Assembly: GCA_025677825.1 (NCBI GenBank)
Contig: JAIXMO010000066.1
Coordinates: forward strand, 86,575-150,574
Reading direction: 5' to 3'
From: Helicostylum pulchrum
Taxonomy: Eukaryota; Mucoromycota; Mucoromycetes; Mucorales; Mucoraceae
Length of the DNA: 64,000 nucleotides
The first letter of the stretch is position 1; each line of letters starts with the position of its first letter. A program made the position numbers and the translations under genes. Positions 1 through 64,000 of this stretch are shown here, piece by piece. The notes below the pieces were generated by a model. The model saw only the letters and a program-made list of their open reading frames with translations, had not been told where the DNA came from and ran no database searches.

Positions 1-847
1 ACGCGAAACACTGTTTTTATAATATTAATGTACATTACCCGAGTAGAATTTACTTTTTAGGTAAATACACTCTTTCTTTGTGCACTTGGCCAATTAAGTT
101 AATGTTACTCTTTTTCTTTTTTTTTTTAGTGCTTGTATTGTTAGTAAAAAGCAATGAGGTTATTTATTTATTTTTCATAAGCCAAGTTACATATTGTGTT
201 TTTTGTTCAACTAAAATGTATATGCACTCATGTACACAATTCAAAATGGAAATAAGTATAAATTTAGTTTTTTTGAGGCTCACCCCTTCTTTATTTGCCA
301 CGCGAAAGTAATGATCTACTTGTCGATTATTGATAACCGTCATTTTTTGTATTTATCGTAAGAAAAATGTGATTTGCAAACATGTCAATTTTCATTTAGC
401 ACGTTTTTTTTTTTGGGGGAAGCAGAGTTTAACCGTGACTGATTGACCAGTAAAAAAAGGTAGTAAACAACTTTTTTTTGTTTTGTTTTTTTTTTTTGTT
501 TAGACGATCTTGTTTGGGAATAATAATGGCGTTTCCGTTATTCCGCTTACCGTGACATCCCTTAAATCGGTTGTCTGCGGGTATGAAACCGTTTTCTTGA
601 GCAGAAAAAATAAAATAAAAAAAAAGCTTTCTAATATGGTGTAACCTTTCAGGGAAAAAAAAAAAAAAAAAGTTGGTTTAGTAGCCAATAAACATGTTGT
701 TTTTTTTACAAGAGTATATAAAAATAAACATTTTTTTTTTTCTTCCTTTTTTTCTCTCTCTCTTTTTTGTTAACTTGTCATCCATTCCTCTTCTACATAA
801 AAAAAAAAGAAAAAAGAGGTTGGGCGCATTAAGAGTTTTTTAAAGAA
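1..847. other. AT-rich intergenic region / 5' flank
   Basis: No convincing gene is seen. The stretch is dominated by A and T runs. The last 170 bp look like the promoter of the gene starting at 848. The small open frames here are low-complexity and Phe/Lys-rich, as expected from homopolymer runs. Confidence 0.6.
685..724 (+). promoter_or_regulatory. CCAAT and TATA elements upstream of the kinase-like gene
   Basis: A CCAAT pentamer at 685-689 is followed by a TATATAAAAA box at 715-724, about 125 bp before the ATG at 848. The spacing suits a fungal core promoter. This is a motif match only. Confidence 0.45.
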
Positions 848-1294
848 ATGCCAGCGTTGTTTATAAAGACAACAACACCACCAAAGCTTTCGAAAATAAA
901 GTCATTAAAAAATAAAATCCAAATTAAATCATGGTGGCGTCAACTCAAAGAATCAACGAAATCAAACGAGTCAGCAAATAGTGACACATCTTCTCATACA
1001 ACACTTGATTGGAGATCACTTTCTCCTGATAGACCTCCTTTACCTTTCTTACGAGACAATTCACCTACTTCATCTACTACCTCTATTCATAATATCACTG
1101 AAACTACAATAGATTCTAATTTATCTTTTTCGCCTAATAATACTTTATCCACCACCACTAATACAACAACAACAACAACAACTGTTCCTAATAAAAATAT
1201 ATCCCCACTAGACAATTTAGATACCACCGCTAATAATAGCAGTAACAAGGTAAATTATATCTTTTTTTTTTTTTTATTTCAAAATGGTCTTTTT

Positions 1295-1336
<42 letters not shown>

Positions 1337-2960
1337 GTGTCTACAAAAATGACACAAAAATCTCTTTTTTTTTTTCGAATTAGACGTACATAATTTGTCT
1401 GCGTGTATGCCACGTTTTTTTTTCTTTCTTTTTTTCTTTAAACGCACATAATATGCAAGGTAGTACATATAATAGAACAGCATGCTGTCTTCCGATTTTG
1501 TAAATATAATAAAAAGTCAGCTGGGAAACTAGTCCTATTGTTTATAATCGATTGTTATTGTTTTACCTTTACAAAAAAGAGATACAAAAGTGTGTGCTTG
1601 TGAAAATACAGGAAAAAAAAAACAGAGAAAGAGAGAGAGAAGGATACGTTTTTTGTATATTTCTTTCTTTTTTGTTATTAACTATTTTTTATTTTTTTTA
1701 CTCCTTTCTCTCTCTCTTCTTCTTCTTTTACTTTCTTTTACAGCCTATTAGAACTAATACAGACGACCGAAATTACCAACCCTTGTGCCCTATTCTTGAA
1801 GAAAGTGAAACAATGATTACAGAATCGTCAGAATCAAATGTTATCAACAACAGTAGACTATCACCCAGCAGTATGCAAGAAGAAGAAGAAAGTAGAAGAA
1901 TGTCATCTGAATCTGGCAGCTCACTTGATATCAATAGAAATATAGAAAAACAACCTATGCCAAAAACCTCAGTTATAACCGCTGATGCAGCTTCCATTTC
2001 TTCTTCTTTAACAACACCTGATATCAAAACCATCCAAAAGACGCCCAGTGATAAATACATGTCCGATGATATAATCGGGGACGAAGATCGCTGTAAACGA
2101 AAGTTTGCAAAGATGGTCCTTGCTGCAAACAAGTTTCAAACACAACAAGAAAAGGATGAAAGGCCTAGTCATATGGCCTTATTATTTGACGTGCATGGCA
2201 ATATTGATATGATGCGAATGGTTCGTCAAGGTAAATCAGAATACCACAAGTTTTGCGGGTAAAGTATTTAAGCCGTCTCTTTTTGTTGTTATTATTGTTT
2301 ATTAACTCTTTTTTTAGTAACTCGCAATATGTTCCACCTGAATTGTCTACAGATATTGAATACCACAGTGAATTAGCCGATATATGGGTACTAGGTGTAT
2401 TTTTATATAGAATGCTTATCGGTAAATACCCATTTGCCGCTCCCAACGATCAACAATTATTCAAAAAGATGTTGCACGGTAACTTTAGTATTCCCAACGA
2501 GCTATCTGAAGGTATAGTAGTCCTATTGTGCACTGGGCAAGTAAACAATTAACTGAAACATATATAAATAGATGCCAAAGATCTTTTAAGACGCATGTTG
2601 GCACCTGATATGAACAGAGCCTCATTGGATTTGGTCATCCACCATCCATGGTTAAAATCATACAGACCGTCATTACTTGACCACTATTACTCTACAAGTA
2701 AAAAATCTACTACAACTACACACCACCAAAGTTTCAACAATACTACTTTATTATCGCCACCACCGCAACAACAACAAAGAACCGATAAATCAATTCAATC
2801 TCCAAAACCATCTAAATCAAGATCCTCTGCAGGAAAAAGATTTATTAAAAAGGCCATTGCTCTTTTAGTCCAAGGTCCTTTCCCTCCTCCTAAAAAACCC
2901 TACAGAGATTTATCTCATTTAGGTACAAGAGAAACTGTATTCGCAAGGCAAAAAGTTTAA
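848..2960 (+). CDS. Kinase-like protein with only a C-lobe (candidate pseudokinase)
   Basis: Four exons close in phase: 848-1249, 1744-2258, 2318-2511 and 2572-2960, giving about 499 aa. The first half is Ser/Thr/Asn-rich and low complexity. The second half resembles the C-lobe of a CAMK/Tribbles-like kinase: an FCGNSQYVPPEL activation-segment/APE-like stretch, ADIWVLGVFLYRMLIGKYPF (helix F DxW), and DAKDLLRRML...HPWL near the end. The N-lobe Gly loop, VAIK Lys and HRD motif are not visible. Where DFG should sit the protein reads GNIDMMRM, so the metal-binding Asp-Phe-Gly is lost. Catalysis is therefore unlikely unless an exon was missed. A scaffold or regulatory role is inferred. Intron 1 is 494 bp and carries a (TC)n tract. 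Confidence 0.75.
1299..1333. repeat. (TC)n microsatellite in intron 1
   Basis: A nearly pure TC dinucleotide run of about 35 bp lies inside the first intron of the kinase-like gene, shortly after a T tract. Confidence 0.85.
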
Positions 2961-4558
2961 CTTTTTATGTATTTTTCTTTCTCCATTCCTTTTTAAAAAA
3001 AATAACTCTCTATGTAAAAACCATCCCCCCCCCCACTCCCCATGTATTATAAATAGACTGTTTTCTTTATTTCCATTATAAATTTGATTGTTACACACAT
3101 ACCAAATGTTTATGTTCATTTTCCTAATCTAGTCTTTAGAGTGACCTTTTTTTTTTTTCCCGCATTTTATGTAAGGTACATCTAACCTAAATGCAGTAAA
3201 AGATACCTCCTCTTCCTCCTCCCCCTTAACCTGTTTCAAGTAAAAGAAAAACCGTTTATAAAACGTGGGATCAAACGAGTTACCCGGCGCCCCGACGTTG
3301 GTTTGAGTAACTTGTATACATTTTGTTGATCCGTAATATACATAAAACGCCTATCGTTAATTAATATAATTTGATGCGTTTGTTTATTGTTTATTTTATT
3401 TTGGTGCGTGTGTGACAAAGAGTAATGTTAATAGGAGTATTCCATTATTTGATAGTTATTTTTGTAAAACACTATCACACCACCACCACCACCACCATCA
3501 TTGATAGGCATCAGACATAGTACCAGTCATGGAGTTATACCAGTTACCGTTTGTCGGCCAAACATGTCTTCAAGCCCCCGCCCCTTTTCGGTTGAGATCA
3601 GGCACTTCGGGTCGGTTTTCCCACAATAATAATTTTTTCAGTAAAAAGGCGAGCGGCTTGAACAGGTGTACAGGCTGGGAGGAATAAACGATTCAGCTCT
3701 TTTGCCAGGCGTATAATAAGTTGGCTTCGTCAAAAGATCTACTCCATCATTACTTAAATCATTATTACTACATTCAACAGGGCTGATAAAATGGATGGTC
3801 ACTTTTATTCATGTGATCTAGTTCATTATTTTTACGTACAGTTGTTTCATGCAAGAAATTCAAAAAATTAGAGCGTGTAATAAAAAAGCAAATTGGCATC
3901 AAAGGAACGACAGCCATTTATTGCATTAAATCTATAAGTGTTAGATATAATGGATAATAAAGTGACTTATTTAGTAAGTTACTAGTCAAGACACTAATCA
4001 AATATTGAGTCCTTATTTTATAAATTGAAGGGTTCCAATAGTAAATATGATAGATACATGTCATAGCCAATAAAACAAATATGCCTAAATAAATAAATTG
4101 CATTTCACAATAGAAAAAATAATAGCTCATCTCAAGCATATATGAATCGCGTGGATAATATATTCAAATAGACAAACATAAATGATCTTCCTATGGTTTT
4201 TTTTTCTGTAAAATGTGTAAGTCTACTCTTGGTAAAGACATGAGTTTCAATAAAAACGTTGGTATATTTTTTGCTCGATTTAGTAGTTTTGCGAAATTGA
4301 ATACCGCCCTTATACTGAATAGTGGTATAATAGTGGGATACCAAACACGTTCTCGAGGATTAGACCGTAAAATATAACACCACTAGATTGAAGCGATCAC
4401 TGTATTATAACAAAGCTATACAACCACATGGAGTCCATTATTTTTTTTAGTGTTTATTTACGTAAATAAAAAAAAAACCATTAACCGTAAATAGCGCGAC
4501 GATCTATTTTTGGATAGGAGATAAAAAAAAAAAAAAAAAAGCTATATTTTATTTATTT
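2961..4558. other. Intergenic region between convergent genes
   Basis: The genes on both sides end here, so this is shared 3' flank. A short (CAC)n run lies near 3478-3498 and a less AT-rich patch spans about 3535-3730. No tRNA-like A/B boxes and no conserved-looking ORF were recognised. Confidence 0.55.
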
Positions 4559-6523
4559 TCAGTGAGTGTGGAAGCAATTGTTACACTGTCCCGGTTTAAA
4601 AGGATTTTCAATATAGTCATGACAATCACAATCGTGGCAAAGTAAATCTATATTTTCTAAGGTAAGTGGTGCATGGGATTTAATAGGATCTAGATAAGGT
4701 TCGGGTAATACGGACTGCCGAGAAGGTGGGGGAGGAGGCGGAGATACAGATCTCGCGAGAAGGAGAGGTTCATCGTGTAATGATGATGAGTTGCTTTTGA
4801 TATAAGATGTCGGTTCTTCATGAACAAACGATGTATCCGGTATTAAATTAACGCTACTAGACGTTGTTGTTGTTGTATCAATAGAACTAAAACGTGCCGT
4901 AGGTGGTGGAGGCGGTGGTGCTCGTATAGCGTTGGATCGCTTTCTTGATAAACTTCTTTTAAGGGTAGGAATAATAGGAGATGAAGAAGATGCTGCAGAC
5001 ACGGGTGGACGACGAGCGTTACTTGAACTTGATTCTAGTAATACTGCGTTGTTGTCATTTAAGGTGTTTTCGTCATGATGATGATAAGAGTTTCGTAAGG
5101 CGCGTGTTGTGTTTGTAGGTTTATCAGGTATATTTTCTTTAGGTGGTAATGGTATATACTCTTCTGTATAATTTACAGGAAAGATACCTCTGTTTGAATT
5201 TATTTCACCTAACCACCAACCTTTATCTATTTCGTCAATGACAGCTATAATATCTCCCGTTTTAAATGAAATCTCATCATTATTCTGTCCAGTAAAATCA
5301 AATAACGCCTTTCTATACTTTTCAAATTCGTGAATGGAAGAATGTCTGGTAGGTAAATTGGTCGGAGGAGGTACACGTGCAGGAACTGCGTTGGCTGCTA
5401 TAGTTGATTCGGCACTATAAATACTAGTACGATAATCATCTGTACTACTTGTTGGACTTTGGTTATGGAGTGATGATGTATTATTGTACGGAGAGATCAT
5501 ACTACTACTACTTTCTTCTTCTTCGGCGGCGGCTACAGATGGATAGGAATCGTTGGATGCATCTCTGATCATTACTTTACTCATCATATCACAAGCATCA
5601 GTTGTAAGCCCTTGACCCCAATTTGTTTTCACTGTTTCAAATAATTCTTTGGCTTGATTATGATATGTAGATTGTACTTGAACTAAATCAAATAAAGCAT
5701 CTCTATGTTCATTCTTAAAATATATAATTTTGTTGTCAACTAATTATATATATATATATAAAAAAAACCATTTTTTTTTTTTTTTTACCTCAAACTCCTG
5801 AATATATGCCATTTTTTGAATTAAATCGTGTTCTGTATCCTCATATTTAATTCTTGAAGCTTGCATTTCTTGTTCCAGCTCCGGTTTCTCTTTTTTAGCC
5901 TTATTTAATCTATTTAATTTAGAGTCATAGTCTAACCTTCGTGAAGCAAGTTTTTTACGAAGTGTATCGTAGTCTTTATAATTTTGTAATCCTGTTTCTA
6001 ATATCTTTAAATACACTTCTCGAATCTCTTGTGCAAGTGCTTCTTGAAGTGCTGCTATACGTGTTTCCGTTTGTCCTAAATTAATCAAAGCAATACCTAA
6101 TTTTTATATATATTAGTATACACTTTTCTTCTTCTTCTCTCTTTTTATCTTTCTTTATTTCTTTACTTTGTACCTAATGCTGAATCTTCGGGAAAGATTG
6201 TACCGTAATGATATAAACATGAACCAAGCGCTTCAAAAGGCATCACTTTGATCTTACCGTCCTCTGGTGATGTCTTTTTCTTTAATAGATGTGCCTGCAG
6301 TATCTCTACCGCTTCGATAATACGTTCATACCCTTCTCTTCTATTCTCTGTTTCTTGTTCCAGTTTTTGAAAGTCTTCGGTTTGTAAAGTTACTTTGGCT
6401 CCACCAAATCTTTCTCCTGTCCACTATTTTTTTTTACCTTTTTTTTTAGTAACACTCCTTCTTTTTTTTTATACATATATAACTAATGCTTACTTGTTTA
6501 AATTTTCCCAGATTCTTAATCAT
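4559..6523 (-). CDS. BAR-SH3 adaptor (endophilin/Rvs167-like)
   Basis: Four exons (6494-6523, 6174-6423, 5789-6096, 4559-5713) join in phase to about 580 aa. Residues ~1-240 form a helical BAR domain starting MIKNLGKFKQW and rich in heptads. An SH3 domain follows at roughly residues 325-385 (YRKALFDF, then DKGWWLGEI, then GIFPVNY). The tail is Pro- and Ser-rich with poly-Pro segments and ends in a Cys/His cluster (CHDCDCHDY...CNNCFHTH), which looks metal-binding and is not standard for this family. Family knowledge: BAR domains bind curved membrane and the SH3 recruits actin/endocytic partners. The last intron uses an acceptor at an AAG (5714-5716); the nearer TTAG at 5740 breaks the frame. 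Exact orthology (Rvs167, Hob1 or endophilin type) is not settled. Confidence 0.85.
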
Positions 6524-7459
6524 GTTGAAACGAAAAAAAAAAAGTTGTCAATATAAGTATATTATTTTGTGGTACGACTTGTAAAAAAAAAAAAAAAAAT
6601 AGAAAGAGGAAAAGAAAAGCACGTCCTTGAGAAAAAAAGAGGAGTTTTTTTTTTTTGCACTTTGAATTCAGAGATTTTGTTTAGCTCGGACGAATCAAAA
6701 CCCTCTTTTTTGTCTTTCTTTCTTTTTTACACGTAACAAAGGATAATATCTTCACATTGACAAAGAATATTTCATATTATGACTTTCAATGTGATATTGT
6801 TCATTTGATACCTCTTTTTATTGTATTTAATTACTTTATTGCGTATGTTGGCATATTAGCTATACCCCTTCTTTTTTTTTTCTTTTTTTTTTTTTTTTTT
6901 TTGCAGTCAAATGAAATAAAAAGTAACTCACAATAAAATTATCATTGGATTCAAATGATTGTATACGTCGTTAACTTTTCAGGAGGTGTTAACTTTAGTG
7001 TGAATTCTTGTTAAAAACTTTTTTTTGTGTAGAGCATTTTTGGATGAATAAAACTTTAATTTGTTTTAGGGAAAGAATGTGATAAACGCGCGATACTAAC
7101 ATAAAAGGACAGTTTATTTTTATTGAACTACTTTTTTAAGTACCAGACATTTGTATGCTGCTTGTACCTGCAACCTCCATTCTTAAATTACAGCAGCCTA
7201 AAAATATATATACAAGGTACTTTGCCTTTTTTTGATGTGTGATGAAACTGTTTACTGCGATTTATAATTAATTGATGAAGTATAAACATAGTCAGTAATG
7301 GGGGGGGGGACACACATGCAGAAATTTTAAAATATTATTTTATTTATACATAAAATTGTCAAGTTTTATAGAATGGTCACCAAAACAATTTTCTTTCTTA
7401 ATATAATGCGCTACTATATTATACAATGCTTCCCAGCATTCTTGTTCTTTTTTAGTTAC
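6524..7459. other. Intergenic: BAR gene promoter and ALDH 3' flank
   Basis: Both neighbours are on the minus strand. The stretch contains a T-rich run near 6870-6902 and a G run near 7300-7308. No gene is seen. Confidence 0.6.
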
Positions 7460-9170
7460 TTAGATCTTTGATAATCTTTGAATCTTGACAACCTTAACTT
7501 GGGTATATTCATGAAGAGCATATTTACCAAGCTCCTTACCGAACCCAGATTGTTTGTAACCACCGAAAGGAGTAGATTGGTCAAAGATATCATAGCAGTT
7601 GACCCAAACAGTACCAGCTTGCATTTCGTTTGTAACCTTGATAGAAGTATCTAAATCAGAGGTATATACACCACCGGCCAAACCGTAATCAGAGTCGTTA
7701 GCAAGATCAATAGCTTCTTCAATTGTCTTGAATGTACCAATAGACACAAAGGGACCAAAGATCTCTTCTCTCATAATTCTATGGTTGTTATTACAATGCG
7801 TAAAGATAGTAGGTTCAACATAGTAACCCTTGGTACCCCAACGCTTACCACCGTAAGCCAACACGGCACCTTCTTCCTTTCCAATCTTGACATAGTTCAA
7901 GATCTTCTCGAATTGAGACTTGTTGATTTGAGGACCTTGGAACGTATCTTCGTTAAATGGATCACCAATAACAATCTTCTTGGTTTCAGCAATAAAGAGT
8001 TCAAGGAACTTGTCATGCACGGATTCGTGAACAAAGATACGAGATCCCGCGTTACAACTTTGACCGTGGTTGTTGAAAATACCGCCACTGGCCCAGAACG
8101 CGGCGTTGGCAAGATCTGCATCCGCACAAACAATTTGAGCGGACTTACCACCTAATTCAAGTTGAAGTTTCTTCAAGTTGGATGACGCACTGGATTCCAT
8201 AATCTTACGACCGGTGAAGGTAGAGCCGGTGAAGGCCATCTTGCTGACCTTGGGGTGACAAGACAAGTAGTTACCAGTGGTATGACCATAACCAGTAATG
8301 ATATTAACAACACCCTATAAATATAAAAAAAACATGTTTTAGTTTATGTGCGATTGTATAAAATATGGTATGACTTACAGCGGGGAAACCGGCTTCCTTA
8401 ACAAGTTCACCGAACTTGAGGGTTGACAAAGGAGTTACTTCAGAAGACTTCATAACAACTACACACGAAAAAAAAAATGAATATATAATTTTTTTTTTAA
8501 AAAAAAATGCAAACTTTTATAATACTTACTGGTGTTACCAGTGGCTAAAGCAGGAGCAAACTTCCAAGCAGCCATCATGGTAGGATAATTCCAAGGAATA
8601 ACAGCACCAACAACACCAAGAGCTTCATGACGAGTATAACATAACTTGTCAAAGGTAGTATCAATAGTCTTACCGTGGATCTTGTCAGCCCAACCAGCAA
8701 AATAACGGTAGCAGCCAATGGATTCAGTTACATCCACATCACGAGCAACAGTGAAGGCTTTACCGTTATCAACAGCATCCAAAATAGCAATCTCGTCCTT
8801 GTCACGTTCCATCAAATCAGCAAGACGGTTAAGAAGACGACCACGCTCGGCAGGTGCTACCTTACGCCATGTCTCGTAATAACACTTGTAGGCGGATTCA
8901 ACAGCCAAGTTCACATCGCGTTCATCGGCAGAGTGAACTTTACAGATAACTTCTTCATTGGCGGGGTTGATCGTCTCGATCAATGGACCGTTACCAGGTA
9001 CAAATTCGTTGTTGATGAAAAGTTGAGTATGAACTATTATACGAAGGGAGAGGTGTGTTAGATATATGTATAAAAGCGTGGACCGCTTTTTGTTTTTCTA
9101 AAAAAAAAAACTCACCATTGGCAGTCTTGCCGTTAGTTAAACGAATAGTTTGGATATCAGCTTGAGTCAT
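7460..9170 (-). CDS. NAD(P)-dependent aldehyde dehydrogenase
   Basis: Four exons (9116-9170, 8530-9033, 8379-8458, 7460-8314) give 497 aa, the usual length for ALDH1/2-type enzymes that oxidise aldehydes to carboxylates. The order of motifs is intact: PWNYPTMMAAWKFAPAL, the cofactor-loop FTGSTFTGRKI, the general-base Glu in LELGGKSAQIV, the catalytic Cys in NHGQSCNAGSR, and the C-terminal FGGYKQSGFGKELG. No mitochondrial targeting sequence is evident at MTQADIQTIRL, so a cytosolic enzyme is inferred. Codon choice looks more C-ending than in neighbours, suggesting strong expression. It is divergent from the Afi1-type gene across a 1.86-kb spacer. Confidence 0.95.
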
Positions 9171-11030
9171 TTTTTATTAAAAAAAAAGTAAAAGGTAGAA
9201 AAAAGATAAAAAAAGTAGAAAAGAAGCTCAAGTTGAAAAAGATGAGTATCCTTTTATATCTTCGTATTTAGACGCTAGTTACACACACATGCATCACCTT
9301 TTTTCTTTTTCTTTTTTTGAAGTTCCTCTATAATGTATTATTACTTATCATTCGTCTGCTTACAAAAACCAAGTTATTAACATATAAATATATGCTGGAC
9401 ATTGATACAGTATAGATTTTTAACTTTGAATTTCCCTACGATTAGTTTTGTGAGGGGTTACTGATGAAAATAGTAAATAAAGTATTCATGTAAATTAAAA
9501 CAGATTTATAATAATTTGTATCTCCGAGTGGTGAATTCAAAGATATTCGTGGGAACCCTCAAGTATGTGACAAATACAAGTTACACAATGACAATTATAA
9601 GTGCTAAATTAAGTAAAATCTTTTGCATTTTTCAAACCATCCGTATTTGTATGATAAGGGAAGATCCCATTAGCAATAAGGTTTTCTCACCTGTCCTAAT
9701 TCAGTATACATCACTCTCTCTTTTTTTTTTAAGCAAGTAAGACGCACCTTAATTAGTGATCATAAACAAATTCGAGCATAACAAACAAATGGGCGGTTAC
9801 TTAAAAAAGAAATACTTTTTGTTGATAAATACTACATTTTCCTTTTGTCTGCTCAAGTGCGGGGGAAAAAAAAGTTTGGATGGTCAAAATGTCATGTTGA
9901 TCATAATGCTTTACCTTGTTCATCTGATCATCCGCCAATCCCTTTGTAATAATGAGAGTTTTAGTTTGAGTATTAGTTTTAGAGTATAAATTTAACGCAA
10001 TAATGTACTTTGAGCGTATAGTTAGTCAATTTATTTGAGCAAGTAATACGTTTAATAAACAAATTTTTACTTTTGTGATTTATACTCTTAAATGACTCAT
10101 TTTTCTTTTACCCAAGTCTCACACAAGTGCACTTCTTCCTATATTAATGGCCCCTTTCACAAGCACTTAGGCCCCGGGGTGGCTGTATTAAAAGTATACG
10201 TGAGAAGGATCTACAAATCAAAATGTAGTGCATAAAAAAAATTGTTCGCTGTTCCGCTACCATATATCAAGAATACGCCGATGTCCAACTAATACTGGCA
10301 CCGAAAGTGCATCTCCAACGCGTCAGAAAGGAGTAAAATACCGTAGCTTACTACATATGGACGAGCTTGTAATAGTTTTTATTTCACTCGTAATAGCGCA
10401 TCGAAAATGACAATAGTAGCAGTACTAAAAAGCAAAAGGTAATTGTGGTCATGGACAACTATTATTACTATATTAACAATTATCACCATTTAGATTATTT
10501 CCAAAGATAATTGACATGTTAATGGCTTGCAATATGCGTTACTTCTGACATTTCATACCAGTCTAAAACCATCACCAGCTTGGTGAAGAGATTTAATAAG
10601 GCCGGTATTTTTGTTTTTAAGAAAAAAATTCAAGAGGAAGCTCATAACCATATTTTCTTTTCTAGACCTTTAATCCCTCAATTATTCTAAACTTTGACGT
10701 TTTTACTCTTTCAAAAAAAAGACCTGGTCTAAATGAGTATCCCTTTGCTGGACGTTGTTCACCTATAAATTACCCTGCTACAATCATTCAAAGCGAGTTT
10801 CTCTTTAGACTTTAGCTAATAAAGCGTATTCATTTTTTAAATTGTTCACCTTATATATTATGAACTTTTACGACGAAAGTACACTTTGTCACACACACAA
10901 AATAGGTTTTTTAAAATGAATACAATCTGAACCTGAATAATCCAAATAATAAGGTACGTCGTACTAAAATGTTTTATATAATTACTTTTTTTTTTCTTTT
11001 TCTTTTCTTCATCATCTCTTTTTTCTTCTC
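9171..11030. other. 1.86-kb divergent intergenic region
   Basis: This spacer separates the ALDH (-) and Afi1-type (+) genes and probably holds both promoters. Open frames of 60-77 codons show no family resemblance. A somewhat GC-richer patch at about 10150-10350 could be a decayed insertion, but nothing identifiable is seen. Confidence 0.5.
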
Positions 11031-13487
11031 ATGACGTTTAATAACCATGTGCAATATATTCTGCTGGCAGAGTTCGACATTGATAAAGGAGCTTCGTTAA
11101 AGTATCAATATCCCCACGAAACGGGTACTGATGAGCAGTAAGTCTTTTTTTTTTTTCTATTGTTTAAGCAACAAAAGTTTTTTGACCTTTTGTATTTCAG
11201 CATCTTGTCAGAACTCATGTTACCTGATGGAGCTCATTTACGTGCAGAAGATTGGACTATTTTTTGTTTAAATCAATTGACACCTGATCCTGATCAAGAT
11301 ATTGTAAAACAAGTGCAGTCTGAAGAAAACCCTTTGCTCTATGTATTAAATTTAGTGAGAACCAAACATGATCCTACTGCTCGAAGGTAATTTTTTTTTT
11401 GCATATACAATCACGAAACAAAAGTTTATTTATTATGTATATATAGAGGTGCAAGAGTGAAGGCAATGGCTATTTGTACTAGACATCAATATCTTCATAT
11501 TTATAAAGTAAAGTGTTACATGTATATCATTTATTTACATCCCCCCTTTTTTTTTTACTAATTTTTTTATGTGTATATGTATTTAGCCAGTTCTTTTGTT
11601 AGCAATGGAAAAATATTTTGAAAATCCATGTATGGAGATATTAGAGTCATTATACGAAGCAGTCAACTCAATGGATTTATCACATATGCCCAAGTTTACA
11701 TGGCACGAACGACAAATTTTAAGAGCATCCGATAACAAAACTATGTTTGAAGAAATGTTTATTGATCAATCCTCGAATCAACCACAACAGCCAATTGAAG
11801 AAGATATTAATATTATGGAGGATACAGAGTTTAGCAAATTAAGACGCGGTACTTATATTGATTTAGCGTCTGGAAATGTACGTGAAAAGATACCTGCTTT
11901 GACAAAGGATAGACACTTTTTTGAAACAAAAATTGAGTATGAAGGTATTAAATTACCTATCAAAATTCCGTTAACTGTCAATAATGAGGAAGTGGGTGAT
12001 GTAAGTTATATAATAACGTATATAAAAAAAAATAGATGTGATACATATTGACGCATATAAAGTAGTTTTCTGTTATCAAGTTGATCAATACATTTACACC
12101 CAATATGAATAGTCCTGGATCATTGAACCCTCATCATCCTCATTTAGATAGTAATGGTCCTTATACACACCCCATTATGTTATTATTAAATGCATTACTC
12201 ACTCAAAAGAGAATTGTTTTTCTTGGTTATGGACATCCTTCAGGAGAGGTTGCAAATTATGTATTAGCCGCTTGTGCTCTTGGCAGTGGATGTGGTACAG
12301 TGCTTAAAGGATTTACAGAACGAGCATTCCCTTATACCAATCTCACCAGTGTAGATGATTTATTAAAATGGTAAAAAAAAAAAATAGATATAACATAAAC
12401 TTTATAATAATTAATTATAATTTTATATTTAGTCCTGGATTTATTGCGGGTGTCACCAACCCAACTTATGAAGAACATACAAGTTGGTGGGATGTATTAT
12501 GTAATATTGATACAGGAAAGATTACAGTCAGTAAAGATATCGAAACGACCAAATCAAGAAAATCATCCATATCCCCTGAAGATGCATCAACTGCACAAGC
12601 TGCAGCTTTTACTAATTTATCACTTGGTCGTAGCGCAAGTATGTCATCACATCAATACAAACAGCAACAACAACATAATCAACATAATCAACAAAGCCAA
12701 AATGGGCACGGACAATCAACACAACAACAACAACAACAACAATCAGAAGAAAAGAAGGATGGTGATGTAGAATTTATGAATGAAGTACTTGTATCAATTC
12801 AGGCTCATTATGGTGAGACATCTATCAGAGCAAAGTTTCAAGATTATGTGTTTCGATTTGTTCGGTTGGCAGCCATTTATGAAGAGCATGTATATCATAC
12901 AACAAAGATTGGTTGGAATTTACCTAATACGGCGCTAGGTTATGGACCTGTGTTTTCAGATGATGCATCGATGAAAAGAGAGTTGCATGCAAATGCTCAA
13001 CGTATTGAAGGTTGGAGGCAATCAATATCGTATAAATCTTATCAAATTGATCTTGGTCATTGGGTTCAAAATTCTTGCATAAAGAACCTGGATGTGTATC
13101 GACAAATTAGTAAATTAAAGAGGTTGAGACAGATACCTGATCAAGAAGTAGCTTCCATCTATGAAGCCTTTTTAAATAACATTATCACACATCGACAAAT
13201 GATTGAGGTACAAAGCATTTATCATATATTTCACTGTATTATATTAATATCGTTTTTTTTTTTTTTTTTTTGTATGTATATAGTTTCTATCATTTTTACC
13301 ACAACATCAAGGTGGTTTATCACCACTTGGATCAGGTTTGTTTCATTCAAACCCCAAGATTCGAAAGCAAGCAGTTGAATTATTTCGTAGACTTGAACGT
13401 AGTCCTATTGGTATTAAATTCGTCCAAGATTTATCAAGATTCCAACGTATTGCATACGAAAGACAAGCTGTCACTAATACCGAATAA
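11031..13487 (+). CDS. AFI1: Afi1-type DENN/SPA-domain protein (Arf3/Arf6-interacting)
   Basis: Seven exons (11031-11137, 11201-11386, 11447-11507, 11587-12000, 12066-12370, 12433-13207, 13284-13487) join exactly to 683 aa. The N-terminus ([12 protein letters not shown]...YQYPHETG...[12 protein letters not shown]) matches the Afi1 docking domain that binds the Arf3 GTPase in yeast. The middle ([20 protein letters not shown], then [18 protein letters not shown] text) matches the SPA/DENN core, which acts in polarity and vesicle traffic. A Gln/Asn-rich low-complexity insert encoded by CAA repeats lies around 12655-12745. An ARF6/Arf3-like gene lies 19 kb away in this window. Family assignment is by recognition, not search. 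Confidence 0.85.
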
Positions 13488-13727
13488 CTTTCTTTAATAA
13501 CTAATATTTCCATATATAATAAATAATTAACCCTATTATAAATAATGAAACTTTTTTAACTCATTGTATAAACGTTTTTTGGCTTAACTCGAATAAGGTG
13601 TGAACAAAAATAACAATCTGCCACGTCATCCAGTTAAAAATGTCCCGACTTTTTTTTTTTTTTTCTAATCAATTTTTTTCCCTTTTAACAGTTTCTTTTA
13701 CAAAAAAAAAAATAACTATAAAGCATA

Positions 13728-14458
13728 ATGAGCGTATTCCTCTTAAGTTCAGATAACGGCGAGTTCAGAGTTGATAAAGATATTGCTGAACGTTCAGTCT
13801 TGATCAAAAACATGTTGGAAGGTATTTTATCCATTTATATTTATCATTTAACCGATATTGAAAACACGTCCCTTTTTTTTTAAAAAAAAAAGATGTTGGA
13901 GATTCCGATTCACCTATTCCCCTTCCTAATGTCTCCTCCAAGGTTTTAGGCAAGGTAAAGCTTTCTTTTTTTTAACAGTAAAAATGTTGTCATTTTAAAC
14001 ATCTTTTTTCGTTTTAGGTTATTGAATGGTGTACTCACCATCGTGACGATCCTACAACTCAAGATGATCATGAAAGACGTAATACTGATATTGAGGAATG
14101 GGATCAAAAGTATATGGATGTTGATCAAGAGACTTTATTCGATATTATTTTGGTAAGAAAAAAGGTTACCTTTTTAGACTAAAACAAACAAACTGATAAA
14201 TATATACTAGGCTGCTAATTATCTCGATATTAAACCCCTCCTTGATGTTGGATGTAAGACTGTTGCAAACATGATTAAGGGTAAGAGTGCTGAGGAAATT
14301 AGAAGAACTTTCAATATTACCAATGATTTCACTCCTGAAGAAGAAGCACAAATCAAGAAGGAGAACGTAAGTGGTTCATTATTAACTTTGATTATTATCT
14401 TTTTTGCTAACATTTTATTTTATTGTATCATTAATAGGAATGGGCTGAGGATCGTTAA
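13728..14458 (+). CDS. SKP1: SKP1, SCF ubiquitin-ligase adaptor
   Basis: Five exons (13728-13821, 13893-13954, 14018-14152, 14211-14366, 14438-14458) give 155 aa, close to the usual Skp1 length. The BTB/POZ-like N-terminus ([38 protein letters not shown]) and the F-box-binding C-terminus ([39 protein letters not shown]) are both complete. It links F-box proteins to cullin in SCF ligases. The last exon is only 21 bp, coding EWAEDR plus the stop. The gene is convergent with GPN1, whose stop codon lies 80 bp away. Confidence 0.97.
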
Positions 14459-14537
14459 AATTTTATTTTTCCCACAACGAAATTCAAATAAAGCCATCCC
14501 TTTTTTTTAATAATTTTCTGTTCTTTTCTTTGATTTT

Positions 14538-15946
14538 TTACATGCTATCTTTTGTATGAGATAACCAGGTCTTGAACTTTTCATCTTCTTCTGTTTGTGC
14601 TTTAGAAGGAGGATATTTAGATGCACTAGGTAATGGGTTTTCATCACTATCATAATCATCATCAAAGTCTTCTTCATCATCAACTTCTTCTAATTCTTCT
14701 TCATCATCATCTTCCCATTTTTCATCTTCCAAGTTACCTAATTAAAAATCATAAGATGATGGACCTGTACACATATATAAGCAAATAAACAAACAAATAA
14801 TAATACTTACGACCCTTTAATGGTACTTCAGATCCTTTAGTAACCTTCATATCCTTCATCAACTTACTCAATTGCTTTTCACGATTCTTTTCTTCCTTGG
14901 CCATCTTTTGACGAATCATTCTTTCAATTTCAGGTTTATACTCTACTTCATATTCTTCAGCTGCTTCATCAACTGCTTGGAAGAATTCATCAATACCAGC
15001 ACCCGTGACAGCAGAGACACCAACAACCTTTAAATGGTTATAAAATTCATCCAACACAAGACTCATAGAAGACATTAAACTACTCATATAAGTCGTATCT
15101 TGACTAAGTGCCATTTGGAACTTTTCAAAATCAGTCATCCATTCTACTGCAAAATCGTGAGATACAACATCAGTCTTGTTGAATACCAAAATAAAAGGTA
15201 ATTTCGTCTTGTAAAGAATACTACAGGCGTAAAGCATGTTACTCATAAATGTTGCAGGTGATGTTGTACGAGGTGTATCGATAATATATGCAATCATAGT
15301 AGGATAAGTGGCCGCTAAAGTGTCTGTAATAATGGCACCCGATGCTGACCACGTAAAAATTTCAATCTGTCCAGGTGTATCAACCAATACGTGACTAAAA
15401 CAGGTTTACATTAAGTATCTTTTTTTACACGCTCTCTCTCTCTCTCTCTTTTTACCTGACGTCCTCGGAACGCTTTGCTACCAAGTTGAGTACCTGATCG
15501 AATTTGGTTGTAAACAAGTTGAGACTGGTCAAAATACCACCGTTAGGTCCGAGGTTATATCTAATTAAAAATTCAAATGAGTATATTTTTTTTAAAAAAA
15601 AAGACTTTTTTTTTTTTTTTTTTTTTTGCCGTGTAAAATACTTTACTGCTTCATAACTTCTTTATAGTTGACAGTATCACGAATATCGATATTAGCAGTG
15701 AAAGGAAGAGAAGTTACTGCAGGATCAAGATTCAACACGTAAGGAGGTGTCTTCTTTTCATGAAGATGAGCATTGATTCTCTATACACAACAAAAAAAAG
15801 TTTAGATCATGTTTTTTTTTTTCTCTTCTGGTTTTCTGGTTATTTACCTGCATGAAGGTGGTCTTTCCAGAACCTGCCATGCCAATACAAAGAATAACAG
15901 GAGGTTGTTTCTTTCCACTAGATTCGGTATTAGGTGCTGCTGACAT
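14538..15946 (-). CDS. GPN1: GPN-loop GTPase 1 (Npa3/XAB1)
   Basis: Five exons (15848-15946, 15647-15780, 15456-15560, 14811-15394, 14538-14737) close in phase to 373 aa. The P-loop is GMAGSGKTT; the family-defining Gly-Pro-Asn loop is [11 protein letters not shown]; Walker B/G3 is VDTPGQIE; and the G4 motif is NKTD. The C-terminal quarter is strongly acidic, as in yeast Npa3 and human GPN1. Family role: GTPase needed for assembly and nuclear import of RNA polymerase II. The start is taken at MSAAPNTE, immediately before the conserved core. Confidence 0.96.
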
Positions 15947-18450
15947 TGTTTCTATTTTATTTGCTTGTAGAAAAAAAAAAAAAAGACTTTTTTTATTTGA
16001 CACAAACTATGCTACTTACTAATACCAAAAAAATACCAGTCCGTCTTTTTTTTTTCTGGGTTTCAATAGTGAAAAGTAAAGTCTATTTTATCATCCCATT
16101 GTTCCTTCTTTTTTTTTTAGAAGAGAAGACAACCTTTTTCTCTTTCTTTTTTTACCAATGATTTTATACAAAAGTAAGTTATATTTTATACTTATGCGTA
16201 TATCTTTTTAAAAAATAATAACGGTATGACTTTACCTGTATCTCTCCTTCTTTAGCATATTATGCGCCATGTCAAATTGATACTCCAATAAACTGTGGGG
16301 AACTTACGCGTCTTATTCTGTCGTATCTCTACAATACTACGGAAAAAACGGCCTTTTATCAGGCGAATATCCTACGCAAATCTTTCAGGGCCTCTCGTCC
16401 GACGATTTCTGGTAAATAAAGCCGCATAACATACGGACTGAAATATCTGGAGGGGGGCGTCACAGGAGACCAACTCAAGAAGTTATGGCAAGATACGAAG
16501 CCTGCCAAATATCCAGCTTCAAACAAAACTTGCTGCTTCTTTAAAGGGGTGTGGCTAGAATGATCTGGATTGAAAAAAGAGGTGGACTATTTAAACGTAA
16601 ATCGCATTATTATTTTTTACTTTTTTGAAAATTGACTAACTGACAACTCTTATGATTAGACCCCAAATAAATAATGTTGTCGTTGGTAGGTAAAGAGGTC
16701 CCTACCAAACGTTCATCGTATAAGGCTTTATAATTGAGCCGCGTACAAGCGTTTTCGCGCCCGCTTTCTCTGAAACGGTGATTCGCGTTTATACCAAAAG
16801 TAAGACTTCATTAATAATACTTATCAACGTTTACCAGTACCGATTTTTTTTAGCCGACTATCAAAGGAGTGGATTCTTGCCTCGGTTTGTCTCCCGCTGA
16901 TATTGACCCTTCTGAAAGGAAGGGTAAATGATCATCTTGCCAAAATTATGAAGGATTATATAAAGTACCCTTTTAACTTAAATGTCGTTTAATTACTAAT
17001 ATTATTATTTTTATTTAATCGCGAACAAACTAGATATAATAATAAAAAAAAAAAGAAGCGTATTACACGAATACCTTCTTGTATTCCTAAATGAAAGCCA
17101 GGCCAGGTAATATAATTTAAACCATCTTTCCTACGGGGAGATATTAACCTTGACTCGACGACCGAAAAAAGAACTTAGGGCAAATGACCAGGCCGCTAAT
17201 AAAATAAGCTGGTATAAAGCTGACGGCATTATGTCGTACAATGGCGACGAAATCCTTATCTCTGAGGCAGGTGGTCTATTCTTAAATACATCAAAAAGGA
17301 AACATTTCTTTTGATTTTCATAAAGCTGTGTTTGGTTTGTTGTCAATGAATTGCAAGCTAAGCAAACCAGGAAAACAAGTACAGAAATTTAAGCACTTTT
17401 TTTTTAAAAAAAAAATTATTCATTAAACTTAATTTCTAGATGGTTGTGTACAATTATGGTCGTTAAGTTTCTCTGATGGTGATGATACATTATATTATAT
17501 GAACTGTGAAGTAAAGGTTATTATCTCTTCTGACTTCAATATCAAAGGTTTTTTTGTTGTAACAGTAAGTTTGCATGTGTAAATACTAATATTTATTATC
17601 TAAAATTAGTGTTAATCTTGGTTCTTTTGTTGCGTTTCATCAAAGAGACAATCAGACCTATCCAAAAACTAAAAGAAAGAACATGATGATAGCTGGTTCC
17701 ATCTTTTATTTCCTAACGACAACGACGGAAGCAATAATAATATCGTCTCCACCACTCGACTAAATAATCGAGCCTAGTATAATAAAAATGGCTTGAAAAA
17801 AGTATATCGAACCAGAAAATACAAGTACATCATCATTTTTTATGAAATGCTGGTCTAATATAGCCGTTAATACTTTTTGCTAACATTGCTTTTAGTCTTT
17901 TTCATTTAATTTTTCTCTTAAACTTAGTCAATAAAGTTTACACTTAATACAAAAAAAAATATTTGTGTATAGAAAATACCTTGGTTTTAATTATAGTGAT
18001 AAATAAAGATATCAACATTGAGACATCAAAAGCAACAACAAAAAAATCTATCGGTGGCGAGTATTCATTATGCTATTATATTAATTATTTCATTCATTTG
18101 ATAATTCAAAATCGCTTTAAATAACGTTAAAATTTTCATTCTCTACTTGGACGTCCTCTTCTTTTATCTGGGCCTATAAGAATCCTACGTTGACTTTACT
18201 CCCACCTAAACCAAAATACAACACTATAAACTACTACAGTGCCCCGCCACAAAAATATCACTAGCAGGATTCAATTGATGAGAAAAATCATGCTTCAAAT
18301 ATACACTCTAATAAAACCCCCAAAGGACATTAAAAGAGAAACAATAAATGCAACCATTATATTTGTGTACAAAATCTCTTCTTTAGGGTACTCCCGTAAA
18401 TTCATGTCTATACTCATATTATAGGTAGTACTAAAAATCGGTTACAGTTG
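15947..18450. other. Gene-poor accessory DNA with possible coding relics
   Basis: No intact gene is seen. Short stretches read like old coding sequence: about 16282-16415 (+, GELTRLILSYLYN), 16438-16560 (+, GLKYLEGGVTGDQLKKLW), 17131-17346 (-, ASEIRISSPLYDIMPSAL), and 17440-17518 (+, DGCVQLWSLSFSDGDD) preceded by a splice-acceptor-like TTTCTAG. They do not join into one frame. A decayed gene or transposon is plausible but unproven. Confidence 0.35.
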
Positions 18451-18453
18451 ATA

Positions 18454-18454
<1 letters not shown>

Positions 18455-18488
<34 letters not shown>

Positions 18489-18489
18489 A
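18455..18489. repeat. (GA)n microsatellite followed by poly-G
   Basis: An AG dinucleotide run of about 24 bp passes directly into a run of about 11 G. Confidence 0.85.
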
Positions 18490-19127
18490 CAGGTTTAGGT
18501 ACAACTAAACTAAAAAGCCTTTTTTTTTTGAAGCTGGTATACGCATCAAAAGTTTTATACATTATATAAACCTAATAAAAAAAACATTGAAGCAATATGT
18601 AATATGGAACTAGACCATTTTAATTGAGATGCACGAATATAAAAAGTTGCACGGACGAACATCTTATATCTAGCATGTTAAGCAAAGAACTATAACAACA
18701 AGTGCATCCCTTTCGTTTTAATAATGCGCAAAGGTTCATTTTAGATACAAGAATTACCAAAAAAAAAAAAAGACAGTTCTACAAAAATTGTGTGCCACTA
18801 TGCAAAATGCACGTTTGATTCACAGAAATCGTATTACTACTTTAGTATCTATTTTTGTTTGGGGCTGTATTAGTATTTGCCCTCCTCTCCGGTTTTCTTA
18901 TTTCGAGCAATTAATTATGAGTCTCGTGTCGATCGGTGTAATCTTGAGGCCCTACCATTTGTGTAAAGTAAAGCAAATAGCTCCTTCTATTTATCTAGAA
19001 CACATTTTATATGATACAGTGCGGCTGGTAAATTTTGTCCGTTTTGAAAAAATAAATGACGATTTCAGAAAAACATTATGTCCGTTTCCCAAAAACAAAT
19101 GGCCCTAACTAAAAAATGATTGGCTGT

Positions 19128-19166
19128 AACCCGTAACCCGTAACCCGTAACTCGTAACTCGTAACT
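19128..19166. repeat. 7-bp subterminal tandem repeats, left arm
   Basis: Six units alternate between GTAACCC and GTAACTC inside the left inverted repeat. The right half carries the complementary TTACGGG/TTACGAG units. Confidence 0.9.
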
Positions 19167-19201
19167 CACTGCTGGTAATTCGTGACCCTTAACAAGGAAA
19201 A

Positions 19202-19564
19202 TCATCGCATTTCCTTAGTCACAGAATCCTGGACTGATTCGATGCATACAATTAAAATGGTTGGGATAGTACCAAATCTCTTGCTCGCCTGAAGACAATA
19301 TGCTATAGCCCTTTCCATGAGCCTCTTGTCCACAGTACGTTGGAACTCGATGACAATTATGGGGCCTGTATCGGCTGATTCAGGAACGAGGACAACATCA
19401 CTTCGCGTTCCATTTGGCCATTCACAAGATTCAGAAATGTATTCATCGGTTATATTTAATATAGCTTTAGTAATGATATTCAATACAAGAGGTTGTCTTG
19501 TTATTTCTTTAGAAATGAGGTCGGTTCCTGGTCTGAACGACTTTGATAAGATAGCATAGAGGAA
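19202..19564 (-). pseudogene. Truncated PD-(D/E)XK nuclease-like ORF inside the TIR element
   Basis: The frame is open from 19564 down to a stop at 19202 (about 120 codons); the only good ATG is internal, at 19483. Visible blocks are SFRPGTDLISKEI, SCEWPNGTRSDVVLVPES and PIIVIEFQRTVDKRLMERA, followed by AIAYCLQASKRFG. The spaced Asp (SDVVLVPE) and Glu-x-Gln (IEFQ) after beta-strand-like segments fit a PD-(D/E)XK fold such as the Rpn/PDDEXK transposase-like group. My impression is that similar proteins recur in Mucorales genomes; this was not searched. The C-terminal half is missing, so it is probably a captured fragment. Confidence 0.55.
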
Positions 19565-19580
19565 TTAGAATAGAGTTGAG

Positions 19581-19690
19581 GGTTACGGGTTACGGGTTAC
19601 GGGTTACGAGTTACGAGTTACGAGTTATGAGTTACGGGTTACGAATTACCAGCAGTGAGTTACGAGTTACGAGTTACGGGTTACGGGTTA
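19581..19690. repeat. 7-bp subterminal tandem repeats, right side
   Basis: TTACGGG and TTACGAG units form two blocks, about 19581-19640 and 19653-19690, separated by the GAATTACCAGCAGTGAG spacer. The first block lies interior to the inverted repeat, so this side has more units than the left. Confidence 0.9.
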
Positions 19691-19802
19691 CAGCCAATCA
19701 TTTTTTAGTTAGGGCCATTTGTTTTTGGGAAACGGACATAATGTTTTTCTGAAATCGTCATTTATTTTTTCAAAACGGACAAAATTTACCAGCCGCACTG
19801 TA

Positions 19803-20509
19803 TACAACAAATCAGCGTACTTACGACTCGAGAGATACGGAAGAAATGACAATATCGCTTAAATATAAACCGGCTTCCGTAAAACAGACTTTGAATAAAT
19901 AAATAAAATTATTTATAAAATCAAGTATATGCGCGAATTATAGCATTGGGAATATTTGAAAAAAAAAGGCAAAATGCTAAGCTCTAATAACTAATAGTTA
20001 CAAAATAGATTGAAAGTAATACTAAATCGAGACAGTTTGGAGTCAATAATTTTATTTGAATTGAATAAAGAACTTTGCTTTGTATGACATCGACCCAGCT
20101 TTACGGAACCATTATAACTTAAATTTTCAAAAATGAATATGTTTTACCGAACACAAGAAATTACCAAAGGGGATTGTTGTAAGAAGTAACACTACATGTG
20201 TATCAACTGATTCGAACGTACCCATTGCATGATTTACACTGTTCTTTACACATGCCGTTGGGAACATTTATAACCCGAACAAATGTCTGTTGCAATGCCC
20301 TACTGTTGTTACTGAACGAAATAATGTGTACTATCCACTCGATCATTTTTTTTTATTACACGGATAAAAATCCTAATACATCGCAATACCCAAAGGAAGG
20401 TTTTCGTAAAACAATTGCACATAGAGGACAATAGAAGTATAAATACGGATCAAAAATTGCAATTATTTTTTTAATATTCATCAAATAATCTGATAACAAA
20501 AACCTAAAT
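19803..20509. other. Intergenic: upstream of the HsbA-like gene
   Basis: No gene is seen. The 3' part carries a TATA box and is probably the promoter of the secreted-protein gene at 20510. Confidence 0.55.
20438..20445 (+). promoter_or_regulatory. TATA box upstream of the HsbA-like gene
   Basis: TATAAATA lies 72 bp before the ATG at 20510, a normal position for a regulated fungal gene. Confidence 0.5.
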
Positions 20510-21233
20510 ATGCGTTTCTCTGCCACCCTCCTCATTGCTGCTGTTCTTGCCTTCTCTGGTAAGTTTTAGTTACCAAAAAAAAAAACCATTTATAAAGTAA
20601 ACAAACTGACTTTCTAATTTTTAAATTACAAATAGCTAATGCTGCTTCTATCGAAAGACGCGACTTGGTCATCTCTGCCCCTGTTGCTCTCTGTATCGCC
20701 GATCTTGTTTCTGCATCTGAGCAATTAACCATCGTTAAGACTGCTGTAAGTTATACATAAATAATTTGATTACAAGAGTATACTGATCTCAACCCCCAAC
20801 CCCGATTTTTATTTTTTAGGTTGATGGCTTCTTCTCCTCTGCAGGATACTCTGGAGCTATCGCCATCCATAATTTGGAACAAGTTCTTGAAACCCGTATC
20901 AATAAAGCTAAAACTGATTGTTGTGCTGTTTCCGGTGTCATTACATCCGATGAAGCTACTGGTGTTCTTGATACTGTCGGTGTCCTTGTACCCAAAGTAA
21001 CTGCCGCCATTAGTTCCATTAACGCCAAGAAGCCTCAATTCGATGCCATCTTTTTAGCTACCGCTATTGTCAAGACTGATCTTAAGAACTTGGAAGCCGC
21101 TACTAAGGCATTGGATACTTGTTTGGTCAATAAAACTCCTCTCACTCCTCCTGAGTTTAAGATTCAAGCTGATGCATATGTTGCCACTATTAATGCTTCA
21201 TTCCTCAGCGCAAAGAACCTTTATAAGTACTAA
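20510..21233 (+). CDS. Secreted HsbA-like cell-surface/hydrophobic-surface-binding protein
   Basis: Three exons (20510-20558, 20636-20745, 20820-21233) give 190 aa. The N-terminus MRFSATLLIAAVLAFSANA is a clear signal peptide, followed by an ERR site that could be Kex2-processed. The mature part is an Ala/Thr/Val-rich helical domain with the HsbA/Mp1-type pattern: IHNLEQVLETRINKAKTDC near the middle and two late helices ending NASFLSAKNLYKY. HsbA proteins are secreted, bind hydrophobic surfaces and help recruit lytic enzymes. A preceding TATA box suggests regulated expression. Confidence 0.85.
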
Positions 21234-21929
21234 TTAGCCCCCCAATCTGTCAAGAAATATTTTGACTTTTTTTTTTTTTTCCAAAAAAATAATTATTATC
21301 TAATAAAAACAAAAATTTATAACTTACCAAAAAAGAAACTATTTGCTTTTTGAAAAGCATATTGATCTGGTTCATAGGCTTTACTAATTGTTACCGACGG
21401 GACAAACTTGATAGCTGCAGTTATTTCGGTACTCATCTATCTTGTGTAATTTCCATAAATACCGTTTTTTTTTGTTTTGTTGTTTTAGCTGTATTTTTAT
21501 AACATGTATACATAGTCCACTAAAAATAGTCTTTAATGCATCAAAAATATAACCCAGATATTAAAGAAATCAGGTAAAACTTGTGTTTTATAGAGAAAGA
21601 GTACTATAATATTTTCGAGGTATAAAGTATTCTGGACAAATATTTATTTGATTCATGTATAATATTTGACAGCATAAAAGCTTTCTTTTTTTAAAACAGG
21701 TTGAAAAGGCGAGGATATGGTTCCAAGACATTGGTATGTTAACGTTGAAATTCTTGGCAGGCTGCAACGTCGCGAGTTAAATAGTTAAAAAAAGTGATAT
21801 TCCCTATTAAGGAACTTGGCGGATGTCATTTGACTATGTAACACGAGTATACAAAAAGTCGATATATAAAAAGAGTTTATATTTCCAACGCTTTTTCTCT
21901 CTAAAGTTTAATACATATATATATATATA
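21234..21929. other. Intergenic
   Basis: AT-rich with no recognisable gene or RNA. Confidence 0.6.
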
Positions 21930-22732
21930 ATGAAAGCATCCATAGCATTTGGAAAATTTGTCAACTTGGTTGCACTCTCTGGATACCTACTCAATATTTT
22001 AGGTCTCTTGTATAGTACATCGGAACGTAAGGACCTATACATACTTAAAAAATACTTGTACCAAACGCTGATATATATTTATAAAAAAAATAGCTCTTCA
22101 AAAAGTAAACGGTGTTTTTCACTTGTAATATTATTTTTTTCGTACTTTTATAATATAATCAAATATTCATTATATATAATTACCCCCGTATAGGTTCTTC
22201 CTCGTATTTCTTTTAACATTAGAAATTCAGGAACCTACTCCTAACGTTGAATATATACAATTATTTTTGTTTTCATTTGGCCGTGGACTTTGTAAGAAAA
22301 ATTTTTTTTTCTATAAAATGTTTACAGAAAAAACTAACACTATATATTATTTAGTCTATATTTGGTTCGTCCGATTTCTAAAATAACAGTTATATAGATT
22401 TCATAAATTAACGATATATATATATTTTAGGGTATCAATGATTTTATTGAGAGAATCCGTTATGTCTATAGTTGGCACATCAATTGTAAGTGACACTCGT
22501 ATACAACTAAATCGATTTCTTAAAACTAATCGTTTTTTTTTTTATAAATGTATTATAGACTGGTGCAATAGGTATTATTTACGTACTATTTGGATCATGT
22601 CAAAGCTGTTTAAAATCTGATGAAGTTATTGCTGGCATCGAAGAACCATCTGGTTCAACTTACGTTTTCCATTCTCCAGAAATTCATCCTGACTTGCCTC
22701 AATACACTGTGAAGGACAATACCAGACGTTAG
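21930..22732 (+). pseudogene. Doubtful small membrane-protein gene (phase does not close)
   Basis: Exon-like blocks are 21930-22026 (MKASIAFGKFVNLVALSGYL, hydrophobic), 22223-22291 (YIQLFLFSFGRGL), 22431-22485 (VSMILLRESVMSIVGTSI) and 22561-22732 (TGAIGIIYVLFGSC, ending NTRR and TAG). They look like a four-helix membrane protein of the COPI-associated/Tvp15 kind. Exon 2 leaves one base over, while exon 3 needs two in its coding frame, so no continuous model is found with GT-AG sites. This may be a pseudogene, an unusual splice or a one-base sequence error. Confidence 0.4.
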
Positions 22733-23749
22733 TTAAAATATTTGACAAAAAATAAGTAAATAAATAAAAACAAATGTAGTACAAAAGTGCTACTTGTAAA
22801 TTCCCAAGCATAATATCTATGTGCTTTTACGAAAAATAAAGGTCTGATTATTTTTTTAATATTTACAAAAATATCATCAAGGAGAGAAAGAGACAAAAGA
22901 CTGTATAAGACACAAATAAAGTAAATGGTACTATGGCTTAGTAGTACATCAAAATATAACTCATTTACTATGTGTTGGATTGAAGCAGACTTCGTCCAAG
23001 TTGATTCAATCGCTGCAGATACCAGGTTTGTTGGTAATTAACGTTAGCAATTAAACGATATTTAATTTAAAAGGTTACTTTACGCAAACCTTAATAACTC
23101 TGGTGCCATGTCTTTCCTATCAGCCGGGTTAGGAGGGGAAGAAACGAAATCCAAGTAAGAAGCAAAAAAATAAATAATGCGACTTGCGTATATTTAATAT
23201 AATTGGCTTCTTGTTCTTTTTCTTTGAATTGGCTCCAGTCACGGTCCTTTAAACATGCCGAGGGTTTAAAATCCTATATATTTGATCGTATTTTATTTAT
23301 CATTGCTTATATTTGCTCGTGTAAATTTTGCTATAATTAAAAAAAGACTTAATTTACTCTGAATGTTAATGTTATTCAGGGAGAAAAAAAACACTGAAAT
23401 TCAATGTTTTCAGCATAAAATTAATGTAATTCAGATCCATCGTTTTAAAAATCATACCCCTTTATTATTATCAGATTGGCTGTCAATGGACCCAGTAAAG
23501 TGCATTATCGTATATTTAAGCGTAATTACAAATAACTACCGTAGCAGAAAACATAAACTTACCCCCCCCTTCTCTAGTAGCTCCTTTTAAACCTTCTGTA
23601 AAATGTATGCAGTGACAACACCTACAGAGTCTATTACCATCTGTCAAAATAAGAGGAGTCTAATATATTACGTGTGACATTTACATCAACAAAAAAAAAA
23701 AGTTGATTAAGAAAATTATAACTTATTTGACATACACAAAAAAAAACGT
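22733..23749. other. Intergenic between convergent genes
   Basis: AT-rich 3' flanks with no recognisable gene. Short open frames lack any conserved pattern. Confidence 0.6.
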
Positions 23750-26480
23750 TTATTTAGATACAGTTTCCAAGAAATTACTTGGTACAAGACCAGACTTGAT
23801 GACTCTTCTGTTTCTCGGGTTCAATAAACTGGCTTCCCACCATCCTTGCTCATCATCTTCATCGCTCTTTGATACCACACCTAACAAATCTCCTTCTTTA
23901 AACGTAATTTCTCCTTCATCTTGTTCTTCATAATCATAAAGTGCATAAGCTTAAAAAAAAGAGTTAAATTATTTGCTTAAACCAAAAAAAAAAAAAAAAG
24001 TAGTACAATACCAAAATCAATAAACCCAGCTACGCGGTCAGGGGTTACAACAACGTCTGGACTAGTAGGTGCTTGGTTTCTATGATACTCTTGAATAAAT
24101 TTACTGCTGCTACGATACGAATCCGGTTGTTGTTCTACTGACCCAACAGGAGAAGAACAAGAAGCAATTGACTCGTTATTTTGCTTCAACATCAGATCAT
24201 GAATACTTTGTGCTGTAGCAGAACTCGTAACACTAGGAGGACCTCTTATGCTTCCAACCCCAATACTGCTACGACGACTCGAGTTACTATTTAACGGACT
24301 AGCTGTTTCTTTTGAAGAAAGCGAGTTGAACGGATCATAGACATCTGCGTACCCTTGGCTGCTGCTAATGGACGACTGACGACTATACGATGGTGGTTCC
24401 ACTGTACTCATACGTCTTGACTGAGGGTTCGGAAAGTACTGTGCCGAAGGGATATTGCTTCTTCTCTGCTGCTGTTTCTGTAACAGGCTAGGTGAAGAGA
24501 TAGACGCGGTAGGTTTAATGTTGTGTGTACGGTACCGAACACTTTCCTCGGGCCCGTCACGAATAATACGCTTAGAGTCCAGTTCTCGTAACATATCGTC
24601 TAATTCAAACGCAGCTTCGTCTGCACTGCTAGCAAATTCTTCTTCTTGGTTATAGTTCATGCCAAATGAATTCAACCGATCTAATGTACGTGGTAATGGT
24701 GGTGAATCCACGGGTTTCATCACGATAGGCTCTTGTGGTTCTTGAGGAACGGTTTCTACAAAGGATACTCTTCGCCTGTTATTAAAACTATTGTTTTTAC
24801 TTGCCAGTAAAGAAGGTGGTGTTTGAGCATTTTTTCTGTTCATTTCTTGGTATGCGGACATTAATCGATCTACTTTTTCATCTTGTGATGCAAGAGGTCT
24901 CTCCAGTTGACTTTCAACTTTGGGGATTTGTTTTACCGTAGGCTCATTGACTGTCTCTGCTTCACTCTCGGGTTCGGATTCGGATTCGGTCACGTACTCG
25001 TATTCTTCTTCGTCATCTTCTTCGTCAGAGGGGTATACTTCCATGACACCCACCATCATAACAGGTTCACTCTGCACCGGACTCTTGTTGTCTTGTGGTT
25101 CGACTGATTTAGTCGTCGTCGTCGTCGTCTCTGGTACACTTGACACCGACATCTTTCTGTTCACAGATGAAGCGCGGTCTTCGGATTCACTTTGGTCTTC
25201 ATGATCAATATCATTATGCGTAAATTTAGTACCTTGATTAGCCTCATGATAAGCGTGTAACTTTATATAATTTTTTGAGGCTAGACACACAAAATAAAGG
25301 TTAATTCCTGTCATCCATTTTTTATTGTAATAACTTACTTGGGATGACACTAGTTGATTTATTTGTATTTACAAATTCAATCAAGTCTTGTACAACATCA
25401 ATCTTTGAAGCTTCTGTATTAATCGTCTCACAAGCCTTTTTATGTATTACATTAGCAAAGAAAGGGTTACAGAATATATAAATTATTTATTTACCTCTAT
25501 TTCACCTTGATGACATGTAATCAATAAATTTGCACAGTCTGATAAATTTGACTTGAAGAATTCTAAGCGCTCTAGTTCCAGTTGTTCAAATGCTTGACAT
25601 GTATGAACCCACTCTTTATTCCATTCTAAGACCATTGTTGATAGATCTTGAAGAGCTTCATCGTATACTTTTTCTACAGTGTTATAAATTAGTAAATATT
25701 TAAAAAGAAGAGGCTGGTTTAGTATTTTACTTAGTTTATCTATTGTAACAGACGCAGATTTAAAAGTTGCAATCTTGTCCTTTTCAGAACCTTGTTGTTG
25801 TACTAATAAATTTGCTTTTTCGATTTCCAGGTTGTGTCGTTTATGTGCTCTATGAACAAAATTAGCTTGTACTTGTCTATTATTGTATAGTTTTTGAATC
25901 GAACTTTGCAGCTACAAGAAAAAAATAATAGATAGTTAGTTATCTAGGTATTATGTATATGTAAGATAGTAGTATAATTACCTCTTTTTTCAAGATCCTT
26001 TGTTTATTTAATAATCTCGATACAGGTACAACCACTTTCTCACGCAACAAAGTTGATAGTTGTAAATGGGACTCAGCTACAGTTTGAAACTGCTGCTGCA
26101 TTGTGTCCATGGCGTGTTTACTTGAACCATTCTCGGTACTAGATATCTTTTGCTTTTGAGCAATTTGTAATAAGGTTTTACCGTACTCTTCTTCTAGTAA
26201 CGCTCTAAAAGAATACGACTTGGATTAGTTTCTTATATGTGTGTGTGTTTGGTCTCTATTAAATTACCTTGACTCATATGCATGCTTAAACTTTTCACAG
26301 GTTTGTTTTGCACCGCGCATGCGTTCAATTAAAATAGTAATTCCATTCTTTTCTAAACTTTCCTACAAGCGCGTAAAAATACACAGTTGAGTTATACAAC
26401 AGTGCGACATGAATTAAAAAAAGAAAACTAACCCAAAAATTATCTGAAAAGTTGATTGGAGAAGAAGCTTCAGTAGTCAT
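23750..26480 (-). CDS. F-BAR/SH3 protein (Cdc15/Hof1/Imp2-like PCH family)
   Basis: A multi-exon gene starts at 26480 (MTTEASSPINFSDNFW, exon 1 26433-26480) and ends in a last exon 23750-23949. The N-terminus is an FCH/F-BAR domain (FSDNFWESLEKNGITILIER, then EEEYGKTLLQIAQK) followed by long helices. The large exon 24012-25341 encodes a disordered Ser/Pro/Glu-rich linker. A C-terminal SH3 is complete: AYALYDYEEQDEGEITFKEG, then EQGWWEASL and GLVPSNFLETV. The architecture of F-BAR, long linker and single SH3 matches fungal PCH proteins that scaffold the actomyosin ring and septum; Bzz1-like proteins have two SH3 domains. Seven or more short introns interrupt the F-BAR part; the internal junctions were not all computed. 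Confidence 0.88.
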
Positions 26481-27627
26481 TTTTTTTAAAGTATAACAAA
26501 GAAAAAGGAAGGCAAAAAAAAAGAAATATTGTTTTCTCTCTCACAAGTCCATTACCGTTTGTTTTCATTTGAATGTTTACATTACAATCCTAATTTGGGT
26601 GTTTTTTTATAAACAAAGAAATTACCAATTTTGTATAAAAAAACAAACCACAAAAAAACACAGTCAACGTCACCAACAACTAAAAAAAAAATCAAGGGCG
26701 AATCCAAGAAAAACATGTACCCAGATCTGTTTAAATATAATTTACCAATCATCTTTACCTTGATCATGTGCAGAAAAAAAAGAGGGGGAGCGTTACACCC
26801 ACTAACGATCTTAAGAAGTAAATAAAAAAATCATCCAATGTTTACCTTATTTACGCTGATAATAACTTTATTTTAAAAGAGCGGTACCTTTTGGGGGGAG
26901 GAAGAGAGAGGGAGAGAGGCGAAATTTCTGACGTTTTTTGCTGCTGTTAAAAAGAAACAGACTTGACTAACCTTTACAAGGTTTCTAAGCTACCGTTAAA
27001 GCGAATCCATTCGGTGGAGATAACAGTATTACAGGAGACCCCCTCTCTCTAATTTAGCGTCTTTTTTTTTACAGCAGGTGCAAAAAAAAGCACGACCATC
27101 ATGATTACGCTCAGAGCAAGTTCAACGCACCTCTTTGTTACATAAACAAATGCACTAACCTCTTAAAAAGGTTCCAGACAGAAGGTCCAGTGCAAATGCT
27201 TTTTTTTGTCTCACATGATATACATACAAACATTTAGCAGGTTTATCGGTAAATTGCATTTATTGTCGGTAGCCGCTATATTTCTTCAGTCAAATAAAAA
27301 CTATATTCCTCGAAAAAAGGAGCTACAGTATACAGTGAAAGCCCAAAACACGTAGTAGTTAGTATATTTTGAATTTCATACGGCCCTTTTTTTTTTGGTG
27401 AAAGAGATATACTATATCAGCTAGCTGATTCATAACTACAACATCGGTATAAACGGCACCATGTGTAAGATTTCGACAACCCAAAAAATCATGCACTTTT
27501 TTGAAACTTTTTGGTATGGTTACTTTTTTTGGGAATAAAAGGTCACAAATATACGGTCACGATATAAACTTTTTTTTTCTTATTTTTGACATCTTGAATA
27601 CCTTTTTTTAAAACAACACATTAAAAA
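26481..27627. other. Divergent intergenic region
   Basis: It separates the F-BAR gene (-) and PARP-finger gene (+). Homopolymer A and T runs and a purine-rich patch near 26890-26920 are present. No gene is recognised. Confidence 0.6.
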
Positions 27628-28406
27628 ATGACCGATCAAGGGAATACAAAGCTTGATGGATCTATTACAAGTTATTGCATTGAACATGCCGCCACTCAAA
27701 AGTCTAAATGTGCTGCATGTGAAAGAGTCATTCCTCATAAATCACTCCGTGTTGCTGAAGTTTACAGAAGAACTAAAAAAGTCAAGAAGGATAAAGCTAG
27801 ACACACATGGTTCCATTTCAAGTGTTGGAAGGGTAAAATGACAATGCATACATTCCTTTAGTACGTGAATATACTGACAAACCTGTTTTTTTAAAAAAAC
27901 GCAACTTTTTAGTCCCTGATTATTTAACTCGTGTACCTATCGAGCAATTTAGAGGATATCTTGCTTTGAACGATAAAGATAAATCTCGTGTTCAAAGAGT
28001 TATCAAGAGCGGTGCTGGATCTTCTTGGGGTCAATTGATGGAAAAGCAAAAGCCTGTAAAGACCGAAGAGGAATTAGAGGCAGATAAGGAGGTTCAAGCC
28101 AAGAAGGATCAAAAGAAGAAAGAAGATGACGAGAGTATGAATATGGACATGACTGAAGTCTTGACCGGTACACAAACAAAGTCTAGCAAGAAGAAGGCAA
28201 AGAAGGAGATTGAAGATAAGAAGACTGAAAAGGCTACTGAAAAGACTGAAAAGGTTGACGCATTAAAGCCCAAGACAGATAAAAAGGCAAAGGTTACCAA
28301 GAAGGCAGTGAAGGAAGTTGTTGCCAAGGTCAAGGAAATTAAACTTCCTAAAGAAGATTTATTAGAGTTGGAGAACTTTGCAAAGGAATTTAGTGCTTTC
28401 AAGTAA
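27628..28406 (+). CDS. PARP-type zinc-finger protein with basic tail
   Basis: Two exons (27628-27832, 27913-28406) give 232 aa. Residues ~15-95 form a PARP-type zinc finger: CAAC near residue 31, a basic RRTKKVKKDKARHTW stretch, then HFKCW, completing a Cys-Cys-His-Cys set. WGQLMEKQKP follows. The C-terminal half is a Lys/Glu-rich charged helix. No ADP-ribosyltransferase domain is present, so this is a stand-alone finger, comparable in layout to S. pombe Hpz1-type proteins. Binding to DNA breaks or nicks is inferred from the finger family. Confidence 0.85.
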
Positions 28407-28480
28407 AAATACAATAAAATAATATGTACAAAATGCTTTTTTATTTTTTAAGTGTATCATTTTTTTCTTTTTTTTAAAAT

Positions 28481-29167
28481 CTATTTGCGACGTACGATTT
28501 CCCAACCATCAGCATCAACAGTAGGTTCTTCAGGTACTTCTTCCATATCATCGTCCTTGTCCTCAGGCTGTTGATTCTACAAGTATACATATAAAAGAAA
28601 AAAAAGATTGAATTAGAGATATATACAAAAATACAGGTACTACGCTATAAACTTACATTATCATCAACAATATCATCACCCTCTTCATCATCATCATCAC
28701 TATCATCTCCTTGCTTTACACAACTAGAAGCAGTAAAAGAGTTTTGAAGCTTGGCCTTTTCACGAAGACGCTCTACTTCAGAAAAGTCACCTTTGACACA
28801 TTGAGCGTACAACAAGATTAAATGCTTTGCGACCAAATAAGGTGAATCGTCTTCCAGTGTAGCATTAAACTCATCAGTCATGATTTGAGCCAAGATATCC
28901 TCGATTTCATCAATATCCAACTGACTACCACCTTTTTTTTTATACTTGGTTAAAAAATTGCATGATTTTTACTGCTTTTTTTTTAAAAAAAAAAAAAAAC
29001 TTACGTTTATCGAAATGACCAACAATAAGATCAATCATCCATTCTCTCTTTTCGGCAGACTCAACTCCTCCCCAATCTTGTTCCACTGCAAGCTTTAAAG
29101 CTGTCCAGTTATGGAAAATATAAGAAACGCCTTCTTCAAAAGCAAGCTTGTTAGGATGATCTGCCAT
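28481..29167 (-). CDS. TSR2: Tsr2, Rps26/eS26 escort chaperone
   Basis: Three exons give about 160 aa, from MADHPNKLAFEEGVSYIFHN to the WEIVRRK end. The core pattern is typical of the Tsr2 family: FEEGVSYIFHNWTALKLAVE, then WGG and an LDIDEIEDILAQIM segment, an acidic Asp/Glu run, and a DGWEIV box at the C-terminus. In yeast Tsr2 binds newly imported eS26 and delivers it to pre-ribosomes. The gene is convergent with the PARP-finger gene; stop codons are about 75 bp apart. Confidence 0.93.
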
Positions 29168-29371
29168 GTTTCAATCGATTAAAAAGTAAAACAAAAATGT
29201 CATCTTGATTTTAAAAATATAAAAACCTCTTCGAGAAAAAAAAAAAAGAAAAAAAAAAAGTGACTGGTACTTCAAGTCCAAGTTAAACACGTAAAACGCG
29301 GTTAAAAAAAACCAGACTTTTTTTTTTTTTTACGTAGTTTATCTATCTTTTTTTTTATATATATAACAACA

Positions 29372-29885
29372 ATGGACAAACCTACACCTCGTATTAATTC
29401 AAGCTTAAGAGAAAAGTATGCTGGAAAGACAGTTCGTATTATTGGAAAGATTGTATCTGTAAGTTATTCTTTTTTTTAAAAATAAATAAATAAAGGAGGG
29501 TTTACTTATAAGTTTATATAGCTTTCAGGCAATACCGCAGTATTAAACTCTACAGATCACGGTCAAGTTTTAGTTCATTTGAATGGTGTAAGTAGTTACT
29601 TTACGTTTAAAAAAATACAAGGTAAGAGACTGACAACAACGGTATATAGGAAAGTCAATGGGGTACAGACTATGTTGAAGTTATTGGACAAGTTGAACCA
29701 GACTTTACATTAAGAGAATTCAAAACTTCTAATCTTGGCAATGATTTCGGTTAGTTTTTGATAAAGTTTTTTTTTCTTTTTTTTTTTTTTTTTTTTTGGT
29801 GTAATTCTAATCGTTATATTTAGATCTTGAATTGGCAAATAAGGTGGTTGAGTTTAGTCAAAGATGCCCAGAGATTTTCGAATAA
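29372..29885 (+). CDS. RFA3: Replication protein A subunit 3 (RPA14)
   Basis: Four exons (29372-29458, 29522-29587, 29650-29749, 29824-29885) join in phase to 104 aa, normal for RPA3. Motifs include PRINSSLREKYAGKTVRIIG, the OB-fold turn STDHGQVLVHLNG and WGTDYVEVIGQVEPDFTLRE. RPA3 is the smallest subunit of the single-stranded-DNA-binding RPA trimer. It starts about 200 bp from TSR2 in divergent orientation and ends 122 bp before the convergent PRO3 gene. Confidence 0.93.
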
Positions 29886-30007
29886 ACAACAGAAAATAAA
29901 CAGAAAATATAATTATTATGATAAGCACATGTTTTTTTATTTTAGTGTGGGTAATTCAAAAAAAGAAAAAGAAAAAAGATATTATGTAGTGATATCATTC
30001 TACATAT

Positions 30008-30925
30008 TTAAAGTTCCTTGCCTAATTGTTCAGCTAATTCTTTACCACGATTTTGAGCAGCAAAGACAGCATCCGACATAGTTTTTCTGATATTATTTGA
30101 TTCCATAGAGTTAATAGCTGCTTCAGTTGTACCCTTTGGAGAAGTGACTTTACGTCTCAGTGTAGCTAAATCATCTTCAGACGTTTGAGCCATACGAGCA
30201 GCACCCAAGCAAGTTTGAATAGTTAAAGCCTTTGCATCTTCTAAAGTTAAACCAGCCTCTATTCCAGCATTTTGCATAGCCTCCATAATTAAAAAGAAAT
30301 AGGCGGGACCACTACCACTAATACCTGTAACTGAATCAATCAGTGACTCTTGAGAGACCCATGATACTTGCTTTGCGATAGAATTCATAATACTTTCTGT
30401 CATTTCTCTTTGTTCATTATTTACATGGTCTGTAGCATACAATCCAACAGCTCCCTCACCAACAAGTGCAGGTGTATTTGGCATACAACGTACAATAGAA
30501 GCAGGATCACTTGTATTTAACCATTTATAAATATCCTGTGTTGTAATACCAGCAGCAATTGACACAATCAACAACTTTGGGTTTTGTTTTAACAAGCCTG
30601 ATAAATCATTGATGACAACTGTACGTAATACTTGGGGTTTAACAGCCAATATAACAATATCGGATCCTTCAATAATTTCACAGTTGTTCTTGGAGCTAAC
30701 AAATTCAGGGTATTTGGTTTGCATGTATTCTAAGCGTTGATCAAAGGGTTCAGAGTAACGAAGTAAAGAACTAGGATGACCACTGGATTGAAGACCGGCC
30801 AGGATGGCTTCGGCCATATTACCACCACCAATGAAAGAAATAATAGGCTTGTTGACAAGTTTTTTAACAGTAGAAGAGACCATATGAGATGTAATAGTTT
30901 GTAATCTTTGAAGAGAAAAGGACAT
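30008..30925 (-). CDS. PRO3: Pyrroline-5-carboxylate reductase
   Basis: A single exon encodes 305 aa. The Rossmann motif FIGGGNMAEAILAGL lies at residues ~31-45, the substrate/cofactor region holds ILAVKPQVL, and the signature GISGSGPAYFF followed by a dimer helix ends in RRKVTSPKGTTEAAI. It catalyses the last step of proline synthesis, P5C to proline with NAD(P)H. The extra ~28 N-terminal residues are Ser/Thr- and Leu-rich and might include a weak targeting signal; cytosolic location is the family default in yeast. It is one of the few intronless genes here. Confidence 0.96.
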   Translation of the reverse strand: MSFSLQRLQTITSHMVSSTVKKLVNKPIISFIGGGNMAEAILAGLQSSGHPSSLLRYSEPFDQRLEYMQTKYPEFVSSKNNCEIIEGSDIVILAVKPQVLRTVVINDLSGLLKQNPKLLIVSIAAGITTQDIYKWLNTSDPASIVRCMPNTPALVGEGAVGLYATDHVNNEQREMTESIMNSIAKQVSWVSQESLIDSVTGISGSGPAYFFLIMEAMQNAGIEAGLTLEDAKALTIQTCLGAARMAQTSEDDLATLRRKVTSPKGTTEAAINSMESNNIRKTMSDAVFAAQNRGKELAEQLGKEL

Positions 30926-31143
30926 ATTTTTTGATACTGGCTCGATTGAAATTGGCCCTATTTATTTAAATTTTTTTTGGTGTGTGTGTAATGTGATTTG
31001 CATTAAAAAGAAAGGGTTCTATCTCTCTCCCAATAATTTATTATTTGTTTGTGTGTGTAGGACCCCCAAGTAACTTACAGACCCCCCATCCCCCTTTTAT
31101 TTTATAAACCCCGGTTATATTAAAATGACGAAATTGTACTCTC

Positions 31144-32094
31144 TCAATAAGCTTCGTTGTAACTTGTGGGTAAATCATACAGATCTTTTTCAGATAACGC
31201 GCCATTTCTATAATAACGTATTACTTATCACATATACATATATATATATATGTATATAGGCATGACATAATCACGTGTATCTTTCTTTTTTAATCAGTGA
31301 CGTACCTGAGTAATAAATCCTCTATCTCTTCTATATCAAATCTTGCGCCAACAAGATCTATGATTCTTACTAAATTAGCAATCAAGATACCATTTTTATA
31401 CCCCAATATTGCAGGTGACTCTACTAAATCAAAGTCTAATTCAATAGCTGATATTCTAATAAATTTAGCAAGTGCATATTTGTTGGATAAACTCGTCAAG
31501 TACTGATCCAACACTCTGCATTTCTCTAACCGTTCATCAAACAAGTGTACAATCACTGCTGTCCCTTTACTTTCTTCTTCGTCAATTACTTCAGCATATT
31601 CATCTATACTGATCGTTGTCACCGTACCAAATACTGTTTGGTCTCGCTCTCTTTTTAATTCCTTTAATCGCTGTTCACGTACATATTTCAATTCATCGTG
31701 TTGTAATACAAGTAATTCTTCCCGTTCATCGTCTAAATATGTCGTGGTCACGGGCGCTTTCGATATCATACGGGCATTGTATTCGTGTATAGCCTTTTTA
31801 TTTGCTATCAACTTGTTAAGCTCATGAAAGTCACGGTCTGCTTTGACTCCTTTAGGCCCTGTCTGTGGTCCATCTACTCTTTCTTCGTGCGGGCGAGAAA
31901 ATTGCTATATTAAGTTTTTTTGTTAACAGATAAAGGGGGGGGGGGGTGAAAAAAAAAGTCCTTTTTTTTACCTCTTCTTCTACATTTTGCTCATCTTGTT
32001 CTTCTTCGTCATCTGTTTCTTGCTCAATTCTATCTTTATCGTCATGTTCTTCTAACCCAGTATTTTGTAATTGTGCCCAAAGTGCGTCTTCCAT
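31144..32094 (-). CDS. Phosducin-like protein (PhLP1 type)
   Basis: Three exons (31972-32094, 31306-31917 approximately, 31144-31207) join in phase to about 265 aa. The N-terminus is acidic, then comes the PhLP signature PQTGPKGVKADRDF. A thioredoxin-like fold without the CxxC pair follows (TAVIVHLFDERLEKC, then YKNGILIANLVRIIDLVG). The TGPKGV motif and the FVR-like strand resemble PhLP1, which with the CCT chaperonin assembles G-protein beta-gamma dimers. A PhLP2/PhLP3 assignment is less likely but possible. The exon 2 acceptor is preceded by a G run at about 31936-31946. Confidence 0.88.
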
Positions 32095-32231
32095 GCTTGA
32101 AAATAAAATAAAAATCTAAATGAGATAACGGGAAAGAGAGAAAAATAACAACAACAAAAAAAAACTGTCATATTTTTTTATTTTTTTTTACTCCTATTTT
32201 TTTTTTATTGTATTTTTAGGAGTTCAACCTT

Positions 32232-32243
32232 TATATATAAAAA
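32232..32243 (+). promoter_or_regulatory. TATA box upstream of ARF6
   Basis: A TATATATAAAAA stretch lies about 85-95 bp before the ATG at 32327. This is a motif match only. Confidence 0.4.
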
Positions 32244-32326
32244 GACAAAAACCCACTTCTTCCCTTTTTTTCTTTTTCCTTACCATCTTTTTTTTTTACT
32301 ACATAAGTAATAATCGAGGTGATATA

Positions 32327-32949
32327 ATGGGAGCAAATGTATCAAAGGCACTATCAAAGATATTCGGTACAAAAGAAATGAGAATATTAATGTTGGGATT
32401 AGACGCAGCAGGCAAAACGAGTAAGCTACAAAAGGGGGAAATTCAAAAAATATAAGCGTTCTGAGATCTAATTTAACTCGTTTTATTATTTTAGCCATTT
32501 TATACAAGCTAAAGTTAAATCAATCTGTTACCACGATACCAACGGTTGGCTTCAATGTAGAATCGGTTACATATAAAAACGTCAAATTTAACGTATGGGA
32601 TGTGGGAGGACAAGATAAGATTAGGAACTTGTGGAGGCATTATTACACTGGTACACAAGGCTTAATATTCGTGATTGATTGTCAAGATAAAAACCGAATT
32701 GAAGAAGCTAGACAAGAACTGTATAGGATTATATCTGACCGTGAAATGAAGGATTGTTTATTATTAATATTCGCTAATAAGCAAGATTTACCTGGTTCCT
32801 TCACTCCTGCTGAAGTCACGGATATACTAGGCCTGGCAAAGTTGAGAGAGAGGATATGGTACGTTCATCCTTCTTGCGCTACCACTGGTGATGGTTTATT
32901 TGAAGGGTTAAATTGGTTGAGCCAAAATGTAAAAGCAATATACAAATAA
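32327..32949 (+). CDS. ARF6: ARF6-type small GTPase (yeast Arf3)
   Basis: Two exons (32327-32420, 32495-32949) give 182 aa. Gly2 for myristoylation is present (MGANVSK). G1 is GLDAAGKT, switch 1 [11 protein letters not shown]3 WDVGGQDK, G4 NKQD and G5 CAT. The segment [20 protein letters not shown] is near-identical to animal ARF6 rather than ARF1. One unusual change is Asn in place of the conserved Pro after DKIR ([11 protein letters not shown]). ARF6/Arf3 acts at the plasma membrane in polarity and endocytosis. A TATATATAA box lies about 90 bp upstream. Confidence 0.95.
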
Positions 32950-33775
32950 ATTATTATGATCGGTGGCAATATTTTTTGCTTTCTTCTGTTTTATAAAGGA
33001 TATGCAACCGATCATCCATCAACTTCTGTATAATATAGAACCTCACCCTTACTTCTTCTTCTTCTTCTTCTTTACATTAAATAAAAAAAAACTCTTTTTA
33101 TACTTACTTGCTTGGACAAAAAAGAAATTGTGTCTCTCATCACTCTTATATCTGCTATATTTATGATGAACAAAAAAAGTGTGTAAACTCTATTATTAGA
33201 CTTGCTCGCATAAATAACAATAAAGGAGAAAGTTCTTACTGTACAACAGCCAAAGGTTTTTCGCGTGGTAATAAGCTAATTGACTTTTTTTTATGCTTAC
33301 CTCTTACTTGGTTTTTAAGTTAAGGCACCCCGAAATTTTTTAAAAAAAAAATCCCATCCCCCCTCACACTCTCCTTTAGTCTCCGTTAACTGGGTACTTG
33401 ACACCCGTTAGGAAACAAATAACCTACCTGCATATTCACAGAGAACTATCCTACTACGCTATAAAAAAAAAGTTATATATACTTTGCAAGTGGGTCAAGT
33501 TTAAACTACATGTCTTCTCCCTTTAAATGTATTAGAAAATAGCCTTCCAGAAGTTACTCTCTTATTCTATTCCATTTCTATACTTTGAATTTTAAGGTTG
33601 ATCGAAAAGGTTTGTACATTTAGTTTCTATAGTACTTAATAGGATATCAATTACCTTTCGCCTCCCACTCCGAGACTCTCTCCTATATGTTATTATTATT
33701 GTACGTCATTCATACACGCTATAAAGAAAAATTCTTTTTTCATTCTTAAATCAATTAAGAATTTACTTGCTTTTT
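32950..33775. other. Intergenic
   Basis: AT-rich with a (TTC)n run near 33052-33070. No recognisable gene. Confidence 0.6.
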
Positions 33776-33975
33776 TTACAGCGCAACCTTAAATGAAAAA
33801 AAAAAAAAAATCCTGATAACGTGCATCAGTTTTCTAAAAAAAAATGTAGATTGAAAAGTGGTCATTTTTGAGGATTGAAATCCTGAGTCTATATAAGGAA
33901 ATAATTGTAATGGTTTTTTTTTTACTTTTGCTGATTTCAGGCCAGTGCCGTCCATCGTGATGCTGCTGCGATAAT

Positions 33976-34525
33976 TTAAGGACTTGAGCTTATTATACCA
34001 AAAAAAAGCTTGGCAGAAGCTTCGGATGCGTTCATTTTCTTTGCACCAGCAATTCGGAGGCCAAGATAACAATGAACGGCTTGATGTTTAGTCTGCTCGT
34101 AGCCTGATTTCTCAAGGATGCTACCAGAGCTAAGTCTTGGTATTAATTCCGTAGCCGTTATCATAAGCGGCCTGCATTGTTTCCATCTCAGTTGCAGCAG
34201 GGGCCTCTTCAGCTACTGGAGTTGCCACATTAAAATAGCTAGAAATATTAGCTCTTCCACTGGCCATTTCACGATTTTTTTGATTCAACTTTCGTTGATG
34301 TCTGACAGTGTACTTTAAACCTCGCGAAAATGGCGTTTTTCTGCTAATTTCGTCATCCTTCAAGATAAAGTTAACTGATTGAACAGTTGTTTCTTCGACA
34401 ATTTCGACAGGTTGAACATCTACTACTGTTAAATCTTCACTATCTACATTGATAATCTCAGCGACACCACGAGCTTTACGTAAATTTTGAATCATGCTCT
34501 TTTTTCTGTTAGATAATCTTGCCAT
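33976..34525 (-). pseudogene. Frameshifted N-terminal relic of a transposon-type protein
   Basis: Frame 1 runs from an ATG at 34525 (MARLSNRKKSMIQNLRKARG, basic) for 131 codons to a stop at 34130. A second frame overlapping it from 34164 continues the sense (PRLSSGSILEKSGYEQTKHQ, then AVHCYLGLRIAGAKKMNASE) to 33976. The shift plus the missing C-terminal part suggests a decayed gene. The layout (basic N-terminus, helical domain with KHQAVHCYL and NASEASAK) reminds me of N-terminal regions of fungal DDE transposase-like families. No catalytic domain is visible, so the family is not certain. Confidence 0.45.
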
Positions 34526-34633
34526 TTTAAATTTTTATTTGCTTTGATAATAACTAAAAGTTGATAAAAATAAAAAAACTTTTTTTTATTAACTCTACTT
34601 AATAAGTAAAAACTAATAACATCGACACCGGTT

Positions 34634-35084
34634 GAATTTAGCAACGTTGTATGATTGATTAATAGCTACAAGTCCAGGGTCAATCATTTATATAATGCTT
34701 AAATATGCATGTAGTAAACAAGGTAGGTTTACGAGGGGAAAAGCAAAGAGTAAATTATAAGACTTTTATATTTATTACTATATATAATAAAGCTATCTAT
34801 GTCAAACTGACGGTTCTCTTACATATAACTGAGATCTTACTACATAAAAGGTCATCTGTTTTTTAACTGCTTTTAATGAATTTTCTCTACATTGTGACTA
34901 TGTGATGAACTAAAAAAATTTTTATTTGTGTCGCTGTTACAACGCCGGTCAAACTTCGAATAAACTTTTTGAAAAGCGTAAAGGAGATATGCAACAAACA
35001 CTGGCTATAATGTTTTATTAGCACTCTTTAAAACGTTTTTCATTGATTGTTTTATCTTTAAAAATGTTTCCCATCGTGTTTAAT
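34634..35084. repeat. Diverged direct repeat, copy A
   Basis: The 3' end (about 35020-35084, ending CCATCGTGTTTAAT) and a 5' block around AATAGCT (34661) recur in copy B with many mismatches. Copy A carries roughly 235 bp extra in the middle. Confidence 0.6.
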
Positions 35085-35173
35085 CCAAAAAAAAAAAGTG
35101 TTGAAATCCCACTCTGCTGACTGTGCCGTTTTTTAATACCAGCTAAACATTTAAGTAGTATTGTCACTTTTAA

Positions 35174-35388
35174 AACTTAGTAACGCTAGATGACTGGCTA
35201 ATAGCTCAAAGTAAAGGGAGGTCAAATTTTTATTACAGTGCTTAAATATTCAAACTTCAAATGGAAGTTACGAAAAAAAATAAAGTCAATATACAAAAAA
35301 ACACCGAATGTAATCTGTTACTAACACTCCTTAGAACACTTTCCATTTGTCGCTTTATGTTTAAAAAGGTTTGCCATCGTGTTTAATT
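35174..35388. repeat. Diverged direct repeat, copy B
   Basis: It is the shorter partner of copy A, in the same orientation, sharing the AATAGCT and TGCTTAAATAT blocks and the CCATCGTGTTTAAT end. Confidence 0.6.
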
Positions 35389-35851
35389 GAAAGAAAAAAA
35401 AAAGGGAAAATCGGGGTTAAAAATGCAGATTTAAAAGTGGATGCACGTTAAGCAGGTATTTAAACCTGTTTAGGTTGCATGTTGCGTCAAATAGAAAGCA
35501 TTCAAGGTCTCTCTCGTTTGTACCAAGGTTTAACTCCTAGCTGTAAACTTAATTTTTGTCTTTTCTATACAGCTCAAATAGCCTATCGATTAATAGAATC
35601 GAATTACCTTAATATGAAAAAAGAGAGAAAAGGCAGAAAAGGGATATACGAAAAGAAACCCGGGATTGAAGAAAGAAAAAAAAACCTTATTTTAATTCAA
35701 GTTGAAAAAATAAAAACATAAAATGTCAGTTCTGTAAGGATAGACAAGGTGCCTTTATATATGTATATCTTTTTTTCCCTAGCATTATAGCTAGATAAAA
35801 GAATTTACAGCATATTCAGTTGTTATACAATTTTATTATACACATTTTTTT
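35389..35851. other. Intergenic with a carrier-like scrap
   Basis: An 80-codon frame at 35479-35721 (+) starts MLRQIESIQGLSRLYQGLTP, which resembles the EGLxxLYxGLxP helix-loop of mitochondrial carriers. It then becomes Lys/Glu low complexity. At most it is a gene scrap; no gene is called. Confidence 0.3.
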
Positions 35852-37430
35852 TTAGGCTCTTGTTTCTCCACCAATACCACCATACTCAAAATACTTTTGC
35901 TGTAACCCAGGCAAGACCAAATCAAAGTTCTCTGTTACAGCTTCCGGCTCACCTTGTCGATGCGTGAAATCCATACACGCTCTTCCACCGGGGGCAATAT
36001 AAAACTCTGGTTTAATCCACGTATTTCTGTGACTAAACGAAGACCGCTTTGCTAAATCCCACGGATGCTCTCCCTCCTCCTCCTCCGTTGTTGTCATAAA
36101 ATGCATCTTGTCTGTAATCTTTAACAGGTTGGCATGGACAAACACAATTTGATCGTCGTCGACTTCTTCGGATGGTGAGTACTGAAGCATGGTGTGGCCA
36201 CAGAATCGGTCGCCTACCATGGTACCAGCCATACCTACCATGGCTTCTGTCATGTGGTACGGGACTCCAAGTGCTTTCCACGCGTATTTAAACGTATCCT
36301 TGTCTCCATTTAATAACTGAAAGTAAAGCTCGTAGTGCTTTTGCATGTACCAAGCTAATTGAAGTGGTAACCAAGACTTTTCTTTATTGATTACCATTTG
36401 ACCAGACTATAATATAAATTTAGATAGTGTACATGTAAAAGTGTGTGTTGTGTGTATACTTTACTTCTTGCTCCCATTCATCTTCACAATGAATTCCCAT
36501 TATATCGAAAATTTTATTTTCCACATGTGTTTTCCTAAAAAAAAAGTTAAAAAAAGATCGACCTTTTTTTGTGTAGCACACGTTACCAAAAGTCCGGCCA
36601 AAACAATGCGCCAGTCCGCTGATACTCTGCTGTATCGAATAGGAAAGTAGGATCTTGCGCAGGGAAATTATCAGAATCAAGATACAACACTTCTTTAAAA
36701 GAAGAATTAATTACAGCAGCCGCTTTAATTTGAAACCTATCATTACACATTATAATTTATATTAAATATTTAATAACCTAAAATAAATAAATATAAAGAA
36801 CCCTTACTGCTTTTCGGCATCTCTTCTAAATTGAATGGGTCGAACTAATTGAGGGTCGGATAAATCTCTGGACTTTGCTCTCAGCATTTCCAATTTCTCC
36901 TTTACTGCTTCAGAGGGCTGTTCATCCGATAGATGCCAAACTTCAATATCCAGTTTACAACCATGCACATTTCTTAACACTTCGATCGCTGTCAACGTAC
37001 GAGTAAACGTATCCTTGTTTCCAGCTACCAGCACAATACCTCGTTCGTTTTCCCATTTTGGTATCGATGTCTGTTTGACGCTCGCCATAAATTTTTGCCA
37101 CCGTTTCTTGTAAGTGGCTACAGTTTGGTTGGATAAATGCTGCCAGAACTCCAAATGTGCGTTTGTATGGTTGGGGTCAACGTTTCGAAGTACGTTGGAT
37201 GGTATACATGTCTGTAGCGGTGGCAGTAGTGGTGGTACATCTTTTGTAGAGGCGGTATGAACAAGGTCTTTTGAAGAAGGAAAGTTAATAGCTATACTAT
37301 ACACACAATAAACAATAAAGATTGAGAATAAAAGTAAGATAAATTGAACTCGTTTAGCTCTGTTCGAAGAACCCAAGTGTGGTGCCATATTATGTAAAAG
37401 GGAGAATAAAGAAAAAAGGTTTCTCATCAT
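35852..37430 (-). CDS. Mnn2/Mnn5-type alpha-1,2-mannosyltransferase (GT71-like)
   Basis: Four exons (36808-37430, 36587-36736, 36465-36534, 35852-36406) close exactly to 465 aa. Near the N-terminus a hydrophobic segment ([19 protein letters not shown]) makes a type II Golgi anchor. The catalytic domain shows [16 protein letters not shown], the DxD-bearing [22 protein letters not shown], and [12 protein letters not shown]. These are the landmarks of Mnn2/Mnn5 mannosyltransferases that branch cell-wall mannan. An alternative start lies at MAPHLGSS, 14 codons downstream, and may be the real one since it directly precedes the anchor. Confidence 0.9.
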
Positions 37431-37578
37431 TTTTTTTTTAGCTTCACTTTTTTTTATTTGTGAGTTTCAAATTTTATTTTATTTTTTTTAGTGATCGACC
37501 ATTCTACTATTTTGACGCTAATACAAAAAAAGAGAGTCGTTTGTGATACGGGTATGACATAGTTTTTTTTTTTTTTTT

Positions 37579-40500
37579 TTAAAGAATAGTATCCATACTT
37601 TGTATTAACGCATACCCAAGTTGAATCATGGCTTCTTCTTTTTGTTCAGCAACAATCGCACCTTGCCTTTTAGAAAACGAGTTGTTACCATCATTTGTCT
37701 TTGCCAAGCTTCGAATTTGGTTTTGGCACTTTTCATAGATATGAATAGAAACCGCGGTATCCTCTTGTTTAATTCTTACTTGTTCAATCTTTTTACACAA
37801 TTGAGCTATAGAATCCGTATCATCATCTTCTTTCTATACATTTTAATTTATATCGGTTATTATTATTTTGTATGTGTTGTAACTTTATATATATATTATA
37901 TACCTTTTCTTCAACTTTTAAAATTAGGTCATCGTTTGTTGATAACCCTAAAGCTTGCATAAGCATTTGAGCATCAGGGGACAAAACTAGTTTAGCTGAT
38001 TTTTTATCAAGTAAACCTAGTAGCACCAAAGACTGTAAAGTAGTTTGATTATATTCCGTAGATAATACTTCACTGTAGATGGTTCTTCTGCCGCTGATTA
38101 AATGCATACCTATCCATCGTGATAACGTAGGTACAAGCGACAGAGGTAAGGCTTTGACATCGTTCAACGCAGACAAGGCGCACAAGGTAACCCAGAATGA
38201 GTCAATAATTGGGTAAATAAACGAAGCCAATAAATTCAACTGGTTAAATTGCTTCATCTTGTCATTTAATACCAAACGTTGCATAATACCAGATTCATCT
38301 AATGGACCCAAAAACTCACTGTATTTTTGTTTCAAATCAGCGTATTCCTTTTTTTTTTTTTTTGTTAGTAAACACTTGGCATCAAACAACAACAATAAAA
38401 ATAACTCACTTGTTTAATGTTCCACAAGGTATTAAAATGATATTGAAATAGTGTTGCCAAGAACTCGAATCTTTCTATAAATACACTTTCAATCACTTTG
38501 ACTCTTGTGCCAAATGAAAGGTAAGTTGCTGCAAAAATTGAATCTAGTACAAAAATCTCTCGAAGCTTATCACAATAATAATTAAAAAAAAATGTATAAA
38601 TTTTTTTGTTTACAGAAATAATACTTACTTGATTTGCATAATAGGCTAATTGCAATATACTTTCTGATCTAGTACATATACGAAACATGACACCATATGT
38701 GTTTCTTTCGTCAATTGTAACAATATTCGAGTTCTTTTCTAATAATCGCATACTATAGAATATAATAGTTTCACTTTCTTCTGACTCTAATATATATATA
38801 AGCGAGGTGAATTTCTACTATTTTTTTTTTATACTTTTTCTTACCTTGCCAATCCATTGACATGCCCTGTTCTTTAATTAAATGGTTCAAGTACACTAAA
38901 TGCTCTTTCGTAGTATCTAAATCAATACAATTTCCTTTTACTCTACTATACAGCAAAATAGCCGCAATTAAAGAAATGGGGCTGACAGCAATAGACTGTT
39001 TTTGTCCCTTTTGAATCATATCCGTCAACACTTGAAACTTAGGCACGCCATCTACTTGTTTTACATCATACAACAACGAAATTGGACTTCCAACACCCAC
39101 CAACAATTTACCACAATGAGTTACCTGGATCGGTCCACTCACCCCTTTTTCTTCTTGTACGCCATTACCTAAGCTACGACTACGCACCCTTTGTGATCTG
39201 CTATCGCTTGGTCTAGATACTTTGGTCGGTGTAGACATGCGGTTGGACGTGGTCTTGGACCGTTGTAATCCACCCGCCGTCTGTGTACTACTATGATTAC
39301 CCTTCTTTTTTTCGGACTGCAAGTCGAGCCCAATGAGTAACGAAATATCGGGCACTTCCTCATACGTAATGTTGATTGGAACAAAAATCATATCATCGGT
39401 TTCGTCTCGAATAATCATATCAATGAGACCATCGTTAAACGGGGCTTGGAAAATACCCGTGCGCGATCTTACTTGGTCTAAAATAACTGTTAATGCTCCG
39501 CGTTCGCGGATCAGGAACTTTAAATAAGCCGAGGTTACGGCAGTAGTAAGTGTCGAACGTGAATGTGGGTCGCGTTTAATAAACACTGCTCCCGCAAGTC
39601 GCAAAAGATCAGAGAAGGGTCCTAAAATCGCTAACGCTTCGTCCAGGATCAATGCTGGAATAGGTAAATCGTATCGAATTGCAAGAAACCATACAAGAAC
39701 TGGATCAAGAGCTGTCTTGGACACTGGGACATAAACTACTCGTTTACCGCCTTGAACTGCATTACGAATCTAATTTATGTATATTAGTGTACAGAAGGTT
39801 TTAGTAGTACTTTTTTTTTTTTTTTTACCATTTCTAATTCACTCTTGTCAATATATATACCACTAAACATATTCTTTAAAAGCTTATGTAAAAAGGATGC
39901 TGCAAACCATGCATATGATAACTGTGTTCGTTCTTGTATTCTAGCTAAAGTTTTGATTGCTTGTTCTACTACACTATCTGGACGCATACCCGATCTTTTC
40001 GATATCTGTATTTTATATAATATTAATATTTTAGAAAAAAAAAAAAAAAGAGATCCCTCTTACTTGAGTAATTGCTTCGCCTACAGCAGGATCATTTAAC
40101 ACTGCGACTTTAGTCATTTCACTATTCTCATCCACACGTAATTTCCACTTTTGTTCAATTTCCTTCTTTTTAGACTGAATCTCTAACGACTCAACCGAAC
40201 TTTCATCACACCAATCCTCCAACGTGTCGTTCAAATACTCAATCCACTCTGGTTTCCACTTTTTTTCATCCTGAATTGACAGTATTGGATTCCGTAACGA
40301 ACCAACAGTGATATCAATCATATGCTGTACTCTCTGTTTCATCTCTTCATCCGTATACACCACACTTTTAAACGGAGCATCGACAATTGATTTGGTCTCA
40401 CCTGTCTTGACAGCGGAATACAACGCACAAGCTTTACCTCTAGCCACAACACATGTTCGCATATGAGGTCCGCAATGCATAATATACGTCTGTACCCCAT

Positions 40501-42402
40501 AACAACTCTGCATAAAATAATTGTACCAGTCTAAATCTTTCAAAGTATCGATACCCAGTTGTTTAAAATTAGACGAATTGTAATGCCAATTGTATCTGTT
40601 TTGCTTGGTAAGGTTGTTACGGATATTGGAGGCCAGCTCCATCCATTTTTGTTGGTCTTGAAGTACTTCGTTTCGACCGTGCGACGGCAACAGATGACTG
40701 TTGCTCTCGCGTTTATTATACGGTAGTTGTTGCACTGGGTTGTTCGCCTGTGATGGTGCGGGCGAAGACCGAAAGTAGTAGCGCATAAGGAATCGCGCTT
40801 TGGTAATTGTCTTGTTACTGGAGAAATAGTTTTCGGCGTCAGGTAATTTTTGAGTAGATAAGATGGCATGGTTTGGTCTGTTCCAGTAATCGTGGATAGC
40901 TGAGTAGGCGTGATACCAGGTAATAGGTGCAATCGGTGTAGATATATTAAAAATAAAAGGGAAATATTTTGTGTACGGGTCGGGTTCATCATCTGTAGAG
41001 GAAAGAGAGCTTCGGTTAGAGGTGGGAGGCATCTTTGGCGTCGCGACACTGTTAATTAGGTCGGCGAGCGGTAATATAAAGTCGTCGCCTGGGTATGTGA
41101 TGGTTGGAATGCTTTGGATAATACAGTGTGCAACGTAATCGACTGGAATGATATTGGCGGGTCTGGTTCCTTGGTCAGGTTGAATAATAGGAACAGAGTA
41201 CCCATATAATGCTAACCAAGTAGAAATACCTGACATACCACTTGTCTTTTTTTAAAAAAAAAAGTTAATTTTTTTTTTTGTTTTCTCGGTACTTTTATAT
41301 AATAGCTTACCCATCCCGGCATTGGTTCAACTGCACTAGGACCAATATAATTCGACCTGAAAATAGCTAACGGATAAGGCGCTTTACCGCCTACCTCTCT
41401 ATGATCTTTTCTAACTTGTTCAATTCTTCTTAATAATAAATGTTCGATTAAAGCCTTTGTAAATAAATGTAGTGTAGAATACTTTTGTAAAATACGTTTA
41501 ACAAGAATAGCTGATTCTAATATAAAATTAATTTTCTCCATATTAGGTAAAAAAATACACAAAATTATTTCAGGGCCCTTTCTTTTGGGTTACCTTTTTC
41601 ATCAGCACTAAGAAGCTCTTTTAAGAAATCCTCTGGATCCCCAAATCCACAATCGTATACGTATTCCATAATTCGCGTGTCGGTATTGCCTTGAGGTAGG
41701 TCTTGGTAGATGTGTGTTGGTGATAAGTGGATAAAAGAGCCTAGCAACATTTTTAATTAAGGCCACATACATATACATACATACATACAAGTAAATACTT
41801 ACAGACATCTAAGCAGCCATCTAAATAATCCATTAATCGAATTGTGCCCAATACATTTGTCTACAAACAAAACACCTTTATTGTTCAATTGCTAATCTCT
41901 CTTTTTCTGTATTCTTTTTTTATTTACCTCTAAATTCCATTCTAACGAATTCTCGTATTCCGAGGTTGAGGCACAATGAATAACAACATTTGTATCCTTC
42001 ATTTGAACACTATCTTCCATAGACAATCCCATATGAGAAAGTGATAAATCATAAGAAATTGGAATCAGTTTCTTTAAAAGTGTTTCTCTATCATTATTGA
42101 AATATTCCACAAGTAACTTGTTGAAGGCCTGGTTTTTTTTTATTTTATTTAAATATATATGAATATATATTTTTGACATATTTATAACTTACTGGTGTAT
42201 TTATTATCTCGTCTAGAATGCGTTGAGATGGTGAACCGGCCGAGATTCTCTTGGGTCGGATAAGTACGTACACTTTCTCTAAATCGTTGCCGGCTACTTT
42301 TAATAGATTCCACAGGATGGCCTTTCCCACAAACCCTGTAGCACCTGTAATGAGAATCGTCTTGTGGCGATAATAATCTTTAATTTCGTCACGACCCTTC
42401 AT
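37579..42402 (-). CDS. Fatty acyl-CoA reductase - PlsB/GNPAT-type acyltransferase fusion
   Basis: Twelve exons close in phase to about 1372 aa: 42193-42402, 41928-42128, 41803-41860, 41594-41740, 41311-41516, 40064-41245, 39829-40005, 38845-39769, 38629-38786, 38410-38565, 37904-38347, 37579-37833. Residues ~15-450 are a FAR Rossmann domain (ILITGATGFVGKAIL, VVIHCASTSEYENSL, FRSNYIGPSAVEPMPGW, IIPVDYVAHCI). A FAR_C/sterile block (LKDLDWYNYFMQSCYG) follows. Residues ~735-1000 match PlsB-type acyltransferases: KRVVYVPVSKTALDPVLVWF, SDLLRLAGAVFIKR, LDQVRSRTG, DDMIFVPINITYEE. FAR makes fatty alcohols and PlsB/GNPAT acylates glycerol-3-P or DHAP, so the fusion suggests ether-lipid or wax chemistry. 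The FAR YxxxK Tyr position holds His (HLFTK), and the HX4D His is Ser (SKTALD). Activity of either half is therefore uncertain. Confidence 0.85.
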
Positions 42403-42730
42403 TTAACGATAAGTATTTATTTGTATATATTAAAAAGAAAAAGAGAGAGAAAAGAAGAAGAAGAAAGTGTAAATAAAGTACAAACAAAAAAGGTACTGAA
42501 TAATATAAAAAATGCAGAAAAAAAACAAACTAGCTTAATGACGGTCGGACTTTTTTTTTCAAACGGTACACTCATTTATCATTTTACTCACAAGCATTTT
42601 TACATGAGGATACTTACTTGTTTAGTATTTAAAAGCCCACTTTATTTATTTTATTTCTAAAAACATGGGGAATCCCTTTAATTGTTTTATTGTTTAAACA
42701 GAATTTGGGAATCATGCGATTTTAGATACA
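42403..42730. other. Short intergenic spacer
   Basis: It holds the promoter of the FAR fusion gene and the 3' flank of BPL1, both on the minus strand. A purine-rich run lies near 42436-42466. No further gene is seen. Confidence 0.6.
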
Positions 42731-44982
42731 TTATTTCTTTTGTACTAAAAGACCTTTCATCATATCAAAACTATTACCATCTGGTAATAGACCATAGAAT
42801 TTATCACGGCGGTCAAGACTTTCAACTTTAAGCATACCATAGTCTGAAGTAATGCCTACAATTTTGACACTTTCATTGTTGTGTGTAGTTAATGTTACTA
42901 TGGAATCACTATAATAAATTGAAGTCAATAAAGAAAAAGAAAAAAAACCGGGTTACAATGAATGTGTGCAACAGTTGTTTTACCTATGTAACCACCGTTC
43001 ATAATACTTGCTTAAAAACCAAGGTCCCATTCCTTTATCACAAAATTGATTATAATATACTTCAAACTTTACCATAATACCAGCCAACACATCTTCTGGT
43101 GAAAGTCTAGCTTGTAATGGGTTACACTCTTGAATTAAATCGTTAATTGAGACAGTTGGTTCTGGGTTCGACAAATTGATACCACAACCTACAATAAATA
43201 AAATTAGTGGTTTTTTCTGCATTTTCGTGTATGACAAAATAAAATACCAATAACTAGAACAAATTCGTCGTCTACAAATGTAGAATTAATCAATAATCCC
43301 CCCACTTTTTTTAACCCGTCTAGTTTGGTCTCTGCATAGATATCGTTGGGCCATTTCAATCGCAATGGTGTGTTTTCGTAACCGGGTCGTTCTCTTATAC
43401 TCTCAACAACTGCTAGCGCAATAATATATTGTATAAACACTACAGGTGCATGTCGCATATTTACATTGTGTCGAACAATAAGACTAAATTGAAGTGCACC
43501 AGCTTGTGACACCCAAGAATTTCTACCTCTTCCTGTGTGTAAGAATATCAGTATATATATTCCCTCCCCTCCACCTTTTTTTCGGTGCAAAATATATAAA
43601 TTACCTCGACCTGCTACTTGATTCGTTGCAAGACAAACTAAACCGCTTGGTAATACTTGAGAAAACTTGAAATTTCTAATAATTATAATGTAAGCATAAA
43701 AAAAAATTAATTTGGCTTATATACTTTACTTGTCCAATACTGATTGTGTACTACCAATAACTTGAGCATACAACATACCGCTTCCAAATCTTAGCCATCC
43801 TCCTCCGCCCCATTCCATACTTCTCTTTTGAACCAATTGATCGAAATATGCCTTTATGTCGAAATAAGGCGTCATTGATTTTGGTGGGCATACAGGTTCT
43901 TCAGCATCAATCGTGCTGGGGTATACAATTTCCACTAATGGTGACTTATTTTCTCTTGTTCGACACAGTTTTAATAATTCCGCTTGTGTGCTAGGTGCGT
44001 CTCCCAAAGCAGAGACATAAAATACATCTTCAGTGTCTTCAAATATCCTGGTGGTAACGTCTGACATTCGTAGTAATTGAGATACGGGTCTTTGAACCCA
44101 TCCTTTTGTTAACCCAACTAGGTACAATGGTGTCACATCAGGCACAACATTTTCCTGAACAACATTATTTTCTACAGGAACCACACGAAGTCCAATTCTA
44201 GCAAACAAAGCACGAAGAAGTTGCTTCCGATGTACTTCGGATAAAATCAAATCGTTAATAATGGTCTTTATGGTTGCACTCATTCCCTCATCAGCAGATA
44301 AAAGCTCATCAGACGAAATATCGTATTCGGGATGGGTTCCAATTAAAAGTGCATGACCGTTCCCCACTTTACAATGTACCACTGCTGCAGGACCTTCTGG
44401 TTCATCTGTACATTGTTCGCTGGGATCTTTATATCTGCACAATACTGTCACATTATCGTATTTCTCGGGATGCACAAAATACCCACCACCATTATAATAC
44501 ATCTTTATCTCGCTAGGAAGACGAGCATCAATTAAACCAGGTTCCAATTTGACAGATACTGACTTTGCTCCACTTTCACTGTTATATACAAATCCAGGAT
44601 ACACTGTACCCCTGGAAATACCAGGATAAAAACCTAGTTCTCTTGGCTGGATAATCTCCATTACTGCTCTTCCTTTTTCAAACTCTATTTCGGTGGAAGC
44701 GTAATATGCGCCGGCACAAAGTCCTAAATATCGGCCGCCGTTGTTGACGTACCTTTGAATACGTGTGTTGGGTTCTCCGTTCAGTGCTTGACAGTAAGGC
44801 ATATCTCGGCCACCGGGCATAACCAGCATGGCGCAACCAACTTCCCATGGTTCTTGTTGAAGCACTTTTTGATCGATCTCCATAATGTCGTAGACATGAC
44901 CCAAGATGGTCTTTAAGGTATTGATGGTGTGTTTAACCGAGTTAGGTGAGGCTCCTAGATCATTGTAAACCAAGACATTCAT
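42731..44982 (-). CDS. BPL1: Biotin-protein ligase (holocarboxylase synthetase)
   Basis: A long first exon (about 43731-44982) and four or so short ones encode a protein of roughly 680-700 aa. The N-terminal domain is the GATase-like part of eukaryotic BPLs (MNVLVYNDLGASPNSVKHTI, MLVMPGGRDMPYC, LGLCAGAYYAS). The catalytic domain has the biotin/ATP loop VAGRGRNSW, GALQFSLIVRH, LRLKWPNDIY and GCGINLSNPEP. The C-terminal beta domain ends in LLVQKK. It biotinylates acetyl-CoA and pyruvate carboxylases. ATG 44982 is chosen because upstream in-frame sequence is low-complexity Phe/Lys. Its start lies 212 bp after the Fanzor stop in the same orientation. Confidence 0.95.
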
Positions 44983-45194
44983 TACTCTTTTTATTTTATT
45001 TAAAAAACGTGAGAAAAAAAAGTAATGGTTTTTTCGGCCGCTTAAAAAAAATGTATTCCTCTCCTCATACACATCTGGTCATTATTGTTACAAAAAAGGC
45101 AAGGCAGTTTTTTTTTTCTTGAAATCAAAATTCTAAAATATAAACTTACAATGTAAACTTCTACTAGTTTTTAATACTAGGAAATGGTTTTTTT
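44983..45194 (-). ncRNA. Candidate location of the Fanzor guide (omega) RNA
   Basis: In studied Fanzor and TnpB loci the guide RNA overlaps the 3' end of the ORF and continues downstream. Here that region is the 212-bp spacer before BPL1. It holds a weak 5-bp hairpin (CTAGT 45164-45168 with ACTAG 45176-45180) and GC-containing patches near 45030-45110. No RNA is directly demonstrated; this is a positional inference only. Confidence 0.25.
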
Positions 45195-48100
45195 TTATCT
45201 TCGAAAGATGGCAGGGACCTCTCCGGTAGCAATTACATTATACGATATATAATGCATGTTTCTTGGTGCATTTATGTCTCTTTGCCATAGTGTATTACAT
45301 GTCTGATTTGGGCAGAGTAACACACTGAACAGAGCAACACCATCAATTTCAATATTTTCAGTATCGTTTCTGGAGCAATTGGAGCAGGTCTATTTTTTAT
45401 AATTATTATTAGTTTATGAAAGTATATATTTAAAGCGTAGTCAGTTACCTTGGAGGTCATGTATTCTGTAACAGGAACAGTTACTAGTAGTCCTTCACGT
45501 TCGGCAATCTTTAACTTCTTTACGAGACGCCTTGCTAATCCGGAAATGATACCTTTCATCGAAGAAGGAAATACGGCGTCTCCAAGAGCAACTAGAGGGA
45601 TCCGATAGTCTTGCTCAAATGGTTTTAGCTTTTTATTTCTTTTCTCTTCTTTAGCCTTTCCTTTTCCCTTTTGCTTGACTGTTTTTCTTCTTTCTTTCTT
45701 TCTTGTTTCCTCTCTTAGGATCTCTACCAGTTTGCTTAAATTCTCGTTTTAAATACTTTTTTCCACCAGTGACAAAAATATTCACCATCTCGGCATCAGC
45801 GCGTTGTCTGCCTATGTAATTGAGAAACCTTAGAGAAGTAAAGCGATCATCATAGAATCTCACCAGAACATCGATATTATTTAAAACAGAATGGATGTAT
45901 AAAAGAAAGACTTCCATATTGGCTGTCTTGAAAGTAGCTATGTTCCTTTCAGCCTCTGAAAGTTGTTCATCACCATTTTTCAAGTTTAGAATTGTTTTGT
46001 TTGATTTTTTAAAGCCTGCGCGTGTGTAGTATTCAGCAGTTGAGTATTTTCGAACCTGATGAGAGTCATCTCCGTGCCCATCAGAGGCAGTAAAAATGTT
46101 AGTTTGACCGGGATCAGCACCCCATAAACAAAAATTCTCATTCAATTCACGTGGTGTAAAATCATTAAGATCCAAATCAGGGAGATTGGCGTCTGGATTT
46201 TTTGGACCTGCCAAAATAAAGTCAATACCATAGCCATCCGTTCGTACCATATTAGTGAACATCTGTTTTCCATTACTATAAAGCAATAAAAATTTAGCGT
46301 AAAGCTTTGTAAAACTAGTATTGTGGTTATACTTACTATTTAAGGTCAAGCCTTAGGCGTTCGAAATCGAATACTTGACTAAATAATAACGTTGCCAGTT
46401 CATGTTTATTTTCATTATCGCCTTCATTTTCATTATCGTCATCATTTTCATTACCGCCTTCATTTTCATTACCGCCTTCATTTTCATTATCGCCTTCGTT
46501 ATTGTCATCATTATTTCTATTTCTATTTCGACTTCGATTTCGATTTCGATTTCGATTTAAAATATCCAATGTTATTCCAATTTCTCTTTGAGCTTTAAGC
46601 AATAAAGACCTTAAATGTTTAATATTTATTTCTACATATTTGCGAGTGAATGAATATATTGGAACGAGAGAGAAAAGCTTGTATTGTTTTATAGATAGCG
46701 CCATATCTGGTCTGAAACAATCTCGAATTCTTGTGTTTAAACGATTCTCGTTATTTTCGTCTAGATAAATTTCGGAATTAATAATTTGGTTGCGAGTTGT
46801 TTGTATTAGATTCACAATGTATTCATATTGAGCAACGTCCAATTGTAAGGTATTTTCTAAGTTGATGTTGTCACGAAGAGATCTTAAAGCCAAGAATGAC
46901 AACCTGTTTCTTTTTTTTCTGTTGAATACTTTAAAAAGACCATTTCCGCTCAAGACTTGCTTCATCCATACATATGATGCTTCTGTCTGGACCTCGTTGA
47001 AAGTTCTAATATTGTCATTATTGAATCTTTTGAAATAGAGCAAAATTTGATACATATGTTGCAGAAAAAGTCCCGGATTAGTAGTCATCAAAGTCATAGT
47101 GACAGGTTCGTTTGTAATTCTACTTGCGCCGATAATGGTGTTGACTAAAGCTATATTATTAGGCGTGTTTTGTATTGTTTCTGGCCATGTTACACGCGTG
47201 GATGAGTTAACAGAATTATTTAAAACATATTGGCAGAGTCTATTAATATCACCTGCATTCAAATTCTAAGTAGAGCCATAAAATGAAAAAGTTAGCTTTT
47301 TTTTTCTTTCTTTTCTATTAATGTATGATACTTACAAAGACTTCCTTTAATCTGATTTTTATATAGTTTCGAAGTGTTTTTGTATAATTTTCAGAAACAT
47401 GGTTAACTAAATTTTGAGCAGAAATATTGGCCATAGAAGCAAGTGCATTAGCATGAACATTTCTACCCGGCTCCATTGCGACACGATTATTAAGAAACTG
47501 GCCGTCATATTGTTCAAATACTGCGTTAATATTTGCTCTCGGAAGATTTGGATTTGTATTTGTTATATTTCTTCCTATAGTTCTCTGTATACATGCATAG
47601 AAAAAAGCTTGATGAAATACGATAGGTGGTAAAGGTAAGTTTCGCGACAAACGGTTTCTTATATAATAGGAAGCAAATAATTGGGACTTAATTGCGACTT
47701 GGCGATAATCATTAACTGATTCTGATATTTTTCTTAAAAATACTTCTTTTACACGCTGTTCTAAAATAACTAAGTCTTGTAAACCATGTTTTCTAATAAA
47801 CCTTCTGTAACCTTTGCCAACACTTTCTTCAATAAACTCGTCAGTACTTTGTACATAGCCGGGGCATAGAACGGATCTCCGAGAAGAATGAGGCGTTGCA
47901 GTGTCATAACGACCTTTTTTGGTACAGGTCGGGCAAGGTTTTACAGGATTTGGGTTTCGAGTAACTCTTCGACGGGCGTCCTTTCCAGCTGCTCGTGCTC
48001 GTCTATTAGCGAGCTTTTGGGCCTCGGACAGAATATTTCTTGCACCAGCTCTAATAGTTGCAGTGGTAGAACGGGTACCTCCAGAGGCTGGTATTGAGGT

Positions 48101-48589
48101 TGAAGTAGACGCAACAGCTGATGAGATAGAGCCTTGCTGAGAAGTAGATGAACCTGGAACTTCTTGTCTCTTTCGAGGGCGACCTTCATCGGTATCGTCT
48201 TCTCTTTCCCTTTTTCTTGTAGGAGTAGCTTTATTCATAAAAATAATAAATCAGATTAGTTGAAAGGATATTTGTCATAAAAATATATCGTTTTATATAT
48301 GATAAAAAAAATTACCTGTTTTATTTGGGTCATACCTCTTGCTCCTTTGGCAAAGGGGGCTTCTTGCGTCCTTATGACCAGGTTGACGACAACGTTTGCA
48401 GCGCTCTAATTATAATATAAAGTATAAGAAAAGACTTTTTTAAAAAAAAAACGAATAAAGCTTACCTTCTTCTGCTTGTCCTTCTGCTTGTCCTTCATTG
48501 TTGTTACCAGTTTGTGAAGCTGCCAGCTTTAATCTTTTTTTATTCGTAGTATAGGCCAGGTTAAGAAGTCTTTACGCGTACGAAGGCAT
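45195..48589 (-). CDS. Fanzor: eukaryotic TnpB-like RNA-guided nuclease (RuvC)
   Basis: Nine exons (48576-48589, 48466-48533, 48316-48405, 47336-48228, 46337-47265, 45728-46275, 45449-45678, 45195-45389, with the 45679-45727 gap counted as an intron) give about 988 aa. The C-terminus carries the TnpB/Fanzor layout: RuvC-I Asp in LWGADPGQTNIFTAS (~719), a DAVF block where RuvC-II sits, an alternative Glu in VTEYMTSKTCSNC (~919), a C4 zinc finger (CSNC...CPNQTC) and WQRDINAPRNM with RuvC-III Asp (~962). About 200 residues separate the first Asp from TS, inside the 125-275 range of the published Fanzor signature. The N-terminal part adds a zinc-knuckle-like CKRCRQPGH motif, a second CPTC...H...C cluster, an NLS-like RKREREDD...RPRKRQ and (RN)n/(NEGD)n tracts. 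Fanzors cut DNA guided by an omega RNA. No transposase or terminal inverted repeats were seen. Confidence 0.85.
46404..46504. repeat. 18-bp minisatellite inside the Fanzor CDS
   Basis: About five units of CATTTTCATTACCGCCTT or close variants stay in frame and encode an acidic (Asn-Glu-Asn-Glu-Gly-Gly)n tract in the nuclease. Confidence 0.85.
46521..46558. repeat. Hexamer (GATTTC)n tract inside the Fanzor CDS
   Basis: About six hexamers encode alternating Arg-Asn on the minus strand. A basic tract thus lies directly before the acidic one. Confidence 0.85.
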
Positions 48590-50686
48590 TGATATTTAAT
48601 TGAAATATTTAAAAGATAATAGAAATATAAAGAGAGAGAGAGAGAGAAAGAAAATATATTTATATATGTTTGGGTATTATTTAATCGGTAACAATGAAAG
48701 TAGATATATTCAGGGGAAAGTATACTGCTGTAAACAAATAAAGCAATAAAAAAAGGAGTTCCCGGAACACTCTTTTTTTTTACATGTACTACACCTTAAA
48801 ATGTTGATACTGAGCACATCTTTCGCTTTGCAAACTATAAAAAATAACTTTTTTTTCTTTCTTTTTCTATGTTTGTATTCAAAAAAGACTTGACAATTTT
48901 AAAAAAAAAAAGACTTATTAAAGAGTTTGGAAATGATATATTGGCTAATATATTATTAAGTCAATAAAATTGATAAAAGTAAAGCAAAAGATTTTATTAT
49001 TTGAAAATTTCAATGACAGTTGAATCAGATGATGGTAAAATAGGGAGTTGTTTATAATAGTAATCATCTTAAAAAATATACAAGAAGTACCCCTTTTATG
49101 GAAGTGAACGGACCGAGTTGTCTGTGGTATTATTTGAGTGAACGGATCACGATAAATAAGAATAGGAAATTTGCGTAACAGTGTCACGGGCATCTTTTAT
49201 AAGGAAAATACACGCGGTATAGATTTACCTATAGTAAGTCTGTACTTGTCAAATAAAGCAGCAAAGCAGACTTCAAAATAGTAATCAAAAGGTGTGAATA
49301 TATAGCGTGTATATATCAGGAAATCAATTGTAGTATTTTTTAACCACCACAGACAGTAAGTTTTTTTTTTTGCAGAAGCAAAATTATTGTCAGCATGATC
49401 TCTATCAGACCCAGTAAAATGAATTTTGTAGATATCACTGCTTGTAAATGCAGTTACGCCTGATCCACTACTCATCTCACCATTCTCCCCCGAACAAAGT
49501 AAAAGAAAGGCTATTTTTTTTTAACTCGAGATTTAAATTATAAAGTTATAAACACCCGGTTTTTTTTAGTTGGGAAGACTCTCTTTGTAAATCTTTTTTT
49601 ATTATTACAAATATAGTCAGACATATATTTTACTTTAAGATGAAGGAATGTATTCAATACTAAAAAAAACTTATATATTATTTACTAGAATGTACAGCTT
49701 TGACAGTTACGCCTTGGTAAGTTTTATTTATAGCTGAAATAACATGAAAGACAAACACTGATAAAGATATGCTTTTAGTTTAGACATCATCCATAAATTA
49801 TTATACGAGGTAAGTAATCTAACATTTTATCTGTATGATTTATTCTTGTTCCTATTGCTAATTATTCCTTTCCTTGTCATAGTGTACATACTAAAAGTAC
49901 TTAACAGTCAAAAGTGTACCAAGCGTTTCTTACATGGTAATATATACAATTCTAGCTACGATACTACGCCGTATAACTAATTATCTCTCACTTATAGACA
50001 TAATTTTGATGCCCACTATGAAGTAACGCGTTTCACTGATAGTTTCAGCGGTTGATTTCTAAAGAACCATCAGCGAAACTGCCTGAAGCATCCCTGTACT
50101 GGATTTATTATTTAATAAAATTTTTGCATTATTGAAACCTATTTTTTATGAAATCTTCTTCCCGCACTTCCCCCCTCAAAATCCACGCCCCGAAAAACAT
50201 TAACGCACCGCGTATGCTAACCATATTTAGACTTTTGGTTCTAGGTTTTTTATGAGATGAACATGGCCGGGTGTGTAGTCATGCTGAGTAACATGAATTG
50301 TATCGAATTAAGGCTTATTTTTTTTTTCACAGTCAAGAGGGGTAAACAACATGATCTACGGTATGGATCTCCTTTTCAAGTGGCTTGTAAAACAAAACTC
50401 TTTTAAAAAGTCTATCCGAATGAATGTTGTAAATACCAAATTCTCCCATCAAACTGTTAATACGGATACGACAAAAGCAGCAACAAAATAACATTTATGC
50501 CGCAACATAATGATATATACACGTATACCTAATTGGAAAGGAAAGACAACTACACAATGCAGGACTAAAATAGGCATTAGTTCCCTACGTTTCAAAAACG
50601 CGTCACTTACGAAAAACTCAACGTCGTGTTTGGCGCTTGGCCCCTTTTTTTTTTGTTCAACTTTTTTTTTCTAGAAGCAATAAAAC
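48590..50686. other. Intergenic with one doubtful small gene
   Basis: Upstream of Fanzor there is a (GA)n run near 48630-48650 and AT-rich DNA. On the minus strand, 49475 down to about 49147 could encode two exons (MSSGSGVTAFTSSDIYKIHF, then after an intron ARDTVTQISYSYLS), but the start is uncertain and no family is recognised. From 49500 to 50686 no gene is seen; the end is the MCM10 promoter. Confidence 0.4.
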
Positions 50687-52418
50687 ATGTCAGATTTAGA
50701 AGGTTCGTAGTACAACAATATACTCCAATTGACAAAGGATTAACACGTTAGTCTTTTCTTAGATCAAGATCTAAGTGAACTTTGTCAAGAGATTGGAATG
50801 GAAGAGATGGATGTTATTGAGACTATCGAACCAAAAGCAATTGTACCTGAAGAACCTGTAACCGAAGCGCCTGTACCACAAGCACCTGTACCAAAAGCAA
50901 CTGCACCAAAGAAACCGCTTGATATAGACTCTCGTTCTGGTTTACGTTTAAGGTAAGACGATAACACCCTTTTTTTTTCTCTCAACCTAAACTCTTTTTT
51001 CAAAAAAAAAAGACGCCGTTTATTTTCAGCAAAGCAGTGTGATAAAGGATTACAAAATGTTGAATTTGTACCTCTAAATAAGGTATCAGCACATACTGCT
51101 TTATATAACTCAATTCATGTTGGAATTAAACCGACAAAAGATTGGGCTACCATTGGTGTAATTGATAAATGTTATCCTCATAGCGATCTTTGTGTAACAC
51201 GTATAACTGATATGCGTGGAGCATATATGAATGTGTATATTACTGGAAAGGCATATTTGAAATATGAACAAGAGTTGGGTATGGGATCGGTGATAGCGAT
51301 TAAAAGGCCATTCTTGTTAAAGCCAACAGAGGTAATAATGAAAAAATATATAAAAAAAAAATAGAGTGATTTAGAAACTAATATACATATATATATAAAG
51401 GCAAATCATTCAATTGCATTACATATAGATCATATGCAACAAGGTTGGGTTATAGGACAAAGTTTAGATTTAATACAATGTGTCAGTTATACTTCGAAGG
51501 ATTCACAATGCTCTGAATGGACAGATATGTAAATATTACATAGATTGTATTATAGGTGGGATATTTAATAATTAAATGTATTTTATAGTCGATCTGGGGA
51601 CTATTGTGATACGCACTTGGCACGAGTTTGTAATTATTCAAAAAACGGCCGAATGGAATTGGCTTCAGGGTAAATATTTTTTTTTTTCTTTTTCTATTTA
51701 AAGAAAACCAGTAACTAAAATAGGGGTGTATAATTATAGTGATAGTGGATTTGACATTCGATGGGCAACTCAAACGAAACAGATTGATGGATCGTACCTT
51801 TATGAATCGAAGAGAGAAACAGTAGATCCTCTCGCAAAATTAATGAATAATGCCAGATCTAAACTTAAAGAAGCATATTATATCAAGGGAAAGGGATTAG
51901 TGGCGATTGATGGATCATTGATAAGAAAGAAGTTAGCACAAAGAAAGGAAACTACTGAAGCTGAAAAGGATGAAATACAGTACGATAGATATGCTAGTAA
52001 TAACTTTCTGCAAACACTAAATTATAATTATTATTTTTTTAATTTCCTATAGGAAATTTTTAAAGGGAAGAAGAGATCCCGGTGCTGAAATGATCCGAAA
52101 AATAAAAGGAATTAAGGACGAAAGACCGAGTAAGTTGCGTGCATAATTAAAAATTATTATTATTATTTTTTATTTAACCTTGAAAAATTCAGGAACCGTA
52201 CTTTCAAAAGAAGCGCTTGATAAAATGGGAATTGGTTCTAGACAATTAACAACCGAAGAAGAAGAATCAAAGGTAAAAAAGAATATTGAAATTAAGTCAA
52301 CTATAACTTTTTTAAAAAAAAATTCTTTTCCGTTGATTAGAAACGTTCAATCGAGGCTCTTAACAAGGCAAATCTTGACAATAAAAATCCAAAGAAGCCT
52401 CGCTATGTAGTACTCTAG
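50687..52418 (+). CDS. MCM10: Mcm10 replication initiation factor
   Basis: Nine exons (50687-50702, 50763-50952, 51013-51331, 51401-51528, 51589-51669, 51740-51979, 52053-52129, 52193-52272, 52341-52418) close to 402 aa. A Pro/Val-rich N-terminus is followed by the Mcm10 OB-fold (DWATIGVIDKCYPHSDL, TGKAYLKYEQELGMGSVIAI) and its zinc finger, where QCVSYTSKDSQCSEWTDI and SGDYCDTHLARVC supply the Cys/His ligands. The NSDSGFDIRWA segment and a basic tail follow. Mcm10 activates the CMG helicase and binds ssDNA and polymerase alpha. Exon 1 is only 16 bp, with a GTTCGT donor. Confidence 0.92.
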
Positions 52419-52545
52419 TCGACAAAACAATTTTTTTTTTTTCAATAAATTCCACAACGCATATAAACATTCTCTCTGTCTAAACACTATACTTACATCT
52501 ATGCTACTTCTCTTTTCTTTTTGTATTATTACTCTCTCTTTTCAT

Positions 52546-52584
52546 TCCTTTTCTTCTTCTTCTTCTTCTTCTTCTTCTTCTTCT
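52546..52584. repeat. (TTC)n microsatellite in the cyclin 5' region
   Basis: A pyrimidine TTC run is followed by a run of C (about 52595-52603), 60-110 bp before the ATG at 52657. Such CT tracts are common in fungal promoters. Confidence 0.8.
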
Positions 52585-52656
52585 ACTACTCTTACCCCCC
52601 CCCCCTTTCCACTCATTTCTGTAATACACCAAAAAAGATAATTCTTATATAATATT

Positions 52657-54722
52657 ATGTTCTTGACTCGTTCGAAAACAAGTTCAGCTTTAAATAGCGA
52701 GCAACATGGTAAGAGCAAAGGGAACAATATGTTTCCACTTATTCCAAAAGAGATGATCTCGGATTTAGAAGATGCCGTACCCGCCATTGAGTTGGCATTG
52801 CAACCTGTTTTGTCAGAATCAGCCAAAGAACTCCTTGTCAATATGATATCAACTTGGATAACCACCTCACGTATTAGCACCAATAATTTTAATGCTCCAG
52901 TAGTAAACAAACCAAAACCTGTCAATCTTCGTACCTGGGCTTCTCGTTCCTTTTCAATAAGGTCCAAATCCTTTATTGCACCTCAAAAAACCGAAATTTC
53001 CGACACAAAGTTAGGTCACGATCGTACGCCTTCCTTTACCGATTCAGAATCTTCGACTTCTTCATTCTCAATTACATCAGTAAAAAATAGAGATAACGAT
53101 AATTCACCTCTACTAAATAGTTTAGGTGCCAAAAAACATGTTTCTCGATTACCTGTTTCGTTGAAGAGTATGATTGATTTATTAGATACCCCTCCTTTAA
53201 TACCATCTGATGAAAAATCTTTATCGTTAATAGAAGAATCACTGACACCTTTATCATCAACTTTTTTTCATGATAATAATCATTTGCAGCCGCATAATAC
53301 GGATTCACCAGCTTCTTGCATCGCGGTAAGCTTCAATACCGTCTCAGAAGAAAATGGTGAGAGTGAAATGACGAGTACCTCTAAAGATTCAAAATTTGTT
53401 AGACGTAGTTTCTCTACTATATTTACTCAACTTGGTCATTCTGTCAAAAAAGTGTTCAAGAAAAAGCCTGAGATTTCATCTGGAACCAAGTTGAAAAAGA
53501 CAATGTCTGTACAACATAATTTACAAAGACAGGCGTCTCCTACAAGCTTAGTGAGTTACATTGTATATTTATGTAGAAGTTAGTACTGATCCTTTTTTTT
53601 TTGGAAAAAAAAATTAGTCTACACGTAGGAAATTATATTCTTCACTATCTCCTAGTAAAGAAAGCCCGGAAAAGGTTGTTATGACGGAGAAACCAGGTGC
53701 TAAAGCATACTCAGAAGCGTTCACAACATTCTTATCGACAAGAAAGATTAGCAAGCCAGTAGCCGCTTACGATAAAACATTGTACCAGATTCCCCAATCC
53801 TCTACTAGCAGTATTGCAAGTGATTTTGATCAGATGGATAATCTAATTCAACCAAAAGCCAAAAGTAACAAAAAAAATTATTGGGATGGTGAGGCTACAC
53901 AATCGCAACAGTTTGATCAACTATTAGATGATATTTGGGAGAGATCTCAAGAATATCAAGATTACTTTGCAGCAGAAGAAAAATTGGAACATAGTAATAA
54001 CTCTTTTAATACGAATTTCAATAACCATTTTAAAAACAATGCGTTGTGGTCTCCTTCGGGTATTAACAAAGATCAAGATAAATTTAGCTCAACTGTGAGG
54101 CCAAGTAAGACGGAAGGAAATATGAACAAGTTTGATGAGGGTATACCGTTTGTATGTGTCGGTAAGAAAAATGACTTGAAAGAGAAGGCACCAGTATCGA
54201 TTTTAGACAAGAGAAGATCTCATCAAGTGAAAAGAAATCTTAATATAGAGGATGTGAAAGCTTATAAAAGATCTACGTCGGCTTATTCAAATATTAGAGA
54301 TTATGATTTGAATTGGCAAAAGTCGTTTCACGTCGAACAAAAGAGTAGAGAAAAAGTAGCAAAAACATTAAAGAGGTTCGTGTATATACTATTTTTTAAA
54401 CGATATATTTCGTTATATAACTTTATATCCCTTCTCTCTCCCTATTTTTTTTCTGTAGTGTTTCATGGGCGTTTTATAATATGATCAAACGCAACCATAA
54501 CTTGGTTGACTTTTCTTGCGATGCTATTTTTAACGAAGCTGAATGTGGTTTATCAGATGATTCTATCTATAGTCATTGTACGGAACCGCTGACTGATTGG
54601 AACGATATTTACGATCAATTAGCATATGTTTTTGACTGTGGTGAAGTAAGTACTCATTTAATAGACGATAATTTAATATTTACTTTCTTCTTCTTCTTTT
54701 TCTTCTTCTTCTTCTTCTTCTT

Positions 54723-54754
<32 letters not shown>

Positions 54755-55135
54755 GATAGCTAACAGCAGAGCACGCCATTATTACGTTCATCTACGCAAA
54801 GCGTATGTTGGACCTTTCAAAACAAAAATTATGGGACTTTAGCTGGAGGATGATTGTGATGTCTTCACTTTTAACTGCTGTTAAAGTATGGGATGACTGT
54901 GCAATTTTCAACGCAGACTTTGCGATGATATTCCCAGAATTAACTTTGGATGTGATGTAAGTATAACATTCCTTTATATATATATATATGTATACTAAGT
55001 TTTCTTTATCATAGTAATACCATCGAAAGAGTATTCTTGACTTATTTGGGATGGGATGTATCAGTCAACTGTTCAGATTTTGCCCGAACCTACTTCCATC
55101 TTCGAGATATTGAGCATATGATGGACCAATGGTGA
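52657..55135 (+). CDS. Cyclin-domain protein (Pho80/Pcl or cyclin-Y-like)
   Basis: Five exons (52657-53550, 53618-54375, 54459-54645, 54760-54956, 55015-55135) close to 718 aa. The first ~500 residues are Ser/Thr/Lys-rich, disordered, and carry many possible phosphosites. The C-terminal ~150 form a cyclin box: LTAEHAIITFIYAKRML, WRMIVMSSLLTAVKVWDDCA, then INTIERVFLTYLGWDV. The KVWDD...N.DF pattern is that of Pho80/Pcl and cyclin-Y groups rather than mitotic cyclins. A CDK partner of the Pho85/CDK14-16 type is inferred. Intron 3 contains a long (TTC)n tract. Confidence 0.88.
54683..54753. repeat. (TTC)n microsatellite in the cyclin gene intron
   Basis: About 70 bp of nearly perfect TTC repeats fill most of the intron and reach to 6 bp before its TAG acceptor, so copy number could affect splicing. 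Confidence 0.9.
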
Positions 55136-56733
55136 TCAATATTTTTTTTTTACTCTTTTTTTTCTTTACTTTTTTTTATTCGTAAAATAGGAACCACACA
55201 ACTTGTATCAAAATAATAATTAAAAAAAAAAACGAAAGTCGCTTTATCTTGTTTTTTAAACTTTGTTTATAAGTATAAACAAATAAATAAAAAATCTTTC
55301 ATTGTATATAAAATAAGTGTGCTCATATTATGAATGGGATTCAATCATTTTTCACTTTACCTTTAACAAAAAAAAAAGGGGGTTAAATCTGAAAGCTTTG
55401 GTTCCCAAAGAAGTATAGTGCATACTACTTATCGGCAATATTTCTAAATAGTAACGTATTACTACAAAATATGACGCGAATTTATTCCACAAAATAGAAA
55501 AAAAAACTATTTGGCTTCGTTTTAGACTTTTAGGAATGAAAGCGGTGATAAATGAAGCGAGTAAAGTTAATTTCATATTTGAAAACAATAATAAAGTTGT
55601 TACATATGAAGCAATATGTATCAATATATTCAAACTATTTACTTAAAAGTAGATGTTTATTTATATATGTAACTGTCCGAAAACTATATTATATTGTCAC
55701 TTGGAATAAGCACCAAAAAATACTTGTACAGTACTTTTATTGCTGGATATAATGTATAATTATCCTGTTCATTGTTCGATTTAAGAGTGGATCTCTTCCG
55801 GATTTCGGTCACCCTTCTTAAATAGAGCCGCTACTATAATAAACGCCTAACGAGCTATAAAATTATATAAAACTACTTGTTTTATAGCCAAAAATCGACT
55901 TTACTTATTGTAAACACACGCAAATGAAAGGGTCTTATTAACTAAAGTCTTTTAGCTGCCCAGCACACTTTATGCCCCCATGTGGAATATACTTCATCAT
56001 TAATATATGAACACATAAATCTAGCTTCACAATAAGGCAGACTACCCGCGGTCTCGCAAGTACTGGTAAAAATATCCAGAGTTCCATCGTTTGTGTAATA
56101 AACAGTGGCATCAAAACTACCAGTTCTCCACTGCCAGGTATCTGTTATATGTAGTGATAGGTAAATTCTGCTGTTGTCTGAAAACAATTTAAACAGATCG
56201 TTTCCTGTGTAATCAAAGGCAAATTTGTTATATTCTACTTTGATATTATGCATTTAATAGCGGGTACAAATAATAATGGTCTCGATTAAATTAAAGTAAG
56301 TATATTTTCGAAAATGTACCTGTCGCGATGGTCAAAAAGAGCTGTTAACAATTATCTTAATAAGCTACTCTCTATTGCGAAGGTGTAGTTCTGGGAATAT
56401 GTTAATCCAAAACAGCTGGCTCTTCTTCGACAGTGAATGACTTGTTACCATTTATAAATAGCTTCTATTTTCAGTGCAATCGTTAAAATATTTGCCGCTT
56501 TTAAGTCTTAAAATGCCTATAATTGAAGTAGTAGCCATATAAATATATCCATTGTTTGAAGTGCTTTGCAACTTCAAATGCGCATTTTGAGGAAGAAAAA
56601 ACGTGACTGCTTAAACGATTCGATTGCGTCACTTTTTTTATTTTTTTCAAGAGTTATACAGGACAAATAGACATCCCCCCGTTCTCGTTTTTATTTTTTA
56701 ACCCCACACAAGTTATTTTTTGCTTATTTTAAA
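55136..56733. other. Intergenic with one orphan ORF
   Basis: Apart from the 103-codon minus-strand ORF listed separately, this stretch shows only AT-rich sequence. The last 100 bp are the ATP14 promoter. Confidence 0.5.
55942..56253 (-). CDS. Orphan small protein, 103 aa
   Basis: A single intact frame starts MHNIKVEYNKFAFDYTGNDL and ends HKVCWAAKRL. It is rich in aromatic residues, with four Cys, alternating polar/hydrophobic strands (YLSLHITDTWQWRTG, DATVYYTNDGTLDI) and no signal peptide. The composition looks like a real beta-rich domain rather than random AT-rich sequence. I recognise no family and cannot assign a function. It could also be a fragment of a longer gene. Confidence 0.45.
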   Translation of the reverse strand: MHNIKVEYNKFAFDYTGNDLFKLFSDNSRIYLSLHITDTWQWRTGSFDATVYYTNDGTLDIFTSTCETAGSLPYCEARFMCSYINDEVYSTWGHKVCWAAKRL

Positions 56734-57346
56734 ATGTCAATTGCTCGTATTGCCATTCGCTCCGTTGCTTTCAAGGTATGTAAAACTAATGCGCATTTTT
56801 TTTCTATTATTTTTTTCGAGTAAAAGAAACCAGTTTTTAACTCTTAAATTTTTTTTGAAAATAGTCTGCTCGTGCTGCCGTCCCCGCTATGGCTACTCGT
56901 AGCTTCGCCGGTGCTGCTGTTATGCAAAAGGGTACGACAAATATAATAAGAAGAGATAGACAGAGCGAGAAATTTTTTAAAAAAAAAAGATGCTTTCGAT
57001 AACTAATATATAAATGTATAATAGATGTCATTCAAGATTTGTTCATCAAGGAATTGAAGGCATACAAGCCTCAAGCTACTGTAAGTTTCCTTTCTATAAT
57101 AATGATAAGAGTGAAACGATATTCATAACTATTTATTAGTCTGCTGTTGATGAATCTATGGCCAAGGACTTGAAGCTCCCTGCTGCTCCTGCTGTAAGTA
57201 TTATTATTGTTATTTTAAAACGGATATAAAAAAACAGGGCGCTAATATCCTCTTTTTTTTTGTGGCTTTAGGTTCCTCAAGTTGATGCTGACTTGTCTCA
57301 ACAATTGGCTGCTTATGATGCCGAGCCCGAGGAAGTTGCCAACTAA
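56734..57346 (+). CDS. ATP14: Mitochondrial ATP synthase subunit h (Atp14)
   Basis: Five short exons encode about 96 aa. The N-terminus MSIARIAIRSVAFKSARAAV is a classic basic amphipathic mitochondrial presequence. The conserved core DVIQDLFIKELKAYKPQAT marks the Atp14/F6-like peripheral-stalk subunit. The acidic C-terminus (AYDAEPEEVAN) is typical. Introns divide nearly every 20 codons. It assembles in the F1Fo ATP synthase stator. Confidence 0.93.
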
Positions 57347-57496
57347 ATTACACATAATTGAGAAAAACAAAGCAAAAATATCCAAAGTATAAATGGCACA
57401 AGAAATATAAAGTGTAGTGTGTATAATAAAAATCATTTTCGCTTTTTTTTGGTTTTTATCCTTTTTCTTCTTTACATATATTTTTACTTATTTCTT

Positions 57497-58979
57497 ATGA
57501 GAGCACTTTCGGTTGGAAACATAGCTAAATGTGCTATATTAACACCCATTGTTGTCATTTTATTAACTATTGGTTGGTATCAACAAGCTATGAACCAGTT
57601 ACCCAGTTTAAAAGACAGTGATAGTAACGACAGCAACGACAGCTCGTATATTATTGCAGGTTACTTTATCAACTGGTAAATATCATTATTTTTCTCTTGT
57701 AACTTTTTTTTTGTTAACGATTATTTCAAGGGGTATATATGGCCGAAAATACAACGTTATTGACTTGCAAGCAGAAAAATTGTCTCATATATTATATGCA
57801 TTTGCTAATGTCAACCAAGATGGCACCATTTTACTTGGGGTAAAAATAATAATTCTTCTTGTTTTAAGCTCAAAAAACTAAAATAAATAAATGTATTAGG
57901 ATCCCTGGGCAGATACAAATAAAAGGTTCCCAAAAGGTAAACTATAAAATATATGCAAAAAATCAAAAAATTTAAAAAAAAAGCTGTATACAGATCAAAC
58001 TATTGATGGTGTACAAGATCCCTGGAAAGAAAACGATGATGGCTTGTATGGCAATTTCAAACAATTAGCTTTGTTAAAGAAAAAGTATAGACATCTTAAA
58101 GTATCACTTAGTATTGGTGGTTATTCATGGAGTTCAAACTTTTCTACAATTGCTGCTAGTTCAGAATCTCGAGCCACATTTACTAAAACAGCTTTAACTC
58201 ACCTTCAAAATCTCGGTTTGGATGGTATTGATATTGATTGGGAGTTCCCTGAAGATATTGTTGATGCCGAGAATTACGTTTTATTGTTACAAGAAATGCG
58301 TGTTGCACTTGATCAATACCAAAAAAAATATTCGGATCAACCTTATTTACTGTCTGTCGCTATGCCATGTGGACCACAGAACTATAATTTACTGCAATTA
58401 GAAGAAATGGCCAAGTATGTAGATATATTTTATTTAATGGCTTATGATTTTGCTGGTGAATGGGATGCTAAGATAGGTCACCAATCTAATTTGTATGGTG
58501 GATCCTTGAATGTAGATCAAGCAGTAACTGACTATGAAAAGGCTGGTGTACCTTCTAAAAAAATCGTGATGGGATTACCAATGTACGGTAGAGGGTTCTC
58601 AAACACCAATGGTAAGCCTGGATCCTCTTATCACGGTGTACCTGGTGGTTCTTGGGATAAAGGTTCATTTGATTATAAGGACTTACCAACAAAAGGCAGT
58701 AAAGAATTTTTGGATCAAGAAAAGGGAGCTTCCTGGTCCTATAACGAAGAGACACGAGAATTTGTTACGTACGATACACCAGCAGTAACCCAATTGAAAT
58801 GTGAGTATATCAAGCAAAGACAGCTTGGTGGTGCCATGTTTTGGGAACTTAGCGCGGACGGTAGCGGTGAAAGAAGCTTACTTCAAACAGTATACCAACA
58901 TCTCGGCGCTCAATTAAATTCAGTTTATAACCATTTAATATACCCACTCAGCTCATATAGCAATATTTACTTTTCTTAA
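57497..58979 (+). CDS. GH18 chitinase, membrane-anchored or secreted
   Basis: Four exons (57497-57675, 57731-57839, 57900-57936, 57994-58979) give 436 aa. Residues ~10-27 are a hydrophobic signal anchor (AILTPIVVILLTIGW). The GH18 barrel is complete: IIAGYFINWGIYGR, LSIGGYSWSSNF (SxGG), the catalytic DGIDIDWEFP with Glu acid, FYLMAYDFAGEWD, GLPMYGRGF and the closing GGAMFWELSADG. It hydrolyses chitin; the anchor suggests a role at the cell wall. No chitin-binding module follows the barrel. An in-frame ATG 26 codons upstream was rejected because it adds only low-complexity Phe/Leu. Confidence 0.93.
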
Positions 58980-59763
58980 ACCAAAATATTTATAAAGCAT
59001 GGTTATATATTTTTTTTTAATCAAGAATTCCAAAGATATTTGATTTCATGATAAAAAAATATAATGCCTTTTCATATATTTATTCAAAAAGTTAGAAATA
59101 AAGCAAAGGAAAAAATTGCATGGCCGACATTGATAGATCCCTGAATTACACGGAAACCAAGGCTTCGATTTTCTTAAAAAAAGATCAACTGACATCTCAA
59201 AATCAGTATGACTATTACACTTTCGTTTCAGATCGGTATAAATGTTTATTCTATCCGGTTATTGTGTATCATTTTATAAAAGTGTAATTGGAAAAGAAAG
59301 CTTTCAATTGGTGCATTCTATAAACGTATATTAGTATTTTAGGGTAATACCAAAAAAGCAGCAGTGTTTGTTTCGGGAAAATCGAAAAAAAAGTCTAGCT
59401 CATATTTTTGACCAAGATAGAGTACTATTCTTTAACAGCTATATGCAAAGTTAGGTGTCTATATATAGCCGTCTTACTGTAATAAAGGCTAGTACGTATA
59501 ATACGAATTTAGAGAATAATTCCATCAATAGTTAGTTTATCCTTTTTATGTGGTTCGAGAAAGCAAAAACCCATCTTTCTTTTAATTTAAACACCTCGAA
59601 CCAGTCACTTTTTTTTCTCGGCTCAATAGCTGTCAAGTATATAAGAAAAAAAATAGAATCTGAGAAAAAGTTTTTTTTTTCCTTGTTTGTTCATTCTTTT
59701 TTAACTTTTTTTTCTTTGCACATCAAACCGGATCTTTTACCAGTTCCCTTTTGCTAAAAAAAA
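58980..59763. other. Intergenic: chitinase 3' flank and permease promoter
   Basis: No gene is seen. A pyrimidine-rich stretch precedes the permease start codon. Confidence 0.6.
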
Positions 59764-61803
59764 ATGGATAGTAAAACTGGACATAGTATACATAGCATTC
59801 ATAATGCTGAAACAATTCCAGAGTCTACTCAAACACAATTTGAAGCTTATGCTCCTGCTCCCGCACCTAACCTTTGGGAAGTCTTTAGATCTCAAGTAGG
59901 CACCAAAGAAGGTTGGTGGGGTGATTTCGATTGGGCCACTATGTGTATGCCTTCTATCTTTATTAAGGATAAGACAGCTGCACCATTTTGGGGCTTAAAT
60001 AGTAGATTGCCTTTAGGTTTAGCTATTATTATGGGCTTTCAACATTCACTTGCTATGGTAAAAAAAAAAAAAAAAATACGGAGAGAAAAAAAAATTGTTT
60101 GTTTATTTATTTATTTTATGGTTTGACAGGTCAGTGGTGTAGTTACACCAATTCTTATTATGACTGGCTCAGGTCCAACTGCTTTAAATTTAACAACGGC
60201 TGATCAACAATATCTTTTATCTGCTGCTTTAATTACTTCTGCTCTTTTATCTATTATTCAAATTACTCGTTTTAAAATCTGGAGAACTGGTAAGTGAAAT
60301 CGATCATTTGTAAATAGTGGGTTTTTTTTTCTGACTCGATTTTTTTCTTTAGGATATTACATTGGTACGGGTTTACTTTGTGTTGTCGGTCCTAATTTTG
60401 CTAGTATTCCTGCTGCTAGTGCAGTTATTAGAAACATGTATTCCAGTGGTTATTGTCCCACCAATATTTTAGAAGATGGTACAGTTCAAAATTTACCCTG
60501 TCCTGAAGCTTGGGGTGCAATTTTAGGAACATGTAAGTAAAAGAGATGGAGATAAGTGCGGTAAAAACTGATACAAACTTACATATGTGTAGCTATGGTT
60601 TGTTCATTTTTCGAAATGGGTATGAGTTTCTTGCCACCAAAGACTATCAAACGTCTGTTCCCACCTATTGTATCTGGCACCACCATTTTATTGATCGGCT
60701 GTTCAGTTATCAGTACTGCATTAAAGGATTGGGCTGGTGGATCTGGTGGTTGTGCTTCTATGCCTGCTACTGGTTTCTATAGTAAATGTCCCAACATCGA
60801 TGCACCCAATGCACTTACTTGGGGTAGTCCTCAATTTATGGGTCTTGGTTTCTTGGTATTTGCTACCATTGTATTAATCGAAAACTTGGGTTCAGCATTT
60901 ATGAAGAGTTCTCAAATTGTGATTGGATTGATTGTAGGTTTAATTGTAGCAGCTGCCTGTGGCTATGTTGATCATAGTACTATTGAAACAGCACCTGCTA
61001 TTACTTTCCTTTGGACCAAAACGTTTCCTATTACAGTCTATGGACCTGCAGTGATACCATTTTTAATTGTTTATCTTGATAATATGTTGGAAAGTATTGG
61101 TGATATCACTGCTTCTTGTGATGTCTCTGGTGTAGAAGTAGAAGGTGAAGCATTTCAACGTCGTATTCAAGGTGGGTTACTAGCTGATGGGCTTAATTCT
61201 TTCTTGGCTGCTTGTATGACTATTAGTCCTGTTGTTACTTTTGCACAAAACAATGGTGTCATTGCCATGACACGTTGTGCTAATCGTATCGCTGGCTACT
61301 GTTGTTGTTTCTTTATCTTGCTTTATGGAGTCTTTGGTAAGATCTCGGCAGTATTTTTAGCTATTCCTTCTTCAGTTTTGGGTGGCATGAATGCTTTCTT
61401 GTTTGCGTCTGTTACTGTTTCTGGTATTCGTATCTTGGCCTATCTTCAATGGACTCGTCGTGATAGATTCATTGTCACTTGTTCTTTGGCTTTAGGGTTA
61501 GGTGTAACATTGGTTCCTACTTGGTTTACTCATGTATTCAAGTATGACGGTGGTAATGAGGCCTTAAAGGGTTTCTTGAGTGCCATTGAAACTATTATTA
61601 ATACTGGATACTGTATTGGTTCCTTGCTGGCTATCTTCTTGAACTTGGTGGTTCCACCTGAGTGGGGACCCGAAACTGTTCAAGAAATTGAAGAGAGAGA
61701 GAGACGCGAGCGTGATCAACTTCGTGATGGGTTTATTCATCATTCTGCTAATGAAGATCACCCTCTTGAAGAGTTGAGTACTACTAGAACTATTCAACCT
61801 TGA
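59764..61803 (+). CDS. Urate/xanthine permease (NAT/NCS2, UapA-like)
   Basis: Four exons (59764-60057, 60130-60289, 60353-60532, 60593-61803) give 614 aa, close to Aspergillus UapA/UapC. A polar N-terminus is followed by 12 or more membrane segments. The NAT signature is present as FAQNNGVIAMTRCANR (QNxGxxxxT), and other NAT landmarks include GFQHSLAMVSGVVTP in TM1 (QH motif) and IVYLDNMLESIGDITA. It should import uric acid and xanthine with protons. The C-terminal tail is charged (EIEERERRERDQL), a common site for ubiquitin-dependent turnover. Confidence 0.95.
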
Positions 61804-62009
61804 TTATTATTATTTTGCTAGAAAAAAAATAATAATTTCTGTACATAAATATTTAATTTTTAAGGACTCTTTTTTTATTACAACTTTTTTGGTTAATTTA
61901 GATATTATATGATATGTAGAAGTGATACTTTTTTTTTTCTGAAAAAGGGAGAAACCATAGGTTCAATATATATATACAAAAGAAGACAGTGTTTTTTTTT
62001 TTTTTTGCT
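61804..62009. other. Convergent 3' flanks of permease and IFRD genes
   Basis: A short AT-rich spacer with T runs; nothing else is seen. Confidence 0.6.
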
Positions 62010-63544
62010 CTAGTATGCTGGACTGGTTTCTTTTACTATTCTTGCATTACGGATTTGTTTGGTTCTTGATTTTTTGTTTTCGTCATAGACATATTTTTTA
62101 TCAACGTTACTTAAACCACCTGTATTTAAATCTTCCTCTTCGCCTGAATCATCTGAATCTTGTGCTTGACGAGAAGAAAATCCGGTGGAATAACGGAAGA
62201 TTTCCTTCATCATTGAATTTGTCTATTATTATATCAAATTTAGTATATATATAAAAAGATGTATGCAATTGCACTATACTACAAACCTTCAAATGATGTT
62301 GAAATCCTTGTCCTAAACACCTTCTAAATGAATTCAAAGGCAAGATTTTGGACCAACCACGGAACGCCAATACTCTTCCACTAATTTTGAGTTCTTCTAT
62401 TGGTCTGATATTCTCTTCTACAGTCTTGACAATATCACGGAACACAGACTTTTGTTCTACACGATCACTCTTTGCTCTACGACGATTACTATCAACCGAC
62501 AACTCTTTTAAAGTATGAATTAAACCGTCCATATTATCATATTCTGGTTTCACTATATCTTCTTCCTCTTCCTCTTCATCATCAGCATCAGCTGCCAAGA
62601 ACACATTGACGGTTTCAAACATTAATCCGATGTTTTCACCGGCAGCAATACGAATATCCTTATCAGCTGATTCTAGTAACATTTCATGGACTGGCATGAC
62701 CCTATAAAAAAAACAGGTCAGTTCCCTTGTTTGTTACACATATATCCCCTGGTTATCACTTACTTTTCGACCTCTTCCCATAATACATCGAAATCAACAA
62801 ATCCTGTGGAAAAAGAAGCGGCATATAAAATTCCGTAAGCTCTTAATGCTTCTGCAAATAGTTCATCACATTCTGATGGGTCTAATTCTTCTACGTTAAA
62901 ATCTGCACCATCTGTTTCGATCAAATCAAATAAGTAATCACGGACCAATTGCTTATCTATATCGGAAGCCGCAGTATAAGTGATCAAAGCTAATGTTTGT
63001 AGACACTAAAAAAAAAACTATTTTAGTACTTTTTTAAGCTAAGACAAATGATGTAATGACTTTACACTAATTTTTATCTCGATATCTTCACTGTTTTTAA
63101 TAGTGGTTCTTAAAGAAGGTAATATTCTTCGGTATAAATCATCACCTTCTCCTTCTGAGATATCATCCAAATTGATAAACGTTAATGAAATGGCGTGAGC
63201 TGCAAGACAAGCTTCTTTGACACTATGGTTCTTTGTCAAGGACTTTTTTAATAAGCCCAATATCTCTTCTAATCGGCTTTCGATTTGTGAAAATACGTGG
63301 TGACCTGCAAATATCTTTGTAATTGTATCTAAAGATTCTTCACGGGTACTAAATATTTTAATAAGTTTATATGCGTATAAACAGTAATAGAAGTTTTTTT
63401 TTTTTTTTTTTTTTACCTCGTACGACTTTCTGAAAGATTGTCAATAGCTTCATTCATCTTTTCAATCCAACCGGGACCTGTCGCTGGTACTTCTTCTACT
63501 ATCTCTTCTTGTTTAGACTTACTACTTTTCTTATATGAAGGCAT
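62010..63544 (-). CDS. IFRD (interferon-related developmental regulator) family protein
   Basis: Several exons run from ATG 63544 (MPSYKKSSKSKQEEIVEEVP) to TAG at 62010, about 435 aa. Helical ARM/HEAT-like repeats are visible (IEKMNEAIDNLSESRTR, SREESL-type TREESLDTITKI, SVKEACLAAHAISLTFI). An acidic Glu/Asp run (near 62560-62585) and the IFRD C-terminal box (GRVLAFRGWSKILPLNSFRR) follow. IFRD proteins act as transcription co-regulators and, in yeast relatives, in ribosome recovery; the role here is inferred. The tail is basic (ENKKSRTKQIRNARIVKETS). Confidence 0.88.
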
Positions 63545-64000
63545 ATTTAATGTATGTGTATATAAAGTTAAAAAGAAAAGAAAAAATTTGATTAGAAAAA
63601 AAAAAATATTTATTGTAGTGCATAATATGTGACGGCTATTACTTCTATGCAACCAAAGAAGGGTCCGAAGTTCTGAGACAACACTTCACGATGAAGTCAT
63701 TTTTATTCAATTAGACCCGATTATAATCTATCATTCTCGGTAAATATAAGAGTGCTTCGTGTTTAGATCGGGTATTGATATCGTCTAATAGTTGAAATTA
63801 TCTTGTATTCTCTTAATATGACGACGGCTTCTTACTAATACGTACAGAAACCGTTCAATAATGTACATTACTTGACGTATCATACACATCTTACATACGC
63901 TGGGAAAATGTATCTCTTTACTTTTAGTACCTATCAAAAACGAATAGTACCTTTATTCTTTTGTTATTACAAATTTTACTATTGAACTATACATACACTT
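63545..64000. other. Intergenic: IFRD gene promoter and window end
   Basis: AT-rich; no gene or RNA is recognised up to the window edge. Confidence 0.55.

Follow-up and report, generated by a model that had tools for sequence, protein, structure and literature searches.

A Fanzor1 gene with a disrupted reading frame in a family of TIR-bounded elements of Helicostylum pulchrum, and the predicted target motif of its working relatives

The window analysed here, a stretch of 64,000 nucleotides of Helicostylum pulchrum (contig C132, positions 86575-150574, in a genome of 32.2 Mb), contains a multi-exon gene on its minus strand at 45195-48589, and this locus raises the question whether the gene encodes a complete Fanzor nuclease, what kind of element carries it and which DNA its relatives might recognize. 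The gene runs from an ATG at 48589 to a stop codon in 45195-45197 and was found to be a Fanzor1. The motifs GADPG, VTEYMTSK, a C4 finger and RDINAPRN, reported by the initial annotation, were all located on this strand. With exon limits set by GT-AG sites and the conserved frame, the gene consists of the following parts.

48466..48589, minus strand: exon 1, start ATG at 48589; its counterpart in the Mucor flavus protein P0003 is MPSYVRRLNNLAY
48572..48574, minus strand: premature stop TAA at codon 6; an amino acid in the paralog L039 (contig C100) and in M. flavus P0003
48316..48405, minus strand: exon 2, with the zinc-knuckle-like motif CKRCRQPGHKDARSPLC; similar motifs occur in other Fanzors of the genome
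47336..48228, minus strand: exon 3, from GT-AG sites and the conserved frame
46337..47265, minus strand: exon 4, whose sequence close to its end is acidic and of low complexity, from GT-AG sites and the conserved frame
about 45690..46275, minus strand: exon 5, with TDG and RuvC-I GADPG, as far as the frame break
46113..46115, minus strand: catalytic Asp codon of RuvC-I GADPG, aligned to SpuFz1 D383
about 45689..45690, minus strand: frameshift site, 20 bp missing with respect to L039, L040, L041, L042 and L044
about 45689..45449, minus strand: remaining K-rich linker and the exon with VALGDAVFPS and the alternative Glu
45464..45466, minus strand: alternative Glu codon (VTEYMTSK), aligned to SpuFz1 E541
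45195..45389, minus strand: last exon, with the C4 zinc finger, RDINAPRN and the stop; TNB match when read with the preceding exon
45384..45386, minus strand: first Cys codon of the C4 finger
45276..45278, minus strand: final catalytic Asp codon (RD), aligned to SpuFz1 D606

The proposed Fanzor identity was borne out by profile searches. Pfam TNB (PF07282) scored 32.0 bits against a cut-off of 26.3 when the last two exons were joined as one piece, and 16.8 bits, under the cut-off, with the last exon alone; the Pfam zinc-knuckle match of the exon 2 motif was not significant. Both the DPG of RuvC-I (GADPG) and a glutamate six residues ahead of the CxxC of the finger (E-YMTSKT-CSNC) are present, a combination shared by four of six homologous proteins tested, and the TDG motif of the Fanzor1 WED domain (RTDGYG, D codon 46236-46238) is found in the window gene and in all six. 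The DPG, the glutamate at this spacing and the TDG are named as Fanzor or Fanzor1 features in the available part of PMC10711439. A PDB search with a profile of four homologs and a distant Fanzor from contig C158, itself matching the window gene at 1.3e-22, ranked GtFz1 (3.3e-8) and SpuFz1 (7.1e-6) at the top, with LaTranC and Cas12g below them. A first profile of six homologs had found no nuclease in the PDB, the N-terminal part as a single sequence gave nothing relevant there, and the 476-residue frame of the C158 Fanzor alone reached GtFz1 at an E value of 0.07. This C158 locus (L025) holds a diverged Fanzor with long open frames of 366 and 476 residues and a TNB match of 42 bits. The Rfam scan at gathering scores and the tRNA scan of the window gave no matches.

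Residues D383, E541 and D606 of SpuFz1 (chain 8gkh_P), described as metal ligands in the accessible text of PMC10432273, align with the aspartate of DPG, the glutamate of VTEY and the aspartate of RDIN; positions were counted along the alignment by hand with a fusion offset of 394, and the aligning profile contains P0001, a protein close to that of the window, in place of the window protein itself. An AlphaFold2 model of M. flavus P0003, aligned with nine relatives, reached a mean pLDDT of only 34.7, too poor to judge the clustering of residues, so that the alignment to SpuFz1 took the place of a structural test. As far as sequence can tell, the assignment as a Fanzor1 with three catalytic positions aligned to SpuFz1 is thus supported. 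A prokaryote-like TnpB of the IS200/IS605 type, or contamination, could be considered, as the C-terminal part alone yields weak PDB matches to LaTranC and TnpB-type proteins (E 0.06-0.2). Such an origin is practically negligible: the gene has introns, its named homologs come from Mucor flavus, H. pulchrum and Thamnidium elegans, its glutamate is the alternative one and the profile prefers Fanzor1. An IS200/IS605 TnpB is expected to lack DPG and to have its canonical glutamate some 50 residues ahead of the finger, whereas the window gene has a DPG and the alternative glutamate. In NCBIfam, P0003 matched TnpB below the threshold (18.8 of 425 bits), and P0001 matched nothing relevant.

The gene had been described as complete-looking, with nine exons, and as possibly active or domesticated, and here the reading frame tells otherwise. 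The conserved reading comprises seven exons. Codon 6 is TAA in the window, where the paralog L039 reads MPSYAQRLLNLAY and M. flavus P0003 likewise codes through. Beside a GAAA-type repeat, 20 bp are gone that are present in five of the six aligned relatives (the sixth, L045, lacks a larger stretch at this site, and in L041 a further 4 bp are missing adjacent to it), and their absence changes the frame ahead of the alternative glutamate and the finger. Because the paralog and the M. flavus protein are coding at both places, we read the codon 6 stop and the linker break as lesions. The nine-exon model presumably adds two introns in order to skip the in-frame TAA (48574-48572) and the frame change (about 45690/45689). 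Should small introns indeed remove the early stop and the K-rich linker, the gene would be intact and might be a working or domesticated Fanzor. GT...AG pairs are available at both places, and the gene model of P0001 (HPULCUR, H. pulchrum) omits both stretches while that of P0002 omits the linker. We nevertheless consider this improbable, since P0003 codes through both stretches, the codon 6 region is open in L039, the 20 bp are kept in most relatives, and the would-be intron retains similarity as protein at the linker end, FEQDYRIPL in the window against FHQDSRIPL in the diverged Fanzor of contig C114. Moreover, no homologous protein among those listed comes from a contig as long as that of the window (150,574 bp).

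Decay is seen elsewhere in the family too. Of the seven copies in the alignment, L041 carries a stop in place of the glutamate codon, and L045 no longer has the final aspartate. The dN/dS values of the window copy, obtained with our own counting script over 131-401 codons per pair, were 0.39 against L039, 0.30 against L040, 0.69 against L043, 0.33 against L044, 0.09 against L042 and 0.12 against L041, which indicates that most of the divergence accrued under purifying selection. A single protein cluster of M. flavus has 15 members, so that intact relatives, going by these protein sequences, are probably present in that species. Judged by its premature stop and frameshift, the window copy is a pseudogene copy of its Fanzor family, and domestication was rejected on account of the multicopy family, the TIR-bounded element and the broken gene. 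Catalytic motifs alone are therefore insufficient to call a Fanzor complete.

The element in which this gene resides was delimited by homology limits and by terminal inverted repeats (TIRs).

45068..50277, minus strand: the mobile element in full (5,210 bp), with TA at its borders and the Fanzor gene inside
50264..50277, minus strand: left-end TIR, TACACACCCGGCCA, from the motif class count
45068..45081, plus strand: right-end TIR, TACACATCTGGTCA as read on the plus strand, with one mismatch to the family form
49671..50277, minus strand: left-end block, also found beside diverged Fanzors at 82-84% DNA identity

Homology with five relatives ends at 45068, and the sixth, L040, is aligned to 45062. 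The initial annotation had seen no terminal inverted repeat, but the two ends carry TIRs of 14 bp with TA at both element ends. Family left ends read TACACACCCGGCCA or TACACACCCGATCA, and right ends TACACACCTGGTCA in inverse. Allowing up to one mismatch, the TIR motif has 82 matches in the genome against 6 for a reversed control, often with no nuclease. Of 36 genome matches to the last exon with the right end, 26 cover the right-end stretch only, and the left-end block has 44 matches, some of which are pieces of one locus. Short elements measure 1.8 kb (L041) and 1.9 kb (L044), and by TIR positions 258 bp (L074) and even 39 bp, the latter (L063, G000:C57:544503-544541) being barely more than two ends. 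The Fanzor is thus carried by a eukaryotic non-IS607 transposon, a TIR-bounded multicopy family, that is probably a cut-and-paste DNA element. The TA at both ends is likely a target duplication. For three copies, those of the window, C150 and C115, the two flanks were joined and searched, and only filled loci matched across both sides. The left flank of the C115 copy (L044) lies within another repeat, of which three fetched copies (L134-L136, on C106, C101 and C105) part from it precisely at the insertion point without running on into the right flank, so that no clean empty site was seen.

Several features of the family stand by themselves. A stretch of 218 bp at 49212-49429 is inverted in the C100 copy (L039) at 96% identity, with no flanking inverted repeats evident. 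A hydrophobic frame on the opposite strand (49765-49980, plus) is similar to L083 2392-2658 (plus), in two different Fanzor lineages. The right ends L076 and L077 (C98:325534-327145) stand in inverted orientation to each other with almost identical outer flanks, and L075 (C145) has the same flank; this is an inverted duplication.

As to the statement that no transposase was found around the gene, none was seen in the window element, and its 5' non-coding part, scanned up to 50000, has no open reading frame above 107 residues. In a comparison of 98 DDE_3 pieces among the matches listed of 159, with most short repeat-rich contigs left out, three of the 82 TIR sites, of which two belong to a single element, lay within 6 kb of such a piece, against about three expected. 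The single DDE_1 match in the genome (C152) has no such TIRs around it. Among the pieces compared, no DDE transposase sharing these ends, as expected of a Tc1/mariner-like element, was thus found: DDE_3 is not enriched and DDE_1 lacks the TIRs.

The bases outside the left end bear on what working relatives might recognize.

50276..50278, minus strand: predicted target-adjacent motif CTA (C outside, TA being the element end), from the statistics of C at position -1

Flanks were collected from the 82 motif matches and some further ends and were kept if the adjoining bases fitted one of the left-end classes LE1, LE2 and LE3 or the right-end stretch; each flank was counted once, and pattern matches of no class were excluded. 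A C precedes the left TIR at 28 of the 33 LE1 and LE2 ends, against a background of 13.5% before TA in the window (p 5e-20), and precedes only 7 of 25 right ends (left versus right, Fisher p 2.6e-5). In order of fetching, the counts for LE1 and LE2 were 4/4 (before the idea arose), 17/19 and 7/10, and LE2 by itself gave 11/11. The C is found at nine of ten left flanks with a Fanzor match within 6 kb and at 19 of 23 without one, and no two flanks are alike. The excluded left-end-like ends have C (L055, L099), T (L060, L103) or A (L101, L090) before the end. The third class, LE3, comprises L091, L096 and L097 (on C24, C147 and C162) and also L090 and L092; a C was counted at one of four LE3 ends, that of L092, and the other three have A in its place ahead of TA. 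This class may answer to another nuclease. In the LE3 elements L130-L132, with open reading frames listed for two of the three, no nuclease or transposase was identified.

According to the available part of PMC10432273, CA is conserved before the left repeat of SpuFz1 loci, both full and ghost, and the measured motif is CATA, that is CA plus TA. Reading the one-sided left C in the same way, we predict by analogy that CTA is the target motif of working relatives. The C might also reflect the insertion preference of an asymmetric transposase and have nothing to do with a Fanzor target, and the retention of C at ends distant from any Fanzor match, together with the A of LE3, would fit such a preference. 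We take this to be unlikely, if far from absurd, as the C is one-sided and as the SpuFz1 motif is likewise marked by a one-sided conservation of the left flank that includes ghost elements. With CTA as the preferred reading, the SpuFz1 pattern, in which gene-less elements retain the motif of the nuclease, is repeated in a second fungus.

The same kind of left end also accompanies other nucleases. On contig C127 a Fanzor of 29% protein identity over 180 residues lies beside a left-end block of 82% identity over 572 bp, and on C139 the values are 36% over 94 residues and 84% over 337 bp; neither gene matches the window gene at the DNA level. At both loci the block and the nuclease piece seem too close together to leave room for a complete gene, so that a deletion or nested insertion is possible. 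In the C114 element, with both ends present, the protein identity is 54% over 130 residues, the block has 83% over 584 bp, and 73 bp of the gene match the window gene at 77%. It is conceivable, and for us a tentative idea at best, that one genome harbors several RNA-guided homing systems on one TIR chassis, in which nucleases are exchangeable and the motif serves as an address label, gene-less swarms are kept in trans through the left-flank motif, and LE3 with its A answers to a different nuclease.

At the other end of the element, the stretch between gene and right TIR was studied as a possible guide RNA.

45068..45185, minus strand: candidate omegaRNA/reRNA scaffold, from the stop codon to the right end; 26 of 36 genome matches are confined here, and it holds one hairpin
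45048..45067, minus strand: predicted guide, the host flank just beyond the right end, by analogy with SpuFz1 in the available part of PMC10432273; length assumed

Aligned for 21 elements, this stretch keeps one hairpin, in which one pair is G-C in nine elements and U-A in eight. In a test with 500 shuffles, no shuffle reached the fraction of cells paired (96.0%) or the covariation score. Two further measures, the count of pairs in which both partners change (1) and the count of pair types (5), did not stand above all shuffles, and the exchange of G-C for U-A may have occurred just once in the history of the family. The window stretch folds less stably than shuffled sequences (z +1.63), of which 196 of 200 fold at least as well. 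By its position and its parallel in SpuFz1, the right-end RNA is a modest candidate. A gene with a biotin-protein ligase N-terminal domain (43726-45000, minus; PF09825, 336 bits) starts about 85 bp from the right end, so that the predicted guide matches DNA just upstream of it.

Taken together, we hold with considerable confidence that the window contains a degenerate Fanzor1 copy in a TIR-bounded, probably cut-and-paste element whose working relatives would home under RNA guidance at CTA plus flank, with the transposase acting in trans. The steps beyond the anatomy are modelled on SpuFz1 and TnpB. In working relatives, the right-end RNA would consist of a scaffold ending in the TIR and TA and, after it, a guide whose sequence comes from the host DNA next to the element. 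Loaded with this RNA, the Fanzor would cleave a site that bears C-TA and then the flank and that has lost the element or never received it. Repair templated by a filled copy would bring the element back, and a transposase supplied elsewhere would move it along with its short gene-less relatives. This mould of the Mucorales thus offers a Fanzor family whose element ends are defined and for which a target motif of three bases and a guide position are predicted, each of them open to direct testing, and a new target motif would aid genome editing as well as tests of how Fanzors sustain transposons. A description of this family was not found in the one open literature library searched.

Parasitella parasitica is a member of the Mucorales, and its PpFz1 was not among the PDB matches of the profile that found GtFz1 and SpuFz1. 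PpFz1 is likewise a fungal Fanzor1, for which the available part of PMC11423790 gives the TAM ATN and a RuvC insertion domain. GtFz1 of Guillardia theta (PDB 9cer), the best profile match at 3.3e-8, belongs to a different host and element and has the TAM TTAAN in the accessible text of PMC10432273. A close parallel in what was available of PMC10432273 and PMC3627910 is SpuFz1 with its element SPu-1 from Spizellomyces punctatus, likewise a Fanzor1 with a D/E/D triad. The two elements share TIRs, ghost elements, a putative duplication of TA, base conservation ahead of the left end and a non-coding stretch from the stop to the right end. SpuFz1 has 30-nt repeats, the TAM CATA and a 75-nt scaffold at the right end (PMC10432273, same part), whereas the window family has TIRs of 14 bp, C in place of CA in the flank and a right-end RNA that is only a candidate. 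Unlike SPu-1 as described there, the window element measures 5.2 kb, contains introns, has a long non-coding block on its 5' side and is a broken copy. Fanzor1 families of Mucor circinelloides (MCi), Rhizopus (ROr) and Phycomyces (PBl) also reside in elements of related fungi but, compared by description in the available part of PMC3627910, show duplications of 9 bp (MuDr-like), or of 6-12 bp in the absence of TIRs, and in this differ from the TA-bordered, TIR-bounded element of the window.
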